Source: Ornithodoros turicata (taxonomy: Eukaryota; Arthropoda; Arachnida; Ixodida; Argasidae). From it: a stretch of 64,000 nucleotides of DNA. The position numbers were made by a program, and so were the translations under genes. Positions 1-64,000 of the stretch are shown here, one piece after another. The notes under the pieces are model-generated. The model ran no database searches and had not been told where the DNA came from. It saw only the letters and a list, made by a program, of their open reading frames with translations. Location of the stretch: assembly GCF_037126465.1 (NCBI RefSeq), contig NC_088203.1, positions 77,844,168 through 77,908,167 of the forward strand, written 5' to 3'. The number at the start of each line of letters is the position of its first letter. Positions within the stretch are counted from its first letter, which is position 1.

Positions 1-2919
1 TCGAAATTATCGGAGAGATTAGATAGTGTCGGAGTATAGTTTTTGCCAGGAGAAATGAGATTTTGTTGTTCAGGGAGTGATGAAGGGTGTTGTTGGTGCA
101 GCTTTCGGCCACGTTCTTTGTGTTCGGCCAGAATTTTACTGCGTCTCTTTTTTCTTTTTTGTGTGCGTGCGTGTGCGCGCGAGTTATGGGAGCTTTGCGT
201 GGGATATTTTCGGACGTATACGGTATGTAGCCCACGCACAATTTCGAAGGGATACGCTGAGCACATAACAACGATGCTTTAATCGCAGCACTACTACGCA
301 TAATAATAATAATAATTGATAATAATACTGTTTATGGCCTGTTAAAGTCCGGGACTGGTCTGCATTTCTCTTGTTGTAGGCCAGAATTCGGTAGCCGCGT
401 GTATGTCGCGTATAAAGAATAGCGACAACTACGTTAGCTTACCGAGGTAGCAAGTTTAGAGCACGTTAGAAACAGTTCCACCATTTCTTCCATCGCTATA
501 CGATATTTATGAAGTCAATTATGGACTGATATGATTGGTTTTTATAGTAGGAATATCTGGTCTTTTACAAATCTGTGAAATTGTGGAAAATTAGTGATAT
601 ATTAAAGGTACTGTAAAGCAGTAGACAGGCATGATATGCCGGTGATGTGACTAGAGACTTTGTTGCTTCTAAATACCATATGCGGAACCATACGACCGAC
701 AACGCGCTATAAATATTTTTAATTTGCCATGAAAGATGCGGCGTAGTGGAGCGGTGCGACGCCTGATGTCGAACAACCCCCTGTACAGCGGGCAACACTG
801 AAAATTGGTATTACACACTATTACATCGGAACTACGTTATTTTTGTAACCATATTATTAGTTTTCCTGTTTACCTATGCATTCGGAAACCCCTGTTAACA
901 GCTTAACCCGTTAACCCTGTTTTTGCAAAGTAACTCAGCGCTGGCCGCTGTTCGATGGAGGCTCTCCCTACCTCCCTACTCTCTGCTGCGCCTGCGCGCT
1001 CCTTCTGTTCGCGGCCTCTTTCGAACGAACAAACTCTCTCTGTGAAGTGTGAACCTCTTTGAACAAACAAGTCCCGACGCTGTCTGGCTTCTTGAACGTC
1101 TGACACATTTTTTCTTTTTCAACTGCTCATCATTTCATTTCAGTTCGCTTATCCGTTTATCCTCAGATGTGGATCGTTGTGTGGATTGCAGGGGCGGATT
1201 TTATGGTGGATTGTGGTGGATTGTTATGTCGGACCCAGTGTTATACGCATGCAATGTGGTTGCCGCCGTATGTGTCAGGAGTACAGATTCATTTCGAATA
1301 CCTAGTACAGTGTTTCCCGTAATCTTTAATTGTAATTTTCTAATTAATTGTACCGTCGATTGGAACGAAACTTGCGCAGTTTTTCTCCTGGTGGCTTGGA
1401 CTATCGAATAGCCACACTAAATGACATTTGATCGGTGTTGCTTTACAGTACCTTTAAGCGAGGAAATGGCGTGTATAGTTTCAACGCAGAACTCAGCTTT
1501 AAATTCCATTTTACGTACGTCAGAGGTTCATGCTGTTGTTTGTTTACGCTGTGGCTTCTGCTTCATAACCGGATCACGTCGACAACGAGTGAACGGCATT
1601 AATGCCAGAGACACCACGCAGACTGGAAGAACGGTACCCCGGAGAGATATTGTGCATCCCATACGTATATGTTCTCTGAGAGGCGCACGAGAGCCCAAAC
1701 TACAGCACGCTTCCTTGTTGAAACGGGGCTAGCTCTGAGGTCTTTATGATGCGCTAGGACAATTCTTTTTACTTGTAGCTTGAACTAGATATGACTCTGA
1801 CCTAGAGGACCATCGATCAATCGATCTTAATCGGCTCATCATATCACCCCATTTTTCAGCTACAGTTGTGACGGTGCCAACAATTATAATAACGACAATG
1901 GCAAACTGTTGACACCACCACCGCCGTTAATGTTAGCACGCACGCAAAACTGTTCAGAAGGTTTCTGCACCCGTGTTCGTAACTTCTTCAGTTGAAAAAA
2001 AATAAATAAAGAGTAGAAATAGATAGAGAGCAAGATATCGATTTATTTCGAGAAAGTCACATTACTCCTTAGCTAAGAAGGAAGCCTCCTTAGGGCACGG
2101 CTGACCGGATGCCACCTGAGATGGGTGACTAAGACGGATGTCGTTCCGAAGCCACCTCAGGGACTTGACGGCACTGTTTTCCGATTAATGCCAGCCGAGT
2201 GAAAAGCCTCTCCAGCCAATCCGACGCACATTCCAAGCGGAAACAGTGAACAAGCAAACAGAAGACTCTTCGCGTGCGCGCCGTAATAAAAGACGCCTTT
2301 GTTTCATAGCACGAAACAAAGGGAAGAAGAAAAAGAGAGAGAGAGAGAGAGAGAGAGCAACGTAAAGCCGAAAGCGAAATGGCGTCGTATATGTAGGAAA
2401 CGTCGGCCGCCACACTTCCGTTTCCTGTATTTTGCCGCTCCATTTGCCTAGCCTGCTAGGGGGAAGCTTCCGTTTTTCTGTCTTGTGTTATTCAGTACGT
2501 TTAATTCGAACATTCGTGTCCTCTTCGGGTGCGCGCCGTTCGGGACGCATCGAAGGAGCACCGTTCCAATTTCGGGATCTCTAGTGTTTGTTTTAGGAAG
2601 CTTTCTTATATCAGCCTCTCGCGAGAATTCTGCCGTGTTGATATTACTGTTTCAGAGCCGGGCTCTACTCGGTAGCGATGGTGGCGCGGGATTTTAATGT
2701 TTACTTCTTCGCGCGTATGCACCGAAGAGGCAGGAATATCTTCTTCGTCGTGCTCGCTTTTTTGTACACTTATCATAATGTTGGAAGTTAATGTTAAGAA
2801 TGACACTAGACGTGTCCTGTTAACTTTATTTCGAGCACAGATCATGGTGTGAAATTGTAACACATATTTTTTGGGTCATTTGTGCAATGATAGAGAATGA
2901 AACTGAACCCACATGACTC
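1..2919. other. No recognisable gene
   Basis: I see no coding region with a recognisable domain on either strand. The open frames here are short, biased in composition and lack motifs. A (GA)n simple repeat lies at about 2330-2357, and an (AAT)-rich tract at about 300-325. This may be intergenic or intronic sequence. Confidence 0.5.
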
Positions 2920-3045
2920 AGCGGATGGTCACGCGCGGCCTCGTAGGATCAGTGGGTAGCATGTTTGTTCTACATATATCGTTTATACTATTTGCGGGTC
3001 GCCAAGGCTGCTGGTTCGAACCTGGGGCTTAACCGCTTACACGTC
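2920..3045 (+). repeat. Possible tRNA-headed SINE fragment
   Basis: An A-box-like stretch (TCAGTGGGTAGCATG, near 2960) is followed about 75 bases later by a good B box (GGTTCGAACC, near 3013). The spacing is wide for a plain tRNA but possible for a diverged SINE head. No cloverleaf was confirmed and no target duplication was found, so this is weak. Confidence 0.3.
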
Positions 3046-3735
3046 TATAACGAACTAACGAAGGACAGGGCGTCCGTTAAGAGAAGCGCTTGAGGTATCG
3101 TAAGCACGAGCAGTGCATGGGCAGTATCACGTGCCGATTAAGTCCCCTGGCCTAAAACGTCAACAATTTGATGGCATGTTAGAAATCACATTGACACGTC
3201 CTCCCTCGAGGGTGTTGGTAAAGACCACGTCCCATGTGCCGAGGTTTCAGTGCTACGGGCGGACCGCTGTAGCGTTCACACGATGTAAAGCCAGGAGTTG
3301 TTAAAGCAAAATTTATTCAACACATCAAACTCAGACGTTAAGCAAGATTTTGGTGACTAAAAGGTGTGGCGAACATGTACAGTCTCGTCCTATATACAAA
3401 CAGATGACAAACGCTTAGGGGGAGCCCCAGTGATGGTCACACATGGTGGCACAACTGCGGCCCGAGTGCTAATGGGCGCATGCAATAAATCTCGTGGGAA
3501 ACTCCCCATCCAGTAGGGTAACAATACTTTAGGGGGAGCGTCTTTGACGCTTAGAAGACCGCACATAGTTGTACTTAGGATGACCGCGCGGTTAATTACA
3601 CTAAAGTGTGGTAAGTTGATACTACCAGCAGACTCTGCGAAGGATCAGTACACCCGGTGTGTCCTCATCATCTTGTGTCGGGAAGATCACCATTATATCG
3701 TCTCCAGCCTCATCGGCCCCAAGATGCACTCTCTA
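3046..3735. other. No recognisable gene
   Basis: Nothing supported on either strand. Reading frames are short. Reverse-transcriptase-like coding sequence begins around 3736 on the plus strand. Confidence 0.4.
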
Positions 3736-3884
3736 TGACGTCACCACCCACTTTCTGCTTTACTCCGTTCACCCCACATTGTCCCTTACTCTCCACCTCC
3801 GAGTGCCACGTTCCTTTACCACAGTCTTTCGCCGCATGAGACTTAATGGGGCTTTTACACTGGCTTTCAAACATCTCCTCGGTG
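3736..3884 (+). pseudogene. Non-LTR ORF2 C-terminal fragment, left piece
   Basis: The frame reads HFLLYSVHPTL, then FRRMRLNGAFTLAFKHLLG. This aligns with the segment between RNase H and the C-terminal zinc knuckle of the better ORF2 copies in this window (FLRSIDPAVEF, then LLHRLRLNLAY). It stops at 3884, where a tRNA-like composite inserts. The frame resumes at 6236 after the duplicated target CATCTCCTCGGTG, giving KHLLG then VGASSLCSTC. It is 5'-truncated, and no earlier RT or endonuclease motif is visible upstream. This is a dead fragment of an RNase H-type (I-like) non-LTR retrotransposon. Confidence 0.7.
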
Positions 3885-3898
3885 AAAGATGAAAGGTT

Positions 3899-3971
3899 AG
3901 CCAGCTGTAGGACTCGAACCCACATCTTCTGGATTACCGGTCCATGGCTCTACCAATTGAGCTAAGCTAAC
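3899..3971 (-). tRNA. tRNA-like gene, Thr(GGT)-type, unit A
   Basis: A 73-nt cloverleaf can be drawn: acceptor GTTAGCT with AGCTGGC (two G-U pairs), D arm GCTC..GAGC, anticodon stem CTGGA/TCCAG (changed slightly here), variable loop AAGAT, and T arm GTGGG..CCTAC. A and B boxes are intact, and TTTT follows the 3' end as a Pol III stop. The anticodon would be GGT (Thr). Position 33 is C instead of the near-universal T, and GGT is not a usual eukaryotic Thr anticodon, so a SINE head or pseudo-tRNA is more likely than a working tRNA. Confidence 0.5.
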
Positions 3972-4236
3972 ACGCCTTCTCAGGGACTTCCAGGGTGCGT
4001 CATCTGAAGGGACAAACCAGTCACTCTCTCTCACTCATCCTCCTTTCACTCTTACATTTTTGCACAGTCATACACACATTCATACGACAGGGATCGACGC
4101 AAGCGGCAAATGTTGAACATGAGAGAACTGATGTTCTGAGGCTGGAACAACATAGAAGGGACAATCACATACAAGGCCTCAAGTTGCCTAAGAAATTAAC
4201 GATGAAAGATTAAAGATGAAAGTCACTGAAAAGGTT

Positions 4237-4309
4237 AGCCAGCTGTAGGACTCGAACCCACATCTTCTGGGTTACCGGTCCAGGGCTCTACCAATTGAGC
4301 TAAGCTAAC
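4237..4309 (-). tRNA. tRNA-like gene, Thr(GGT)-type, unit B
   Basis: Second tandem unit, 338 bases from unit A. It has the same cloverleaf, with an A-C mismatch at the base of the anticodon stem (39-43 reads CCCAG). TTTT follows the 3' end. It is probably a SINE-type head and not a functional tRNA. Confidence 0.5.
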
Positions 4310-4561
4310 ACGCCTTCTCAGCAACTTCCAGGGTGCGTCATCTGATGGGACAAACCAGTCACTCTCTCTCACTCATCCTCCTTTCACTCTTACATTTTTG
4401 CACACTCATACACACATTCATACGACGGGGATCGACGCAAGCGGCAAATGTTGAACATGAGAGAACTGATGTTCCTGAGGCTGGAACAACATAGAAGGGA
4501 CAATCACATACAAGGCCTCACGTTGCCTAAGAAATTAACGATGAAAGTCGCTGAAAAGGTT

Positions 4562-4634
4562 AGCCAGCTGTAGGACTCGAACCCACATCTTCTGGATTAC
4601 CGGTCCAGGGCTCTACCAATTGAGCTAAGCTAAC
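4562..4634 (-). tRNA. tRNA-like gene, Thr(GGT)-type, unit C
   Basis: Third tandem unit, 325 bases from unit B. All four stems pair, including a full CTGGA/TCCAG anticodon stem. C33 is present as in the other units. Its downstream spacer is interrupted by the hAT-like element starting at 4839. Confidence 0.5.
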
Positions 4635-4838
4635 ACGCCTTCTCAGCGACTTCCAGGGTGCGTCTTCTGAAGGGACAAACCAGTCTCTCTCTCTCACTCA
4701 TCCTCCTTTCACTCTTACATTTTTGCAGACTCATACACACATTCATACGACAGGGATCGACGCAAGCGGCAAATGTTGAACATGAGAGAACTGATATTCT
4801 GAGGCTGGAACAACATAGAAGGGACAATCACATACAAG

Positions 4839-5602
4839 CAGAGTTGTACGTAACGCGTTACTAGTAATTTCGTTACTAGTAATCAATTACTTTTTCAGTA
4901 ATTTTTTAACGTAATCAATTAATTTTGTGAGCAAGTCATTTTCCAAGTAATCTGATTGCAATTTTCGGTAATCAATTACTGAGTAATCGATTACTTTTTT
5001 AACCTTCTGTCAACAACGGCAACTCTTTTCGGCAAGCCAATCTGTTCTTCTGTTCCACCACGAGTTCGACTTTAGCAATGACGCAGAGGTCACTGTGACG
5101 TCCGTCTCTAGTCCACACGTGTTCCATGCACGCCTCAGTAATATGATGATCCCTTATACCGCGACCTACTGGAGCAACAGTAAAATTGGTGACTGTATTG
5201 ATAAATTGTGCCGGCTGAACATAACAATAGTAACAAAACGAAAGGGATGTTTCGACGCGGATGTTTCGATGTTGTTTTAAATGTGTATATAAATCTGTAA
5301 TAAACCCGTGTATGCGTTTTGTATGTTGCCTTCAAATGTATTTGTGAATGTCACTTATCATGTATGTTGGTGTCTCATATTAGAATTTGCAACAAGATCT
5401 GCATGGTTACATTCACTGCAGGCTTGTTGCCTTTGCTATGGTCCACAATTTAAAAGTAACAAGAAAAGTAACGCGTTACATTTTAATCGGTAACGTATTA
5501 CATTTTCGATGGAGTAATTTGTAACGGTAAAGAATTACTTTTCGCGCAGTAGTAACAGTAATTGTAATCAATTACTTTTTTCGAGTAACGTGTACAATTC
5601 TG
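4839..5602. mobile_element. Non-autonomous hAT-like element, CAGAGTTGTAC termini
   Basis: The termini are CAGAGTTGTACGTAACG and, inverted, CAGAATTGTACACGTTAC. They are flanked by a perfect 8-bp duplication, CATACAAG at 4831-4838 and 5603-5610. Both subterminal regions are packed with variants of GTAATCAATTAC on either strand. No transposase-like protein is visible in the 764 bp. The 8-bp duplication and CAGAG terminus fit the hAT superfamily. It sits inside the spacer of the tRNA-like array and so is younger than the array. Confidence 0.85.
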
Positions 5603-5664
5603 CATACAAGGCCTCAAGTTGCCTAAGAAATTAACGATGAAAGATGAAAGCTACTGAAAAGGTT

Positions 5665-5690
5665 AGCCAGCTGTAGGACTCGAACCCACA
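5665..5690 (-). pseudogene. 3' half of tRNA-like unit, left arm of inverted junction
   Basis: Only the acceptor 3' strand and the T arm are present (AGCCAGCTGTAGGACTCGAA on the plus strand). It abuts an oppositely oriented half-unit, forming a head-to-head fold-back with arms of roughly 85 bases (about 5605-5690 against 5706-5795). Confidence 0.7.
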
Positions 5691-5691
5691 C

Positions 5692-5743
5692 TAGAGCTGG
5701 ACCGGTAATCCAGAAGATGTGGGTTCGACTCCTACAGCTGGCT
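5692..5743 (+). pseudogene. 5'-truncated tRNA-like unit, right arm of inverted junction
   Basis: This begins inside the D arm (TAGAGC), lacks two bases before the anticodon stem, and continues through the T arm to the acceptor 3' end. Together with the minus-strand half it makes the fold-back centre of the array. The downstream sequence repeats the standard spacer. Confidence 0.7.
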
Positions 5744-6001
5744 AACCTTTTCAGTGACTTTCATCTTTCATCGTTAATTTCTTAGGCAACTTGAGGCCTT
5801 GTATGTGATTGTCCCTTCTATGTTGTTCCAGCCTCAGAACATCAGTTCTCTCATGTTCAACATTTGCCGCTTGCGTCGATCCCTGTCGTATGAATGTGTG
5901 TATGAGTGTGCAAAAATGTAAGAGTGAAAGGAGGGTGAGTGAGAGAGAGTGACTGGTTTGTCCCTTCAGATGACGCACCCTGGAAGTCGCTCAGAAGGCG
6001 T

Positions 6002-6074
6002 GTTAGCTTAGCTCAATTGGTAGAGTCCTGGACCGGTAATCCAGAAGATGTGGGCTCGAGTCCTACAGCTGGCT
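6002..6074 (+). tRNA. tRNA-like gene, Thr(GGT)-type, unit E
   Basis: Complete unit in the opposite orientation to A-C. Stems are acceptor GTTAGCT/AGCTGGC, a D arm ending GAGT, CTGGA/TCCAG, and GTGGG/CCTAC with a TTCGAG to CTCGAG change in the B box. TTTT follows. C33 is conserved. The same doubts about tRNA function apply as for unit A. Confidence 0.5.
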
Positions 6075-6222
6075 AACCTTTTCAGTGACTTTCATCTTAT
6101 TAATTAATTTAATTTTGTTAGGCATTTCTTAGGCATTAATTTCGTTAATTTCTTAGGCAACTTGAGGCCTTGTATGTGATTGTCCCTTCTATGTTGTTCC
6201 AGCCTCAGAACATCAGTTCTCT

Positions 6223-6399
6223 CATCTCCTCGGTGTCGGCGCATCCAGCCTCTGTTCCACGTGTGGTGTGTACGGTGACCTCCATTACGTCCTCCTGGTG
6301 TGCGGACAGTACGATCGTGAGCGTGCCATCATGAAAACTGCTCTGCAACGCCGCGTCGATCAACGCCAGTTCAGCTTGGCCAAAATCCTCGGGCAATAG
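6223..6399 (+). pseudogene. Non-LTR ORF2 C-terminal fragment, right piece (zinc knuckle)
   Basis: After the duplicated target the frame reads SSLCSTCGVYGDLHYVLLVC, then about 30 residues to a TAG at 6397-6399. The C-x2-C..H..C pattern and the ending LAKILGQ match the C-terminal knuckle of other ORF2 copies here (ALCDACEVVADTSHLLLTC, then LAALLGP). It continues the fragment at 3736-3884. No conserved 3' hairpin is obvious after the stop. Confidence 0.7.
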
Positions 6400-6664
6400 G
6401 CGGACCCCTCACATCAGATGCAAGGCCTACGAGTTGTTACTTGTTAGTTGTTAGCGGACCCCGGAACTCGCATCGATGTTCCACAAAAGGGGATCAATTA
6501 CTAATGTAGACAAAGCTGATAAGATGGGGCAGCCTCGACGCACCCCTCTAGGGCTTTCTGCCACGAGTTATCGTATAAAATTTTCCCTCCCAGAAGACCA
6601 CATTATGACCTGCTGTGTGAAGCTGCACTGACGTTCTGATCTGACAGAAGTCAGAACACCTACA

Positions 6665-6917
6665 CAGTGGCGTATCTAGGGTGTGGCGGGTGTGGACAGG
6701 TGCCATGGGCGCCAGGTGAACAGGGGCGCTATTATGTAGTCGGATGTGAATGTGCCATGTCGGGTACTCAACTTGAGGCATTCATAAATGATCTAAAGCA
6801 CCCGCCATTAGAGAGGTTATAGTGTGAAACCTAGTGCGGACAACACGAAAACGCATCCCCAAGGACATCATGTTAACCATGTTGCCATGGGCGCAGGTAG
6901 CTCTAGATACGCCACTG
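6665..6917. mobile_element. Non-autonomous hAT-like MITE, CAGTGGCGTATCTAG termini
   Basis: A perfect 15-bp terminal inverted repeat (CAGTGGCGTATCTAG) bounds 253 bp. It is flanked by a perfect 8-bp duplication, CACCTACA at 6657-6664 and 6918-6925. No coding capacity is present. The 8-bp duplication supports hAT. Confidence 0.88.
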
Positions 6918-6925
6918 CACCTACA

Positions 6926-8036
6926 ACCTGTCAAACAACAAGAGATAGCTACCTCGTCACATCCAGGAGGAGAAAGCGAACTGGGGAGACATTCTCGAAA
7001 CGGCACAGTTATGGCAGAGACAACAAACGCACGAGACTTTTGCGATCTACGGAGCACGCGTACCGACGTCGGAACAGAAATGAAACCATTCAAGTGTGCC
7101 GTAGCCTTCCATGCGTCCTTTACCCTCTGCGCGACAATCATTACTCACAACGACATATGGAAGCTCTGGCATGCGCGAGCAAAGTGAACGTCTGTGGCAC
7201 GTGACAATGTGGCGTGTTCTGACGTCTTCCCCAGCTATCGCAGGGGCGGGGTCCCATTAAACTTTCATTGTCCGCAGAGGACCTGGGCGGACCGCCGTGG
7301 CTCTGCTCGTCCAGGGTCCTTCTTAATGCCGCACCCAGCTGCCATGGGTTTCTCCGAGTCTTTTCCTGGGATTCCCATAATGACCGAACGCCCATGTCAG
7401 CATATGTGTGTATGATTTTGACAGTCAACAGTAGGAAAGTCGAAGGCTAGGAATAATGGGGAAGGGTAAATCCTTAATTCGGAAAAACTGCAGTGCAGGA
7501 AGTGAACTGAAATGTCTTTCGACTTCAGCTGTGTAGCTATATATGTGTAAGGGTAGGATAGCGACGGGAAACGAAAAGACAAACACAGTGACAGTCGCAC
7601 TTTCAACCAGGTTTACTAAAATGCTAAACATGATAACAGATACGCGTGGGAATCAACGCACCTAGCGGAAAATTTTGACAAAAGGGGAGAGCGAAACGGG
7701 TTGTTTTTCTTTTCGTTTCCTAGATAAATCAGCCAAACCGATTACCCTTCTTTTGATAAGGGCCTCCTATTTCTTTGATAACATTGTGGTTGGCGTACTG
7801 ACCAGTTCTATTTATGTTCATTTATCAGGGTGGTCTCGACAACATGTCTAATGCGCACATCTGACGCTCGCGGGTCGAATTAAATAAAGGCAAACACACA
7901 CAGGTGGAAACGTGCGCCGCTAAATGCGACACCTCCATTTTCCCCTTCCGCACCAATCCTGCATGTTCTCAAAGGCGCGCATTTACGCAGCGCCCAGTTT
8001 CGCCTATATACTGCTGGCCGCAGGAAAGGAGAATAG
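6926..8036. other. No recognisable gene
   Basis: Open frames on both strands near 6820-7200 and 7190-7430 overlap one another and show no domain or motif I recognise. I leave this stretch unassigned. Confidence 0.4.
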
Positions 8037-8044
8037 AGCATACT

Positions 8045-8570
8045 TAGGGGGGGGGGGGGGGTTCTTCGTTTTCGGGTTAAACCTGATTTTTCACCATAGT
8101 TCCCCCCCCCCGAACAAATGTTCAAGAATTCGGGTAAAACCCGATATCTACCCAAAGTCGTTGCGGTCCTTCAACTTGTCGTTTTCGGTAACAACAACAA
8201 CCACAGTTATATTCTGATGATGAAGTGGAAAAGTGAATCATACTATCAGCAAAGAGAGCTATTTGTGACAACCCATTTGTCCTCCGTTTATGATCCCCTC
8301 CTGCAGGGGTCAAAAGCGAGCTTTTGTGGAGCTCGGGCAAGTGTTTGAATATCACGGTCATTCGCTATCCCAGTTCCGAGTGGAAATATAAAGGTGATTG
8401 TTTCTCATCCCAGTGCCACGGCAGTGGCTTGTTTCACCGGAAAATTCCCGTTGACGTGTCAAACAGAGATCATAGCGCCCGATTTCTCCCCGAATTCTCG
8501 TGTGCAAATAGCACCCGATTTTTCTCTCCCGAATTTGAAAAATCATAAAACCCGAATACGAAGAACCCTA
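8045..8570. mobile_element. Non-autonomous hAT-like element, TAGGGTTCTTCG termini
   Basis: The left end is TAGGG followed by a run of G, then TTCTTCGTTTTCGGGTT. The right end is AACCCGAATACGAAGAACCCTA. A perfect 8-bp duplication, AGCATACT, lies at 8037-8044 and 8571-8578. Subterminal AAACCCGA and GAATTCGGG motifs recur internally. No transposase is seen. The G run at the left end is an expansion absent from the right end. Confidence 0.85.
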
Positions 8571-8882
8571 AGCATACTGCACCCACGCCACACTCGACAT
8601 GCTGTACCCGTATGCCTTGGTCCACATTTTTTTATTTTCTCCTTTTTACTAGTGACAGCAGGAAGGGAACAGGGAACACCGTGTTTTGCGCCAGCAGCCT
8701 TCCAGCAGCTCTTTTGCCAGCAGCCTTCATAAGCGACGACGACGACGACGAAGTCAAAGTGTGTAGACGTGGAATTTTCTGCTCCTGGAAATCTATCTGT
8801 TGTTTCCTCATTCCATTACCATATCTGCGCCTGAACTCGCACAGGCCCTGCCCTCCTGTGGCCTGGGGGACCCCTCCTAGCC

Positions 8883-10229
8883 ATGGAAGTCGTCCCAAGC
8901 GGCGACAGCGCCTCGTCTACCGAAGGGGCCGGTGCCGGTGACACCGACTCCTCCTCTAGCAGCAGAACAATTATCCTGCGCAAGAGGCAGATTGATAGAG
9001 ACATCGCTTTCACATCATCTGATGACGACGACCGACCCTTCGAAGAGGTCCCCAAAAGAGCGCGAAAGACCGTTCGCTCAAACATTGGGCAACACCCTGC
9101 GCCCACGGGAGTCACGGTGATTTTCGCTCCCCATGACGCAGCAACGAACCTCGCCAGGCTGAATCACCTGAAGATATCAGACTTCCTCACTTCCGAGTTC
9201 CCGGGGAGGATTAAGGAAATAAGACCGAATTTCGCGAAGAACATAATCGCGGTGGATGCCACTTCCCCAACAGCAAAGGTCTCCCTTTTAGGACTCGACC
9301 GCATCTGCTCAATCCCTGTTCGAGCATATGAACCCCGTCCCACTGGCTCTTGCTACGGCGTCATCACTGGTGTGGACGCCTCACTATCGGACGACCAAAT
9401 ACGGCAGGCCATCAGGTCCAGCCCAGCGGTCATCGCTGCGAGGCGGATAAAGAAGGACTGTGGTGCTGTGCGGCTGACCTTCGCCGGGGCCGCGAAGCCG
9501 CGTGAGGTCAGCCTCCATCTACTGACCATGCGTGTAAAACCTTACCTACCGCCGACGCCGCAATGTTACAACTGCCAGAGGCATGGACACGTGGCAGCGT
9601 GTTGCACTCGAAAAAGGATCTGTGCCAACTGTGGAACGTCCCACGACTCCCCCGACTGCCCCCAGAGCGTCCCCAAGTGCGTCAACTGCCAAGGCAACCA
9701 CCAAGCAACGTCGATCGATTGCCCTAAATGCAAGCAGCAGAGGCTTATTGCCAGGGAACGCTCGCGCTCCAACAGCAGCTACCGTGAGGCCAAGGTCAAG
9801 ATCCACAACGAAGAACGCCGCAGGCATCGTAGACGGCGGAAGCGGCGACACCGGGCAGGCTCTAGGTCCGCTGACCAGGTAGCTGGAAGGCCAGCTATAT
9901 GGAACATGGGTGACTTTCCCCCTCTGCCTGCTTTGGCCTCTCAGGACGCCCCTCACACAGCACCGATCCCCATCACCACGCCCACTCCAATAGCGACGTC
10001 TGAAGCCGCCAGCAGTCAGGCAACTTATACTCCGAAAGTCCGCCGAGAGCCTCCAGCCCAAACAACGGCCCACGACTCTGTCGATATGCAGATGGTGCTG
10101 CTCTTTGCAGCTCTGAGGGCCATCATCATTGCATGCCCCGAGTGCAAAGCGCTCCCGGAAGTCCAATCGATCTTGCAGTTAGAGAAACTAATTGCCCCCA
10201 CTCCTGAGTACCCGGTACGTGGCCGGTAG
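8883..10229 (+). CDS. ORF1, gag-like RNA-binding protein of non-LTR retrotransposon
   Basis: This 448-residue protein would bind element RNA and form the ribonucleoprotein that carries it to the target. An acidic, serine-rich start (about residues 1-45) leads into a conserved gag-like region: SCYGVITGVDASLSDDQIR near 155 and ACC-rich VKPYLPPTPQCYNC near 220. Three Cys-His knuckles follow from about residue 228: CYNCQRHGHVAACC (CX2CX4HX4C), CANCGTSHDSPDC and CVNCQGNHQATSIDC. A basic arginine tract comes next (RRRHRRRRKRRHR near 310), then a proline-rich tail. It ends 38 bases before the ORF2 start, in a different frame. The start is the first ATG after the 148-base leader. No lesions are visible. 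Confidence 0.88.
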   Translation: MEVVPSGDSASSTEGAGAGDTDSSSSSRTIILRKRQIDRDIAFTSSDDDDRPFEEVPKRARKTVRSNIGQHPAPTGVTVIFAPHDAATNLARLNHLKISDFLTSEFPGRIKEIRPNFAKNIIAVDATSPTAKVSLLGLDRICSIPVRAYEPRPTGSCYGVITGVDASLSDDQIRQAIRSSPAVIAARRIKKDCGAVRLTFAGAAKPREVSLHLLTMRVKPYLPPTPQCYNCQRHGHVAACCTRKRICANCGTSHDSPDCPQSVPKCVNCQGNHQATSIDCPKCKQQRLIARERSRSNSSYREAKVKIHNEERRRHRRRRKRRHRAGSRSADQVAGRPAIWNMGDFPPLPALASQDAPHTAPIPITTPTPIATSEAASSQATYTPKVRREPPAQTTAHDSVDMQMVLLFAALRAIIIACPECKALPEVQSILQLEKLIAPTPEYPVRGR

Positions 10230-10267
10230 GCCCGGCCGGATCCAGCTACCGCTCGTTCTCATGCTGC

Positions 10268-11806
10268 ATGGCTGTACAATATCAAACGACCACGATTTTC
10301 CAATGGAACGCAAGAAGCCTTCAGACGAAGCTCTCAGAGTTCCGCCAGTTCCCGTGGAGGTATAAGTTCCCAGTGATGTGTATTTCAGAATGTGGGATTC
10401 GGGACGACTTTCGCCTATCCAACTACATCACCTTCGTGTCGCAGCCCAACAACGCTAGAAGCCGAGCGGCCATTTTCGTCCGATCAGACATACCGGCTGT
10501 GAAGAGGTCCCTTGTAGAAACAAGTGGAGGGGAGTATGTCTGCTGTTCAGTGCGAATGGGTGCGCTTGACTTCACTGTGATTTCCCTGTACTTGCCCCCA
10601 GCGACCCGATATGACGTGAATAACCTCAAGAACATTCTGGACGGCCTGACACAACCGTTTGTGTTATGCGGGGACTTTAACGCCCACCACGTCAGCTGGG
10701 GGAGCGCACGCTCGGACTCACGGGGAGAACGACTTGCTGTGCTCTTCGAGGAGATGGACCTCCACCTCCTCAATGATGGCTCCCCGACATTTGTACAGTC
10801 CCCGCTGATATCATCATGCTTGGACCTCACAGCTGTGTCTGGCTCGATTGCACAACGCTTCAGCTTGCAGGTCGACGCTGACTCCCTTGGAAGCGATCAC
10901 CTTCCACTGCTAATCAACGTCCGCGGCGCGCCAGGGGCTCAGCTGAGGCGCACGGTCAGAAAGACTAACTGGAGCAACTATAGGGCTGCCTTCGAGTCTA
11001 GTTCCGCTGATCTTAGGGACGCTAGTCACCACGACTTCTGCCGCGCGGTGGTCAGCGCTACTCGCAGTGCCACCAGCGTCTTCCAACTTCCCATGAAATT
11101 TGCCGCCGTCGATACAGAGTACGCTAAGTTGCGTGCGATACGCCGAAGGGCTGAAAGACGCGCCCGCCGTTCCCGTCTCCCCGCCCACAACCAAGAGGCC
11201 AAACGAATACAGAAAGCGGTTCAGAGGCACCTCTACAAGCTGGCTAGGGACCACTGGAGGAGCTTCGCTTCGTCCTTATCTCCGCGCACACCGCTATCCC
11301 GAGTCTGGACGGTGCTAAAAGGGCTAGCCGAGCCGGTTACCCAACGCAACCCGTTCCGTTCATTGTCTTTGGCCACGGGTCGCTCAGAGATAAGGTTGGC
11401 CGAGGAATATTGCGGCAGACTAACATCGTTGCCTACCGACGGTTTAACGTCTGCTCGAGACATACCTGTGGCCGATGTCCCACCGGCGGAAACTTCGCTC
11501 GATCATATGTTTTCGCTTCCTGAGCTGGAATCAGCCTTGAGACATTCATCACAACATACCTCCCCAGGCGCTGACCAGATCACCTACAAGGCCCTACGTA
11601 ATCTCCCCTTGCGCGGACGCCATCTTCTTCTTCAAATCTACAATGATTCGTGGCGCACAGGGTCGGTGCCTCCAGACTGGAAGTCCGCAATGGTTGTCCC
11701 TATCCTAAAACCCGGCAAATCACCTCATGATATTGACTCCTTCAGGCCCATCGCCCTCACCAGCTGTTTGTCGAAGACGATGGAGCGCATGATTCACTCA
11801 GGCTAA
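10268..11806 (+). CDS. ORF2 5' part: APE endonuclease and RT start (frameshifted)
   Basis: Residues 1-215 are an exonuclease-endonuclease-phosphatase domain: FQWNARSLQTKLSEF at the start, GDFNAHHVSWGS near residue 136, and LGSDHLPLL near 210. The domain nicks target DNA to prime reverse transcription. The RT fingers begin near residue 430 (SPGADQITYKAL, then VVPILKPGKSPHDIDSFRPI). The frame ends prematurely at 11804-11806, just after MERMIHS. Loss of a single base near 11800 explains this: the next frame continues with LSWFLE and then the remaining RT. The protein made would lack the catalytic YADD and RNase H and so would be dead in cis. Confidence 0.88.
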   Translation: MAVQYQTTTIFQWNARSLQTKLSEFRQFPWRYKFPVMCISECGIRDDFRLSNYITFVSQPNNARSRAAIFVRSDIPAVKRSLVETSGGEYVCCSVRMGALDFTVISLYLPPATRYDVNNLKNILDGLTQPFVLCGDFNAHHVSWGSARSDSRGERLAVLFEEMDLHLLNDGSPTFVQSPLISSCLDLTAVSGSIAQRFSLQVDADSLGSDHLPLLINVRGAPGAQLRRTVRKTNWSNYRAAFESSSADLRDASHHDFCRAVVSATRSATSVFQLPMKFAAVDTEYAKLRAIRRRAERRARRSRLPAHNQEAKRIQKAVQRHLYKLARDHWRSFASSLSPRTPLSRVWTVLKGLAEPVTQRNPFRSLSLATGRSEIRLAEEYCGRLTSLPTDGLTSARDIPVADVPPAETSLDHMFSLPELESALRHSSQHTSPGADQITYKALRNLPLRGRHLLLQIYNDSWRTGSVPPDWKSAMVVPILKPGKSPHDIDSFRPIALTSCLSKTMERMIHSG

Positions 11807-11823
11807 GCTGGTTTCTTGAAAGT

Positions 11824-13929
11824 ATGCGTTACTTCCCTGAGGTCATGGCTGGATTCCGGCAGGGCAGGTCATCCATCGACAGCGTGATCGATATCGTCTC
11901 TAGTGTTCAGCAAGCGCGGTCTGAAGGGCAGCTCACAGCAGCAGTTTTCTTAGACGTCATGAAAGCATACGATAGCGTCTTCCACAGCGCCGTCGTCGCA
12001 ACTCTGCAAGAATCTGGTGCAGGCGCCCGAGCCGTCTCCTGGGTCCGGGACTTCCTATCTGATCGCACCCTTTTTGTGCGCACTGCCCACGGCGACACAG
12101 CTCCCTTCCCGGTAAGCCGCGGGGTGCCGCAGGGCAGTGTGTTGAGTCCATTGCTGTTCAACCTTGTCATCGCCTCACTCCCCGCACACCTACCTGCCAA
12201 CGTCAAGATCACCATTTACGCAGACGATGTCTGCATTTGGACTTCAGGCACCCGGAGAGACGCGATTCAGCGGCGCCTGCAGCAAGCCCTCGACGTCATT
12301 GTGATATATCTCGCCGACAGAGGCCTACGTGTCTCCACAAGCAAAACAGTCGCCATGACGTTCACCAACCGCTCATTTAAAAACTACCCACTCTACGTCG
12401 CGGGAACGCCACTTGATTTCGTCCCCCGCTACAAATATCTCGGGGTCATCGTAGACAAACGGCTGTCATGGTTCCAGCACATCAAGGCCCTCTCTACCAA
12501 GACGAAGAAATTCGTGAACGTGCTACGGCGCATCTCTGGAGCGTCGTGGGGTCCCTCGTGCAGTGACCTCCGACACGTCCATAACGCACTTGTGCTGGGG
12601 CTGCTACGGTACCACCTCCCAGCGCTCCACGGGATCAGTAGGACGGGTGAGCGAGACCTCCTCAATGCCCAAGCGCGCGGCCTCCGGGTATGCCTTGGAC
12701 TGCCACGCACGGCTGAAACCTACACCGTACTTGCGGAGGCGCAAGAGACGCACGTGCATATTCTACGGGACCGAGAGACGCTCCGCATCTTTGCGCGCTT
12801 CGTCACGCAGCACCCTTGCCACTACCTGCTGTCCATTGAGGATGCCCGCCCCGCATCGGCCTTTGGCGGAGCCGTCCGCCGTCTTAAGGCTATCCTCCCG
12901 AACCGCTCCTCAGGTGTATCCTACGCCCCTCCTTTATGGGCCCTTGCCAAGCCCCAGGTATTGACCAGCGTCCCTGGCCTAGGCCGAAAGAGGGAGACGC
13001 CGTTAGCCGTTGCGCGTCAGCTCGTCCTCGAATACCTATCGACGCATCATCAACACCGTCAAGCGATCTATACAGACGGATCCGTAACACTTGATGGGGC
13101 CACTGCAGCCATCTACGTTCCTCAAGGTAACATCGAGCAAGCTTTCAGGCTCTCCCATACCACCTCCTCCACCGAAGCCGAGCTCTTCGCAATCCACGCG
13201 GCCCTCCGGCACATCACGACATCGCCCCCAGGAACCTGGACGATCCTGTCGGACAGCAAGGCGGCACTGGAGACACTCGACTCATGCTGCACCAAAACAA
13301 CGGACGACCTGCACACAATGGCAATGTCCCTAGCCAACACCGCCCTTGCTTCCGGGCACAATATATGTCTGCAGTGGATACCCAGCCACATTGGCCTCGG
13401 CGGGAACGATCGTGCAGATGCTGCGGCCAAGCGCGCACACGAACAACCCGACGCCGCGGCGCGCATACCGCTCACCCCTTCGGCTTGCCGCATCCAGATC
13501 CGCCGCTGGGCCGCCCAAGAGGCGCAGAGATTCATTCGAGAATCCGCCCGTTTCAACGACTTCCTTCGCTCCATCGACCCGGCGGTGGAGTTCTCCCCAC
13601 CACGACGTCTCCAAAGACCACAAGAGACACTCCTCCACCGACTGCGCCTCAACTTGGCATACACGCCACCGGTCCAGCGCATGATGGGGAGGCAGATCTC
13701 GGCCCTCTGCGATGCTTGCGAAGTGGTTGCGGACACATCACACCTCCTGCTGACCTGCCCCAAGTACACCAACCATCGCGATACCCTTTTCCGCTGCCTC
13801 GAACGTTTCGGGCACAACCAGCTCACGCTGGCCGCACTTCTTGGCCCTGTGCCTCAGCACCAACAGTGGGCCGTCACAACTGCTTTACTGCACTTCCTGA
13901 AGTGCACTGGCCTGGCCTCTAAGCTCTGA
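11824..13929 (+). CDS. ORF2 3' part: RT core, RNase H and zinc knuckle (frameshifted)
   Basis: This continues ORF2 after the one-base shift. RT motifs in order are GFRQGRSSIDSV, FLDVMKAYDSV (motif A), RGVPQGSVLSPLLFN (motif B) and IYADDVCIW (catalytic YADD, motif C). RNase H follows: IYTDGSVTLDG, STEAELFAIHAAL, LSDSKAAL and IPSHIGLGGNDRADAAA, with the expected acidic residues. The C-terminal knuckle is CDACEVVADTSHLLLTC. The first ATG is internal and not a natural start. With the upstream part, ORF2 would be about 1220 codons, like the intact copy at 44866. Frame 1 runs clean to TGA at 13927-13929. Confidence 0.9.
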   Translation: MRYFPEVMAGFRQGRSSIDSVIDIVSSVQQARSEGQLTAAVFLDVMKAYDSVFHSAVVATLQESGAGARAVSWVRDFLSDRTLFVRTAHGDTAPFPVSRGVPQGSVLSPLLFNLVIASLPAHLPANVKITIYADDVCIWTSGTRRDAIQRRLQQALDVIVIYLADRGLRVSTSKTVAMTFTNRSFKNYPLYVAGTPLDFVPRYKYLGVIVDKRLSWFQHIKALSTKTKKFVNVLRRISGASWGPSCSDLRHVHNALVLGLLRYHLPALHGISRTGERDLLNAQARGLRVCLGLPRTAETYTVLAEAQETHVHILRDRETLRIFARFVTQHPCHYLLSIEDARPASAFGGAVRRLKAILPNRSSGVSYAPPLWALAKPQVLTSVPGLGRKRETPLAVARQLVLEYLSTHHQHRQAIYTDGSVTLDGATAAIYVPQGNIEQAFRLSHTTSSTEAELFAIHAALRHITTSPPGTWTILSDSKAALETLDSCCTKTTDDLHTMAMSLANTALASGHNICLQWIPSHIGLGGNDRADAAAKRAHEQPDAAARIPLTPSACRIQIRRWAAQEAQRFIRESARFNDFLRSIDPAVEFSPPRRLQRPQETLLHRLRLNLAYTPPVQRMMGRQISALCDACEVVADTSHLLLTCPKYTNHRDTLFRCLERFGHNQLTLAALLGPVPQHQQWAVTTALLHFLKCTGLASKL

Positions 13930-14117
13930 GCTCCAGGAGTCTCACCTTCGTTTTCTTTCTTCTTTTTTTCTCCTTCTTTCTTCGTTGCTATATTTTTCTT
14001 TTTCCCTTCTTTCTTTTCTTTTCGTTTTTGTTTTTCCTCCTTTTTACGGAGACTCACCTTTTCCTCTTCGTCCTTTCCTTTCTGCTTATTCTTCGTTTTC
14101 TTTTGATTTTTTTTAAT

Positions 14118-14154
14118 GGAATAGCATGCCGACCTTGGTCTGGCAGACCTTTCC
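14118..14154 (+). promoter_or_regulatory. 3' UTR stem-loop, family A (copy 1)
   Basis: GGAATAGC, then a stem TGCC..ACC/GGT..GGCA, then GACCTTTCC. The outer GGAA can pair with TTCC. It is equivalent in position to the hairpins near the ends of nine other copies and may be the RT recognition structure (inference). Confidence 0.6.
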
Positions 14155-14283
14155 TTTCAATAAATATATATCCCCCCCCCCCTTCATAAGCCTATGTGTT
14201 ACAGTGTGAACATACGGAAGACTGACAATAACCTGGTTCTTTCTTTGGTTGTCTTCCTGCCTCCGGGTGGATATTTTCCTTAA

Positions 14284-14965
14284 AGGGGCCCTAAAATGCA
14301 AAAATAACTTGCTCTCAAATGAAAGTCCGTGTTTCAATTAGTGCAATTCAAATGAAATTAGTTCACACAACACTACCGTATAGAAGAAAAAAAAACGCAA
14401 TGGTGGTGGTGGTGGTGGTGATGGTGAAAGGGCTTGCCGCAATGAAAACAGAGCCGTCTTTGGCAGCGACGAATGGGATCCCCAGGAGGCAAAGAATGGC
14501 GGCATCCAATGAGACAGCAGGAGAAGCGCGCGCATACCTATCGTGTGCTTGTGGATTTGAAACGGGTCCGATCGTAGTGTTCCGTATATGCGCGGCATGA
14601 TACGCACTGCTCAATTTTTCATTACCGATTCACGGAATTGTAGCCCAAAACGGTTCTCGCGAATGTTCCACTGACAACATTTATCTTCACGTCCTTCGGA
14701 CAGCGACGCCAGTCCGCTTTGCAACGCGCGCTATGGTTTTCCCCGGGACTGCTACATGGCGTGGCACGCGCGTGCACGTGCAGCATGGCCTAGAAACATC
14801 GATGCACTAGTTGAAACGACGTTCACTGCCTAGCGACGAAGCAAGAAAGACTTCTGTATAATTTTGGCTGTAGCTTCGTAACAGAATCAAAGTTTTAACA
14901 AGTAGAAATTATCATAGCGTGTAACGTAATTTGAAGTGAAGTTGTTTTTGCATTTTAGTGCCCCT
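14284..14965. mobile_element. TTAA-flanked MITE
   Basis: Terminal inverted repeats AGGGGCCCTAAAATGC and GCATTTTAGTGCCCCT sit inside TTAA at 14280-14283 and TTAA at 14966-14969. The TTAA flanks suggest a piggyBac-type non-autonomous element. A hAT reading (TAAAG terminus) is possible, but I could not find a matching 8-bp duplication. A (GGT)n tract with GAAAGGGCTTGCCG at 14402-14443 looks like a truncated SINE-2 piece inserted within it. Confidence 0.65.
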
Positions 14966-14984
14966 TTAAATACCTCCTGACTAC

Positions 14985-16430
14985 GTCTTGGCAAAATCTT
15001 GGGGATACCCAGCTTTCTCCAGTCTATCTATTTGGCACAAGAAACCTTCCTCTACCTTGTGGAGACAATATTGTTTTATGGCATTGTTGACGAGGGAGCT
15101 CACTACTCCTGATTTGACTGTCTTTGAGTGCCCTGACGGAAAAGGAAGTATACATGTTTCTGACGGGGTTGCCCGTACTGCCAACACGAACCCGAAGGGT
15201 TCTTTCCCTCTTCCTGCGCTGTGATTATCTTGACATCCAGGTATTGCAACGTGCCTTGCGTGGGATGCCCCCAAGCAAAAGTTAGCTTCTAGTAGGGGTT
15301 ACTTTGAAATATATTTTTTATATCCTCCAACTACGTGCCTCGATTTGCCAGGAGCAAGAAGTCGTCTACGTATCTATATACCCGGTGAACAGCAGGGCAA
15401 TCCCGCGAAAACCTTGACTCCAACCATTTATCCACAGATTCCAAATACACGTTGCTAAGAACAGGAGCTATTAATGAACCAATGCACACCCCTCTTTTTT
15501 GGGTGTACGTCATATTTTGAAATTCCACGGTGGTGGTGGTGGTGCTGGTGGTGCATGTGAAAGGGCTCGCCGTTGTCGGTCTCACAGAGGTGGGAAACGT
15601 CACGACTGTCGACCTGGGGGAATGTGCGTCCTGGGCCGGCTTCTAACGGAACTGTGCCGACATATGTCTGAAAGCGTCTGAGGAAAATCCAGGAAAAACC
15701 CAGACAGCACAGCCGGCATCGGGATTCGACTCCCAGTCTCGACGTGACATGGCCAGCACGCTAAGCCACGGGAGCTGGTTGAAATTCTACGCAAGTGGGT
15801 GATAGGTATAATCTAAGCAACCTTAGAAATTGCACTTCCGAAGGACCCGTAGTGGAACAAAATTTGCCTTGATCCGTTCCTTCAATACATCGGCTCACCA
15901 TCCTCCACAACGTCAGTAACTAAATTAAAATATAAGTCTTCCACGCCAAAAGAAACTACCTCGCAGTTCGATGTTTCCAGTTCTTTCAGGCCTTCAATGA
16001 CTTCGTTCGTGCTTGTGATGGTGTACGAGTATTGTATTCGGAATGCTTCAATTCTTCTTCTAAGCAGGCGGGCCGTTACTATTTACCACGCATTCCTCTC
16101 AGAAACTATAGGTCTTAACGGCATATCCGATTTATACGTCTTGATGGCAAAGGAAAGTTCGAGGTGTTTGCTGGTAGACTTTTCAATCTTATTCGTCAAA
16201 CTAGTTGTTCCTTCTCTCTCCAACAAATTCACGATCTCTCTCCGTGGTTTCATGATTTGCTATAGGGATACCTTGACGAAGTTTTTGTTGATCATTGGCT
16301 CCGCTTTTTATTGTAGATATTGATCCTCCGGGATAATTAGAAATCTGGAATCTTTGTCCGCTTGTAAAGTCATACATTTGTTCCAGAGGTTGTTCACTAC
16401 CTCTTCTTGGATCTTCTTAACGCTGATTTG
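14985..16430 (-). pseudogene. Penelope-like element reverse transcriptase, decayed and SINE-split
   Basis: Reading on the minus strand from about 16430: FAIKTYKSDMPLRPIVSERN (the PLE-typical KTHKP..RPIVS block), then GVEDLYFNLV (motif A). After the SINE insertion come QKRGVCIGSLIAPVLSNVYL (motif B), VYRYVDDFLLLA (motif C, RYVDD) and LQYLDVKI. The last block is SGHSKTVKSGVVSSLVNNAI, ending EKAGYPQDF. PLEs couple this RT with a GIY-YIG endonuclease, and none is seen here. Several frameshifts and stops break the frame, so it is dead. The region from 15518 to 15790 holds the SINE and its duplicated target. Confidence 0.82.
15530..15778 (-). repeat. SINE-2 (tRNA-headed) inserted in the Penelope-like RT
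   Basis: On the minus strand it starts with a tRNA-related head (CCCGTGGCTTAGCGTGCTGG, with GGGAGTCGAATCCC as B box). It continues with a conserved body (GTGCTGTCTGGGTTTTTCC, TGTCGGCACAGTTCCG, GCCCAGGACGCACATTCC) and ends in (CCACCA)n. The direct repeats TTGAAATTCCAC (15518-15529) and TTGAAATTCTAC (15779-15790) are the 12-bp target duplication with one mismatch. Confidence 0.85.
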
Positions 16431-16435
16431 CTAAC

Positions 16436-16645
16436 AACAACAACAACAACAAATAAGTGATGATGATGTAGTGATGTTTCTAATGTATTCGTCCTGCATT
16501 TATCAGATGTTCTCCGCGCAATTTTTGCGCAATTCATCCTCTCATATTAACCACTGTGAAGTGGGGTAGGGTTCTGTGGCTACCACGGGGAAACATCTTA
16601 TGTCATCATCACTTCTTCATTTATTGTTGTTGTTGTTTGTTTCTG
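16436..16645. repeat. Inverted repeat with (AAC)n/(GTT)n ends
   Basis: Arms at about 16438-16480 and 16598-16642 are near reverse complements: AACAAATAAGTGATGATGA against TCATCATCACTTCTTCATTT, both extending into GATGTTTC / GAAACATC. This is probably a MITE or a pair of inverted SINE tails. No flanking duplication was resolved. Confidence 0.45.
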
Positions 16646-16649
16646 TTTT

Positions 16650-18020
16650 GCTTCAATTGTTTCTTGTACACATATTTGCAGACTGAAACGAGGAGCGTGT
16701 GCCTAACTTCTCCCGCTTCAAACCAAGGCCTGCGCAGACGCAGGACATAGCCTGAGACAAAGGTAAAGACAACAACAACAACAACTTTGTTTTAATGATG
16801 GTGATTGGGGAGTTTCATCGTCAGGGGCTCTACACTGGTGGTTCCCAAAGTGTGATCCGCGGCCCCGCCCCCCTCTCCCCCTCCCCGAGAGTGTTCGTGG
16901 GGGTCTGCGACGGTCGAAGACATCTCGAAGACGGTCTGGGCGAGTGCAGGTCACGTCATCTCTGAGGGGTGCGACATTGATATATGACGATATTTATGAT
17001 ACTAAAGAAGACAGAAATATACGACCTTCTCATTTCCTGCATGGCGGTGCCTTGTTTGTTTCGTTTTTCTTTTCCTTTCCTTTCTTCACGTCCTGTATTT
17101 ATGTCAACATGAATCGTACTTAAAGGGTGTCCTTGAATGGATTCGCAATGGCGGGTCTGACTCAACGAGAAGTTCGCGAAACACTGCTCTACACCAGTGC
17201 TGGCAGTAATGTGGTGAAATACAAAGTTCATACTTAGAGGTCTAGGCACTGCGTAGAAGTACAAAAAGGACAGGACGAGGGGAACAGTCTAAACACGAGA
17301 CAAGTGCCTCTCGTGGTTAGTCCAACTAGTCCACCAACAAGCCTTATTGAACTACAAAGGTAAGGAAAGACCAATGTACTCGCCTCTTCTTTGGAAAGGG
17401 AGAAAAATAGAAAAAGAAGAAGGCAGATTTGCGCTGTAAATAAGGTGAAAGAAAGCACAATCGGCGCCAATGAAAGCAAAGGAACGCAGTGCTGAAGTGT
17501 AATACCCCTGCCACACGGCAAATGGAATGGCATTCCCAGCAAATGACGTTCGCACTGCATGCCATTCGTTTCTATTCCATCGAGCTACACGAAAGAAAAG
17601 AATCTCGTTCGCAACTGACGTCACTGTCGATGATTATAAGACACACCAAGACCGAACATATGAAGATAGAGGTACTGCTTGCGACACGGTTGTCTGGAAT
17701 GGCCTGCCAGTAGTTCTGCAACCCATATTTCCTTGGCTGCCCTCGGAAACGTTGTTCCAATATTGTATTTAAAGAAAGACCATATGCTGCTAGTGTTTAT
17801 TACTCTAAATAAATGATCTTGCAACACCTGGATATTTGAGGTGGGATAAACCACAGGGTGCTGATTTCAGACAAGCGTGTCGCAAGCAGTACATTCTATA
17901 TATTTTTTATTTCTTTTCCTCGAAAATAGCGAGTCGTTAGATTATATTAGAAAACCGTTGCGTTTTGGACGACGCTCAGTTTGCAAAGTATCGCAAGTCC
18001 AGACAAGTAGGAAGCCTACC
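16650..18020. other. No recognisable gene
   Basis: Short microsatellites occur, such as (AAC)n near 16770. The sequence TTTCATCGTCAGGGGCTCTA near 16812 resembles a short element piece seen again at 31672 and 39090. The open frames near 17350-17620 overlap on both strands and are not credible. Confidence 0.4.
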
Positions 18021-18021
18021 T

Positions 18022-18200
18022 GAACCAGTGTTGGGAGGGTAACTCGTAACTAAGCTTTTTCGGTAACTTTTATAACTCGTTGCTTTTGAGCTCCAGTAAC
18101 TCCTTGAAGAACTCGTTCCTTTTTTAGGTAACGTTGTCAAAGTAACTTGAGGAAAGTTCCAAGTTCTTCTTGTTGTCAAACGTCGCTGTCAAGTTCCTCC
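18022..18200. repeat. Possible lone hAT-like terminus
   Basis: CAGTGTTGGGAGGGTAACTC begins a stretch with repeated GTAACT/AGTAAC motifs, like the subterminal arrays of other hAT-like elements here. I found no matching inverted right end or 8-bp duplication, so this is probably a truncated element. Confidence 0.35.
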
Positions 18201-21000
18201 TGTTGTCAAGTCAAACGTCGCTCCCTACAGTGAGTCAGCCACGCGTGCACTCCATTCGTATACGTGCACGACGCGCCTGACTCCCTTGTTGTTAAGCGGT
18301 GTACGTTACAAATTCTGTTTTGACTGTGCATTAGGAGGCCCACGTGTCGCTCTACATTTATAACGACAGAGGGCACTGTGTAGCAGGATTAAAACTGGGT
18401 GCGGTTCGGTGGCATGTGCGTAGAGGAAAACTTATGGAACCTAAACTTTCAATGCTTTTTTTTTTTTTGTGTTCGGTTCAAGGACCTTATCAATAAAATC
18501 CTTCCATATATAACTTCATAAAGGTAGGTTTCTTTCGTCATTTCAGATATTGATATAGTTTTTGTATACGAAAACTATTATAAAACGTCTTGCACCGCCC
18601 ATTGTGAGATCAATATCTGAATTGATTACAGAAAGGTCCAGAACTAAAAAGTGTAGGTAGCAAGTACCAAAAGAGGAAGGGCGTTCCCTATATTCTCTCA
18701 ATCTTCCGATTTCCATTGTTGCGTAAGTAATTAAGAATGTAGCAGGAGGCTTTTAAATCGGCTTGCTTATAAACTGCTTTAAAACTGAGTGCTTGTACTC
18801 GCTTGTAGTGCTTATATATATACAGCGCTCGCTAAATGTGGTTGTGACACTGCCCATCAGCACTTTCGTCTAGCGCCACTCGAAACGTCCCCCTTTCAAT
18901 TAGAAAACTTCACTTTCAGCCTTTCTCCTCGCATTAGGATTCACGAAACTCTACGAACCCCTCAGCGTACAGGTGTCATTGAACTCGCATCACTTCCCCT
19001 ATCGTTTTCAATTTACCACCAAACTGCGCACAAACATTTGCGGACCCGTCGCAATTAAATGTATAATCACCGATCGTTTCCCCTGCGTTTGTCTTGCCCC
19101 GCCCTCAGGATTCCCAACCACAGTGTTTCATCGTTCGTACACCCCCCATATGCCTACATTCTGGGGCTGTTTCGTGCACACGTTGCCGCTATCTGTGGTT
19201 TCCGCTTGCTCAGCCAAATTCGTGGTCACAATGCAAATGAGTCCGCGATAAGCCGGGCCCTTTCCACGTCTCGCGAAACGTTGGGGCTACGGGAAAGAAA
19301 AAAAAAGTGTTAGGGCTACGTGGAACGGTACGGCTTCAACGGTGTACGCGGTCAAATTGCCTGGAAACAGATAGCCAGCGCAAAGCCGGGCATGCAGATT
19401 ATCAGCTTTGAAGCGCACGCCAAGACGGATACAGCGCTCTCGGTGGAGAGTTGTGCTGGACAAATCTGATTTGCAAATGTGTAGCAAGTTTGTCGTTGTG
19501 GGAAAGGGTGCACTCCCCTCCCCAGCTACGGAGGGGGAAGGGAGGAGACGTTCCTTGGCCCCAGAGTAGTGCGGTATTAGAATATTCGGTAGTGCTGGAT
19601 GGATGATTGATGCAATGGCGATGGGTCCGGTTTCAGGGGACTTAAAAGGTCATTCGCACGAACCTGTTGGTGAAGGGACAGTAATCGAAGTCCTTCTCAA
19701 CAGCGCGGTGATGACTGGACTTGATTTCTCTAACCTTCCAAGAAATTTCATCCCATTTATGTGTGTGTGTGTGTGTCTGTGTGTGCTATTGTAATGCAGT
19801 CCTTCACGCTCTTCAGTAGAACTGGATTCGTATTGTGGCTTTTTGTGCGCTGACACTGTGTGGCAATGAGGGCTTGACGACATACCAAGGACTTGGATGT
19901 GATCTCATTATTCGTCCATCACCTCATCATTTCACCCCTCTGTGGTAGTGCGCAAATTTGCTCACTTATCGTATCTACATGTACCGCTGTAGTCGTTGCC
20001 ACTGTGTACCATTGTAGCAATTCGAAAGCCACGTTTTCGATTAACCGGTATCGATCGTCTCGGAGCTTAGCTTCGCTGAACCGGTTCAGACGGACTTGAA
20101 CTGGTACGAATCTCTATATTTCTGTGCCGCGGAACCAAACAAAAATAATGGTTCCAATCCCTATCTCACAGAACAGAAGGCAGGAAAAATAAAAAGAAAG
20201 AAGAAGCAAGACGTAGAAAGAAAGGGAGTGATCTGTACGGCTTGAACAACCGCACAAAACGAGCGACGGTTTTCCAATTTAACAGAAATCGGGTCCTTCA
20301 CAGCACGTCGCTCCGGCACATCTTCCATTTCGTCCCCGTAACCTACCTTGATCGCCTTAAAACAATTCCCCGGTACTATTTTCCACCTCACTATCTCTAA
20401 CTGCGTCCTTCACTCACCTTTCTCGCTTGTCTCCCAGCCTTCGACCGAATCCCATATATCGACACGGGCTCCGCATCAGCAAAAGTGAAACGTATATTTC
20501 GTGCGTCCCAACCATTGATCTTGCTAGCACAGAGCGACTGTTCGCTAATGACGTACCACTTGCCACCTTTCCTTGTGTAGTGCTTCACTCCTGTTCCTCG
20601 GTCCTGGGGGCAATTTCAGGCCGACGCTAGAACGCAATTACCGAACACTGTCGAAAGCTTGGAGTTAGGAACCCACGCTTCGTCAAACGTGGGACAGACA
20701 TGCGGCATCTCAGTGTGAGTGTGTACACATGTGCATACACGTCTTCTGGCTCTGCAATCGATGGGAGACGCGCTGCGTTGGCTACGCCGAGAAACGGCTG
20801 AGTTAACATTGAAGGAACAGACAGTGGAGACGGAAGATGTGGATGAGGAACGGGATTGGGTTATGTGGTACAGTTTGATGACCCAGTTGGAGGGATGTTG
20901 GAAATAAATAGATACAGGGAGGTATACGTATAATTGTGACAGGTGCCTTCCACGCCAATACTGGGAAGTGATCGGGGCTGGAGTCTTCTCACCTGCTATG
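18201..21000. other. No recognisable gene
   Basis: Only short, unconvincing frames. It contains a (T)n run near 18460, a (GT)n tract at about 19759-19788, and AACCGGTTC-type motifs near 20040-20100 that hint at a decayed hAT-like element ending GGTTCCAATCCCTA near 20165. Confidence 0.4.
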
Positions 21001-21005
21001 TATTC

Positions 21006-21140
21006 ATAACAATAATGAAATAAAACCACTGAAACTACCGTTTATTAACGTACAAGCTTTCTTGTAGTAGTCTGCATTTCGCCAGGTAAATGCAGACTAC
21101 TGCAAGAAAGCTTGTAAGTTAATAAACAGTAGTTTCAGGG
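21006..21140. repeat. Fold-back of a retroelement terminus (Penelope-like?)
   Basis: Two inverted copies of about 50-55 bases meet near 21089. Each reads, outward, GAAAGCTTGTA, then TTAATAAAC and TAGTTTCAG. The minus-oriented copy continues AGTGGTTTTATTTC. The same series (GAAAGCTTGTAC, TAATAAA, TTCAGTGGTTTT) occurs at 32683-32765, so this is a repeated 3' terminus. The link to Penelope-like elements is an inference. Confidence 0.5.
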
Positions 21141-21189
21141 GTTATCTTTTTATCACTTGTGTTGACCGCACCTGACAAAGTTTCTACAT

Positions 21190-21300
21190 CCTTCTTTTTC
21201 TAAATTCCGTGTTAGCGCCGCGAAGCAACTGTGGCTATGAGCGGCGTACAGACGTGAACAGATGGAGAGAGGACAGCAGGAAGGAGAGGAGGACAGGGGG
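21190..21300 (-). repeat. Short retroposon-like sequence (mini-repeat)
   Basis: On the minus strand it runs from CCTGTCCTCCTCTCCTTCC through CACAGTTGCTTCGCGGCGCT to an A-rich tail (TTTAGAAAAAGAAGG). It matches the 109-bp insert at 57141-57249 and part of 31474-31515. It abuts the C run that ends the family A copy at 21.3-23.6 kb. Confidence 0.6.
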
Positions 21301-21326
21301 GATATGTTTATTGAAAAAGAAAGGAA

Positions 21327-21363
21327 GGAAAGGTTAGTCGGGCGTTGGCCGACTTGATATTCC
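21327..21363 (-). promoter_or_regulatory. 3' UTR stem-loop, family A (copy 2)
   Basis: On the minus strand: GGAATATC, stem GTCGG with CCGAC around CCAACGC, then ACCTTTCC. The outer GGAA/TTCC pair is kept. AATAAACATATCCCCCC follows. Confidence 0.6.
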
Positions 21364-22591
21364 TTAAATAAAGAAGAAGAAAACACAAAAAAGCACATAC
21401 ACATAAAAGAGGGGATTAGAGGCTCGTCGAGAGGCCGGAGGCATCAAGAAAGCTCAAGAAGGCCGTCGTAACCGTCCCCTGGTTGCGCAGGACTGGGCCG
21501 AGCAGAGCTGCTAAAGAGACGTTGGGGCAACCAAGTTGGCGCTGGAGGACGAGTCGTTGAGAGAGATACCGGTTGCATTATAATAGATAGTGCTCAATGT
21601 CGGCTTCCACGCAACAAGTTGTGCAATATTGCGGAGCTCGTCTAGCGCATTTTATACAGGAGTGAGGGTGTGTGTGAAACATTCATCCGAAGACGATGGA
21701 GGAGTGACTCTTCAACTCTATCGCAACGACAGGCGATAGTAAAGTCCTGCAGGGGGTCGATGAGACGTAAGAAATTATCATATGAGGTAGAGTCCGCTCG
21801 CAACTGCCTGACACAGCGCCAACGGCGAATGTGCAGGGAACAGGCAGAGGCCGTTAGGGGTAGAGGGGTAGCAGGGAGAGCTCTGGTAGATGTTGCGAGT
21901 CTCGCCATTGTGTTTGCGCGGGTGCTACCAAGAAAGTCGACGTGCCGCGGGATCCACTGAAGCGTCAAAGAATGGCCAATGGCCGCGAGTTGTGTGAGAG
22001 CTTGCAGTATGAGCGCGTGCAGTATTGTGCTGGTGCGAAAAGAGAGCAGCAGATACAGTAAAGTCTTACTGTCAGTTAGAAAAAACCCACTGTACAGCCG
22101 GCAGAGCGAGCAAGTGTTGTAGAGCCAACAGGATGCCGAGGAGTTATGCTTCCATAGATGACATTGGGTAAGTCACCATCAGGGACATAAAATGCAGCGC
22201 CCGGGCTCTCTGCCGTGACTGAGCCTTCCGTGTATACCTGGCGATGGTTCTTCTACGTGGAGTGCAGGATGTCGAGAGCGAGTTGGAGGGCTATAGGTGC
22301 AGGAGTGCCATGCTTGCACTGAAGACCGGAGATGGAGGAGCAGATATCAGGACGTGCAAAGGTCCACATTGCTGGCGCATAAGAGGGAGCGATTGAGGAG
22401 GAAGGAAGATGAGCCCTCAGGCGGGCGATGGCCTTGCCGAAAGCTGAGTCAGGGCAGTCGTCGTCAATATGGCGGAGATAGTGGTGAGGGTGACGGGTGA
22501 GATAGCGAGTATATACTCGAAGGGTATCAGACTCAGTATCCAGCAGTAGGGGAATAGGCGTCTCGCGTGCTTCATCAAGAGTTCCATAAGT

Positions 22592-23317
22592 TAAATCCCT
22601 GCGCGGATGAGCTTTTTGGCATCCGCATCCGATCCGCACCCGCAACGGCGACCAAATTCTACATCCGCATCCGATCCACAAAATCAGCGTTTCCCTTGGG
22701 ACGCAGGGATGGTTCAATCCCTGGGCTCGATATATCTAACCAATTTTTCAGGAAATAAACTTTATTTCCCGTCGGCACAAAACAGCACAGAAACAAGAAA
22801 AAAAGCAAACGAAAACTGCTGTCACCGAACTTCGTCCACACAGACGACTTCCTCTGTCTTGTTCTGACAGTGAAGACAGCGGAGTGCCATAGCTTTTGGC
22901 AGGTCCTAAGCGTCCATGATGCCACCAAAGGATAAACGGCAGGTACATATTTAGCTGCAAAGAAAGGATACACGGCACCAAGCACAGGTTTTGCAACAAA
23001 CGGAGAAGGTAGGATTTATCGCCAGTGGAACGCAAGATCGGCTCCGAACGCGCACCTCGACTCGAGACGCCAAAGGTCTCCTCTCCCAGTCGCGCGGGCG
23101 GCTTGCGTTCACCTTGTAGTCGGTGTTCGGTGCCAATAGTGCGAAGAAAATTGGTGGCGCAATTTCGTGGTTTACCGCATCCGAAGCGCTCCTGATCCGG
23201 CGCCATCCGCATCCGATCCGCAGATCACAACAAGCGTCCATATTTCGTCCGAACCCGCAAGTTTCCTGCGGATATGCGCGGATATCCGCTTCCATCCGCG
23301 GATGGTGCAGGGCTTTA
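22592..23317. mobile_element. Non-autonomous hAT-like element, TAAAnCCCTGC termini (copy 1)
   Basis: The left end is TAAATCCCTGCGCGG and the right end is CCGCGGATGGTGCAGGGCTTTA. Subterminal blocks repeat CATCCGCATCCGATCCGCA. It is homologous to 51062-51865, which has a perfect 8-bp duplication. Here the flanks (CTTACTCG and CTTATGGA on the minus strand) share only CTTA, so the duplication has decayed. It lies inside the family A ORF2 remnant. No transposase is recognisable. Confidence 0.8.
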
Positions 23318-23599
23318 CGAGTAAGACTCTGATGTTCGTGGTACTCCCAGACAAATGCCGAGGCCGCCTGCCTGGGTGTTAAGTAGCTCGCGCTCCTGTG
23401 TTTGACTGAAGGCATGCAAGACAGAGAGGCTGTAACGCAGTGTCCCCAACATGAGGGCCTGGTGGACGCGACGAAGATCAGAGCAGGGCGGGCCCCAGGA
23501 CGCACCAGCGATACGTCTGAGAACTGAGCCAGCGTGAACTGCGGCAGCGGCCTTTGTAGTAATCATCTTCGCATGGCGGGACCACGTTAGGTCGCGATC

Positions 23600-23665
23600 A
23601 AGTTAGTGGGGGTTAGTATGCGTCCTGGGCCGACTTCAGGGGGAGCTGTGCCGACATTATCTACA
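23600..23665 (-). repeat. SINE-2 fragment
   Basis: It matches the SINE-2 body: GCGTCCTGGGCCGACTTCA, then GCTGTGCCGACATTA. It lacks head and tail and is followed by a (TTAA)-rich tract to about 23765. Confidence 0.6.
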
Positions 23666-23777
23666 TTCCTCAATTAATTAATTAATTAACTAACTAATTA
23701 ATTAAACTAAATTTTAAACTAATAAAAAGAAACTAACAAAACTAATAAAAATTAATTAATTAAACCAGTGATCGATG

Positions 23778-23972
23778 AAAGATGAAAGTCACTGAAAAGA
23801 TTAGCCAGCTGTAGGACTCGAACCCACATCTTCTGGATTACCGATTCGAGTTCTACAGCTGGCTAACCTTTTCAGTGAGTTTCATCTTTCATCGTTAAGT
23901 TCTTAGGCAACTTGAGGCCTTGTATGTGATTGTCCCTTCTATGTTGTTCCAGCCTCAGAACATCAGTTCTCT
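23778..23972. mobile_element. tRNA-like fold-back element, single copy, 12-bp target duplication
   Basis: The insert starts AAAGATGAAAG and ends CATCAGTTCTCT, the same termini as the composite at 3885-6222. It is flanked by CAGTGATCGATG at 23766-23777 and 23973-23984. Inside, a minus-strand partial tRNA-like unit (about 23803-23842) meets a plus-strand partial unit (about 23843-23868) head to head. The common spacer then runs to the end. It is only 195 bp, so the long array at 3.9-6.2 kb is an expanded form. The right duplication supplies the ATG of the following ORF1. Confidence 0.75.
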
Positions 23973-23981
23973 CAGTGATCG

Positions 23982-24257
23982 ATGTTTATTGGAGCTTCAC
24001 TGCCCACACTCGTTACCTCAGTGTTACTGTACTTCGTTGATTTGTCGCAAGTGTTTTCGTTAACGAAGTTTCAACTTGCCGTTTCGGGCGACGTTGAGAG
24101 CAACCCGGGTCCCCCAAAGCAAGATCAGTCTAAACAGTTGGACACAATTTTGCAACTCTTGCATGAGCTTCATGATCGTTCTGGGGTGCTCGACACACGG
24201 ATTTCGACACTCGACCAGAAGCAGACTGAAGTTATGGAAGCAGTTCGCTCAATATAG
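23982..24257 (+). pseudogene. CR1/Jockey-like ORF1 N-terminus with 2A-type motif
   Basis: After a mildly hydrophobic start (LVTSVLLYFVDL), residues 35-44 read SGDVESNPGP. This matches the DxExNPGP consensus at which 2A peptides make the ribosome skip a bond before the last Pro. A coiled-coil-like segment follows (heptads through LDTRISTLDQKQTEVMEAV). A TAG at 24255-24257 interrupts it. The same frame continues beyond with NSISSRLEAVESKSARIDDL and RSRRNNLLFHGLP, the usual end of the coiled coil in this kind of ORF1. 2A-like sequences are established in several APE-type non-LTR retrotransposons. The ATG overlaps the duplicated target of the neighbouring tRNA-like element. Confidence 0.75.
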
Positions 24258-26189
24258 CAGCCCCAAAACGGCATTTCAGAAAAACTCAATAGCATTAGCT
24301 CTAGACTCGAAGCAGTGGAATCAAAATCGGCTCGGATTGATGACTTGCGGACGGAGCTACGTCAGCTACGGACCGATAATGAGAAATTACGTGTCACTGT
24401 GTGCGACTTTGAGGATCGCTCAAGAAGGAACAATCTTCTGTTCCACGGACTGCCATGCGACAATTTTACAACGAAACATTACCAAATATGCTAAAGCAAA
24501 ACCCAAAGAAATTTTGGAACGTAGTTAACGATCCACAGGCCTCAAAGCTGTCTTTATGTGCGGCAAAAGGTGAAATTGTTGCTTCGTCAGACTGTGCGAA
24601 TGTGCTAAACAATGTGTTTGCTAGTTCCTTTTCTTCTTCTACTAGTATGTATCATCCTTGTTGTATCTCCTCCACGCTTGTTCCAATGGACCCTATAGTT
24701 ATTGACACCTTTGGAATATCGAGTATCCTCAACGCCCTTAAATTATCACCCGGGTCCGGCATTGACGGCATTAATTCCAAGGTTCTAAAGGGCACTGCTG
24801 CATACTCTGCAATTTTCTTAACTCGCATTTTCTCACAGTCACTGGAAGAAGGCTCATGACCTTCCGACTGGAAGATTTCTAAAGTGATTCCACTTCATAA
24901 ATCCGGTGACAAGTGCAACCCCAACAACTATCGTCCAATATCGTTAACAAGCATACCGTGTAAAATACTTGAGCATATTATCTACTCGCATCTCATTCAT
25001 CACCTTGATTCGCATTCCTTCATTTCGCCTACTCAACATGGCTTTCGCAGGAATTTCTCTTGTGACACACAGCTTATATCATTCGTTCACGACCTTCACC
25101 TTGCACTTGATAGGGGATCCCGCACTCACTGCGTATTCCTAGATTTTTCAAAGGCATTTGATGAGGTGTCCCACTCGCTTTTGCTCAATAAGCTTAATAG
25201 TCTTGGTATCGATGACACTATCCTAGCTTGGATTCACTCTTTCCTTACTAATCGTGTTCAGTTCGTATCTGTAAATGATAACAACTCTGACTTCAGTCAT
25301 GTAGCCTCGGGCGTGCCTCAAGGTTCTGTCCTCGGTCCCCTCCTTTTTTCTAATTTACATAAACGACCTTCCGAATTTTATCACCTCGTCTGTCCGGCTT
25401 TACGCAGATGATTGTGTAATTTATCGAGAAATCACTAACAGTCATGATGCTGGCCTGTTGCAGGACGACCTTAATAAAATATCCGAATGGTGCAACAGTT
25501 GGGCAATCGAACTTAACTTAACATAATGTAAGCTTCTAACGGTGTCCCGCAGCAATGTAACTAGTCAGGCCTATACTATCAACAACATCCCTCTTGAGTC
25601 TGTGTCCCGCTATAAATACTTGGGCGTTTTCATCTCTAACAACCTTGAGTGGCATACGCATATTGAGTACATTACTAATAATGCTTTCCGCACCCTCATC
25701 ACATCTGCCCCGGTTCACGTGAAGACTACGCTATATAAAACACTTGTCTTGCATAAACTGGAATATGCTGCCTCAGTCTGGGACCCTGATCAAAATAATC
25801 TCATCAAATTAATTGAGTCAGTTCAGAACAGAGCAGCCCGTTTCATACTAGGTAACTACAATCGCACTGCCAGCGTCACCGCTATGAGAAGTAGCTTACG
25901 GTTAACTGATCTCTCTTTGCGACGGAAAATGCTCCGCCTCTGCTTGTTTCATAAATTTTTTATCGCAACGCCGACTTTAAAATCCTCTTTGATCACTCCT
26001 CCATCGTACATTTCCACTCGTGTTAATCATCGTCAAAAAGTAGGTGTATTGCGTTCTTCAACGAGATCATTCCAGGGCTCATTCATTCCCCGCACCTCAT
26101 CAGAATGGAATAGTTTACCTGGTTCTGTCACTTCGATTACGAATATTATAGAATTCAAAAACAGCTTGTGCGATGTTCTTCACATATAA
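24258..26189 (+). pseudogene. Internally deleted CR1/Jockey-like element: ORF1 tail joined to ORF2 RT
   Basis: The ORF1 coiled coil (RSRRNNLLFHGLPC) runs to about 24460. The sequence then jumps into the pre-RT part of ORF2 (NPKKFWNVVNDPQ), so the rest of ORF1 and the whole endonuclease are missing. RT blocks follow: LKLSPGSGIDGINSKVL; SKVIPLHKSGDKCNPNNYRP; HCVFLDFSKAFDEVSHSLLL (motif A); ASGVPQGSVLGPLLF (motif B); and, after a one-base shift near 25346, LYADDCVIY (motif C). The C-terminal part is SRYKYLGVFISNNLEWHTHI to HRQKVGVLRSSTRSF. Lesions are a TGA at 24857-24859, the frameshift and a TAA near 25524. No RNase H is present. It is followed by a 3' end in (AAATA)n at about 26350-26383. Confidence 0.85.
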
Positions 26190-26343
26190 TGCCATTATAT
26201 ATTGTCGCGACTATCTCACTAATATGTTCATGCCGAAGTTGCTTGTTTATTGTCATTTTGTTGCGTCCGCATATTTATCCATTGTTACTGTGCTTTGACC
26301 TTGCATTGTGTCCTGCTCACTCCCCTCTTTAGTGCCCCCTGGG

Positions 26344-26383
26344 GGGTATGTGTATAAATAAAAATAAAAATAAATAAATAAGT
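26344..26383 (+). repeat. (AAATA)n tail of the CR1/Jockey-like element
   Basis: GTGTATAAATAAAAATAAA and similar units close the element about 150 bases after the ORF2 stop, so the 3' end is intact. No target duplication was resolved. Confidence 0.6.
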
Positions 26384-26479
26384 ATTAACAATGTTATACT
26401 CTGAAAATGACGCAATATAGCCGTTGTGAGAGAGCTACTTGTAACACTTTCGGGCAGGTTGAACTTGAGTTTCTTGCGG

Positions 26480-26640
26480 AACCTAGTTGGTTGGTTGGTT
26501 GGTAATAAAATAACAAGGGGAGGTTGAATTCGCGCAAGCGAATTCTGCTACCGCAAAAAAAGAAAGACGGTAGACCCCAAAGCAGAGAAGAAAAAAGAAA
26601 GGAAACGGTATGATTGCACCACAGAAGGTGCGAGCGCACC
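26480..26640 (-). repeat. 5'-truncated 3' end of an I-like non-LTR element
   Basis: Read on the minus strand it contains GGTAGCAGAATTCGCTTGCG, the hairpin, then AACCTCCCCTTGTTATT and an (ACCA)n tail. It is homologous to 44466-44570. Only 3' UTR is present. Confidence 0.65.
26517..26554 (-). promoter_or_regulatory. 3' UTR stem-loop (copy 3)
   Basis: GCGGTAGCA, stem GAATTCGC with GCGAATTC (4-base loop, TTGC), then AACCTCCCC. Confidence 0.6.
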
Positions 26641-26649
26641 GCAAAAGTT

Positions 26650-27774
26650 CACCGGCGTAACCTAGTATTTGGTAACACAGAGAGGACTGGAACGTTATCT
26701 TCTCTTGCGGCGTTGGTAGCAGGTATCCGTTGAAGTGCAAAAGCAATGCAGTGCCAATACACATAAGTGCAAAAGCAATGTGGCAGAGTTTTAGAACTGG
26801 CCTCAGTTGTTGACTTGGTTGGGGAAAATAAAGCAAATCAGTAAATTAAGGATATAGGGAGTGGTAGGCTAAAAGATAAGGAAGATGGGCTCACTAATTT
26901 TGTGACTCATCTAATCAGTCAACAATACAAAAAAAAAAGTACACGGCTGGTGTTCCACGATGATGCCAATATATATATATATATATGAAGCCAAGTACAA
27001 ACCCGTTTTATGGACTGTATTTTGGTCACTTGTAAGCGCAAGTGATATCTATCGGTAGTGATCGGACACCGCTCATAACAACACATGGCTGTCTCGTTTC
27101 AAAGTAAAATTTGGTGAAAGGACACCGTATAGCGTTTTCGTTTCGAGCGTAAAACCTAGTGACACAAATGCGGAAATATATCAGAGAGACGAAAATACTG
27201 TGCGTATTTTAAAAGGATTCTAGTATAATTTCATTTTGCTCAGGTAAAAGGAAACTCTGTGGATCTGTCGTCAAGATCGAGTTGAATAAAATCGCGTTTC
27301 TGACAAAATGTATAATACCTCTCGTTCAAATTATCGTTTCAAAGCTCGTCGAAAAACCAAAGTGGATTGAGCCTGTGCGGTAACTGGGCACGCTATTTTT
27401 TTTTTTTTTTTTTTGCTTGCTTCCTTTCTTGAGGTCTTTACCTTTCTTCTTTCTTTCTATTTTTTTTGTCCTTTAGTCTGGTTTTGTCTGTTTGGATATT
27501 CGCAAGATCTGGTGTTCAAGATGCTTTTCGCTGTTGTTGTTTTTTTCGCTGTGCAAGCATATTTTCCTATAGGCTACATGTTCTGGAGCAGCCATGCCTT
27601 TCCTATTTATTTTAATAATCCTTTACCTCCCCCCCCCCCCCCCCGTCGGGGCTGACGACTTCACATGTTTTTCTTTGTTGCATCTAAGCTAAACTCAGGT
27701 CGTAGAGACAGGTACTGCAAGCAATGACTTTGTGCGCCGGAACTGGACGGTTTGAATATCCCATCGTCATTCAT
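26650..27774. other. No recognisable gene
   Basis: It contains (AT)n near 26972, a T run near 27393-27413, a C run near 27628-27644 and assorted low-complexity sequence. No supported coding region. Confidence 0.4.
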
Positions 27775-29480
27775 GTTGTTGTTGTTTGGAGTTGGAGTTG
27801 GACGGACTAAAAATAATACGGAGAGGTTGAACTTGTCACCTGACAAGTTCTGCTACTCCGAGAAAAAGCTACGAAAAACAACAACACGGAAAGAGAGATG
27901 ACTAGGCTAGGCTGTACGGCGCACTGTGTTCACGGGCACATGACCGTCAGAGGATCGCGCCACACAGGAACCAGGGCGTCACGTACAGATCAATTAGTAC
28001 TGAGCATCAAGAGAACAACTTGAGATGAAGCCTACGAGAGCCTTGAATGCGGCGTCTCTCTGGTTGGCGTCCCACGTCCCCAAGACCTTCTCTATGGAGA
28101 AAGCTCTGTTGTCCAGACGAGTTAGTGCGGCCCGCAATGTCTTGCGTTGGGACTGATGTCTTCTGCAATCGATAAAAATATGTTCAGTATTTTCTTCCAT
28201 CCCACACACTGGGCAATCCGGGGAATCCGCCTTGCCCACCATATGCAGGAAATGCCGGCCATACGGGACGTTCAGGCGTGCACGATGTAGAAATGTTTCG
28301 ATACTTCTGGCGGTCGAGGGAGGGATGCTGAATTTTAGTTCCGGGTCTATTCTTCTGAGAAGAGATGACCCACCATCACCTTGTAGCCATTTGCGTTTGC
28401 ACATGTCGTCTGCCATGGACCTTAGTAGAAGTTTGATGTCCGTCCCTGTATACATCACGCGTATTTGGTGGAAGCCAGGTGTGCAATTCCAGCTAGCTCG
28501 TCTGCAGTTTCGTTACCGCGGATGCCAATGTGCCCCGGGATCCATTGGAAGATAACGTCATGTCCCATGTCTGTACATCTATTGTATTCGGTTAGGATCT
28601 CCTTCACCGTTGAAGCTGTCCAACTGTTCCCCAAGAAAGCCAACATGGCCTCCAGATAAGCTTTTGAGTCGCTGTAGACAATACAGTGCGGTTGTCGCGC
28701 GTGCGTGGCTATGTATCTCACGGCAAGGTGTATAGCTACCAGCAGTTCCGCTGTCGTGGAAGAGGTCCTATGGGATAACCGCACTATGCCCTCCTTGGAG
28801 TGCTGCGGTACCACGTATTCCGCTGCAGATCCGGATTTCGTCGTGGAGCCATCGGTGAACATAGCAATTCTTGATTGGTTGTTCTGCAACATGGACAGGC
28901 AGTATTGTTTCAGGGCCGAAGACGGCAGATTTGACTTTTGATGATGGACACCTGACACCGTGGTGTAGATGCGAGGACAGCCAAGCGACCATGGAGGATG
29001 TAAGATCGTACACGGAGAAGGCCTGTTAGGCAGAGTCTTGCGGTATGGGGAAACGGCCTCGGAGAAAGAAGAGTTTCTACGGTGCACTTTCCGTACCAAA
29101 GGATGTCTGTCGTGTTGCGTGCGCAGTCGGATGTAGTGCCGCACAGTCTCTTGCGTCCTGAATACATCCATCGGTGGTTCTCTGGCCTCCACTGTAGACA
29201 GAGTGTTGGAAGAAGCAACGGGTAGACCTAGGCAGACTTTGGGACTTCTTGCCAGCACGCTCTGGAGCGTCTTCTCCGAGGTATCGCTAATGCCATGCAG
29301 GACCGGTAGATGATATGCCATCACCTGCCGAATAAGTGCTTTATGAGCAGTGAGGAGGGACGAGGTCGACATTCCCCATCTGGGACCTGTTCTTGTTTGA
29401 ATATGCTGTATGCCAGCCTGCAATGTTGAGCACGAGCACCTAACATTAGCAATCGCTTCCGAACTCGTTCTGTTTTTGAC
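27775..29480 (-). pseudogene. Family B non-LTR ORF2 3' part (RNase H, zinc knuckle)
   Basis: Minus strand, 5'-truncated in the RT thumb near 29470. The first frame reads GPRWGMSTSSLLTAHKALIR and YHLPVLHGISD. RNase H follows: IAMFTDGSTTKSGSAA, SSTTAELLVAIHLAV, VYSDSKAYLEAM and WIPGHIGIRGNETADELAG. A one-base shift near 28455 ends this frame. The second frame carries LLRRIDPELKFSIPPSTARS, FLHRARLNVPYGRHFLHMVG, the knuckle CPVCGMEENTEHIFIDC and IEKVLGTWDANQRDAAF, with the stop near 27994. RNase H acidic residues are intact. The 3' UTR runs to a (CAACTC)n-type end near 27775. The closest relative is the intact ORF2 at 44866. Most of RT and the endonuclease are absent. Confidence 0.85.
27820..27859 (-). 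promoter_or_regulatory. 3' UTR stem-loop, family B (copy 4)
   Basis: GGAGTAGCA, stem GAACTTGTC with GACAAGTTC (loop AGGT), then AACCTCTCC. The outer GGAG/CTCC can pair. Confidence 0.65.
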
Positions 29481-29599
29481 AACGAATCGTTGAGAATAGC
29501 GCATGACACAACACAGGGAGTTACGCAACCAACACAAGGAGTATAAGAATACATGAACAGAAGAGAATAGAATAAATGGGCCGCAGACACGCCCGACCA

Positions 29600-32500
29600 T
29601 TCACATTTTTCAGACGCGAGTCATTCGTCATCGCAAAGTCATTATTTACGAGGAAACGCAAATCGTTTGAGACAGCTGCAATGCGTGTTTTACGGTTCAA
29701 TTCAGCACTCTAGCATTTCCAACCCGCCGCTCACAAACCATGTTAGAGAATAAAATGACATGGCTACAGAGTAGCATATTAGGTTTGGCTCAGATAATCA
29801 AGTACATTCCCTTTGTTGGCTTTGTAACGTAATAAAAAAATACAAAATTGAAACATACAGTGCGTTATGGGTAGTGCAGTACAAATCATTTTCAAAGCTA
29901 CAGCGACATGTGTGCCTATATTAAGTTGACTAATGCCAACTTACATGCGAACCCTTACGTCATTGTACTCTAAGAAAAGAAGGAGAAACACTAGGGAGTA
30001 ATTGCAGCTTCAAGTTCATTAAATCGCAATTACTCTCCATTTTAGTCCGTGATCCTGAAATTTACTCTCCAACACTGCAAGTAGTCCCCAAATTTCGCCT
30101 AAGTTCCCGTGCACTTAGTCGCAGAAAGGACTAACGGTTGTGGTAATGCACAAATGCACAATTACTCCTTTTTTTTCTTATAGTGTAGATGTATCGGATC
30201 TTTCGTGGTGCTCCGCACACATGGTTGGGCACTTGTCGGAACGCATGCTTCTCCACTGCCTACAATACCAACTTTTAGTGTCTTTATATTGCCTATATAT
30301 TCTAGTCTCAAAATTTATGTACGGCGACAAAATTGCATGGTTTATGTCCGAAATCCAGCTTACCAACACCATGCCCAATAAGCGCCATTCACTTTTTTTT
30401 TTTTTTTTTTGTTACTTTGCAGGAACCACAGTGAAGCTCATTTCGCGATGAAATACCCCAATCATCACTAAAATAAAGTGGCCCGTACTTTTCACCCGAA
30501 CCTCGAGAGTCGGTAGTGAAAGGGTGACTGATATGCGAAATACTTTTCTCGACACTCTAGAACACTGCGGAACCTACGTGTCGAATTGTATACCATGCGA
30601 TCTGACTCGACAAGCGCAAAGTCGCCCAAGCGTAAAGTGAGGTGCGTGCCTTTCCGCTTCAACAGTACGGGTTGCCTTATGTTGGCATTCCGTCGTTTTC
30701 CCTCAAGAATGCCTCGATGCCAGTCACTCTATCCCCACGGTGGTTACGGTGCTTTCGAACCACTCTGACTTGGAAGAATGTCACCGAATGACGCTGAGGG
30801 AAAATTGCTCGAGTGAATAACGTTGGCATGATTTGGAAGTTTGTGCTGTTGAACCAACCTTTGTTCTGCCATGAATAATATAACAAACAAAAGTTGAGGT
30901 TGTGTAACGCAGTGCAATCATATCACTTTTAGAGAAGCTGATAGCGCCATTACCGCGCCTACCGGATATTTTTCCGGCCAATACGAATTGCTGTCGCATG
31001 TGAGAAGGCTGCATATTTTACGAATGAGTGTGATGCAGATTATGCGATCCTTCGTCAATGCTTGACAAGTAATTTGTGTTCAATCACCATCTTGCCTATC
31101 CTTGGTGACCGTTCCCTCCATCGAACTCATTCAGCTAATGTCATCAGCTTCTTTGACGGATATGTAAAAAAAGCAAATATAGAAAAAGATACACACCAGA
31201 CGGCAGTAGGTGGCCCTGTTAGTGTGAAGCTTCTAATTTTGACACGTGGATATATATCTTTTGAGTCACTGTATTCTATTGTGTGAAGCATACTGCATAA
31301 AAAACACATAATATAAATAATTTGTCATTCATCATGTCATAATCTTATCCGTAGTACCATCATAAAAAGAAAAGACGAAAAAAAGAAAGACAGGGGGAAT
31401 GGCCTATGGGGGATAGATCATTCGCTGGCTACTGGTATAGCTCCATTAGTATGCTAAAGACTAGTAGGTGGTAGGTTCGGATGGCACAGTTGCTTCGCGG
31501 TGCTAGCGCGGAATAAAAAAGAGGTCGCACGGAAACGCTGATTTGTTCTCGTTTACTTTTGCTGAATGTGACTAAAAACCATGTTGAAGAGGTGATGTTC
31601 CTCTACATGAGTCCTGACCACAACGTGTTCCTCTACAAACACTCTATTTGAACGATGATGAGTGGGTATAGTTTCATCGCCGGGGGCGATACTCTACCCC
31701 ATTGCTGGCGGTAATGCGGTAAATGAAATACTACCTACTGGGTGCCCTCGCAGTGAGGACCGAAGTCTAACTCCGTCTGTGCTTCTTATTTTTCCCACCA
31801 TGCACGTCTGTTTCCTTTGCCAGCGGAAAGTTTCCGTCACGGCAGCTTGTTTCGGTTTCCTTTTACCACTCCTACCTGCGCTTCGCGTTCGCCGTCACAG
31901 TCACCCCGGAGAAGGGTATATAACTAAACTTTATACGTAATCTTGCGCACATTCTGCCGCTCTGCTCACGTGCACGGCTCCGTAAAAGTCGCTCGATGCG
32001 GTCAGTCCCGCTGCGGGATTCAAATACAATTCGTGCACAGCAACTGGAGTGTCGTGGAAACCGCACCACCTGCGGGACGGAGCCACTCACGGAATTCATT
32101 AGGTTCCCGTTATTTGCACGCAATCGTCTATAAATACGCGAGGCACGCTGTCTGACTCTTCTAATCGAACGGCAGTTAAAACGCAGCCCGTAAAGGAAAA
32201 CAGACCAAAAAAGGAAAACTATTCGTTTTCCCAGTCGGTCATCATTTTTGAAAGTACGCTTAATTCCCACCGTTAGCGCTTGAAAAATGACGGCTCCGAC
32301 ACTGAGCATCTATATTTTTGTTCCCTATCTTAATTATAGACTGTTTATTAGCGCCGTCATTTATTTTACTTAGCCGCGAGTATGTACTCGAATGAAATTT
32401 GGGAGTATTTTTCTTAACATTTTTTCTTCGCACGACGCTGGTGTCACATTCGCGATTTCTCGTTTTCCTTGTGCATGTCTGGAATGTGGATGGCTTTGCT

Positions 32501-32680
32501 GATGGCAGTGATTAGTCTTTTTCGTATTTAGTGTAGGTTTCACTGATTTTGTCCCTTTATCGTGTAGACAGCTAAATAAACAGGCTCTGGCGTCTGTTAT
32601 CTTTTTCCTTTCTTCGTTCGCCTTCAGAAAAGTCTGAGCAATAAAGGAAGAAACGAGTAAATTATTACTCGAGTCATAGA
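29600..32680. other. No recognisable gene
   Basis: It contains T runs near 30165 and 30393-30412. A TTTCATCGCCGGGGGCGATA motif near 31672 also occurs inverted near 39090. A short match to the mini-repeat (CACAGTTGCTTCGCGGTGCT, then an A-rich stretch) lies at 31474-31515. Open frames lack domains. Confidence 0.4.
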
Positions 32681-32682
32681 AC

Positions 32683-32765
32683 CAAAAACCACTGAATATG
32701 TTCGTGAATTTATTACTGTACAAGCTTTCATGCAGAAGGCTGTACTTCTTCAGGTACAAATTGTC
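32683..32765 (-). repeat. Retroelement 3' terminus (same family as 21006-21140)
   Basis: On the minus strand: CCTGAAGAAGTACAGCC, then GAAAGCTTGTACAGTAATAA and TTCAGTGGTTTTTGG. The order and wording match the fold-back at 21.0-21.1 kb. A truncated Penelope-like copy lies 1.3 kb upstream on the same strand, but continuity with it is not shown. Confidence 0.45.
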
Positions 32766-33209
32766 TTTATTCAGGTACAATTGTCTATGTCTTTGTTCAG
32801 GTACAAGGTACAATTGTCTATGTTGCCGTTGTACATATATATATATATATAGGTTTTCAACAGAGAGGGGGAACTAAACACTTTTGGAAAATCCATTGGT
32901 GGATCCTTTGGAAATGCGTTAGTATAAGCCTTTGGTTCGTTTTTGTGCTTCTTCCTTTCTGTTTTGCTTGTTTTCTTTGATTGCTTGTTTTGCTTCCCCC
33001 TTTCTCTTTTCCTTCTTTTTTCCTCCTTTTCTCTTTTGTTTCTTTCCTTTGGTTCCTCATTTTTTCCCCTCTTTTTGCGTTGCGGGGCTCGTGTTAGCGT
33101 GTAACTTAAGGAGTTACCGTAAGGCGTTTCGAAAGGGTTATGCTGACGCATTTCTAAGGGATACGCGAAAGGATCTTCCTAAAGTTTCTTGAGGGCTTGC
33201 GACACCCTA

Positions 33210-33627
33210 AGTAACGACCTAGCGAGGCGTCGTTTGGTAGACGTGGTCCACGCACGTTCATCCGTCAGTGGAGATGGAACCTTTGGGGACGGCAGAACGG
33301 ACAAAGCACAGAGAACGCATATCTAAGGCGAACTGGGAGTCTTTCACATCGTCTTGGTTGAAGTCTCCTACCGTGACGACCCACTCCTGAGTAAGCATAG
33401 CGCAGTCCATCATGTGGTTTACAGCGGTTGCCGCTTGCCTATGTGTAATCACTGGCTGGAGGTACACAGTAACGACGTTGAGGTCTGTGGGAAGGCGTAC
33501 GGCACATGACTCCCTGTATTCGTGATCGTTGCTGCGAATCTCTAGAGGTGTAACGCCGATGCCATCCGTAGCGTAGATGGCAACTCCGGCCTTTCGGTTT
33601 CCAGGACCTTTGGCTCCAGTGCTGTAG
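33210..33627 (-). pseudogene. Endonuclease/exonuclease/phosphatase-type fragment
   Basis: On the minus strand: KAGVAIYATDGIGV, then VVTVYLQPVITHRQA, then VTVGDFNQDD (the GDFN catalytic block), ending SISTDG. After a frame change CVDHVYQTTPR resembles the final D-H block. These three blocks, in order, are those of the EEP fold used by non-LTR and some Helitron-type elements. The preceding basic region has no recognisable domain. It is a broken fragment. Which element it came from is not clear. Confidence 0.5.
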
Positions 33628-34089
33628 CAGAAGTCCTCGAAAGTCGCACACCTCGCGTGTCGTTTCCCGCTGTCTTCGTTGTTTTCGTTCAAGCTGCTCC
33701 TGTGATAGTATCTTTTTCCTGGTCTTTTCTCGTCTTTCCTTCTCGTTCCTCGTGATGTCCGCACATCGACACCCGCGTTGTTCCTTTGACATGAGCCTTC
33801 TAATGCTAACACATTAATAACGAACAAATATAACTAGGAGCACGTGTCTTCTAGGAACAGAAAGTCGACCCGTCTATACAAATTAGAATGAACCAGGGAA
33901 GACAGGAAAAGGGTGAGCAGAAAAGACATGATGAAAATCGGACAGCGGGGGCTGGGCTAAGTTGGGGGGCCAGCATTACATTGAGCGACTTACGGTAAGA
34001 ATTCCTGTCCAACCGTGTCACTTATTGGCGCAAAGTCTGGGTAAAGTGTGACAATAACGAAAAAAAGAAAGAAGTGTAGTAAGAAAAGC

Positions 34090-35330
34090 GCATTGATTAA
34101 GCGAACCGGGACTGATGTTGAGCCCTTTTGGGTGCAGTGACGCAAACTTTGAGTTTCATGTCCGTATTGCATCCATAATTTAACGTTACGATGTTGAGGT
34201 CGTTTCCTATGTTGTGACCAGGCAATTTGAAATGAAAAGCAATGGGTGTTTGGCATTTGTTATTAATATAAAATTTGTGGCGATAAAACATCTTCCTCTT
34301 TGTATTGAAGTTTCTCCAATGTATTGAAGATTACAAATATTACATGATATCAAATAACAAATATTAGAAGAATTGCAATGCAGGGATTGTCGTATGTCAA
34401 TGGTGAAGTTATTAATGGTACTTCTTACTGATGTGCATGGGAGGACGAATTTACGTGTCTGGTACGGTGTGTTACTGCATGACACGAGACGATGTAAGGA
34501 TGTTGCGTAAATTACGGAACCCACGGAACGTCACTGTTGGGAGAAATGGAAAATTTATTTTAATTTGTCATCGCCCTGCAAATATTTAGGTGCCGTTTTA
34601 AGATATATGTAGTGTTTGACACTGATTTATGGTATGTAGTGGCAAATATGATACCGTTGTTATTTTTAGGTCGGGGTACAAGTAGGTAAGCCCTGTCATC
34701 AGAAGGGGATTTAGTAAAAAACTAATAATAATAATAATTGGGGGTTTACGTCGCGAGACAACTGAGATCATGAGCGACGCCAAAGCGGTCGGTCTGTGGA
34801 TTGCTTTTGCCCACCTGAGGGTTCTTTAACGTGCGATGAAAGCTCATCACACGGCACCCCGTATTTAACGTCTCTCGCGGAAGACGGCGTGTCTAAGCAA
34901 CTTGTACCCTGCCACCAAGTTGCTGGCGTCCTCGGCCGGGTTCGAAAGCGCGATCTCTGGATCAGAAGGCGAACACGCTACCGACTGAGCCACCGAGGTC
35001 GGTAAGTAGTAGTAAAAGACTGATGTGGAAGTTGAACCGGATAATTTTTTTTTTAAATCGAGGGTCATTTTTTGGTGTGTTTCGTGAAATCGTTGTCGTT
35101 GGAGCAATGCTCTTTTTTGTATGCCGGGATGAAAACTATTAAAGTGAAGATACTGACGACTGTTAGTTGGCTTATTGTAGAGATCCATGGTGAGCTGATA
35201 GCATTTGAAGGAAATTCTTACACCAAGGAAATTTACCTCCGTTCTAGAATAATTGCAAGAAAACTTAATTTTTTCATGTACGGTGTTGAAGTGGTCTACT
35301 AGACCTCTCTAGTATAATACATGATCTCGA
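34090..35330 (-). pseudogene. Penelope-like element, RT C-terminus plus GIY-YIG endonuclease, SINE-split
   Basis: The minus-strand RT end reads FLGVRISF, then MDLYNKPTNSRQYLHFNSFH, then PGIQKRALLQRQRF, which match the PLE block with LY.KPTD and S.HP..K. SINE-1 then interrupts. Beyond it are the linker (VPWVP, HPYIVSCHAVTHRTR) and the GIY-YIG-type segment CYLISCNICNLQYIGETSIQ. NKCQTPIAFHFKLPGHNIG and a final stretch before a stop near 34098 follow. The GIY-YIG enzyme would cut target DNA for RT priming. Frameshifts between blocks make it a dead copy. It and the copy at 15.0-16.4 kb cover different parts of PLE. Confidence 0.75.
34723..35009 (-). repeat. SINE-1 (tRNA-headed) inserted in the Penelope-like copy
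   Basis: On the minus strand the head has an A box (TGGCTCAGTCGGTAGCGTG) and a B box (CTTTCGAACCCGG). A body with CGTTAAAGAACCCTCAGGTG follows, and the tail is (ATT)n. The direct repeats TAGTAAAAAAC (34712-34722) and TAGTAAAAGAC (35010-35020) are an 11-bp target duplication with one mismatch. Related pieces lie at 56405-56470 and 58566-58735. Confidence 0.85.
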
Positions 35331-35494
35331 ATTGCTTCATCTTTGGAATTATTTCACTACCTTCCCTTTCCTGGCATTATCGATAGCCTGCTCGCAGTAT
35401 GTGCCTCAAAAGTAACATATCTTATCTTGATGACACCGTAGACACGTCATTGCAAGAAGGGCATGAACTGCGTGAGGAAACAACATAAAGGTCA

Positions 35495-35990
35495 TCGTGC
35501 AGTGTTTCGTCTATCTTCTGTCTTCCGAGTCACACGCCACGGGCCATTAAATCATTGGTGCACCGCCTCAGACTAGACGTCCCTCTCAGCCGTGCCCTAT
35601 TGTTCAAGACGGGGAAGGTAAACTCACCGAACTGCCTCACGCGTGATGAAGTGGAAAACACTGGACATATATTAATTAACTGCTCCAGATACAATGTTCA
35701 ACGTAATGACCTCAGAGCCGCCTTGGAAAGACAGGAACACCATCCTCTAGACTTAGTGAAGCTCCTCGGAGAATGGCCGAGGGATCTTAGACAGCGTGCG
35801 ACAGCTGCTTTAATGACATTTCTTGTGGACATTGCAGCGGCTCTAACATTTCAGTCTTACTTTTTTTTTTTTTCGTTTTCTTTCCTGCTTTTTTTTTATC
35901 TTCAACTGTTTTGGAGTAGCCGGCTCCTGTCTTTTGTAGGAGCCACCATCTCCATATTTTTCTTTTTATTCCCACTCCAACTCTAAGTCC
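35495..35990 (+). pseudogene. Family B ORF2 C-terminal fragment and 3' UTR
   Basis: The plus strand reads LPSHTPRAIKSLVHRLRLDV, then PLSRALLFKTGKVNSPNC, matching PSALPRPITSLIYRLRLNV in the intact copy. The knuckle has lost its second cysteine (NCLTRDEVENTGHILINC). The frame continues LVKLLGEWPRDLRQRATAAL to a stop, after which the 3' UTR contains the conserved hairpin and a CCAACTCTAAGT-type tail. 5'-truncated. Confidence 0.75.
35913..35953 (+). promoter_or_regulatory. 3' UTR stem-loop, family B (copy 5)
   Basis: GGAGTAGCC, stem GGCTCCT with AGGAGCC (loop GTCTTTTGT), then ACCATCTCC. The outer GGAG/CTCC pairs. Confidence 0.65.
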
Positions 35991-35999
35991 AACTCCAAC

Positions 36000-37205
36000 T
36001 CTAAGTGTTTCGTAAAGTTGGCTCCGCCGCACTATAACACTGTCTGCGGCAGAGCACGCTTTACAGGTGACAGGATACGGTAAACATTAAACAATCTACG
36101 TCATGCTTCCTGCGTAACGAGCTACAAAGAATCAATTAACGACCGAAATAGCTCGTTTCCGCGGAAACAAATGTCGATATATTATAAATGGAGGTATTGT
36201 CTACCAATGCGGATGGAAGAGAAGCTTGCGATGACGTCGCCACCTCGGGGCTGAAGTGAAGTTAACCGATGTCATGAATAACTCCTGTGTTACACGCTCC
36301 CGGGTGGAGTCCGTGGTAACACTACGCATACTTCCATACAGGGACGGAACTCCCCATAGTTCTTTCAGCCATATCTCACTTGCTCTGGCCTCGGCACCAA
36401 TTTGCGCTAATGAAGATTTTCGCAGTTCCCTGCCCTCCGTTGTGTGTAACGATTCCACGTACAATCTGAGAACAGCAAATTATCCCACGAGAAGTCCTGG
36501 CCTTACATGCTGCGAGGTAGATACCATTTGAAATGTGCAGAAAATCACGACAGATAGATTCGTCACCTTTCCTCCTCTCATGAGAGATTCGAATCCTCCG
36601 CACACAAAACGCCGATTAACTTACTTAAGGAACGTAACGTTACGGCTAAGGATGCGCGGATAATAATTTTAAAACTGAAACAAATACCAAGCGAATAGCC
36701 ATGTAGCCGAAGCGAACAGATACACGACATATAAACGGATACACAGCACACGGACGTGATACAGCCATACGAATCTTCGTCTGAAACAGCACTCACTTTG
36801 TTGTATACGCTATCTTCTGGCGTCCTTGGACTTACGAGTGTAGCTTCGAAACTATTCGGATATGTTCGGTATGGAAGAGACATTTCCTTGAGTCGAAATT
36901 CGGATATTGGTTTTTACATTCAATTATTCCGGGATTCGAATCGAGTACAACGTTATCCGCTTCGGTATTCTAAAAAACGGAATATTCTCACAGCGTTAGT
37001 TACGACGTCTCGCGGTGAACTTGCATACGAAAGTTACTCCACATTTAAAGTGCCTGGTGTATACATGACATTCTCGGGTAAACATAAACAAGTCCCCGCC
37101 ACAACTTCCGGTGCCACGAAGCTTCACGAAGCTGCCACGAAGCTTCCGGTCCTTCCGCGACTAAGCACGCTCGGAACCAGCCGCCACACAGAATTATATC
37201 TTTCG
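36000..37205. other. No recognisable gene; decayed hAT-like end
   Basis: The stretch at 36890-36995 (GGTATTCTAAAAAACGG, AATATTCTCAC) resembles, in inverse, the TAGGTATGTGCGAATATTCG terminus at 37429. The open frame of about 150 codons at 36756 follows this repeat and has no domain. Confidence 0.4.
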
Positions 37206-37209
37206 CTTT

Positions 37210-37350
37210 CATGATATGTTGAAAACGGGAGGCGTACGCCTTTTTGTGGCAATTTGAATTGCCACAAAAAGGCGTATACGACCCTCACTCTCCTCAAATC
37301 AGAAGCGATAACTGTATCAATCGGCACAGTGGTTGGCTGAGAGCGTGTTT
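37210..37350. repeat. MITE core with near-perfect palindrome
   Basis: Positions 37223-37275 fold on themselves: GCGTACGCCTTTTTGTGGCA, then AATTTGAATT, then TGCCACAAAAAGGCGTATAC. Right of it, GTTGGCTGAGAGCGTGTTTG matches the arm of the MITE at 63562-63810. The left arm is missing. Confidence 0.65.
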
Positions 37351-37428
37351 GCTGTGAAACCGGATGCCGTTTTGGCACCAAACCGGAAGCGGTGAAAACG
37401 GCATGTATCAGTGGTGTATCTTGTACTA

Positions 37429-37560
37429 GGTATGTGCGAATATTCGAATTTTTCGAATACCGCAGCGAATAATTGGATTGGATACCGATTCGATTGTCGA
37501 ATCGAGTACAGAATTCGTATTCGAATTTCGAATCGCATCGATGTTTCTTCCAAATAAAAT
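37429..37560. repeat. Lone hAT-like terminus, TAGGTATGTGCG
   Basis: TAGGTATGTGCGAATATTCG starts a tract of TTCGAAT repeats like the subterminal arrays elsewhere. No right end or 8-bp duplication was found. Confidence 0.35.
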
Positions 37561-38295
37561 ATTTTTTAATAGTTCCGAAACTGTACACGAAAGGTCGAAC
37601 ACGGCACAAGAGTGGGCATGAAAGAAATTACGCGCTACTTCATATTCCGATCCGCATGAATGTATCGCGTATACGTACTGTACGCATGTTTATATCCGTA
37701 CATGTGCTGCATGTGTCCAGTTATAGAGCTATTCTCTTCGGTTTTCAAATAATTATTCACACATCATGTCCATCGTGTACGTAAGTACGGTATGGGCTAT
37801 GACTCCGCAGCATGCACTAAAATTAAAACGGCTACGTAAATAAGCCTCATGTTGAAATGAAGTGTTTTCCGTGCTTGCCGTGATCATGATGTGCTTTGGC
37901 ACGGATTACGCCGCCACTCTGGAGATCATGCAGCCTGCTCATTACCGCTTCCAAACGTCATCGACGAAGGATGGTCACCATGGAAACGCATATGGCGAGG
38001 GATTTTTGCGCGGACATTCTGCTTATATTTCGTCGCTTCGTGTTTGCGATACTATGCAGGCAAGAAAGGCTACGTCAATATCGCAAAAGGGATATACGAA
38101 ATTTTCAACAGTGCTCGCCGCTGCTAATGAATTATTACATTAATTACATAGTACGCAATCCTCCCATAACGTACGTGTGTGAAACGTAGTTGTGATTCGA
38201 ATGCACTTTATTTGGTCTCTATAAAGTGCCCATTCTTTTACAAATAGTTTATAGTCAGTACAGGTATAGAGTTACTTTATACTCGAAAAGTGTTT

Positions 38296-38405
38296 TTAAA
38301 AAGGGGCGTACTCCCCCTTGTTTTCAGCACATCAGGAGGCAGAGTGATATCGTAAGTAGGTGTACCTCAAGCGACTTATGCGGTGAATTTGGTTTTTAGA
38401 GAGTA
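38296..38405. repeat. Half of a CACTCTTAAAA-type MITE
   Basis: GGGGCGTACTCCCCCTTG, GTTTTCAGCACATCAGGAGG and TATGCGGTGAATTTGG, in order, correspond to the right half of the element at 63562-63810. Confidence 0.55.
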
Positions 38406-39604
38406 TTGCAGGGTTGTACAACTTAAATGAAGATTTATGTGGCCCACAAATCTTTCGCAGCTTGCTGCCGGTCCATTGTCTCCAGGCAGGCGCGTTAATA
38501 ATACTGATCAGCTAAACCACTGAGTGTAACCTCCTCTGAACCCATCTTTGATGTCTCTATTTAACATGTATTACCCTTAATATTCTCCTTTGCTCTCAGT
38601 GTCTTCTTTTCTAGCTGCTGAAAAAAAATAGATGAAAGCTGGCATCCTAGCACGGGACCATCTTTTTCCCTTTTGCCGATGAGTGACCGCGGTATCACTA
38701 GGAATCCTGGCCCGATATTGCCTTTTATCGTAGACGGCAGCCGAGTTGTTTATTACAGGCGTGGGAGCCCTATCTCTCGCAACCAGAGCCTCCTATCGCT
38801 CCTGCCACTAGGGTGCAGCTGCTCGATTTTGTTTCCAACTAGTCCTGAAACAGCAGCAGCACTATACAATAGATGTAGTGGAGGTCGGAACCAGGAACTT
38901 GGGATAGAAGGCACGCAATTGTACGATAAAGTGGAATAGATAGTGGATAGGAATTCGGTTATTTACGTTTTTCCTTTTCAGTTTTCGCGGACTGTATTTG
39001 AAGTCGGACTTGCGCGTATCTTGAGCACCCTACTCAAAGTAATGTGTTTTAAATACTTTTATTTGTATTTTAGCATCTTACGTATCCTAGAGTATCGCCC
39101 CTGGCGATGAAAGTCTTCATTCGGACATTCATCATCTCACAATAAGGTTGTTGTTGTTGTTTAGCATCTTAGTCAGTGCTTAGGGTGCATACTTTTTCAG
39201 TATTTTCTACTCTGTACGATAATTACTTTTGCCAGGCGACATGCCTGGCAAAGTTTGAGTTTGACCTGGTTTGAGTTTGAGTTTGAATATATATATATAT
39301 ATATATATAAAAGGAAGATATGCTGGTTTTATATAGACAGACCTGCGCGATTAGTAGTAAATAGAAGGCTTGTATGTATTGAGTTGAGAACTGTCTTTGT
39401 TCTGCTGCGCTCCTCGAGGTTTTTGATAACGCGATGAGCTTCGGTAGACAGAAATCAGAGACATAGGGCGTGATGCTTATAGAGATGGAGATATCGATAT
39501 AGTAATGCTTATTAGGTCCCATCCTAAAACATCAGCACGGATCATCTTTGATCGTATCCTCTAGGAGACGGATACGCCACAAAAGATACACGTGTCTTGA
39601 CATA
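38406..39604. other. No recognisable gene
   Basis: It contains (AT)n near 39284-39309 and a small hairpin TTTGCCAGGC/GCCTGGCAAA near 39227-39251. Reading frames lack motifs. Confidence 0.4.
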
Positions 39605-40484
39605 CAGGGTGTCCCAGAAAACGTGTCATTGAATTATAATAAAAAAAACTACACCACCTAGAGTCATGCGGTCAATGGCATTTGTTCTTACTGGGTTTTT
39701 GCCACCTCCTCATGTGAATGTCGTGTAACGTAAGTTTAATTATGTAAATTTTTGCGAACTTAAGTCGGAATTTTGCCTAGTGAAGGTCACTTTTTTACCC
39801 CACCAATGTGAAGAGCGTGTCTAATTTAGTCAAATTAATGATAATTGACAGGGATATTCAGGAGCTATCCCGTCGGAAAAAATAGCCGAACATCATGCTC
39901 TACGGAGGTCGCACAGAATAGCGCACGATGAATTTTTCAGCGCAATCTGTGTCAGTCCGACGAAAGGAGGTTTGAAACCCAGCCCTCCCCGACATCGCAG
40001 AAAGAGATAAAACAGGCACGGCTTATCACGTCCGACTTTCGCTGGGATAATGCTTTCCCTCTCCCAATTTTAGGAACTGTTACTTTTTCTTCTATCACTC
40101 TGTGGGCTGGCTTCGGAACCTCCTTTCGTCGCACTGAGAGGGATTGCGCTCAAAAAGTCATCGCGCGCTATGGTCCGGTGCTCCGAAAAGCATGATATTG
40201 GGCTATTTTTTTCCGATGGGATAGCTCGTGAATATCACTGTGAATTATCATGAATTTGAGTGAATTCGGCACGCTCTTCATATTGGTGGGGTAAAAAAGC
40301 GACCTTTACTTGGCAAATTTCCGAGTTGAGTTCGCAAATATTTACATAATTAAACTTGGAGTACATGCCATTCACATTAGGAGGTGCCAAAAACCTAATA
40401 ATAAGAAATGCTCTTTACCGCATGATTCTAGGTGACGTAGTTTTTTTTATTATAATTCAATGACACGTTTTCTGGGACACCCTG
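39605..40484. mobile_element. Mariner-type fold-back MITE (880 bp)
   Basis: The ends are CAGGGTGTCCCAGAAAACGT and its inverse, flanked by TA on both sides (39603-39604 and 40485-40486). Inverted arms of about 300 bases on each side enclose a roughly 280-bp centre. The TA duplication and CAGGGTGTCC terminus fit Tc1/mariner. No transposase. A deleted relative lies at 60989-61433. Confidence 0.85.
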
Positions 40485-40486
40485 TA

Positions 40487-41330
40487 TACATAAACACAGT
40501 GTTAGAAGACTTCAGCTTGACTATGATAGATTTGCTTGGTTCATGGTCAAACCCCGCCCACCAACACTCTCCTCTTCAAGCTCAGCTAACCGTTTTTGGA
40601 CAACATAGGACTTCACCGTGAGGTTCATCAGCCGAATGACCGCGAGCAATGGCGTATAGAAGTACCGCCTTTGACGATGAAACGCCCTGATAATTAACAC
40701 TAAAATAAAGTAGTTGTTCTTGTTGCTATCGTTGACTTGAGCTTTTAAGCAACCATCAAGAACCTGTCACTGTCGCTCTGTGTCGTTTCTCCGCAACTGT
40801 GCTTCACGAAACGGCAAGCATGTTGCGCGACTTGGTTACAAACTGCCAAGTCACTGTTAAAGAAGCGATGTGAGGTAACGTCGTTACGCTCTACTCTGCG
40901 ACCACGTTCTTTTTCGATGAAATTACCGCGATGTTCCTTTTACTTCCGCTTTGTCGTAAAACGCTGCACCAGAGATAAGAAGCGACGTGCGCGGCTCTCA
41001 AGGGCTTTCAGCGTTATCGTCTGTGTTTCCTGCCTTCTTCCCCAGCATTGTCGCTTTTTTAGCCTCCTGAGTGAAAGGACCTCGACATTAAATTATCCGT
41101 GAAAGCATGCATCAAAGTGTGGCAGCCACCTCTGCTGCAATCTGACGTTCTCGGAAGCCATGTCGTCGACGACGACATCCAACGCAATTTAGAGCGGTGA
41201 AAAACGTGTCTTGCTGCAGGGCGGTACAGGAGGTCAACTGCAAATATAACCGGCGTATGTAAGAAAAGGTTGGAGTAGAGAAGTTAAAAGGTGGGTTGTA
41301 CGGAACGTTGCTTGAGTGATACGCTCTTAA
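40487..41330. other. No recognisable gene
   Basis: Nothing supported. A TTTGACGATGAAACGCCC stretch near 40672 is a faint match to the short repeat near 31672. Confidence 0.4.
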
Positions 41331-41332
41331 AA

Positions 41333-41515
41333 GGTGGTGGTGGTGGTCGTGGTGGTGATGGTGCTTGCCGTAGTCGACCACGCTCAGACTGACTAATGTC
41401 ACGACTATCAGAGGAGGTGATCGTGCGTCCCAAGCCGACTTTACAGGGAACTGTGCCGACATTTGTCTTAAGACGGCTGAAGAAAACCCAGGGAAAACAG
41501 TTAGACAGCACAGCC
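41333..41515 (-). repeat. SINE-2, head-truncated
   Basis: A (GGT)n end is followed by GTGCGTCCCAAGCCGACTTT and ACTGTGCCGACATTTGTC, then AGAAAACCCAGGGAAAAC and GACAGCACAGCC. The tRNA-like head is missing at the right. Confidence 0.7.
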
Positions 41516-41588
41516 ACGTACTACGCTGAAGGCCAATTATTGCACAGTATGATGCTGTTATCGCTTCAGGGGGCTTAATCGCTTCATC

Positions 41589-41793
41589 GTCGTTACGGTC
41601 GTTACAAGCTAACGAGTGGCGGGAAATTCAAAAAGGTGGGTACGTGACAGATTGTGCGTGACGTGTACCACGGCCTTCACGTATCGCGCGAAGAGCGCCG
41701 TGCACGTGTTCTATCACGTGCCCACCTTTTTAAATTTCCCACCCGCCTTTTTGAATTTCCCGCCACTCGTTAGCTTGTAACGACTGTAACGAC
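41589..41793. mobile_element. Short inverted-repeat MITE
   Basis: Perfect arms of about 36 bases (including GCTAACGAGTGGCGGGAAAT) begin at 41602 and end near 41780. They are extended by looser GTCGTTAC repeats to 41589 and 41793. The 205-bp element has no coding capacity. Superfamily not determined. Confidence 0.65.
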
Positions 41794-41805
41794 CATGCGG
41801 CATAA

Positions 41806-42028
41806 ACATAACTTCACCGCATAGCACTCTCCTAGCCAACCATCATCCTGAATGGCATCGTTATCACCCCTGATTCGTTGAAAACAGGAGGCGTACGCCT
41901 TTTTGTGACACACACGCAGTTATGTTAATTATCACAAAGAAAGCGTATGTTTCCCGCAAATTAGGAGTGGTAACAGCATTTGTGCGATGGTTTGCCTTCA
42001 CATTGTTGTGTGGTGAAGTTATGTTTTA
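41806..42028. mobile_element. CACTCTTAAAA-type MITE, decayed copy
   Basis: Arms with ATAACTTCACCGCATAGCAC and GTGTGGTGAAGTTATG enclose the same GGCGTACGCCTTTTTGTGAC core as 63562-63810. The outermost ends have diverged. Confidence 0.6.
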
Positions 42029-42090
42029 GGAGCTGCAACACCACACCACCGCCAGCACCTCTGTTTTAGGAGTATGGGGTGCTTACTATA

Positions 42091-43130
42091 CAGGGTGTTT
42101 CTTTTTACCTGCAACGAATTTTCATACAAAGAGGTGTTGCCTTAGGACGCTTTTATTTTTGTCATTGGATGATTTGACGGGAACTACTACGGGAATTACT
42201 AGGAAACCGTATTTTTTCTCAATTAGGCGACTAATTAACAGAGGTATTTTAATCAACTTTTAAATTTTTGACTTTAGGGAGCACATTGCATTTGCGATAT
42301 TAAAGTCTGATGTCCGCATGATTTGCTCAAGGCACTGATGAAACCCAAAAGTAATCACAGCGCGCGCTACGGACCGCTTGTATTGTATTTGACCGCTGTC
42401 GGCTACTGTAAACCGCAAGTGGTCGACAAAAGAGCTTCAGCGACGGGGATATCTCCGCCCTTACTTAACGTCACAGAAGAACGTCGTACGCGATGTAGAG
42501 AACCCTTATCGCTGTATGTTTCACGATTTCTGTTTTGTATTTCTTTTTGCCTTTCCTTTCTTCATTCAAGTGTTCGGAATCGCTAGCCGTATCACTTCTT
42601 TCATTCTACTGGGCACGGCTCTCACGCTTCCCTGGTGCGATAAGCGCATATATGTAGCGGTGATGCACAAAGCTCCTTGCAAACAAAAAATAAAACAAGA
42701 AAACAAAGGTTGTGAAACATATACCTCGAAAAGGGTTTGCTGACTTGCGTGTGACGTCTTTCTGTGACGTTAAGTGAGGGCGGAGATATCGACGTCACTG
42801 TCGCTCGTTTGCAGATTACTTGCTGTACACAGCAGACGACGGAAGTAAAATACTTAGGTCTGTAGCGCGCGCTGTGATTACTTTTGTGCTTCATCAGTGG
42901 TTCGAGCGCATCATGTTGAGATCAGGCTTTAATATCGCAACGGCACTGCGCTCCCTAAAGTCAATATTTAAAAAGTTGATTAAAATATCTCCGTTAATTA
43001 GCCTTTTATTGAGAAAAAATACAGTTTCCTAGTAGGAGCCCCGTCGACTAATCCAATGACAAAAGTAAAAGCGTCCTAAGTCAACTCCCCTTTTTATGAA
43101 ACTGTGTTGCAGCTGAAAAGAAACACCCTG
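42091..43130. mobile_element. Mariner-type fold-back MITE (1040 bp)
   Basis: CAGGGTGTTTCTTTT and its inverse AAAAGAAACACCCTG are flanked by TA (42089-42090, 43131-43132). The arms are very long: AGTAATCACAGCGCGCGCTA near 42350 reappears inverted near 42868. Open frames at 42323-42586 (+) and 42622-42894 (-) encode nearly the same peptide only because the arms are inverted copies. No transposase. Confidence 0.82.
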
Positions 43131-43289
43131 TATACTTAAACCACCTTATAACAGCAACCAGAAAAGGAAATGGTGCAATGGTGGAATTGCTGAAGCGAGA
43201 TATCTGAAAGAGCTGCCAATGAGACATGCAGCACAATATCAGGATACCTTTCGTTTTCAGAAACAATTCTCCCTTATACGCGTTTCTGT

Positions 43290-43579
43290 GGGCATGGAGT
43301 TGGAGTTGGGCGGACTAAAAATAATACGGAGAGGTTGAACTTGTCACCTGACAAGTTCTGCTACTCCGAGAAAACAAAACAAAAAAGAGAGATGACTAGG
43401 CTAGGCTGTAGGCGCCCTGTTCACGGGCACATGACCGTCAGAGGATCGCGCCACATAGGAACCAGGACGTCACATACAGATGAATTAGTACTGAGCATCA
43501 AGAGAACAACTTGAGATGAAGCCTACGAGAGCCTTGAATGCGGCGTCTCTCTGGTTGGCGTCCCACGTCCCCAAGACCA
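43290..43579 (-). repeat. 5'-truncated family B copy (3' UTR and last codons)
   Basis: It is closely similar to 27775-28075: TTGGAGTTGG(A/G)CGGAC, the hairpin, GACTAGGCTAGGCTGTA, and the end of ORF2 on the minus strand. It stops abruptly near 43579, a typical 5' truncation. Confidence 0.8.
43328..43367 (-). promoter_or_regulatory. 3' UTR stem-loop, family B (copy 6)
   Basis: Identical in plan to copy 4: GGAGTAGCA, GAACTTGTC/GACAAGTTC, AACCTCTCC. Confidence 0.65.
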
Positions 43580-44465
43580 GATGGGGGACATCATTTTGCT
43601 GATCGCACTGTGAAGCACAGTAGCGTTACGTTTAATACGTGTGCTCCTATTGTTAATTTGTTAATTTCGTTAGTTTTTTAATTATTAATTGTAATTCGTT
43701 AAGTTCGTTGCATTGAAAATTCGATCAAAACTGAAGCAGCGATCTATTTTTGCTCGTACCGCTAAGCCGTCCACGTACAATAGACCTCTTTCACAATCCT
43801 TGGCGAATAAATAAATACAAAAAAAATAAGAAAACGAATCTCATGAATGGGGTCTCGGCTGTGATTGTCGAAAATACTGTAGTGCAAGCAGCGCAGAAGC
43901 AGACGAATTGCGAGCAGTTACTGGGCAGCATACTCAATATCGGTTTGGAGAAAGAACCTCAAAGGGAGAAAGATGGTTCCTTTTCTTCCTTAAGTAAGGG
44001 GCAATAAATCGATGACGCGCGAAAGGAAAAGGGGGGACGCATCTGTTCTCGGGGGTCATTTCATTAAGGAAGGAAAACCTTGAAACTGATTCACCCCCTG
44101 TTTGTGTACCTCTCTCTCTCTCCTCGGCTTTTCCCCCATATGAGATATACGAAGCCCAAAGGGATTTCTTGCATAGATATGTAGGAGGAACGAACGGGTG
44201 CATCTCGCAGTGAATTGAATGGTGGCAGCTGTGTTGTTCCTTTCCATCTTTCTTTTACGACTGCAGCTGTTACATCAGGCGTGCGTGCAGGCAAGGATCA
44301 GTGTCAGGTTGCCGGTTAAGAGAGAAAAGAAAGAGGAGCATACGCGTCGAGTGTGCAGTGAATTGTTGCAGTCGAGGTCGGCAGTTATCGATGCAAAGAG
44401 CTAAGCTATAAAACGGGTCTCTGTAAAGACTCGTTTCCGGGGCATCTCAAACAACGTTGCATATA
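43580..44465. other. No recognisable gene
   Basis: No supported feature. The frames near 43934-44294 on the minus strand overlap each other and show no domain. Confidence 0.4.
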
Positions 44466-44570
44466 TATTGTTGTTGTTGTTGTTGTTGTTGATTGGTTAA
44501 ATAACAAGGGGAGGTTGAATTCGCTCAAGCGAATTCTGCTACCCCCCAAAGAAGAAACGGTACGATTGCC
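44466..44570 (-). repeat. 5'-truncated 3' end of an I-like non-LTR element
   Basis: The minus strand holds GGTAGCAGAATTCGCTTGAG, the hairpin, AACCTCCCCTTGTTATTT and an (AAC)n tail. It is homologous to 26480-26640. It lies about 300 bases upstream of the intact ORF2 and in the opposite orientation. Confidence 0.65.
44508..44547 (-). promoter_or_regulatory. 3' UTR stem-loop (copy 7)
   Basis: GGGGGGTAGCA, stem GAATTCGC/GCGAATTC (loop TTGA), AACCTCCCC. Confidence 0.6.
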
Positions 44571-44865
44571 GCATATATATTTTTCGTACGGAGCTGATTT
44601 GATTGCAGCAGAGCGTTTAGGCCGTGTGTCAAGGGGAGTCTCAGTGTATGCGATGCACACTACGAATAAGGTCGGATAAAAGATGAATGAAATCTTTTGA
44701 AATGATGAAAAGGTGAATGAATGAAAGAAATGAAAGATCACCAACATGGTACCATCCACTTCAAAAGGGATAGGATTGGCTTATGAGGTTTCCCGAACCT
44801 TTATCGTGAACACCTTCGGATCTGCTAAAACTGGCTAATACTGGCGTGCCCCTCGGATAACAGCG
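44571..44865 (+). other. Leader of the intact ORF2; no ORF1
   Basis: No ORF1 or Cys-His knuckles precede ORF2 here. The sequence ATCGTGAACACCTTCGGATC at about 44809-44828 recurs inverted near 60195-60216, with further similarity around it, so this leader belongs to a repeated element. An in-frame stop (TAA at 44836) precedes the ATG at 44866. Confidence 0.5.
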
Positions 44866-47800
44866 ATGGCCACTAGCTATTCCAGGACTTGCATCTTCCA
44901 GTGGAATTGTAATGGGCTTCAAAACAAGTTAAGCGACTTTCGAAACTTCGTCTATCGTCACCAGTTTCCCCTCATCGCTCTTTGTGAAGCCCGGGTGCCG
45001 ACTTCTTTCAGACTTTCAAATTACGTTATATACCGCTCTGAGAGACGCACAGGGCTTAGTCGGGCGATGCTGTGCGTCAGAAAAGACATTCCAAGTGTAC
45101 TTCTTGGTGGGTCATCGGATGATGATTTTGAATATGTCGTGTGCAGCGTGCGTCTGCGCTCTAGACGCATGACTGTTGCTAGTGTATACATTGCTCCGTC
45201 GGTACGCATTGAAGATAATCTGTTCACGGATTTTTTTCGGCTTCTCCATAATCATTTCATCGTGTGTGGTGATTTCAACGCTCATGGTACTGCATGGGGA
45301 AGCTCGCATGATGATGTACGGGGCCGGCTGCTACAGCAATACTTGGAGGATTTTGACGCCATCGTTTTAAATGATGGCTCTCCGACCTTTTTTCGTGGGC
45401 CCTTGTACTCCAGCTGTATTGATGTCACCTTTTGTTCTCCTTCGTTGGCCCGGGAGGTTCACTGGGTAGTAGATATAGACACCATGGGGAGTGACCACAT
45501 GCCGCTGCTTGTCTGCTACTCTGGGCTGCGAGGCCCCCGTAAGACCAAGAAAGTTACTAACTGGAAGGTTTTTAACACGACAGCTGAAGATTTATTTCGC
45601 TCTGCGACAAGTCTGGACGATATTAACTGTGCTCTGGCGTCCAGCGTGTCTACCGCAACAAAACAGGTCCCCATTCCAGCAACGCATTCAAGTGTTGATG
45701 TCGAGTTTGAACGCCTAAGAACAATACGACGCCGAGCAGAGCGCCGGTTCCGTCGTTCTGGAAGTCAACAGGATTACCAGGAAGTATGTAGGCTTCGTAG
45801 CATCATCCGAAAACACCTCCAGCGCCTGGGTCGCAAAAGCTGGAAGTCATTCTGTTCCACGCTTTCCTCTTATACACCTACCGGAAGAATATGGCAGATT
45901 GTTAAGACACTTAGTTGCCCTGTTGAGCAGGAGGCTCCCTTCAGAGCTCTCGCGCTTAATCTGAAAATCTCAGAAATTACAGCTGGTGAAGAGTTCTGCT
46001 GTCTCCTCACACGACCATCTTGCGCCTCTTCAACTGACGCCCACAAGCAATCGGTTGCTGATGCCCTTAGTGGTGTTGATTTTGGCTGCATGGCTTGTGA
46101 CCCTGTCATGGACCTGGACTTTACCATCAACGAGTTGCAGTCAGCAATCTCCCACTCTAGGAAAGGATCCTCACCTGGGGCCGATGGGATTACGTATCAG
46201 GCCATAGCCTCCTTAGGGGATGCGTCGCTTGAAAAACTGCTGTGCTTCATTAATGACTCCTGGAGAACTGGTGTCGTGCCTGACGTATGGAAAGCGGCTC
46301 GAGTTATCCCAGTTTTGAAGCCAGGGAAGTCGCCAAGGGAACTGGCTTCATTTCGTCCCATTAGCCTCACAAGCTGCTTGGGCAAAGTAATGGAAAGGCT
46401 AATATTGGACCGCCTTGACTGGTTTCTGGAGTCCCGGACGCTCCTACACCCGGCGCAGGCAGGTTTCAGGAGAGCTCGTTGTACAATGGATTGTGTCTTG
46501 AATGTGGTAACCCACGTAGAACAGTCTAGATCGGATGGTCTACTAACCGTGGCAGCATTCCTTGATATTAAGCGAGCCTATGACACTACAAGCCACGGCC
46601 ATGTAATCCATGAGCTTTTCTCACTGAGCGTTACTGGGCGAGCTCTCAGGTGGATAGCCAACTATCTACGTGGTAGAACTGTCTTTGTGATGACTTCGGA
46701 TGGTGAAACGTCTCATCACAGCACAACAGCAGGTGTCCCACAGGGCGGGGTCCTCAGCCCACTCCTCTTCAATGTCGTGATGGCTGCTCTACCAGCTCTC
46801 TTGCCACGGGGCGTCAACATCAGCTTGTATGCTGACGATATATGCATATGGACATCCGGCAAGCAGTGGCCAGCGCTACAGCGCCGCTTACAGTGTGCCC
46901 TTGATGTTGTAGCTGCTTTCCTGGAAAACAGAGGCATGGACCTCTCTCATGAGAAGACTGTTTTTTTGCCTTTTACTCGCCGTCATTTGAAGAACTTTCA
47001 GCTTCATATAGGTGGGAATGTCGTGCGGCGTGTTACACACCATAAGTTTCTTGGTGTGGTTCTTGACCGCTGTCTGTCCTGGAGAGCGGAGGTTCGTTGT
47101 CTGAGAGGTAGAGCTGAGTCTCGACTGAGTGTCCTGCGATACCTCTGTGGTGCCCGCTGGGGGCTTTCTACAAGGGCATTGCTTGGTCTGCACCGGTCCC
47201 TCATACGACAAATGTTAATGTACCATCTTCCAGTGTTACATAGTCTTTGTCCTTCGTCTGAACAAGTGTTGGAAACCGTCCTTGCAAAGAGCATGAAACA
47301 GTGCCTTGGTGTCCACAAATCAACGTCAACTGCCCCTGTCATGGCTGAAGCAAAGGAGCCTTCGCTGACCTTTATGCGGACGGCACAATCTCTTGGGCAC
47401 TACATGAGGCTCTCCACTCGCCACTACCGTCACACATTAGTGCGCGACATTCTTCGGCGACCAGCATCCGGGTACTGCCAAGCCGTTTTAGCTCACCGCA
47501 GCCTCATTCCAAAGCATAAAAAACTGGTTCTACCCGCAGTCCCTCCATGGGCCCTTCAGGCACCATCTGTGCATGTCAATGTCCCTGGCTTGACTTCCAG
47601 AAAATCGGCTACAACAATTGTTCTTCGCCAACTCACCCTGTGTCTGCTTCATCGCGATGAAGGCAGAATTAAAATCTTTACTGATGGCTCATCGACACAG
47701 ACCGGCTCTACCTGTGCATTCATAATCCCTGAGCTGTCGATTGAACGAAGCGCTAAGCTGTCGCACCCGACGTCGGCTGCTGTGGCCGAGCTGCATTCCA

Positions 47801-48546
47801 TTCTTATGGCGCTTTCCTTCATTGTGTCCCGTCAACCACCGATGCACTGGACCATATACAGTGACTCCAAAACCGCCCTCCAAGCTCTGCAGTGCCCCCT
47901 GGGCTCGAGCTCCCTCGCTCCACTGGTGTGTGACGTCCTCAGGGAGTATTCATGTGCTGTCACACAGACACATAACATCACCTTGCAGTGGATCCCAGGT
48001 CATTGCGGCGTCCCTGGGAATGAGGCTGCCGACCTACTTGCGAGACGGGCTCATGTGGCACGAGGCGTACCGACGCACCGTACGTATTTCACACAAGCGG
48101 ACGCGAAGCAAGCAATTGGTGCTCTCATGGGACGTCTGTGCAGTGAACACTGGCGCAGAAGTGTCCCTTCTACGTCGTTCCTGCGCAGGGTGGACCCAGA
48201 TCTCCGTTTTTATATGCCGTCAGCGCTTCCTCGACCCATCACGTCGCTCATCTACAGGCTTCGCCTCAACGTGCCATACAGTGGACGACTTTTGTTTAAG
48301 CTCGGCATGGTCCCGTCCCCCAACTGCAGTCTGTGTGATGTAGTTGAGGACGTGGATCATATACTCCAAGACTGCCCGAGGTACAGTGCACACCGATGTA
48401 CCCTTGTGTCGTCCCTGTCTCGCCTGGATAATCGGCCATACTCCACCGAAAAGGTTCTTGGGTGCTGGCCAGCAAATCAGCTCATACCTGCCGTGCGCGC
48501 CCTTGTGCAATTTCTCGTCTCGACGGACCTGTTTGACACATTGTGA
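44866..48546 (+). CDS. Intact 1226-residue ORF2: endonuclease, RT, RNase H (family B)
   Basis: An uninterrupted ORF2 of an I-like non-LTR retrotransposon. EEP endonuclease at residues 1-215: FQWNCNGLQNKLSDF, GDFNAHGTAWGS (Asp about 136) and MGSDHMPLL (Asp-His about 210-211). RT: SSPGADGITYQAI near 440, VIPVLKPGKSPRELASFRPI, FLDIKRAYD (motif A, Asp about 567), AGVPQGGVLSPLLFN and LYADDICIW (Tyr about 655). RNase H: IFTDGSSTQTG (Asp about 940), AAVAELHSILMAL, YSDSKTAL and WIPGHCGVPGNEAADLLA. Knuckle CSLCDVVEDVDHILQDC lies near 1153. All catalytic residues are present. ORF1 is missing upstream, so the copy is either 5'-truncated at the ORF boundary or relies on ORF1 from elsewhere. Confidence 0.92.
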   Translation: MATSYSRTCIFQWNCNGLQNKLSDFRNFVYRHQFPLIALCEARVPTSFRLSNYVIYRSERRTGLSRAMLCVRKDIPSVLLGGSSDDDFEYVVCSVRLRSRRMTVASVYIAPSVRIEDNLFTDFFRLLHNHFIVCGDFNAHGTAWGSSHDDVRGRLLQQYLEDFDAIVLNDGSPTFFRGPLYSSCIDVTFCSPSLAREVHWVVDIDTMGSDHMPLLVCYSGLRGPRKTKKVTNWKVFNTTAEDLFRSATSLDDINCALASSVSTATKQVPIPATHSSVDVEFERLRTIRRRAERRFRRSGSQQDYQEVCRLRSIIRKHLQRLGRKSWKSFCSTLSSYTPTGRIWQIVKTLSCPVEQEAPFRALALNLKISEITAGEEFCCLLTRPSCASSTDAHKQSVADALSGVDFGCMACDPVMDLDFTINELQSAISHSRKGSSPGADGITYQAIASLGDASLEKLLCFINDSWRTGVVPDVWKAARVIPVLKPGKSPRELASFRPISLTSCLGKVMERLILDRLDWFLESRTLLHPAQAGFRRARCTMDCVLNVVTHVEQSRSDGLLTVAAFLDIKRAYDTTSHGHVIHELFSLSVTGRALRWIANYLRGRTVFVMTSDGETSHHSTTAGVPQGGVLSPLLFNVVMAALPALLPRGVNISLYADDICIWTSGKQWPALQRRLQCALDVVAAFLENRGMDLSHEKTVFLPFTRRHLKNFQLHIGGNVVRRVTHHKFLGVVLDRCLSWRAEVRCLRGRAESRLSVLRYLCGARWGLSTRALLGLHRSLIRQMLMYHLPVLHSLCPSSEQVLETVLAKSMKQCLGVHKSTSTAPVMAEAKEPSLTFMRTAQSLGHYMRLSTRHYRHTLVRDILRRPASGYCQAVLAHRSLIPKHKKLVLPAVPPWALQAPSVHVNVPGLTSRKSATTIVLRQLTLCLLHRDEGRIKIFTDGSSTQTGSTCAFIIPELSIERSAKLSHPTSAAVAELHSILMALSFIVSRQPPMHWTIYSDSKTALQALQCPLGSSSLAPLVCDVLREYSCAVTQTHNITLQWIPGHCGVPGNEAADLLARRAHVARGVPTHRTYFTQADAKQAIGALMGRLCSEHWRRSVPSTSFLRRVDPDLRFYMPSALPRPITSLIYRLRLNVPYSGRLLFKLGMVPSPNCSLCDVVEDVDHILQDCPRYSAHRCTLVSSLSRLDNRPYSTEKVLGCWPANQLIPAVRALVQFLVSTDLFDTL

Positions 48547-48765
48547 CACTCTTTGTTTTTAGTGCCTTGAGACTTCGCTTTTGGTGACAAGCTCGGTGAT
48601 GATGTTCCCATTTATTCTTTCAAAGCGTTTCAAAGCGTCGAGGTTAGTGTAGTTTCCCTTTCTTTTATTAATAACGCGTCCTGGAGTAGCCAGTCCCGAG
48701 TGGCTCGAGACTACCATCTCCATTTTTTTCTTTTAAAATCAATCAATCAATATTATTTTTTCGGA
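48547..48765 (+). other. 3' UTR and (AATC)n tail of the intact family B element
   Basis: About 200 bases of UTR with the hairpin at 48683-48721 end in AATCAATCAATCAAT near 48738-48752, a short tandem repeat of the kind often found at I-like 3' ends. No target duplication could be matched to a 5' end. Confidence 0.65.
48683..48721 (+). promoter_or_regulatory. 3' UTR stem-loop, family B (copy 8)
   Basis: GGAGTAGCCA with TGGCT as stem (AGCCA/TGGCT, loop GTCCCGAG), then CGAGACTACCATCTCC. The outer GGAG/CTCC pairs. Confidence 0.65.
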
Positions 48766-50003
48766 ATATGAGCTTATATAGAGCGTAAAAAATTCTGCTG
48801 CGGCATACTAGACACAGAATAATTGATAAAGAATGATGCGATAAGGGTAGCTGTCGAATCGAAGCTCAGCAACGTGATGTCAGCCGCTTCGAAAGGATAG
48901 CGTGATATGATTATCGTGTTTTCCGTACCGTTGTTGTGCACATCCTCACAATGTACTCAATCTCTTTGATGATAACGCTAAATGTGCTAGACTGGACAGC
49001 TACTTCTGCTTCATTTTACTCAACTCTGTGCGCATTATCTCATCGAATTCTCTGACACGAATGCCTCTTAGACTTTGGCAGCCTTCTCTATGCAACTGTG
49101 AGAAAGATTTACGAGTAAGGAATTTAAAGAAAACCGCAGGTTCTTCCGATCGTGCTGTGCGAAAACCTGAAGTTCAATGCAGAATGCCCAGCAGCTTGAA
49201 GCGCAATTTTAATCTAGAAGGCTCCCCCATCAATTTGATGGTCTAACTCTCACGTCGGTGTCAGTAATTGCATTCCTGTGTCCCGCGGCATTTTTATAAT
49301 GAGATACAGACATTCTTATTGATAACAGCTCACTCACCAATATATTGTACATGATATTTGAGCATGCGATCGCTGTATCCCGGGCCGCCAGCTCTGTTGA
49401 GTTACTGCGATGCTTCTGTGGATGCAGTGCATCGTTATCTTACCCGCTAGTTATGCTAAGATAGTTTAATGGTTTCTCTTGTCATAATTTCGAAGGAATT
49501 TCCGAACAGATGTTACTGCAGTGAAAAGCAAACAATTTTTGGAAAAGTTCAGTCGGATTTTCTGGTTAAATGAAGCCGACAAAGGCTCTGCTTTTTCCTT
49601 GCACATGAATTCATGTCCTTTTATGAGTTTTTAGTTTTTATTACGTGTATTGGTGACGTCTTTTCTGAGAAAAGCATCTCTATACAGCATAAAGCAAAAG
49701 GGGGAGATAGCATGAACCTTGATATGATGTTTCTCGCATTTTTATTTTTAATTTTTAGATAGCCGTGGATGAAGGGCGGGAGGAATAGTAGAGTTGCAGT
49801 CAAATACAAGCTATTTTTAGGATAAGTTGTGAGAGTTCGCTGAGAGAAAGCTGAGAGAGTTCGCCATCCACTTGGAATGCACTCAGATTCGTAAGCCAAT
49901 CCTGTCCTGTGGAGGGGGAGAGATGAAGAGAGAGAAGAAAAAAGGAAAGGTGGGGACAAAATGAATTTTTGCTATTAGTGAACAATTCAAAGAAGCCTGT
50001 GCG
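48766..50003. other. No recognisable gene
   Basis: No supported feature. Short frames only. Confidence 0.4.
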
Positions 50004-50237
50004 ACAATCGTGAAAAAAGCGTACCACAGCGTTTTCCATAGTGCCATCATCGCGACCCTGCAAGAAACTGGTTTCGGTGGCGCTCCCCTTCTTTGGATCC
50101 AGGTCTTCCTGATCCTGAGTGACTGCTTCTTGTTTGTTCGGACTACTGAGGGGGACACTGACCCCCACCCTGTTAGCCGCAGCGTTCCACAAGGAAGTGT
50201 GCTCAGCCTTCCTGCCCTGCAGGCCTTCCTGCCACAT

Positions 50238-50650
50238 ACAGGGTGTTTCACCTAAGGTGATAAAAAATTCTGACTGGCGACGTACTCGCCGAAGGATTGT
50301 GAGTTTTTCGGCAGTTGCCTTCTAGAAAGTTTTGCCGCCATTTAGGAAAGCTTTGGAAAATTTTTAATTGAGGGAAATTTATTTTTTTCAACTGAACTTT
50401 GAAAATTGCAAAGCGATCCTCACTTTTTTTTACAGAAATATGGAGTCCTCCACGAATAACCACAGACCGAACAAAAACTATCCACACTATCGCAAGAGAA
50501 ATAGTCGAAAAAAATTAGTGAAAATTACGCTTTAGCCCCGCCTACTCGATTTTCGCAAAGAAGCGCGCGCGACATGTGCGTTGTTAGCCTGCGCTACGGC
50601 GGCTTGCTATTCCCAGGAAAGAAAGAAACAACAATAAAGAAACCACACAG
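50238..50650. repeat. Mariner-like end without partner
   Basis: TACAGGGTGTTTCACCTAAG starts a roughly 410-bp non-coding stretch between the two halves of the ORF2 remnant. I found no inverted right end. A deletion may have removed both that end and the RT core. Confidence 0.5.
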
Positions 50651-51061
50651 GATCTGTGCCTGATGCGTGGGCCGTCGACAGCAAGGCGTCTTTGGCACTT
50701 CTGTCAGCATACCATCCGAGCGTTGTGAGTGATCTGCGTACCATGGTACTTCAGGAGTACGCCCACCTCTCCTCGGTCGGCTACCGTATCTGCTTTCAGT
50801 GGGTGCCCGGGCACACAGGGCTACACGGAAACACCTGTGCTGACGCGGCTGCGAGAGGCGCCGCGCTTGATCCGGCCACCCGCGTGCCCCTACTACCGCT
50901 CCCGGTGTCTGCGTGTCGCTTGCTACGGCGTCTCTGCGGCGATGGCAACTGTCAGTTTCCTGTAGACGCTATCCGACCTCATGCATTCCTGCAGTCCGTC
51001 GACCCCTCACTGGAGTTTGTCATCGGCTGCCGCTCTACCCGTGATGAAGAGTCCCTTATAC

Positions 51062-51865
51062 TAAAGCCCTGCGCGGATTAGGTTTTTCACATGCGCATCC
51101 GACCCGCATCCGCGCATAACACATCCGCATCCGATCCACATCCTCAAAGGCGACCAACTTCTACATCCGCATCCGACCCGCAAAGTTGAGCATGTCATCC
51201 GCATCCGATCCGTACAATCCGCGTCTCCCACGAGACGCAGAGATGGTTCAGTTTTTGGGCTCGATATATCTAGCCAACTTTCCAGGAAATTAACTTTATT
51301 TCCCGTCGGCGCAAAACAGCACAGAAAAGAGGATAACAAAAACTGCTGTACGTTATCGACCTTCATCCACACGGGCGACATCCTCTCTCTTCAGTTCAGT
51401 GAAAACGCCGGAGTGGCATAGATTTTGTAGCGAGGGCAGGTCCTGAGTGTCTATACACCCCAGCAAGTACAGATTTGGCTGCCACTAAAGGATACACGGC
51501 ACCAAACACAGATTTTGCAACAAACAGAGTAGGTAGGGTTTATTGCGAGTGGAACGCAAGATCGGCGCCGAACGCGCACCTCGACTCGAGATGTCAGAGG
51601 TACCCTCTCTCAGCCGCGCGAGCGGCTTGCGTTCATCGTGTAGTCGTGTTCGGTGCCTAGTGCGACGAAAATGGGTGGCGCAATCTCTCGATTTATCCGC
51701 ATCCGATCCGCCGCCGAACCCATCCATTAACAACCGCATGCGATCCGCTCCTGATCCGGCACCACCGCATCCGAACCGCAGATCACAACAAGCGTCCATA
51801 TTTCATCGGAACCCGCAAGTTTCCTGCGGATATCCTCTTCCATCTGCGGATGGTGCAGGGCTTTA
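51062..51865. mobile_element. Non-autonomous hAT-like element, TAAAGCCCTGC termini (copy 2)
   Basis: TAAAGCCCTGC and GCAGGGCTTTA bound 804 bp. The perfect 8-bp duplication CCTTATAC is at 51054-51061 and 51866-51873. Subterminal CATCCGCATCCGATCCGCA repeats occur at both ends, and the interior is shared with 22592-23317. Minus-strand open frames in the two copies look alike only because the DNA is related. No transposase signature is seen. Confidence 0.9.
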
Positions 51866-52177
51866 CCTTATACATCGACTTCGGCTGAACGTTGCCCTCA
51901 CCTGTTCACTCCTGTTCAAAATGGGTCGCGTCCCATCTCCCACTTGCCCTGCTGCGCCGTAGAAGACGACATCCCCCATCAGCTCCACCACTGTCGGTGT
52001 CACCTTCATCAAGGGGCCGTGCTCTGGCACCGCCTCTCAGAGCTTTGTTGCACGGACGTTTCCCTTGGAGCACTCCTTGGCCCTGTGCAGCGAGCTAGGC
52101 AGTGGAGTGTCACAAAGGCGATGCTCCGCTTTCTGCGTGATACGGGCCTCCTGGGCTCCCTGTGAGCCTGTTTTTTA

Positions 52178-52217
52178 GGGTATAGCAAGCCGGCGTGCTG
52201 CCTGACTGACCTTTCCC
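52178..52217 (+). promoter_or_regulatory. 3' UTR stem-loop, family A (copy 9, degraded)
   Basis: TATAGCAAGCCGGC..GCCTGACTGACCTTTCCCC keeps the flanking TAGC and ACCTTTCC, but the stem pairs imperfectly. AATAAATCCCCC follows near 52258. Confidence 0.45.
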
Positions 52218-52384
52218 CTTTTATCTTTCCTTTTCCATTTTTTTTTCTTTTTCTGCCAATAAATCCCCCCCCCCTGTCCCCCGTTCAACAAAGTGAAGGT
52301 GACTATCATAAAATACAGTACGACGTTAGCGTACCTGCATTTCTACTCCAGCGTTCCTTGTTTGTTGGTTATCGTGCTGTGGAG

Positions 52385-53166
52385 CAGAGGTGGGCAACCT
52401 CACGAGGGCGTGCGAGGGTGAGGGCTTCCTCACCCTCACTTTACCCTCACCTCACAATGTTTGAGGTGAGTTGAGGTGAGGAAAATTTTCAAGAAACATT
52501 TTGAGGTGAGGTGAGGTGAGGAAAATCTTTTTAAAATTTTTTGAGATGAGGGGACGAGGAAAATTTTTAATTTTTCAATTTTCAAATTCAAAAATTTTCA
52601 ATTTTCCTAGGGGAGGTGAGGAAAAATTAAAGAAAAAATTTGTAGGCGAGATGAGGTGAGGAAAACTTTATGAACGCGCACTTTATGTAAACTTTTTCCG
52701 CGCGTACACGGGATATCTTTCCTTCTTTTTGCAGCTTGTCTCTCACCTGGGCGGGGACTGTCCACCTCTCTCGCCGATTATACACGCAACTTTTACGGGT
52801 ATAACAATCGTTCCAAGAAGCGTTTTCTGTGATTGAAGCGTTTGTGTGAAAAAAAACGTTACATTGACTAAGCAATTTTACGAGTTCATTGGCAGTCACT
52901 CAAAGCCAACGCGACTTTAATGATGAAGATTCTTCAATCCCTGCGAACGTCACATCGAATACACAAATAGCTTGAAACAATTGAGGCGAGGTGAGGAAAA
53001 TTTCGGAGAAAAATTTTGATGAGGTGAGGAAAAGTCTCAAAAACTCCTTTGAGGTGAGGTGAGGAAAATTTTCAAAACATTTTTGAGGTGAGGTGAGGTG
53101 AGGAAAAATTTTCTCCCATAAAATTGAGGTGAGGGCGAGGCTCGTGAGGACAAACGCCCACCTCTG
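52385..53166. mobile_element. Non-autonomous hAT-like element, CAGAGGTGGGC termini
   Basis: CAGAGGTGGGCAACCTCACG and its inverse, ending GCCCACCTCTG, bound 782 bp. The 8-bp duplication CTGTGGAG is at 52377-52384 and 53167-53174. Both ends hold arrays of GAGGTGAGGAAAATTTT-type repeats. No transposase. Confidence 0.9.
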
Positions 53167-53226
53167 CTGTGGAGACGTTAGCCTACTTGGGCTTGCTTGC
53201 TTCTCCTCTTGCTAGTTCTTGTTGGT

Positions 53227-53386
53227 ATCGTGGTGGTGGTGTTGTTATTACCGATCCGTTCCAGGGCCACTTCACGGAGAACTGTGCCGACATTTACCAT
53301 AAGGCTACTGAGGAAAACCTATCTAAAACACCCAGAGAGCAGAGCTGGTGCCGGGATTGGAACCCGGTTCATCTTCCAGTCTCATT
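53227..53386 (-). repeat. SINE-2 copy
   Basis: It has a (GGT)n end, ACTGTGCCGACATTTACC, then GAGGAAAACC and a tRNA-like head with GGGATTGGAACCCGG (B box on the minus strand). Confidence 0.7.
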
Positions 53387-53523
53387 TTGAGTGCGACTCA
53401 AAGTGATCTGTGGAAGGGGCCACCAGTAAGTGCAGCGACAAGTTGCGACAATGCGACTAGACCTTTGCATTGTGATGTTCGAAGCAGTTGATAAAAATTG
53501 TTTGACTTCAGCGTAGTTCATAG

Positions 53524-53829
53524 TGCCACGAATCATCTTCGAGAAACTTCCAGGGCAGGCAAAAAACGGTACATCTCATCCCGGCGCGTGCTGAAGAAGA
53601 AGCAATAACCTTCCAGACACGTCGCCTGCTCTCTGGCAAACGCACGTGCTGTTTCTAGACTTTTCGGCGCGACGCTTAAATGCTTGTGCGCTCCAGGCTG
53701 GAGCATTCATTCATTCTTTGGACTCAGTTGGGTTCAGAGAGCTATCACTCTTGTGTTTTGCTACGAAGTAGTCTAATAAACCGTTCGCTGTTTATTCGAC
53801 GACTCGCCGACCCATTTCGCTTCGTGACA
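53524..53829 (+). repeat. 5' LTR
   Basis: 306 bp, TG..CA ends, with TCTAATAAACCGTTCGC as a possible polyadenylation region. About ten differences from the 3' LTR by eye. Confidence 0.88.
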
Positions 53830-54500
53830 TTTCTGGTGGAGGTGCGGGGCATTCCTTGTCCAACGGCCTGGAAGACCAACTGCGACAAAGCAGAAGACAG
53901 CTTGGTCTGCCTGCGGAATTCAGGCCATTGGGACCCCCAACCCGCAAGAAGATGAATACGACAGCCACCACCGGCAGCGCGGCACGGCAACAGCTGGGCG
54001 CTTTCGCGACCCGCCCAACCTGCACCACTCAGCTACCAGCCACGTGCACAAGGAACCCGCAAGACAGACGTACGGCGAACGTCAGACTTGATGCCGCTCT
54101 GCTACCACTGTCAAGAAGCCACCCGGGCCTACCGCCGTTTCCCGTACCGACGACTGGGTCTACCCGGACTTTCACCTGATGCCTCCCGCCTTCAGCGCGT
54201 AGTCACCCCGCCGCAATTGAAGACTCTCTACGGCAGCAGCATGCTTTTGCTGACTCACGACGTGACCATTCTCCGAGCTCGACGAACAGCAATACAGACC
54301 GCCGCTACGCTCAAAACCTTACCAGTGACCTGCAAATACTTATCGACAACCACGAGATAACTGCATTCATCGATAACGGCGCCGACGACAATGTTAAAGA
54401 CGACGACGTTGGCTACGAGGCTTCGCAGGGTGCAAACGAAATGCGATGAGCCGACACAGGTTCTGGCATCGGGACGATGCCACGTCTACGGAGGGGGCAA
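53830..54500 (+). pseudogene. Gag/protease remnant of the LTR element
   Basis: Frames are broken. The stretch LTSDLQILIDNHEITAFIDN is followed by GADDNVKDDDV, which resembles the start of a retropepsin (FIDTGAD.SV) with the catalytic Thr/Ser replaced by Asn. Upstream frames rich in R, P and T could be gag nucleocapsid remnants, but no CCHC is intact. A functional protein is not possible. Confidence 0.5.
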
Positions 54501-54806
54501 TGCCACGAATCATCTTCGAGAAACTTCCAGGGCAGGCACAAAACGGTACATCTCATCCCGGTGCGTGCTGAAGAAGAAGCAAGAACCTTCCAGACACGTC
54601 GCCTGCTCTCTGGCAAACGCACGTGCTGTTTCTAGACTTTTCGGCGTGACGCTTAAATGCTTGTGCGCTCCAGGCTGGAGCACTCATTCATTCTTTGGAC
54701 TCAGTTGTGTTCAGAGAGCCATCACTCTTGTGTTTTGCCACCAAGTAGTCTAATAAACCGTTCGCTGTTTATTCGACGACTCGACGACCCATTTCGCTTC
54801 GTGACA
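54501..54806 (+). repeat. 3' LTR
   Basis: 306 bp, same length and ends as the 5' LTR, preceded by the purine tract and followed by ATAG. Confidence 0.88.
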
Positions 54807-54810
54807 ATAG

Positions 54811-55746
54811 TAAGAGTCTCAATTCGCCAAACAGCAGTTCGTGTTTATTGAAGTCACACGTGAGACCAACTTTGCGGTGTCCATGTGGAATGCACTGCTC
54901 GGCCAATAATAGAAAAACGAAAGAAAGGAACACGGGAGATGGTAAATGGCGGGAACTGGAAGATGGCGTGCCCCTGCGATGGAGATTGGGCACGTTTTTC
55001 CCTCAACGCGTCTTCCTAATTGGAGGGGAAGGTTGCGGGTTACGCTCTTGCTCGAGCTGTGATTGGCCGTCACGTTTCTACTGTCCGTGAGGGACACTTA
55101 AGCCTGAACGTCATCCCTCACGCTATTTCTCACCCCTCTTTTCATAGCCTCTTCTCGGGATAGGGCTGGTGCGCAATAAAGAAAGAAGGAGCACCAGGGT
55201 TGCCGTGCTCTCGAGTATTTGGTCCTTGTGTTTGTGCACATTAGCAGGAACGCTCCTTTTTTCATGTTTTCCTTCACCTCTTCTTCTTCTTTTTTTTTTT
55301 TTAATGCTTGGGGTGAATAAACTTTTTCGTGATGAAATATCGTTCCCCGTGTTTTCAAGAGCCGAAACGAAAGGGTGGTGAAGGAATGCTCGTTTTGCGC
55401 CACAAGCGTTTTCTTTTTTTTTTATTAGCTTTCATAATATAGTGTTTCGTGTCTTTTTCACCTCTGCGTAATGTTTTCATTGCATTTTCAAGTACGTCGA
55501 TCATATCATGGCCATTATTCAGTTTCACCATATTCGTCCTCAGCGTATGGTATCGTAAAAATGAGATGCAGGAACTTTAGAGTGACTAACGTACAGGGAT
55601 AAGTCAAAAGAACAAATATTTCGGTAACAGCACATACTGGTTGCTATGTAGCACTTAACTGTATATTCGGAATCCTCTTAATTGTCTGAATGATGTCTGC
55701 GGAATTCTTGGAACAGCCCTGCGTTGACCGAGTGAGCATTATATAA
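54811..55746. other. No recognisable gene
   Basis: T runs near 55290 and 55410. Frames are without motifs. Confidence 0.4.
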
Positions 55747-55800
55747 AAAGAAAATTTGTTACATTAACCTGATGATATGTACAGTGCAAGCAGTAATAAC
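55747..55800. repeat. Dispersed 50-bp repeat
   Basis: AAAGAAAATTTGTTACATTA, then ACCTGATGATATG and AGTGCAAGCAGT, recurs at 61946-61995 with few differences. Origin unknown. Confidence 0.55.
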
Positions 55801-55809
55801 AGTGGTATA

Positions 55810-55982
55810 CAGTGAACCCTCGTTAATATGACCCCCGATAATCTGACATACGCGCTTTACGACCATACTCTTGGGGAACAATGCTGTGAAACCTCTGCAA
55901 ATCTCCCCCGTTAATATGACAATTCCGCATTATGACCAAAATTTTCGGGAACGACCATGGTCATAATAACGAGGATTCACTG
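55810..55982. mobile_element. Pogo/Tigger-like MITE
   Basis: CAGTGAACCCTCGTTAATAT and the inverse ending AACGAGGATTCACTG bound 173 bp. TA flanks each side (55808-55809, 55983-55984). The terminal wording resembles pogo/Tigger ends. Non-coding. Confidence 0.75.
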
Positions 55983-55984
55983 TA

Positions 55985-56404
55985 TACAGTGAAGCCGGTT
56001 AATAACATACAACAAATGACAATTGGACGTGAAGTGCGTCTGATTGTGAAGTTACCTGACCACAGGGCGAAGAGAGCTGGTAGGGCATACTGAAAGTCCG
56101 CAAAACTCCAAAACTTGCATGTGTGTGTTACAATGTTCCTCCTTTGACGCGCGAAAGTAACCGGTTGGCTATCGTTTGAGTGTATAGGTCTCTTCAAAGG
56201 ATCATTTTTGTACAAGTTATGACGTTGTCCCATGACGTGAAGCAAATAGGCACAGGACTATCAATAATACCTTTACGAACCTCATGGTCTGGACTACTAG
56301 GACTGGGTCCGGTGCAGTTCTGATATCCTGCATGGCCGTTATACCTTGGTCGAGAGACTGAAGGAGCGTTCGACAGATGGACGGTCATAGCAATACATAA
56401 TGAT
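55985..56404. other. No recognisable gene
   Basis: Nothing supported on either strand. Confidence 0.4.
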
Positions 56405-56470
56405 CATTTCATGCTTTACGTCGCGAGAGAACTGTGATCATGGACGACACCGCGGGGGCGGGTTCACGGA
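56405..56470 (-). repeat. SINE-1 fragment
   Basis: CTTTACGTCGCGAGAGAACT, then GTGATCATGGACGACACC, matches the 3' part of SINE-1 only. Confidence 0.6.
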
Positions 56471-56988
56471 GAGCAATAGGAGATTTGAAACTTTCAGCTT
56501 ATTTCGTTCGGTGACAAGTCGATCGTATTATCACCACGAGTCTCGGTGGTGCTCCGTGCTTGAAAAAAGTTTCGGGAAACGAACTCTCATAGAGTGTCTT
56601 AAAAGTCCTTGTAAATTCCTTGTACAATATCAATTCAATGACACACCATTTCAACACACAATGCTACGAATCGTGGCGGACACCTCAGCCCGAGCTACGC
56701 TTCCGGGTACCTCCGTCGTTTCCTCGACAAGCAGCGTGTGTCCTGCATAGGCTCCGGCTGAATGTCCCGTACAGCGGGTGCTCTATAGACTGACCAAATC
56801 ACCATCTGCAAACTGCAGTGAGTGCGATGTTGTCGAGGACACGGAGCATATCTTCCTCAGGTGCTCCAAGTACGCCGACAGTCGCAGAACACTAGAAGCA
56901 AGTCTGGCTCGTTTGGAAGCCAGGCCATTTGACCTAGTATAACTCCTGGATCCTCAGCCATTCTATCATCAAGCGGCTGCATTGAAAG

Positions 56989-58101
56989 CAGGGGTCGAAA
57001 CCGGAACTGAACCGTAACCGAAAACCGCAAAACACCGTTATGTTTTGCCGAACCGAACCCGGACCGAACCGTAAACATTTTTTCTCTCCCCTTGAACGAA
57101 CTGGACCTGAACCGAAAAAATATGATGCGGTAACCGGTTCTTTTTCTTTTTTTGATTGCGTGTTAGCGCCGCGAAGCAACTGTGGCTATAAGCGGCGTAC
57201 AGACGTGGACAGATCGAGAAAGGATAGCAGGAAGGAGTGGGGGACAGGAGTAACCGGTTCGCCATACGGTAAAAACGCCTATGCCTTCCCACTCGACTGC
57301 CGCGCACCAGCTCCCTGCATCGCTCGGAATATTGCCGAATTCATAGAGCGGACAAATTGATAAACCAAGAAGTGGTGAGTCCACGCACTTCCTACAGCCT
57401 CACCTCCAAAAGGTTCACGACATCCCTGTACATTTTTTTGACTCGAGGTGTAAAAAAAGAGATGTGCTACACGACAGCTACACTTTGCATTGTTGCCTCG
57501 GCTGCTTCCCTTCATTCAGCGTCGCAGTGTGAAGGCGACGTAAATATTAATAGTCCACAGTGACATCCACAAGCAACGCAGACCTCTAGCAACCACGGGA
57601 AAGAGGTTGGCGTGTGGTCCAGAGCATGGAGGAAGGAAACACAGGAGCGGCTTCTCGCCCTCTTCTCAATGGGGAGCAGCGTGCCGGCCTGCGTATGGCA
57701 CTCTGGGATACTCCTGTCTACCACGTTACCGCATTTCTTTTCTTTTTTATAAATTGGCGATAGCCTTTTGCAATGGAGTTCAGTGGTATGCTGTACGCCA
57801 TTCCCCAGCACTTTTCGGTACAGCAAAGGACGATCTGCTGTGAACTGCATGGTTCTTTGTACCTATTGAGTGTAGAGGCGAGGGAGTAAGAGGAAGGAAG
57901 GAGGAGCAAGCTATCGCCGCAACCTGATATTACCTCTCACATGTGGCACACTGATTAGCACAGCACACATGAACCGGTTCGAACCGATTAACATCGGTTC
58001 AAACCGTTCCTTTGGTTGCGCTGAACCCGAACCCGAACCGAACCGATAACCTTCAACCGGAACTTGAACCGAACCGCAAAAAATAACGGTTCCGAGCCCT
58101 G
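56989..58101. mobile_element. Non-autonomous hAT-like element, CAGGG termini, AACCG-rich ends
   Basis: CAGGGGTCGAAACCGG at the left and CGGTTCCGAGCCCTG at the right bound 1113 bp. The duplication is ATTGAAAG (56981-56988) and ATTTAAAG (58102-58109), 7 of 8 matching. Subterminal CCGAACCGAACC repeats fill both ends. It carries a further insert at 57141-57249. No transposase. Confidence 0.85.
57141..57249 (-). mobile_element. 109-bp poly(A)-tailed retroposon inside the hAT-like element
   Basis: It is flanked by an 11-bp duplication, GTAACCGGTTC at 57130-57140 and 57250-57260. On the minus strand it runs CCTGTCCCCCACTCCTTCC to CACAGTTGCTTCGCGGCGCT and ends in CAATCAAAAAAAGAAAAA. It is homologous to 21190-21300. 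No A/B boxes were recognised. Confidence 0.8.
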
Positions 58102-58296
58102 ATTTAAAGCGCTCCTACGTTTCCTTGAAGAATCGCATCTGAGCGACATTTTGTGACACTTTCTGGTCCCTCATTTGTGACAAGTGTTCCCACTGGTTCG
58201 GGATGTTCCTCGCTCCCCCCCTCCCCACACACACCCAACTACTGGGTTTTCTCCCTTCTTCTTTTTTTTTTCCAACTAACTGTGCTTAAGTGGTCT

Positions 58297-58335
58297 GGGG
58301 TAGCCAGTCTGACTTCGTCATGGCTTACGTCGCCA
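58297..58335 (+). promoter_or_regulatory. 3' UTR stem-loop, family B (copy 10)
   Basis: GGGGTAGCCA, loop, TGGCT: the same AGCCA/TGGCT stem as copy 8. The right flank has diverged (ACGTCGCC). An (ATCAC)n tail follows near 58350-58375. Confidence 0.55.
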
Positions 58336-58565
58336 ATTTTCTCTTCCTCTATCACATCACATCACACCACATCCCAACGTCATATATGTAGCTCTTGCTG
58401 TTGTGGAGGGCCTCGTTTAGTGCAGCTGTTTTAATGATTGAGCTTTTCGGTGTCAAACACGAAGACTGGCCCGTCTAAGAATAAGACACGGTTTGGATGT
58501 TCAGGCAGTATTTGATTGAAATGTTGGATTATTTTGTATAGCACATTTTTGCACATATGATAATG

Positions 58566-58735
58566 GTAAATCCTGGCTTTACGTCGCGAGAGAACTGTGA
58601 TCATGAACGGCGGCACAGCGGTCGGTCTGTGGATTAATTTTGCCCACCTGAGGGTACTTTAACGTTCCCCGAAAGCTAAGCACACCATATTTAACGTCCT
58701 TCGCGGAACACGGCGTGTCTAAGCAACTTGACCTC
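58566..58735 (-). repeat. SINE-1, 5'-truncated
   Basis: TTTACGTCGCGAGAGAACTG, TTTTGCCCACCTGAGGGTAC and GGCGTGTCTAAGCAACTTG match the SINE-1 body. The tRNA-like head is missing. Confidence 0.75.
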
Positions 58736-60194
58736 TTTCGCACATATGGCTTCAAGAAGAAAAAAAAAGAAAAAGAAGTCACTCCTATTTGCCAATATAT
58801 GGTTCTAGTTCAGAAAAGCTCGCAATACACTTAACTCTGAGTTTACTCTGGATATCTTCCGGTGAAAACATTTTAGCTGTTCCGTGAAAACATTCAGGAT
58901 GACTGCTATATGGCGTTCGTTTTGCACAATATCTCTTCTCTAAAAAAAATGAAAAACAGAAAGTACTGATGTTCCTGAGCCAGCGCTCCATCATTATGAC
59001 GTCACTATCTCCCCCTTGCTCTATCTATATTTGCCTAATGATTCCTTCTCGAGATGATTATAATGGTGGCACCACAATCGAAGAAGAAACCGTGTGCGAG
59101 ACGCGCTGGCCCTAAGCCCCGTTTAATGAAAAACTCGCTTAGGCGTTAATCTTCTCGGCTCATAGAGTGAAAGATGTTACACGCGCTGACATCGGCAAGA
59201 AATTAGGGAACCTTTCTTCCCCCTTTCTTCGTCTCCACAATGGCGGGGTCAAAAAAAAAAAAAAAGAAAGGGCAGAAAAGAAGAAAAGAAGGTGGCCTGT
59301 GAGCGGCGAAGCGTGGTGCAATCAAAAAGTGATTGCCGCACAGAAAAGGAAAGTTTAGTGTGGGCTTAAATGAGAGGCCCAAAAAAAATAAACCTCGAAA
59401 GAAAAGTGTTTGCTTCAGTTGGCGCTGGCTTTGATCGGCTGCGGGATTAAGTTGGAATTAGAGATCGCGAGAGATTAGGGCTCTGAGGGTGGATTGTTGT
59501 GTGTGCTGTGCATGTTTAGGGTGTGAGCGAAGAGTACGCCGTTTGACTGGATGGAAGGGGATATAAGGCCCCCTTTCTTTTTTATCCGGAGGAAAGAGCA
59601 CGTGGCGCAACGTATTTTTAGGGGGATCTCACGGTGCTTAAGCTTCTGTTTTAGAGCGGGGTTTGGATGGATGACATTAGCTGGCTCTGCGTTAGCTTTT
59701 GCAGGGAGTCGTACGATTATCTCGCGCCACATTTTGATGCCAGCTTTGACTGATGAGGAGCGGCACGAGCTGTGACCGACATCTCTTTTCGTATTCGTCT
59801 TCAACGACGTGAGTGATTAATGGTATATAAGGCTCGAATTGGCATTTAAATAACGATATTAAACTCCTATGTAACTTATACTGTACTGTGACTACAGTAA
59901 TTTATATGTATTAATACTGTACGTAACACATAGTACGTTTTCTGTGACATTTTCCAGATGATCTCATTCTTTTGTTTGCGAAAAATTCATACTAACACTA
60001 CGGGATGCATTATATTACATTTATAAAACAGAAAACTGAGCCAGAGAGTACTGGAACGACGCTGAACACTAGAAACAACAAGTAAGAGAAGCATGCCTGG
60101 TATTGTCTCTAAAATCGAAACATTATCTAGATAACTTGCGATAGTATTAGAGTTTCTGAGAGAGTATCCGAGTTTTAGGTAGTATTTAGTTAGA
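58736..60194. other. No recognisable gene
   Basis: It contains an A run near 59253-59268. No supported coding sequence. Confidence 0.4.
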
Positions 60195-60270
60195 TCCGAA
60201 GGTGTTCACGATAACCGTCCGGGAAGCGTTAATGGGCATAAACCAATCACCTTATTCCTTTGGACGAGGA
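60195..60270 (-). repeat. Piece matching the leader of the intact ORF2 element
   Basis: On the minus strand, TTATCGTGAACACCTTCGGA and upstream sequence align with 44765-44830. A minus-strand open frame of 90 codons (60206-60478) runs into it and might be part of the element, but it has no recognisable motif. Confidence 0.5.
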
Positions 60271-60988
60271 TGACATCAGATTCTGGTTCTTCGATTTGAC
60301 AGCTTCCTATATTGTGTCGTTTTTGCAGTGTGATTCCGATATGGTAAAACTCCCTGTTACTTTCCTTCGGAACAAATTGTGCACAAACCGAATGTGATGA
60401 CCTAAGTGTTCGTGCTTGTGGAGAGTACTTGTATCTTAAAAAGGTTGTAGAACAACTCGCCCACATTTGGGGAATCATGTTGATGATGCGGGGATTTTAC
60501 CCTGAACGAAGCAAAATCCCACGGCGATGCGATCCAGCGTCGGGAAGTTATTGCACACCGAAAAATTTGGCATTGAGAAAGAGGCCGCTTTCACTCTCTC
60601 TCGCGCGCGCTCTCTCTCTTTCTCTCTATCTTTCTCCACCAATACTGTACGAAACGACGTGCGCGCCTCGATGGCGCGAGGCATACCTGTTCCCATGGTA
60701 ACTGTCTGCTACTCCGCGGGAAAATTCCTCGTTTGGCGTCGCGCTCTATCCATTTTTTTATTCACGTTGTCATAAAAGCAGCGTGCTCCAAAGACAAGTG
60801 AGGTTTTGTCTATATTGAATATACGGTCTTTTGCAAAGAGTGCATTAACCACATGCATTAGAACATGGTTTCCGTACCCTTTCACATCCTCTGAAAAATT
60901 TACGGCAGGTTCTCATACTAACGCTCTCCCCCTTGCACGTACAAGGTTATTGTATATATATCTATAATATGTATATACTAATAATATA
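60271..60988. other. No recognisable gene
   Basis: A (CT)n-rich tract at 60590-60640. Otherwise nothing supported. Confidence 0.4.
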
Positions 60989-61433
60989 CAGGGTGTCCCA
61001 GAAAACGTGTCATTGAATTATAATAAAAAAACTACGCCACCTAGAATCATGCGGTAAAGAGCATTTCTTATTATTAGGTTTTTGTCACCTCCTAATGTGA
61101 ATGGCATGTACTCCAAGTTTAATTATGTAACCTCCGTAGAGTATGATGTTCGGCTATTTTTTCCGATGGGGTAGCTTCTGAATATCCCTGTCAATTACCA
61201 CTAATTTGACCAAATTAGACACGCTCTTCACATTGGTGGGGCAAAAAAGTGACCTTTACTAGGCAAATTTCCGACTTAAGCTCGCAAAAATTTACATAAT
61301 TAAATTTACGTTACACAACATTCACACGAGGAGGTGGCAAAAACCCAGTAAGAACAAATGCCATTGACCGCATGACTCTAGGTGGTGTAGTTTTTTTATT
61401 ATAATTCAATGACGCGTTTTCTGGGACACCCTG
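60989..61433. mobile_element. Mariner-type MITE (445 bp), deleted relative of 39605-40484
   Basis: CAGGGTGTCCCAGAAAACGT ends with TA flanks (60987-60988, 61434-61435). One arm is shortened, so the junction near 61130 jumps from outer arm to inner sequence. Non-coding. Confidence 0.85.
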
Positions 61434-61435
61434 TA

Positions 61436-62218
61436 TACATAATATATACCGCTTGCGCCCGAAATGGCGCTACGCTCGACTTGGCAACTTCGCTGCAACA
61501 GCCGCGTACAAAGCACATTGACACCGATCACGCGGTAACTGCATGCAACCAGTAGACGTGATATCTCAGAAAATTTATCTGTTCGGTCGCTTCAGCCCTC
61601 ACTACACTTACGTCACAATTTTCGTGCTAATTGCACTCGTAGTTTTTTTTAGAAAATAAAAATTGAAAACTGCGGGCAACACTGTGCCGAAGGTACCGCC
61701 AACTTCGCATTGGTCGTCAAGTACGGCGGTAAAACTGCATTGCATGCGCATAACACTGTGTCTAACACAAGTCGGCTACGTGTCGGCTACATAGCCATCA
61801 GGAGGGACACATCATTCTCGGACACAGAGACCACTGTTGCTCGACGAAGTCGGGGATATTGCCAGAAGAAGTCGGTCCGAGCCCTTCTACCGCAATTTTG
61901 CTAGCAAGTTAAAAATATCGAGAGCGTTCGGTCACATGCATACCTAAAGAAAATTTATTACATTAACCTGATGATATCTGCAGTGCAAGCAGTGCATACC
62001 TTGCTGCACTGGGTTTGCAGGGAACAAACTGCCTACCTGCTGCTTTGCGGTAGCTTCAAACCGATCTTCCTTTCAAAATTGTAATAATAATATGAAGACG
62101 ACCGGCACTTCTTGACAATGCATCGTAAGAGGCTGCGGCATCCGACTGCATGCCATTGACGATAATGCTCTTCAAATTTAACATCTCAATCTAAATCAAT
62201 TAGGCACGGCGCTGAACT
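61436..62218. other. No recognisable gene; one dispersed repeat
   Basis: The stretch 61946-61995 repeats 55747-55800. No coding region. Confidence 0.4.
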
Positions 62219-62400
62219 GGTGATGGTAATCTTGGAACTGCTTGTCGTATAGTCGGGCACGCTCAGGCTGGCAACATCACGATTGTCGCTGAGGGTTCGT
62301 GCGCCCTGGGCCGACTACAGCACAGCCGGTGCCGGGATTCGAACCCGGGTACCTCCCAGTCACGAGGTGACACAGCCCGCACAGCCCGCGCGGCGGTGAA
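62219..62400 (-). repeat. SINE-2 copy
   Basis: GTGCGCCCTGGGCCGACTAC, AGCACAGCCGGTGCCGGGAT and TTCGAACCCGGGTACC (B box on the minus strand). It is internally shortened relative to the copy at 15530. Confidence 0.7.
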
Positions 62401-63561
62401 GTTTTGATTGCGATTTTCAGCCGTCCAATGTGAAGACGGATGCCTCTGAAGAAAAATTCACTTTTGCTCCGAATGTTACCCATGGCGCGGTACATATCTA
62501 TTATGCATATGAGTGCATCACATAGGCTAGATGAGTTTCAGACTCTGCTTGCTATATATACTTTTTTACTTGTTTCCCGTTTGGGGTATCACTTTTCACG
62601 ATGGAAATCGAGAGAGTTCAATCTTTGTGCATTTCTCTTTTCTTTTCTTTTTATTTTGTAGCCCGAGGAAACGAATGAAGTCGACAAGAAAGTTCGAAAT
62701 ACGGCTGACATGGTAAATAAGAACCGGCGTACACTCAAACATATAAGAAGCCGCATCTTGTCACCCGCGGTTGCTTTTCGGGAATGATTCATGCATTTCT
62801 TTCCCGCTGTGCAACCGCAAAAAAAATATAAGAAAAAAATAAAGGAAAGAAGCGGCGAGAATTTTTAATGCGGGCCTCATTGTTTTACATCGGCAGAAGA
62901 GATATGGCGCAGAGCATATGTATGAAAGTATGTGCCGTTTGGAACATGGATGAAAAATAACACGCTTCGGGTTCATTGGGAAAACATGAAAAAACTTTCT
63001 CTCTCTGGAGAATGTGAAGATAACCCGAAAAGGAAGATGCTCGGCTCTTCTCTCTTGTTTCATCGCTGCTCCGAGTGCATCGCGAATTGATTTTTGCGAT
63101 GTATTTGTGTGTGTGTGTGTGTGTTCCGTTTTCGCGGATGAATTTTGTCTGTGCACTACTCGTAACAAAGTCGTACGAAGAGAAATACACATGTTTGAGT
63201 GGCAGGTTTCCACGGTTGTGCGTTATAAAGCGTATAGCTATGCTTTGCTTTCGGTGTGTAAGTAGCATCCGCGTGCGCTTTGCCAACTTCAGCTTCAGCT
63301 TCAGCTTTGCCAACTTCAGCTTTGTCAACTGGTGATAATTTATCTGAAGCTCCCATCTTCATCCGCATGTTATCATGGTAATCCACTATCCTAGTCAGCT
63401 TTCATTTTTTATTTCTAAGGTGAGATAAAGCATGCATCAGAGGCCCCGTCCATTCGCCAGTCCTTCCTGTATAACCTTTCTGCGCATGCCAGTCTTCATC
63501 ATGTGTCACGCTATACACAACCAGAAGTTCACCACACGTCACAGAACGGCGTACGGGATTA
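62401..63561. other. No recognisable gene
   Basis: A (GT)n tract at about 63107-63124 and short AGCTTCAGCTT / TTTGCCAACTTC repeats at about 63277-63330. Reading frames across these are low complexity. Confidence 0.4.
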
Positions 63562-63810
63562 CACTCTTAAAAATGAACTTCACCGCATAGCATGCTCCTA
63601 GCCAACCATCAACTCGAATGATATCGCTATGTGCCCTGATTTGTTCAAAACGGTAGGCGTACGCCTTTTTTGTGACACTTATGCTGTTCATAATTGTCGC
63701 AAAAATGGCGTACGCCCCCAGTTTTCAGCAAATCAGGGCAGATAACGATATCATTCGAGATGATAGTTGGCTAGGAGCGTGCTATGCGGTGAAGTTCATT
63801 TTTAAGAGTG
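63562..63810. mobile_element. TA-flanked fold-back MITE, CACTCTTAAAAATG termini
   Basis: CACTCTTAAAAATGAACTTC and its inverse bound 249 bp, with TA on both sides (63560-63561, 63811-63812). The core is GGCGTACGCC and its inverse. Related pieces lie at 37210, 38296 and 41806. Probably mariner-dependent. Confidence 0.8.
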
Positions 63811-64000
63811 TATGGTTTGGTAGGAGCGTGTTCTGCGTTGAAGTTCTGTTTGAAGGGTGCTCTATACTTCGCGACAAGTCATCTCAACTATACACGGGGA
63901 GTGGGCACTGCGGCTCCAACATGTGTACTTGGTCTAATAATTTTCTGCTATACACACAGATTGCTGTCTGGATCCTCTGCAAAAATGTGCCGTCGTCAGG

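What the first reader, a model, noticed from the sequence alone, without database searches (positions are those of the whole stretch)
3872..6235. tRNA-like fold-back array inserted as one unit, with the same ends as a 195-bp copy at 23.8 kb
Seen: 2338 bp between perfect 13-bp repeats CATCTCCTCGGTG, and 195 bp between 12-bp repeats CAGTGATCGATG at 23766 and 23973. Both inserts start AAAGATGAAAG and end CATCAGTTCTCT, and both contain a head-to-head junction inside the tRNA-like sequence. Removing the long insert restores an ORF2 reading frame. Inference: this is a mobile family in which the tRNA-like unit folds back and can expand into tandem repeats of about 325-338 bases, possibly by reverse-transcriptase strand switching or rolling/multimeric templates. 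I know of no described SINE with this exact plan.
Basis: partly seen in the sequence, partly recalled or inferred. Interest (0 to 1): 0.9.

Follow-up and report, generated by a model that had tools for sequence, protein, structure and literature searches.

The report
Fold-back SINE copied from both ends
A short tRNA-headed jumping element, probably in a tick, seems to enter new sites by being copied from both ends of the DNA cut at once, so most sampled copies are head-to-head fold-backs; I know of no other SINE that does this.

Summary
The window's genome (1.07 Gb, probably a tick) holds 2505 exact copies of the right terminus. I mapped 80 fetched loci and the two inserts onto a 331-base tandem unit (5' part, tRNA-like part, tail). 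Most copies are head-to-head fold-backs with fixed outer ends: one arm starts near unit 252 (GAAAGATG), the other at 331 (CATCAGTTCTCT). Inner junctions differ in all 42 copies measured. In 48 of 69 rows a target duplication, mostly 11-13 bp, touches both termini (null 2 of 150).

The RNA ran past both termini, the target ends match it by a few bases, and the two arms share source variants. Best explanation: two-ended target-primed reverse transcription at two fixed internal sites of a multi-unit RNA. It works like Penelope-like elements, which here also lie head to head (34 pairs against 1). Membership is not shown: the two Penelope copies read to both ends sit in (TA)n, these inserts do not (0 of 47), and neither shared sequence nor a hammerhead was found. 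The mobilising enzyme is unidentified. Snap-back and hairpin-master readings are disfavoured.

The parts
3872..3884 (.). left target-site duplication CATCTCCTCGGTG of the long insert
3885..5690 (-). arm A of the long insert: antisense, three tRNA-bearing units plus part of a fourth, outer end AAAGATGAAAG (unit ~252); interrupted by a later MITE
4831..4838 (.). CATACAAG, left 8-bp duplication of the MITE
4839..5602 (.). 764-bp hAT-like MITE inserted later into arm A (not part of the SINE)
5603..5610 (.). CATACAAG, right 8-bp duplication of the MITE
3899..3971 (-). tRNA-like part, ARAGORN tRNA-Thr(ggt)
4237..4309 (-). tRNA-like part
4562..4634 (-). tRNA-like part
5685..5697 (.). head-to-head junction of arms A and B, inside the tRNA-like part
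5691..6222 (+). arm B of the long insert: sense, part of one unit plus one unit, outer end CATCAGTTCTCT (unit 331)
6002..6074 (+). tRNA-like part of arm B
6223..6235 (.). right target-site duplication of the long insert
23766..23777 (.). left target-site duplication CAGTGATCGATG of the short insert
23778..23843 (-). arm A of the short insert (unit ~252 back to ~183)
23844..23972 (+). arm B of the short insert (unit ~204 to 331)
23973..23984 (.). right target-site duplication of the short insert

Best explanation
A non-autonomous, tRNA-headed retroelement (a SINE by anatomy) that integrates by two-ended target-primed reverse transcription. An endonuclease makes a staggered cut, AAM| with about 11-13 bases between the nicks. 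The 3' end of each DNA strand then anneals by a few bases to one of two fixed internal sites of a multi-unit sense RNA: unit ~252-265 for one strand, unit ~331-340 for the other. Each end primes a cDNA. Both cDNAs stop at variable places, often in the tRNA-like part, and are joined head to head. Shown by sequence: the termini, the duplications, RNA running past both termini, short matches of the target ends to the RNA, a common source for both arms. Inferred: the order of events, that the RNA is a tandem transcript, and the enzyme. I think a Penelope-like reverse transcriptase likeliest (about 0.45), an APE-type LINE next (about 0.35). The confidence below is for the two-ended priming, not for the enzyme.
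For: Both termini with a duplication in 48 of 69 rows, null 2 of 150; 31 of 44 rows in the sample not chosen by similarity. Left arms start at unit 245-273 in 47 of 54. Where bases lie between unit 331 and the duplication they equal the next unit's start in 27 of 37, and 8 of the other 10 are CT, CTT or CTTG. Left-end microhomology 1.55 against a corrected null of 0.67; right end 1.66 against a shuffled 0.42, not corrected. L005 primed at unit ~59 where its target matches CACACYCA. Arms of one element agree at 446 of 488 comparisons, 0.91, against 0.59 between elements. 42 distinct junctions in 42. Head-to-head Penelope pairs with one tailed arm in the same genome.
Against: Some copies are plain: L033 and L067 are 5'-truncated with duplications at the direct end; L011 and L016 are direct without a duplication found; L004 ends only at unit 252 with a 9-bp duplication, L020 likewise without one. 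No excess microhomology at the inner junction, 0.40 against 0.65. No partner enzyme and no RNA evidence. The in-vitro Penelope work found RT start sites not homologous to the cut DNA (PMC11167929), whereas here there is weak homology.
Confidence: 0.8

Rival explanations
1. Ordinary LINE-driven SINE insertion with L1-type twin priming at random internal sites; the fold-backs are an accident of sampling.
For: Same chemistry: 5' inversion, duplications of 10-15 bp, short matches at the priming site. A few plain 5'-truncated copies exist. Zebrafish Nimb-2_DR LINE inserts have ~12-bp duplications and one 5' inversion (PMC4245944, passages).
Against: In humans twin priming is 0.02% of germline Alu, 18-22% of L1 (PMC12016303, passages); here 31 of 44 unselected rows pass the strict test. 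The internal site is nearly fixed (47 of 54), not spread.
Confidence: 0.12
2. Template switch to an antisense RNA that has a fixed 5' end at unit 252.
For: Arm A starts at a nearly fixed base. Antisense templates have been proposed for Penelope elements (PMC3846280, Discussion).
Against: Bases beyond 252 (CGATG, TTAACGATG) are present in varying number and the target end matches the template there. L005 starts at unit 59.
Confidence: 0.1
3. cDNA snap-back: the second arm is copied from the first cDNA.
For: Head-to-head arms share variants, as they would if one were copied from the other.
Against: In the short window insert, L010, L032, L078 and L079 arm A holds unit positions that arm B lacks; by a mechanical rule this is so in 31 of 42. 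Arm A's outer end is fixed, which snap-back does not predict.
Confidence: 0.03
4. A hairpin master copy: one fold-back element is transcribed and copied whole, so ends and fold-back are inherited.
For: Fixed ends in most copies; several copies share similar junctions near unit 264-296.
Against: 42 distinct pairs of inner borders in 42 copies measured, insert lengths from 37 bp to 2.3 kb. Some measured borders are rough because the extension stopped early.
Confidence: 0.05

Closest known systems
Penelope-like elements (PLE) with GIY-YIG endonuclease; local copies L083, L084, piece L085
   Same: Tandem or partial-tandem units, head-to-head arms, one arm with an extra tail, internal initiation at two adjacent RNA sites on both strands, short duplications (PMC11167929 parts 1-2 of 4; PMC3846280 passages and Discussion).
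   Different: No ORF, no hammerhead found, tail about 79 bases instead of about 38 in L083/L084, targets AAM| instead of (TA)n, no sequence shared with L083-L085.
tRNA-derived SINEs (SINE2)
   Same: tRNA-like part, short non-coding unit, thousands of copies, target duplications.
   Different: Both-ended priming as the usual outcome, two internal start sites, no poly(A) or LINE-like tail identified.
L1 twin priming (5' inversion)
   Same: Two cDNAs primed from both nicks of one target, joined head to head.
   Different: Fixed second site and majority frequency, in a SINE (Alu 0.02%, PMC12016303, passages).
Ruka SINE of ixodid ticks
   Same: Tick, tRNA-related, abundant (PMC3160391, passages); one Ruka copy there is 195 bp.
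   Different: Ruka is called serine-tRNA-like, ours scores as Thr. Sequences could not be compared; the original paper is not held.
Animal retrozymes
   Same: Small non-coding units in tandem, called SINE-like (PMC7761336, passages).
   Different: Retrozymes carry hammerhead ribozymes; none found in this unit.

Membership tests
tRNA-derived SINE (SINE2) | tRNA-related head | tested here: met
   Four Rfam tRNA matches of 51.7-58.1 bits; ARAGORN agrees
tRNA-derived SINE (SINE2) | Pol III transcription | not testable with these tools
   No RNA data
tRNA-derived SINE (SINE2) | tail shared with a partner LINE | tested here: inconclusive
   No match to the tail in 310,041 masked bases held except one of E 0.004 beside a copy; the 3' ends of two window LINEs differ by eye; genome not searched for this
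tRNA-derived SINE (SINE2) | dispersed copies with target duplications | tested here: met
   2505 exact right termini; duplications in 48 of 69 rows
Penelope-like element (non-autonomous member) | head-to-head arms plus tandem units | tested here: met
Penelope-like element (non-autonomous member) | two internal initiation sites, one arm with a tail | tested here: met
   Arms end at unit ~252 and 331, RNA runs past both
Penelope-like element (non-autonomous member) | sequence shared with a PLE | tested here: not met
   No match to L083, L084, L085 (best E 0.48-1.3); other PLE families of the genome not read
Penelope-like element (non-autonomous member) | target preference of the local PLE, (TA)n | tested here: not met
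   0 of 47 rows in (TA)n, against both PLE copies read
Penelope-like element (non-autonomous member) | hammerhead ribozyme | tested here: not met
   No Rfam hit up to E 10 on the long insert; no core motif in the unit; the regular expression also missed L083 and L084
L1-type twin-primed insertion | poly(A) 3' end | tested here: not met
   3' end is CATCAGTTCTCT in the window inserts and the listed copies
L1-type twin-primed insertion | variable second priming site | tested here: not met
   47 of 54 left arms start at unit 245-273
Animal retrozyme | hammerhead ribozyme in the unit | tested here: not met
Ruka SINE | sequence identity to Ruka | not testable with these tools
   No Ruka sequence held; passages of PMC3160391 only

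The most novel reading that the evidence does not exclude
The first SINE family mobilised by a Penelope-like reverse transcriptase: a tRNA-headed parasite with two internal initiation sites, inserted each time by two-ended priming, so that its fold-back form is a product of the mechanism and not of inheritance. Thousands of short copies would record, base by base, how Penelope elements make head-to-head inserts.
Probability: 0.4. Interest if true: 0.88.

Novelty: new variant of a known kind. Interest (0 to 1): 0.76.

Why it matters
Some enzyme of this genome, Penelope-type or LINE, uses both ends of the target cut as primers as its usual mode. Thousands of short copies keep base-level records of both priming sites, of the cut and of the joining step. 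That makes the second half of retrotransposition, and the origin of head-to-head Penelope inserts, testable by sequence. It would also be a new way for a SINE to integrate.

Tried and rejected
Relatives outside the genome: none in viral contigs, phages (only tRNA-Asn matches) or plasmids; one chance 19-mer in an archaeon; no candidate protein for one 79-residue frame of the unit. Snap-back and hairpin-master models: see the rivals. Palindromes or microhomology at the inner junction: no excess. RNA fold of 5724-5900: z 0.29, nothing unusual, though a small GAACAU/AUGUUC hairpin spans unit 331. Hammerhead: none. 3' ends of two window LINEs do not resemble the tail by eye. No Penelope-like ORF by loosely recalled motifs in the window or the loci then held. 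The unit elsewhere in 310,041 masked bases held: best E 0.004, beside a copy. The microhomology test is inflated by chance extension of duplications; I redid the left end with a corrected null, not the right end. In one search the extension stopped early in several rows, so some inner borders are rough. In some searches and 140 locus L047 gives two rows of one insertion.

Full report
WHAT IS THERE. The long insert breaks a LINE ORF2; joining the flanks leaves an open frame across the join. It contains four Rfam tRNA matches, units spaced 338 and 325, and a later 764-bp hAT-like MITE with its own 8-bp duplication.

THE FAMILY. After several unanswered tries the window's own genome answered: 1.07 Gb in 379 contigs, the window at C3:77844168-77908167. 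Among named relatives of a LINE ORF in the window the best are from Rhipicephalus pulchellus and Ornithodoros turicata, so this is probably a tick; the species is not given. The 24-base right terminus occurs 2505 times exactly, 0 in the control. I mapped 30 loci from a similarity search (L002-L031; 40 of 2300 candidates had been scored), and 50 from the exact pattern in contig order along the start of contig C1 (L032-L061 and 20 stretches L062-L081). The second sample is not chosen for inversion, but it comes from one end of one contig. The reference unit has 331 bases: 5' part 1-150, tRNA part 151-226, tail 227-331.

ANATOMY. Oriented with the 331 end on the right, 54 of 71 clusters have an antisense left arm by BLAST. 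It starts at unit 245-273 in 47 of those 54, which include two segmental duplicates and both window inserts; one left arm starts near 331 (L047, a complex locus). A second test fixes the right end and looks for GAAAGATG beside a duplication: 48 of 69 rows pass, against 2 of 150 swapped pairings. Dropped before that count: loci overlapping another (L026, L030, L031, L039, L048, L050, L052, L055, L058), the window's own locus (L003), two segmental duplicates (L064, L065) and 14 clusters not reaching 331. L047 gives two of the 48 rows. In the contig-order sample 31 of 44 rows pass, in the similarity sample 15 of 23. Of the 13 failing rows in the former, six are fold-backs by BLAST (L034, L056 twice, L066, L071, L081; L066 has a 13-bp and one L056 copy a 9-bp duplication) and seven are not (L033, L035, L046, L053, L054, L067, L074). 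L033 and L067 are plain 5'-truncated copies with duplications. Of the eight failing in the latter, L005 and L019 have 11- and 13-bp duplications but lack the GAAAGATG word, L013 has a short mutated one, L002 is a fold-back without one, L011 and L016 are direct without one, L017 has a 10-bp repeat at a distance, L029 is a tandem array. Among clusters not reaching 331, L045 and L073 read by eye as fold-backs whose 331 arm is only about 14-16 bases; L004 and L020 end at 252 with no second arm that I can see. Insert lengths of passing rows run from 37 bp (L079) to 2.3 kb.

PRIMING. Between unit 331 and the duplication lie 0-8 bases. In 37 of 47 rows there is at least one base, and in 27 of these 37 the bases equal the start of the next unit; eight of the other ten are CT, CTT or CTTG. 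The left terminus likewise carries a variable number of bases beyond 252. So the RNA continued past both sites. The target end matches the RNA at the left site more than chance allows (mean run 1.55, corrected null 0.67, largest of 3000 simulations 1.13), and at the right site (1.66 against a shuffled 0.42, not corrected). L005 primed at unit ~59, where its target matches CACACYCA. The flank before the cut is A in 34 of 47 at -3, A in 39 of 47 at -2 and C or A in 35 of 47 at -1; 41 of 48 duplications are 11-13 bp. At 17 polymorphic sites the opposite arms of one element agree in 446 of 488 comparisons (each pair counted twice), 0.91, against 0.59 between elements, largest 0.71 of 300 shuffles (tandem arrays, the long window insert, L046, L047 and the segmental duplicates left out). 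Both arms were thus copied from one RNA or from RNAs of one source. The 42 measured inner junctions are 42 different pairs of borders; in 32 at least one border lies in unit 140-231, around the tRNA part. They show small fillers or overlaps without excess microhomology, which suggests end joining.

MULTI-UNIT RNA. Arms often cross the 331/1 boundary. One array at about C1:131072516-131078337 runs some 17 units in one direction, from unit 252 to a truncation in the tRNA part; I saw no duplication there. Exact 40-base tandem joints number 175. The RNA therefore held several units; tandem, circular or read-through is unknown. Genome-wide, 1862 of 9266 exact unit-252 sites continue into the next 8 unit bases; the rest end there or have mutated, and I have no control that separates the two.

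COMPARISON. Penelope-like elements are closest in plan. In vitro an Anolis Penelope protein cuts and extends both strands and starts at two adjacent internal RNA sites, which explains the tail (PMC11167929, parts 1 and 2 of 4); its start sites were not homologous to the cut DNA, unlike the weak homology here. Rotifer Penelope copies show head-to-head pLTRs, an optional 31-bp tail and duplications of 8-10 bp, and moved a host gene in trans (PMC3846280, passages and Discussion). In this genome the 150 scored GIY-YIG places (of 3506 candidates) form 34 minus-then-plus neighbours within 10 kb and one plus-then-minus. Two copies read across both ends (L083, L084) are head to head, with a tail of about 38 bases on one arm only, inside (TA)n. 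The SINE shares no sequence with them or with the piece L085, has no hammerhead and non-TA targets (0 of 47). So it works like a Penelope element; membership is not shown, and a LINE partner remains possible. L1-type twin priming is the same chemistry but rare in SINEs, 0.02% of germline Alu (PMC12016303, passages).

NOVELTY. Ten literature searches listed no paper whose title or abstract start describes a SINE inserted this way. I saw listings and the passages named, in an open-access library only, so this is not proof of absence. The original Ruka paper was not read.

Noticed in passing
window 4839-5602: 764-bp hAT-like MITE with 8-bp duplication CATACAAG and ends CAGARTTGTAC, inserted into the SINE array (family label recalled).
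   Followed up: partly
window 24012-24245: Open frame beside the short insert with a 2A-like motif GDVESNPGP, followed downstream by reverse-transcriptase ORFs; 2A is recalled.
   Followed up: partly
L063, L064, L065 (C1:4.98, 5.00, 5.03 Mb): The same fold-back insertion with the same duplication at three places about 25 kb apart: a segmental duplication.
   Followed up: no
L060 and L069: Both carry a similar inverted-repeat insertion of about 240 bp at the same place in the tRNA part of arm A.
   Followed up: no
L085 (C2:34578200-34579200), about 463-795 of its reverse strand: Small fold-back without an ORF, between (TA)n stretches, with a hammerhead-like core in each of two orientations: looks like a miniature Penelope element.
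   Followed up: no
G000 C1:99632562-99636504 and C5:41481958-41484314: Head-to-tail arrays of the unit with 318-331 base spacing.
   Followed up: no
window 39602-40487, 42231-43001, 60985-61437: Other long inverted-repeat pairs, probably MITEs.
   Followed up: no
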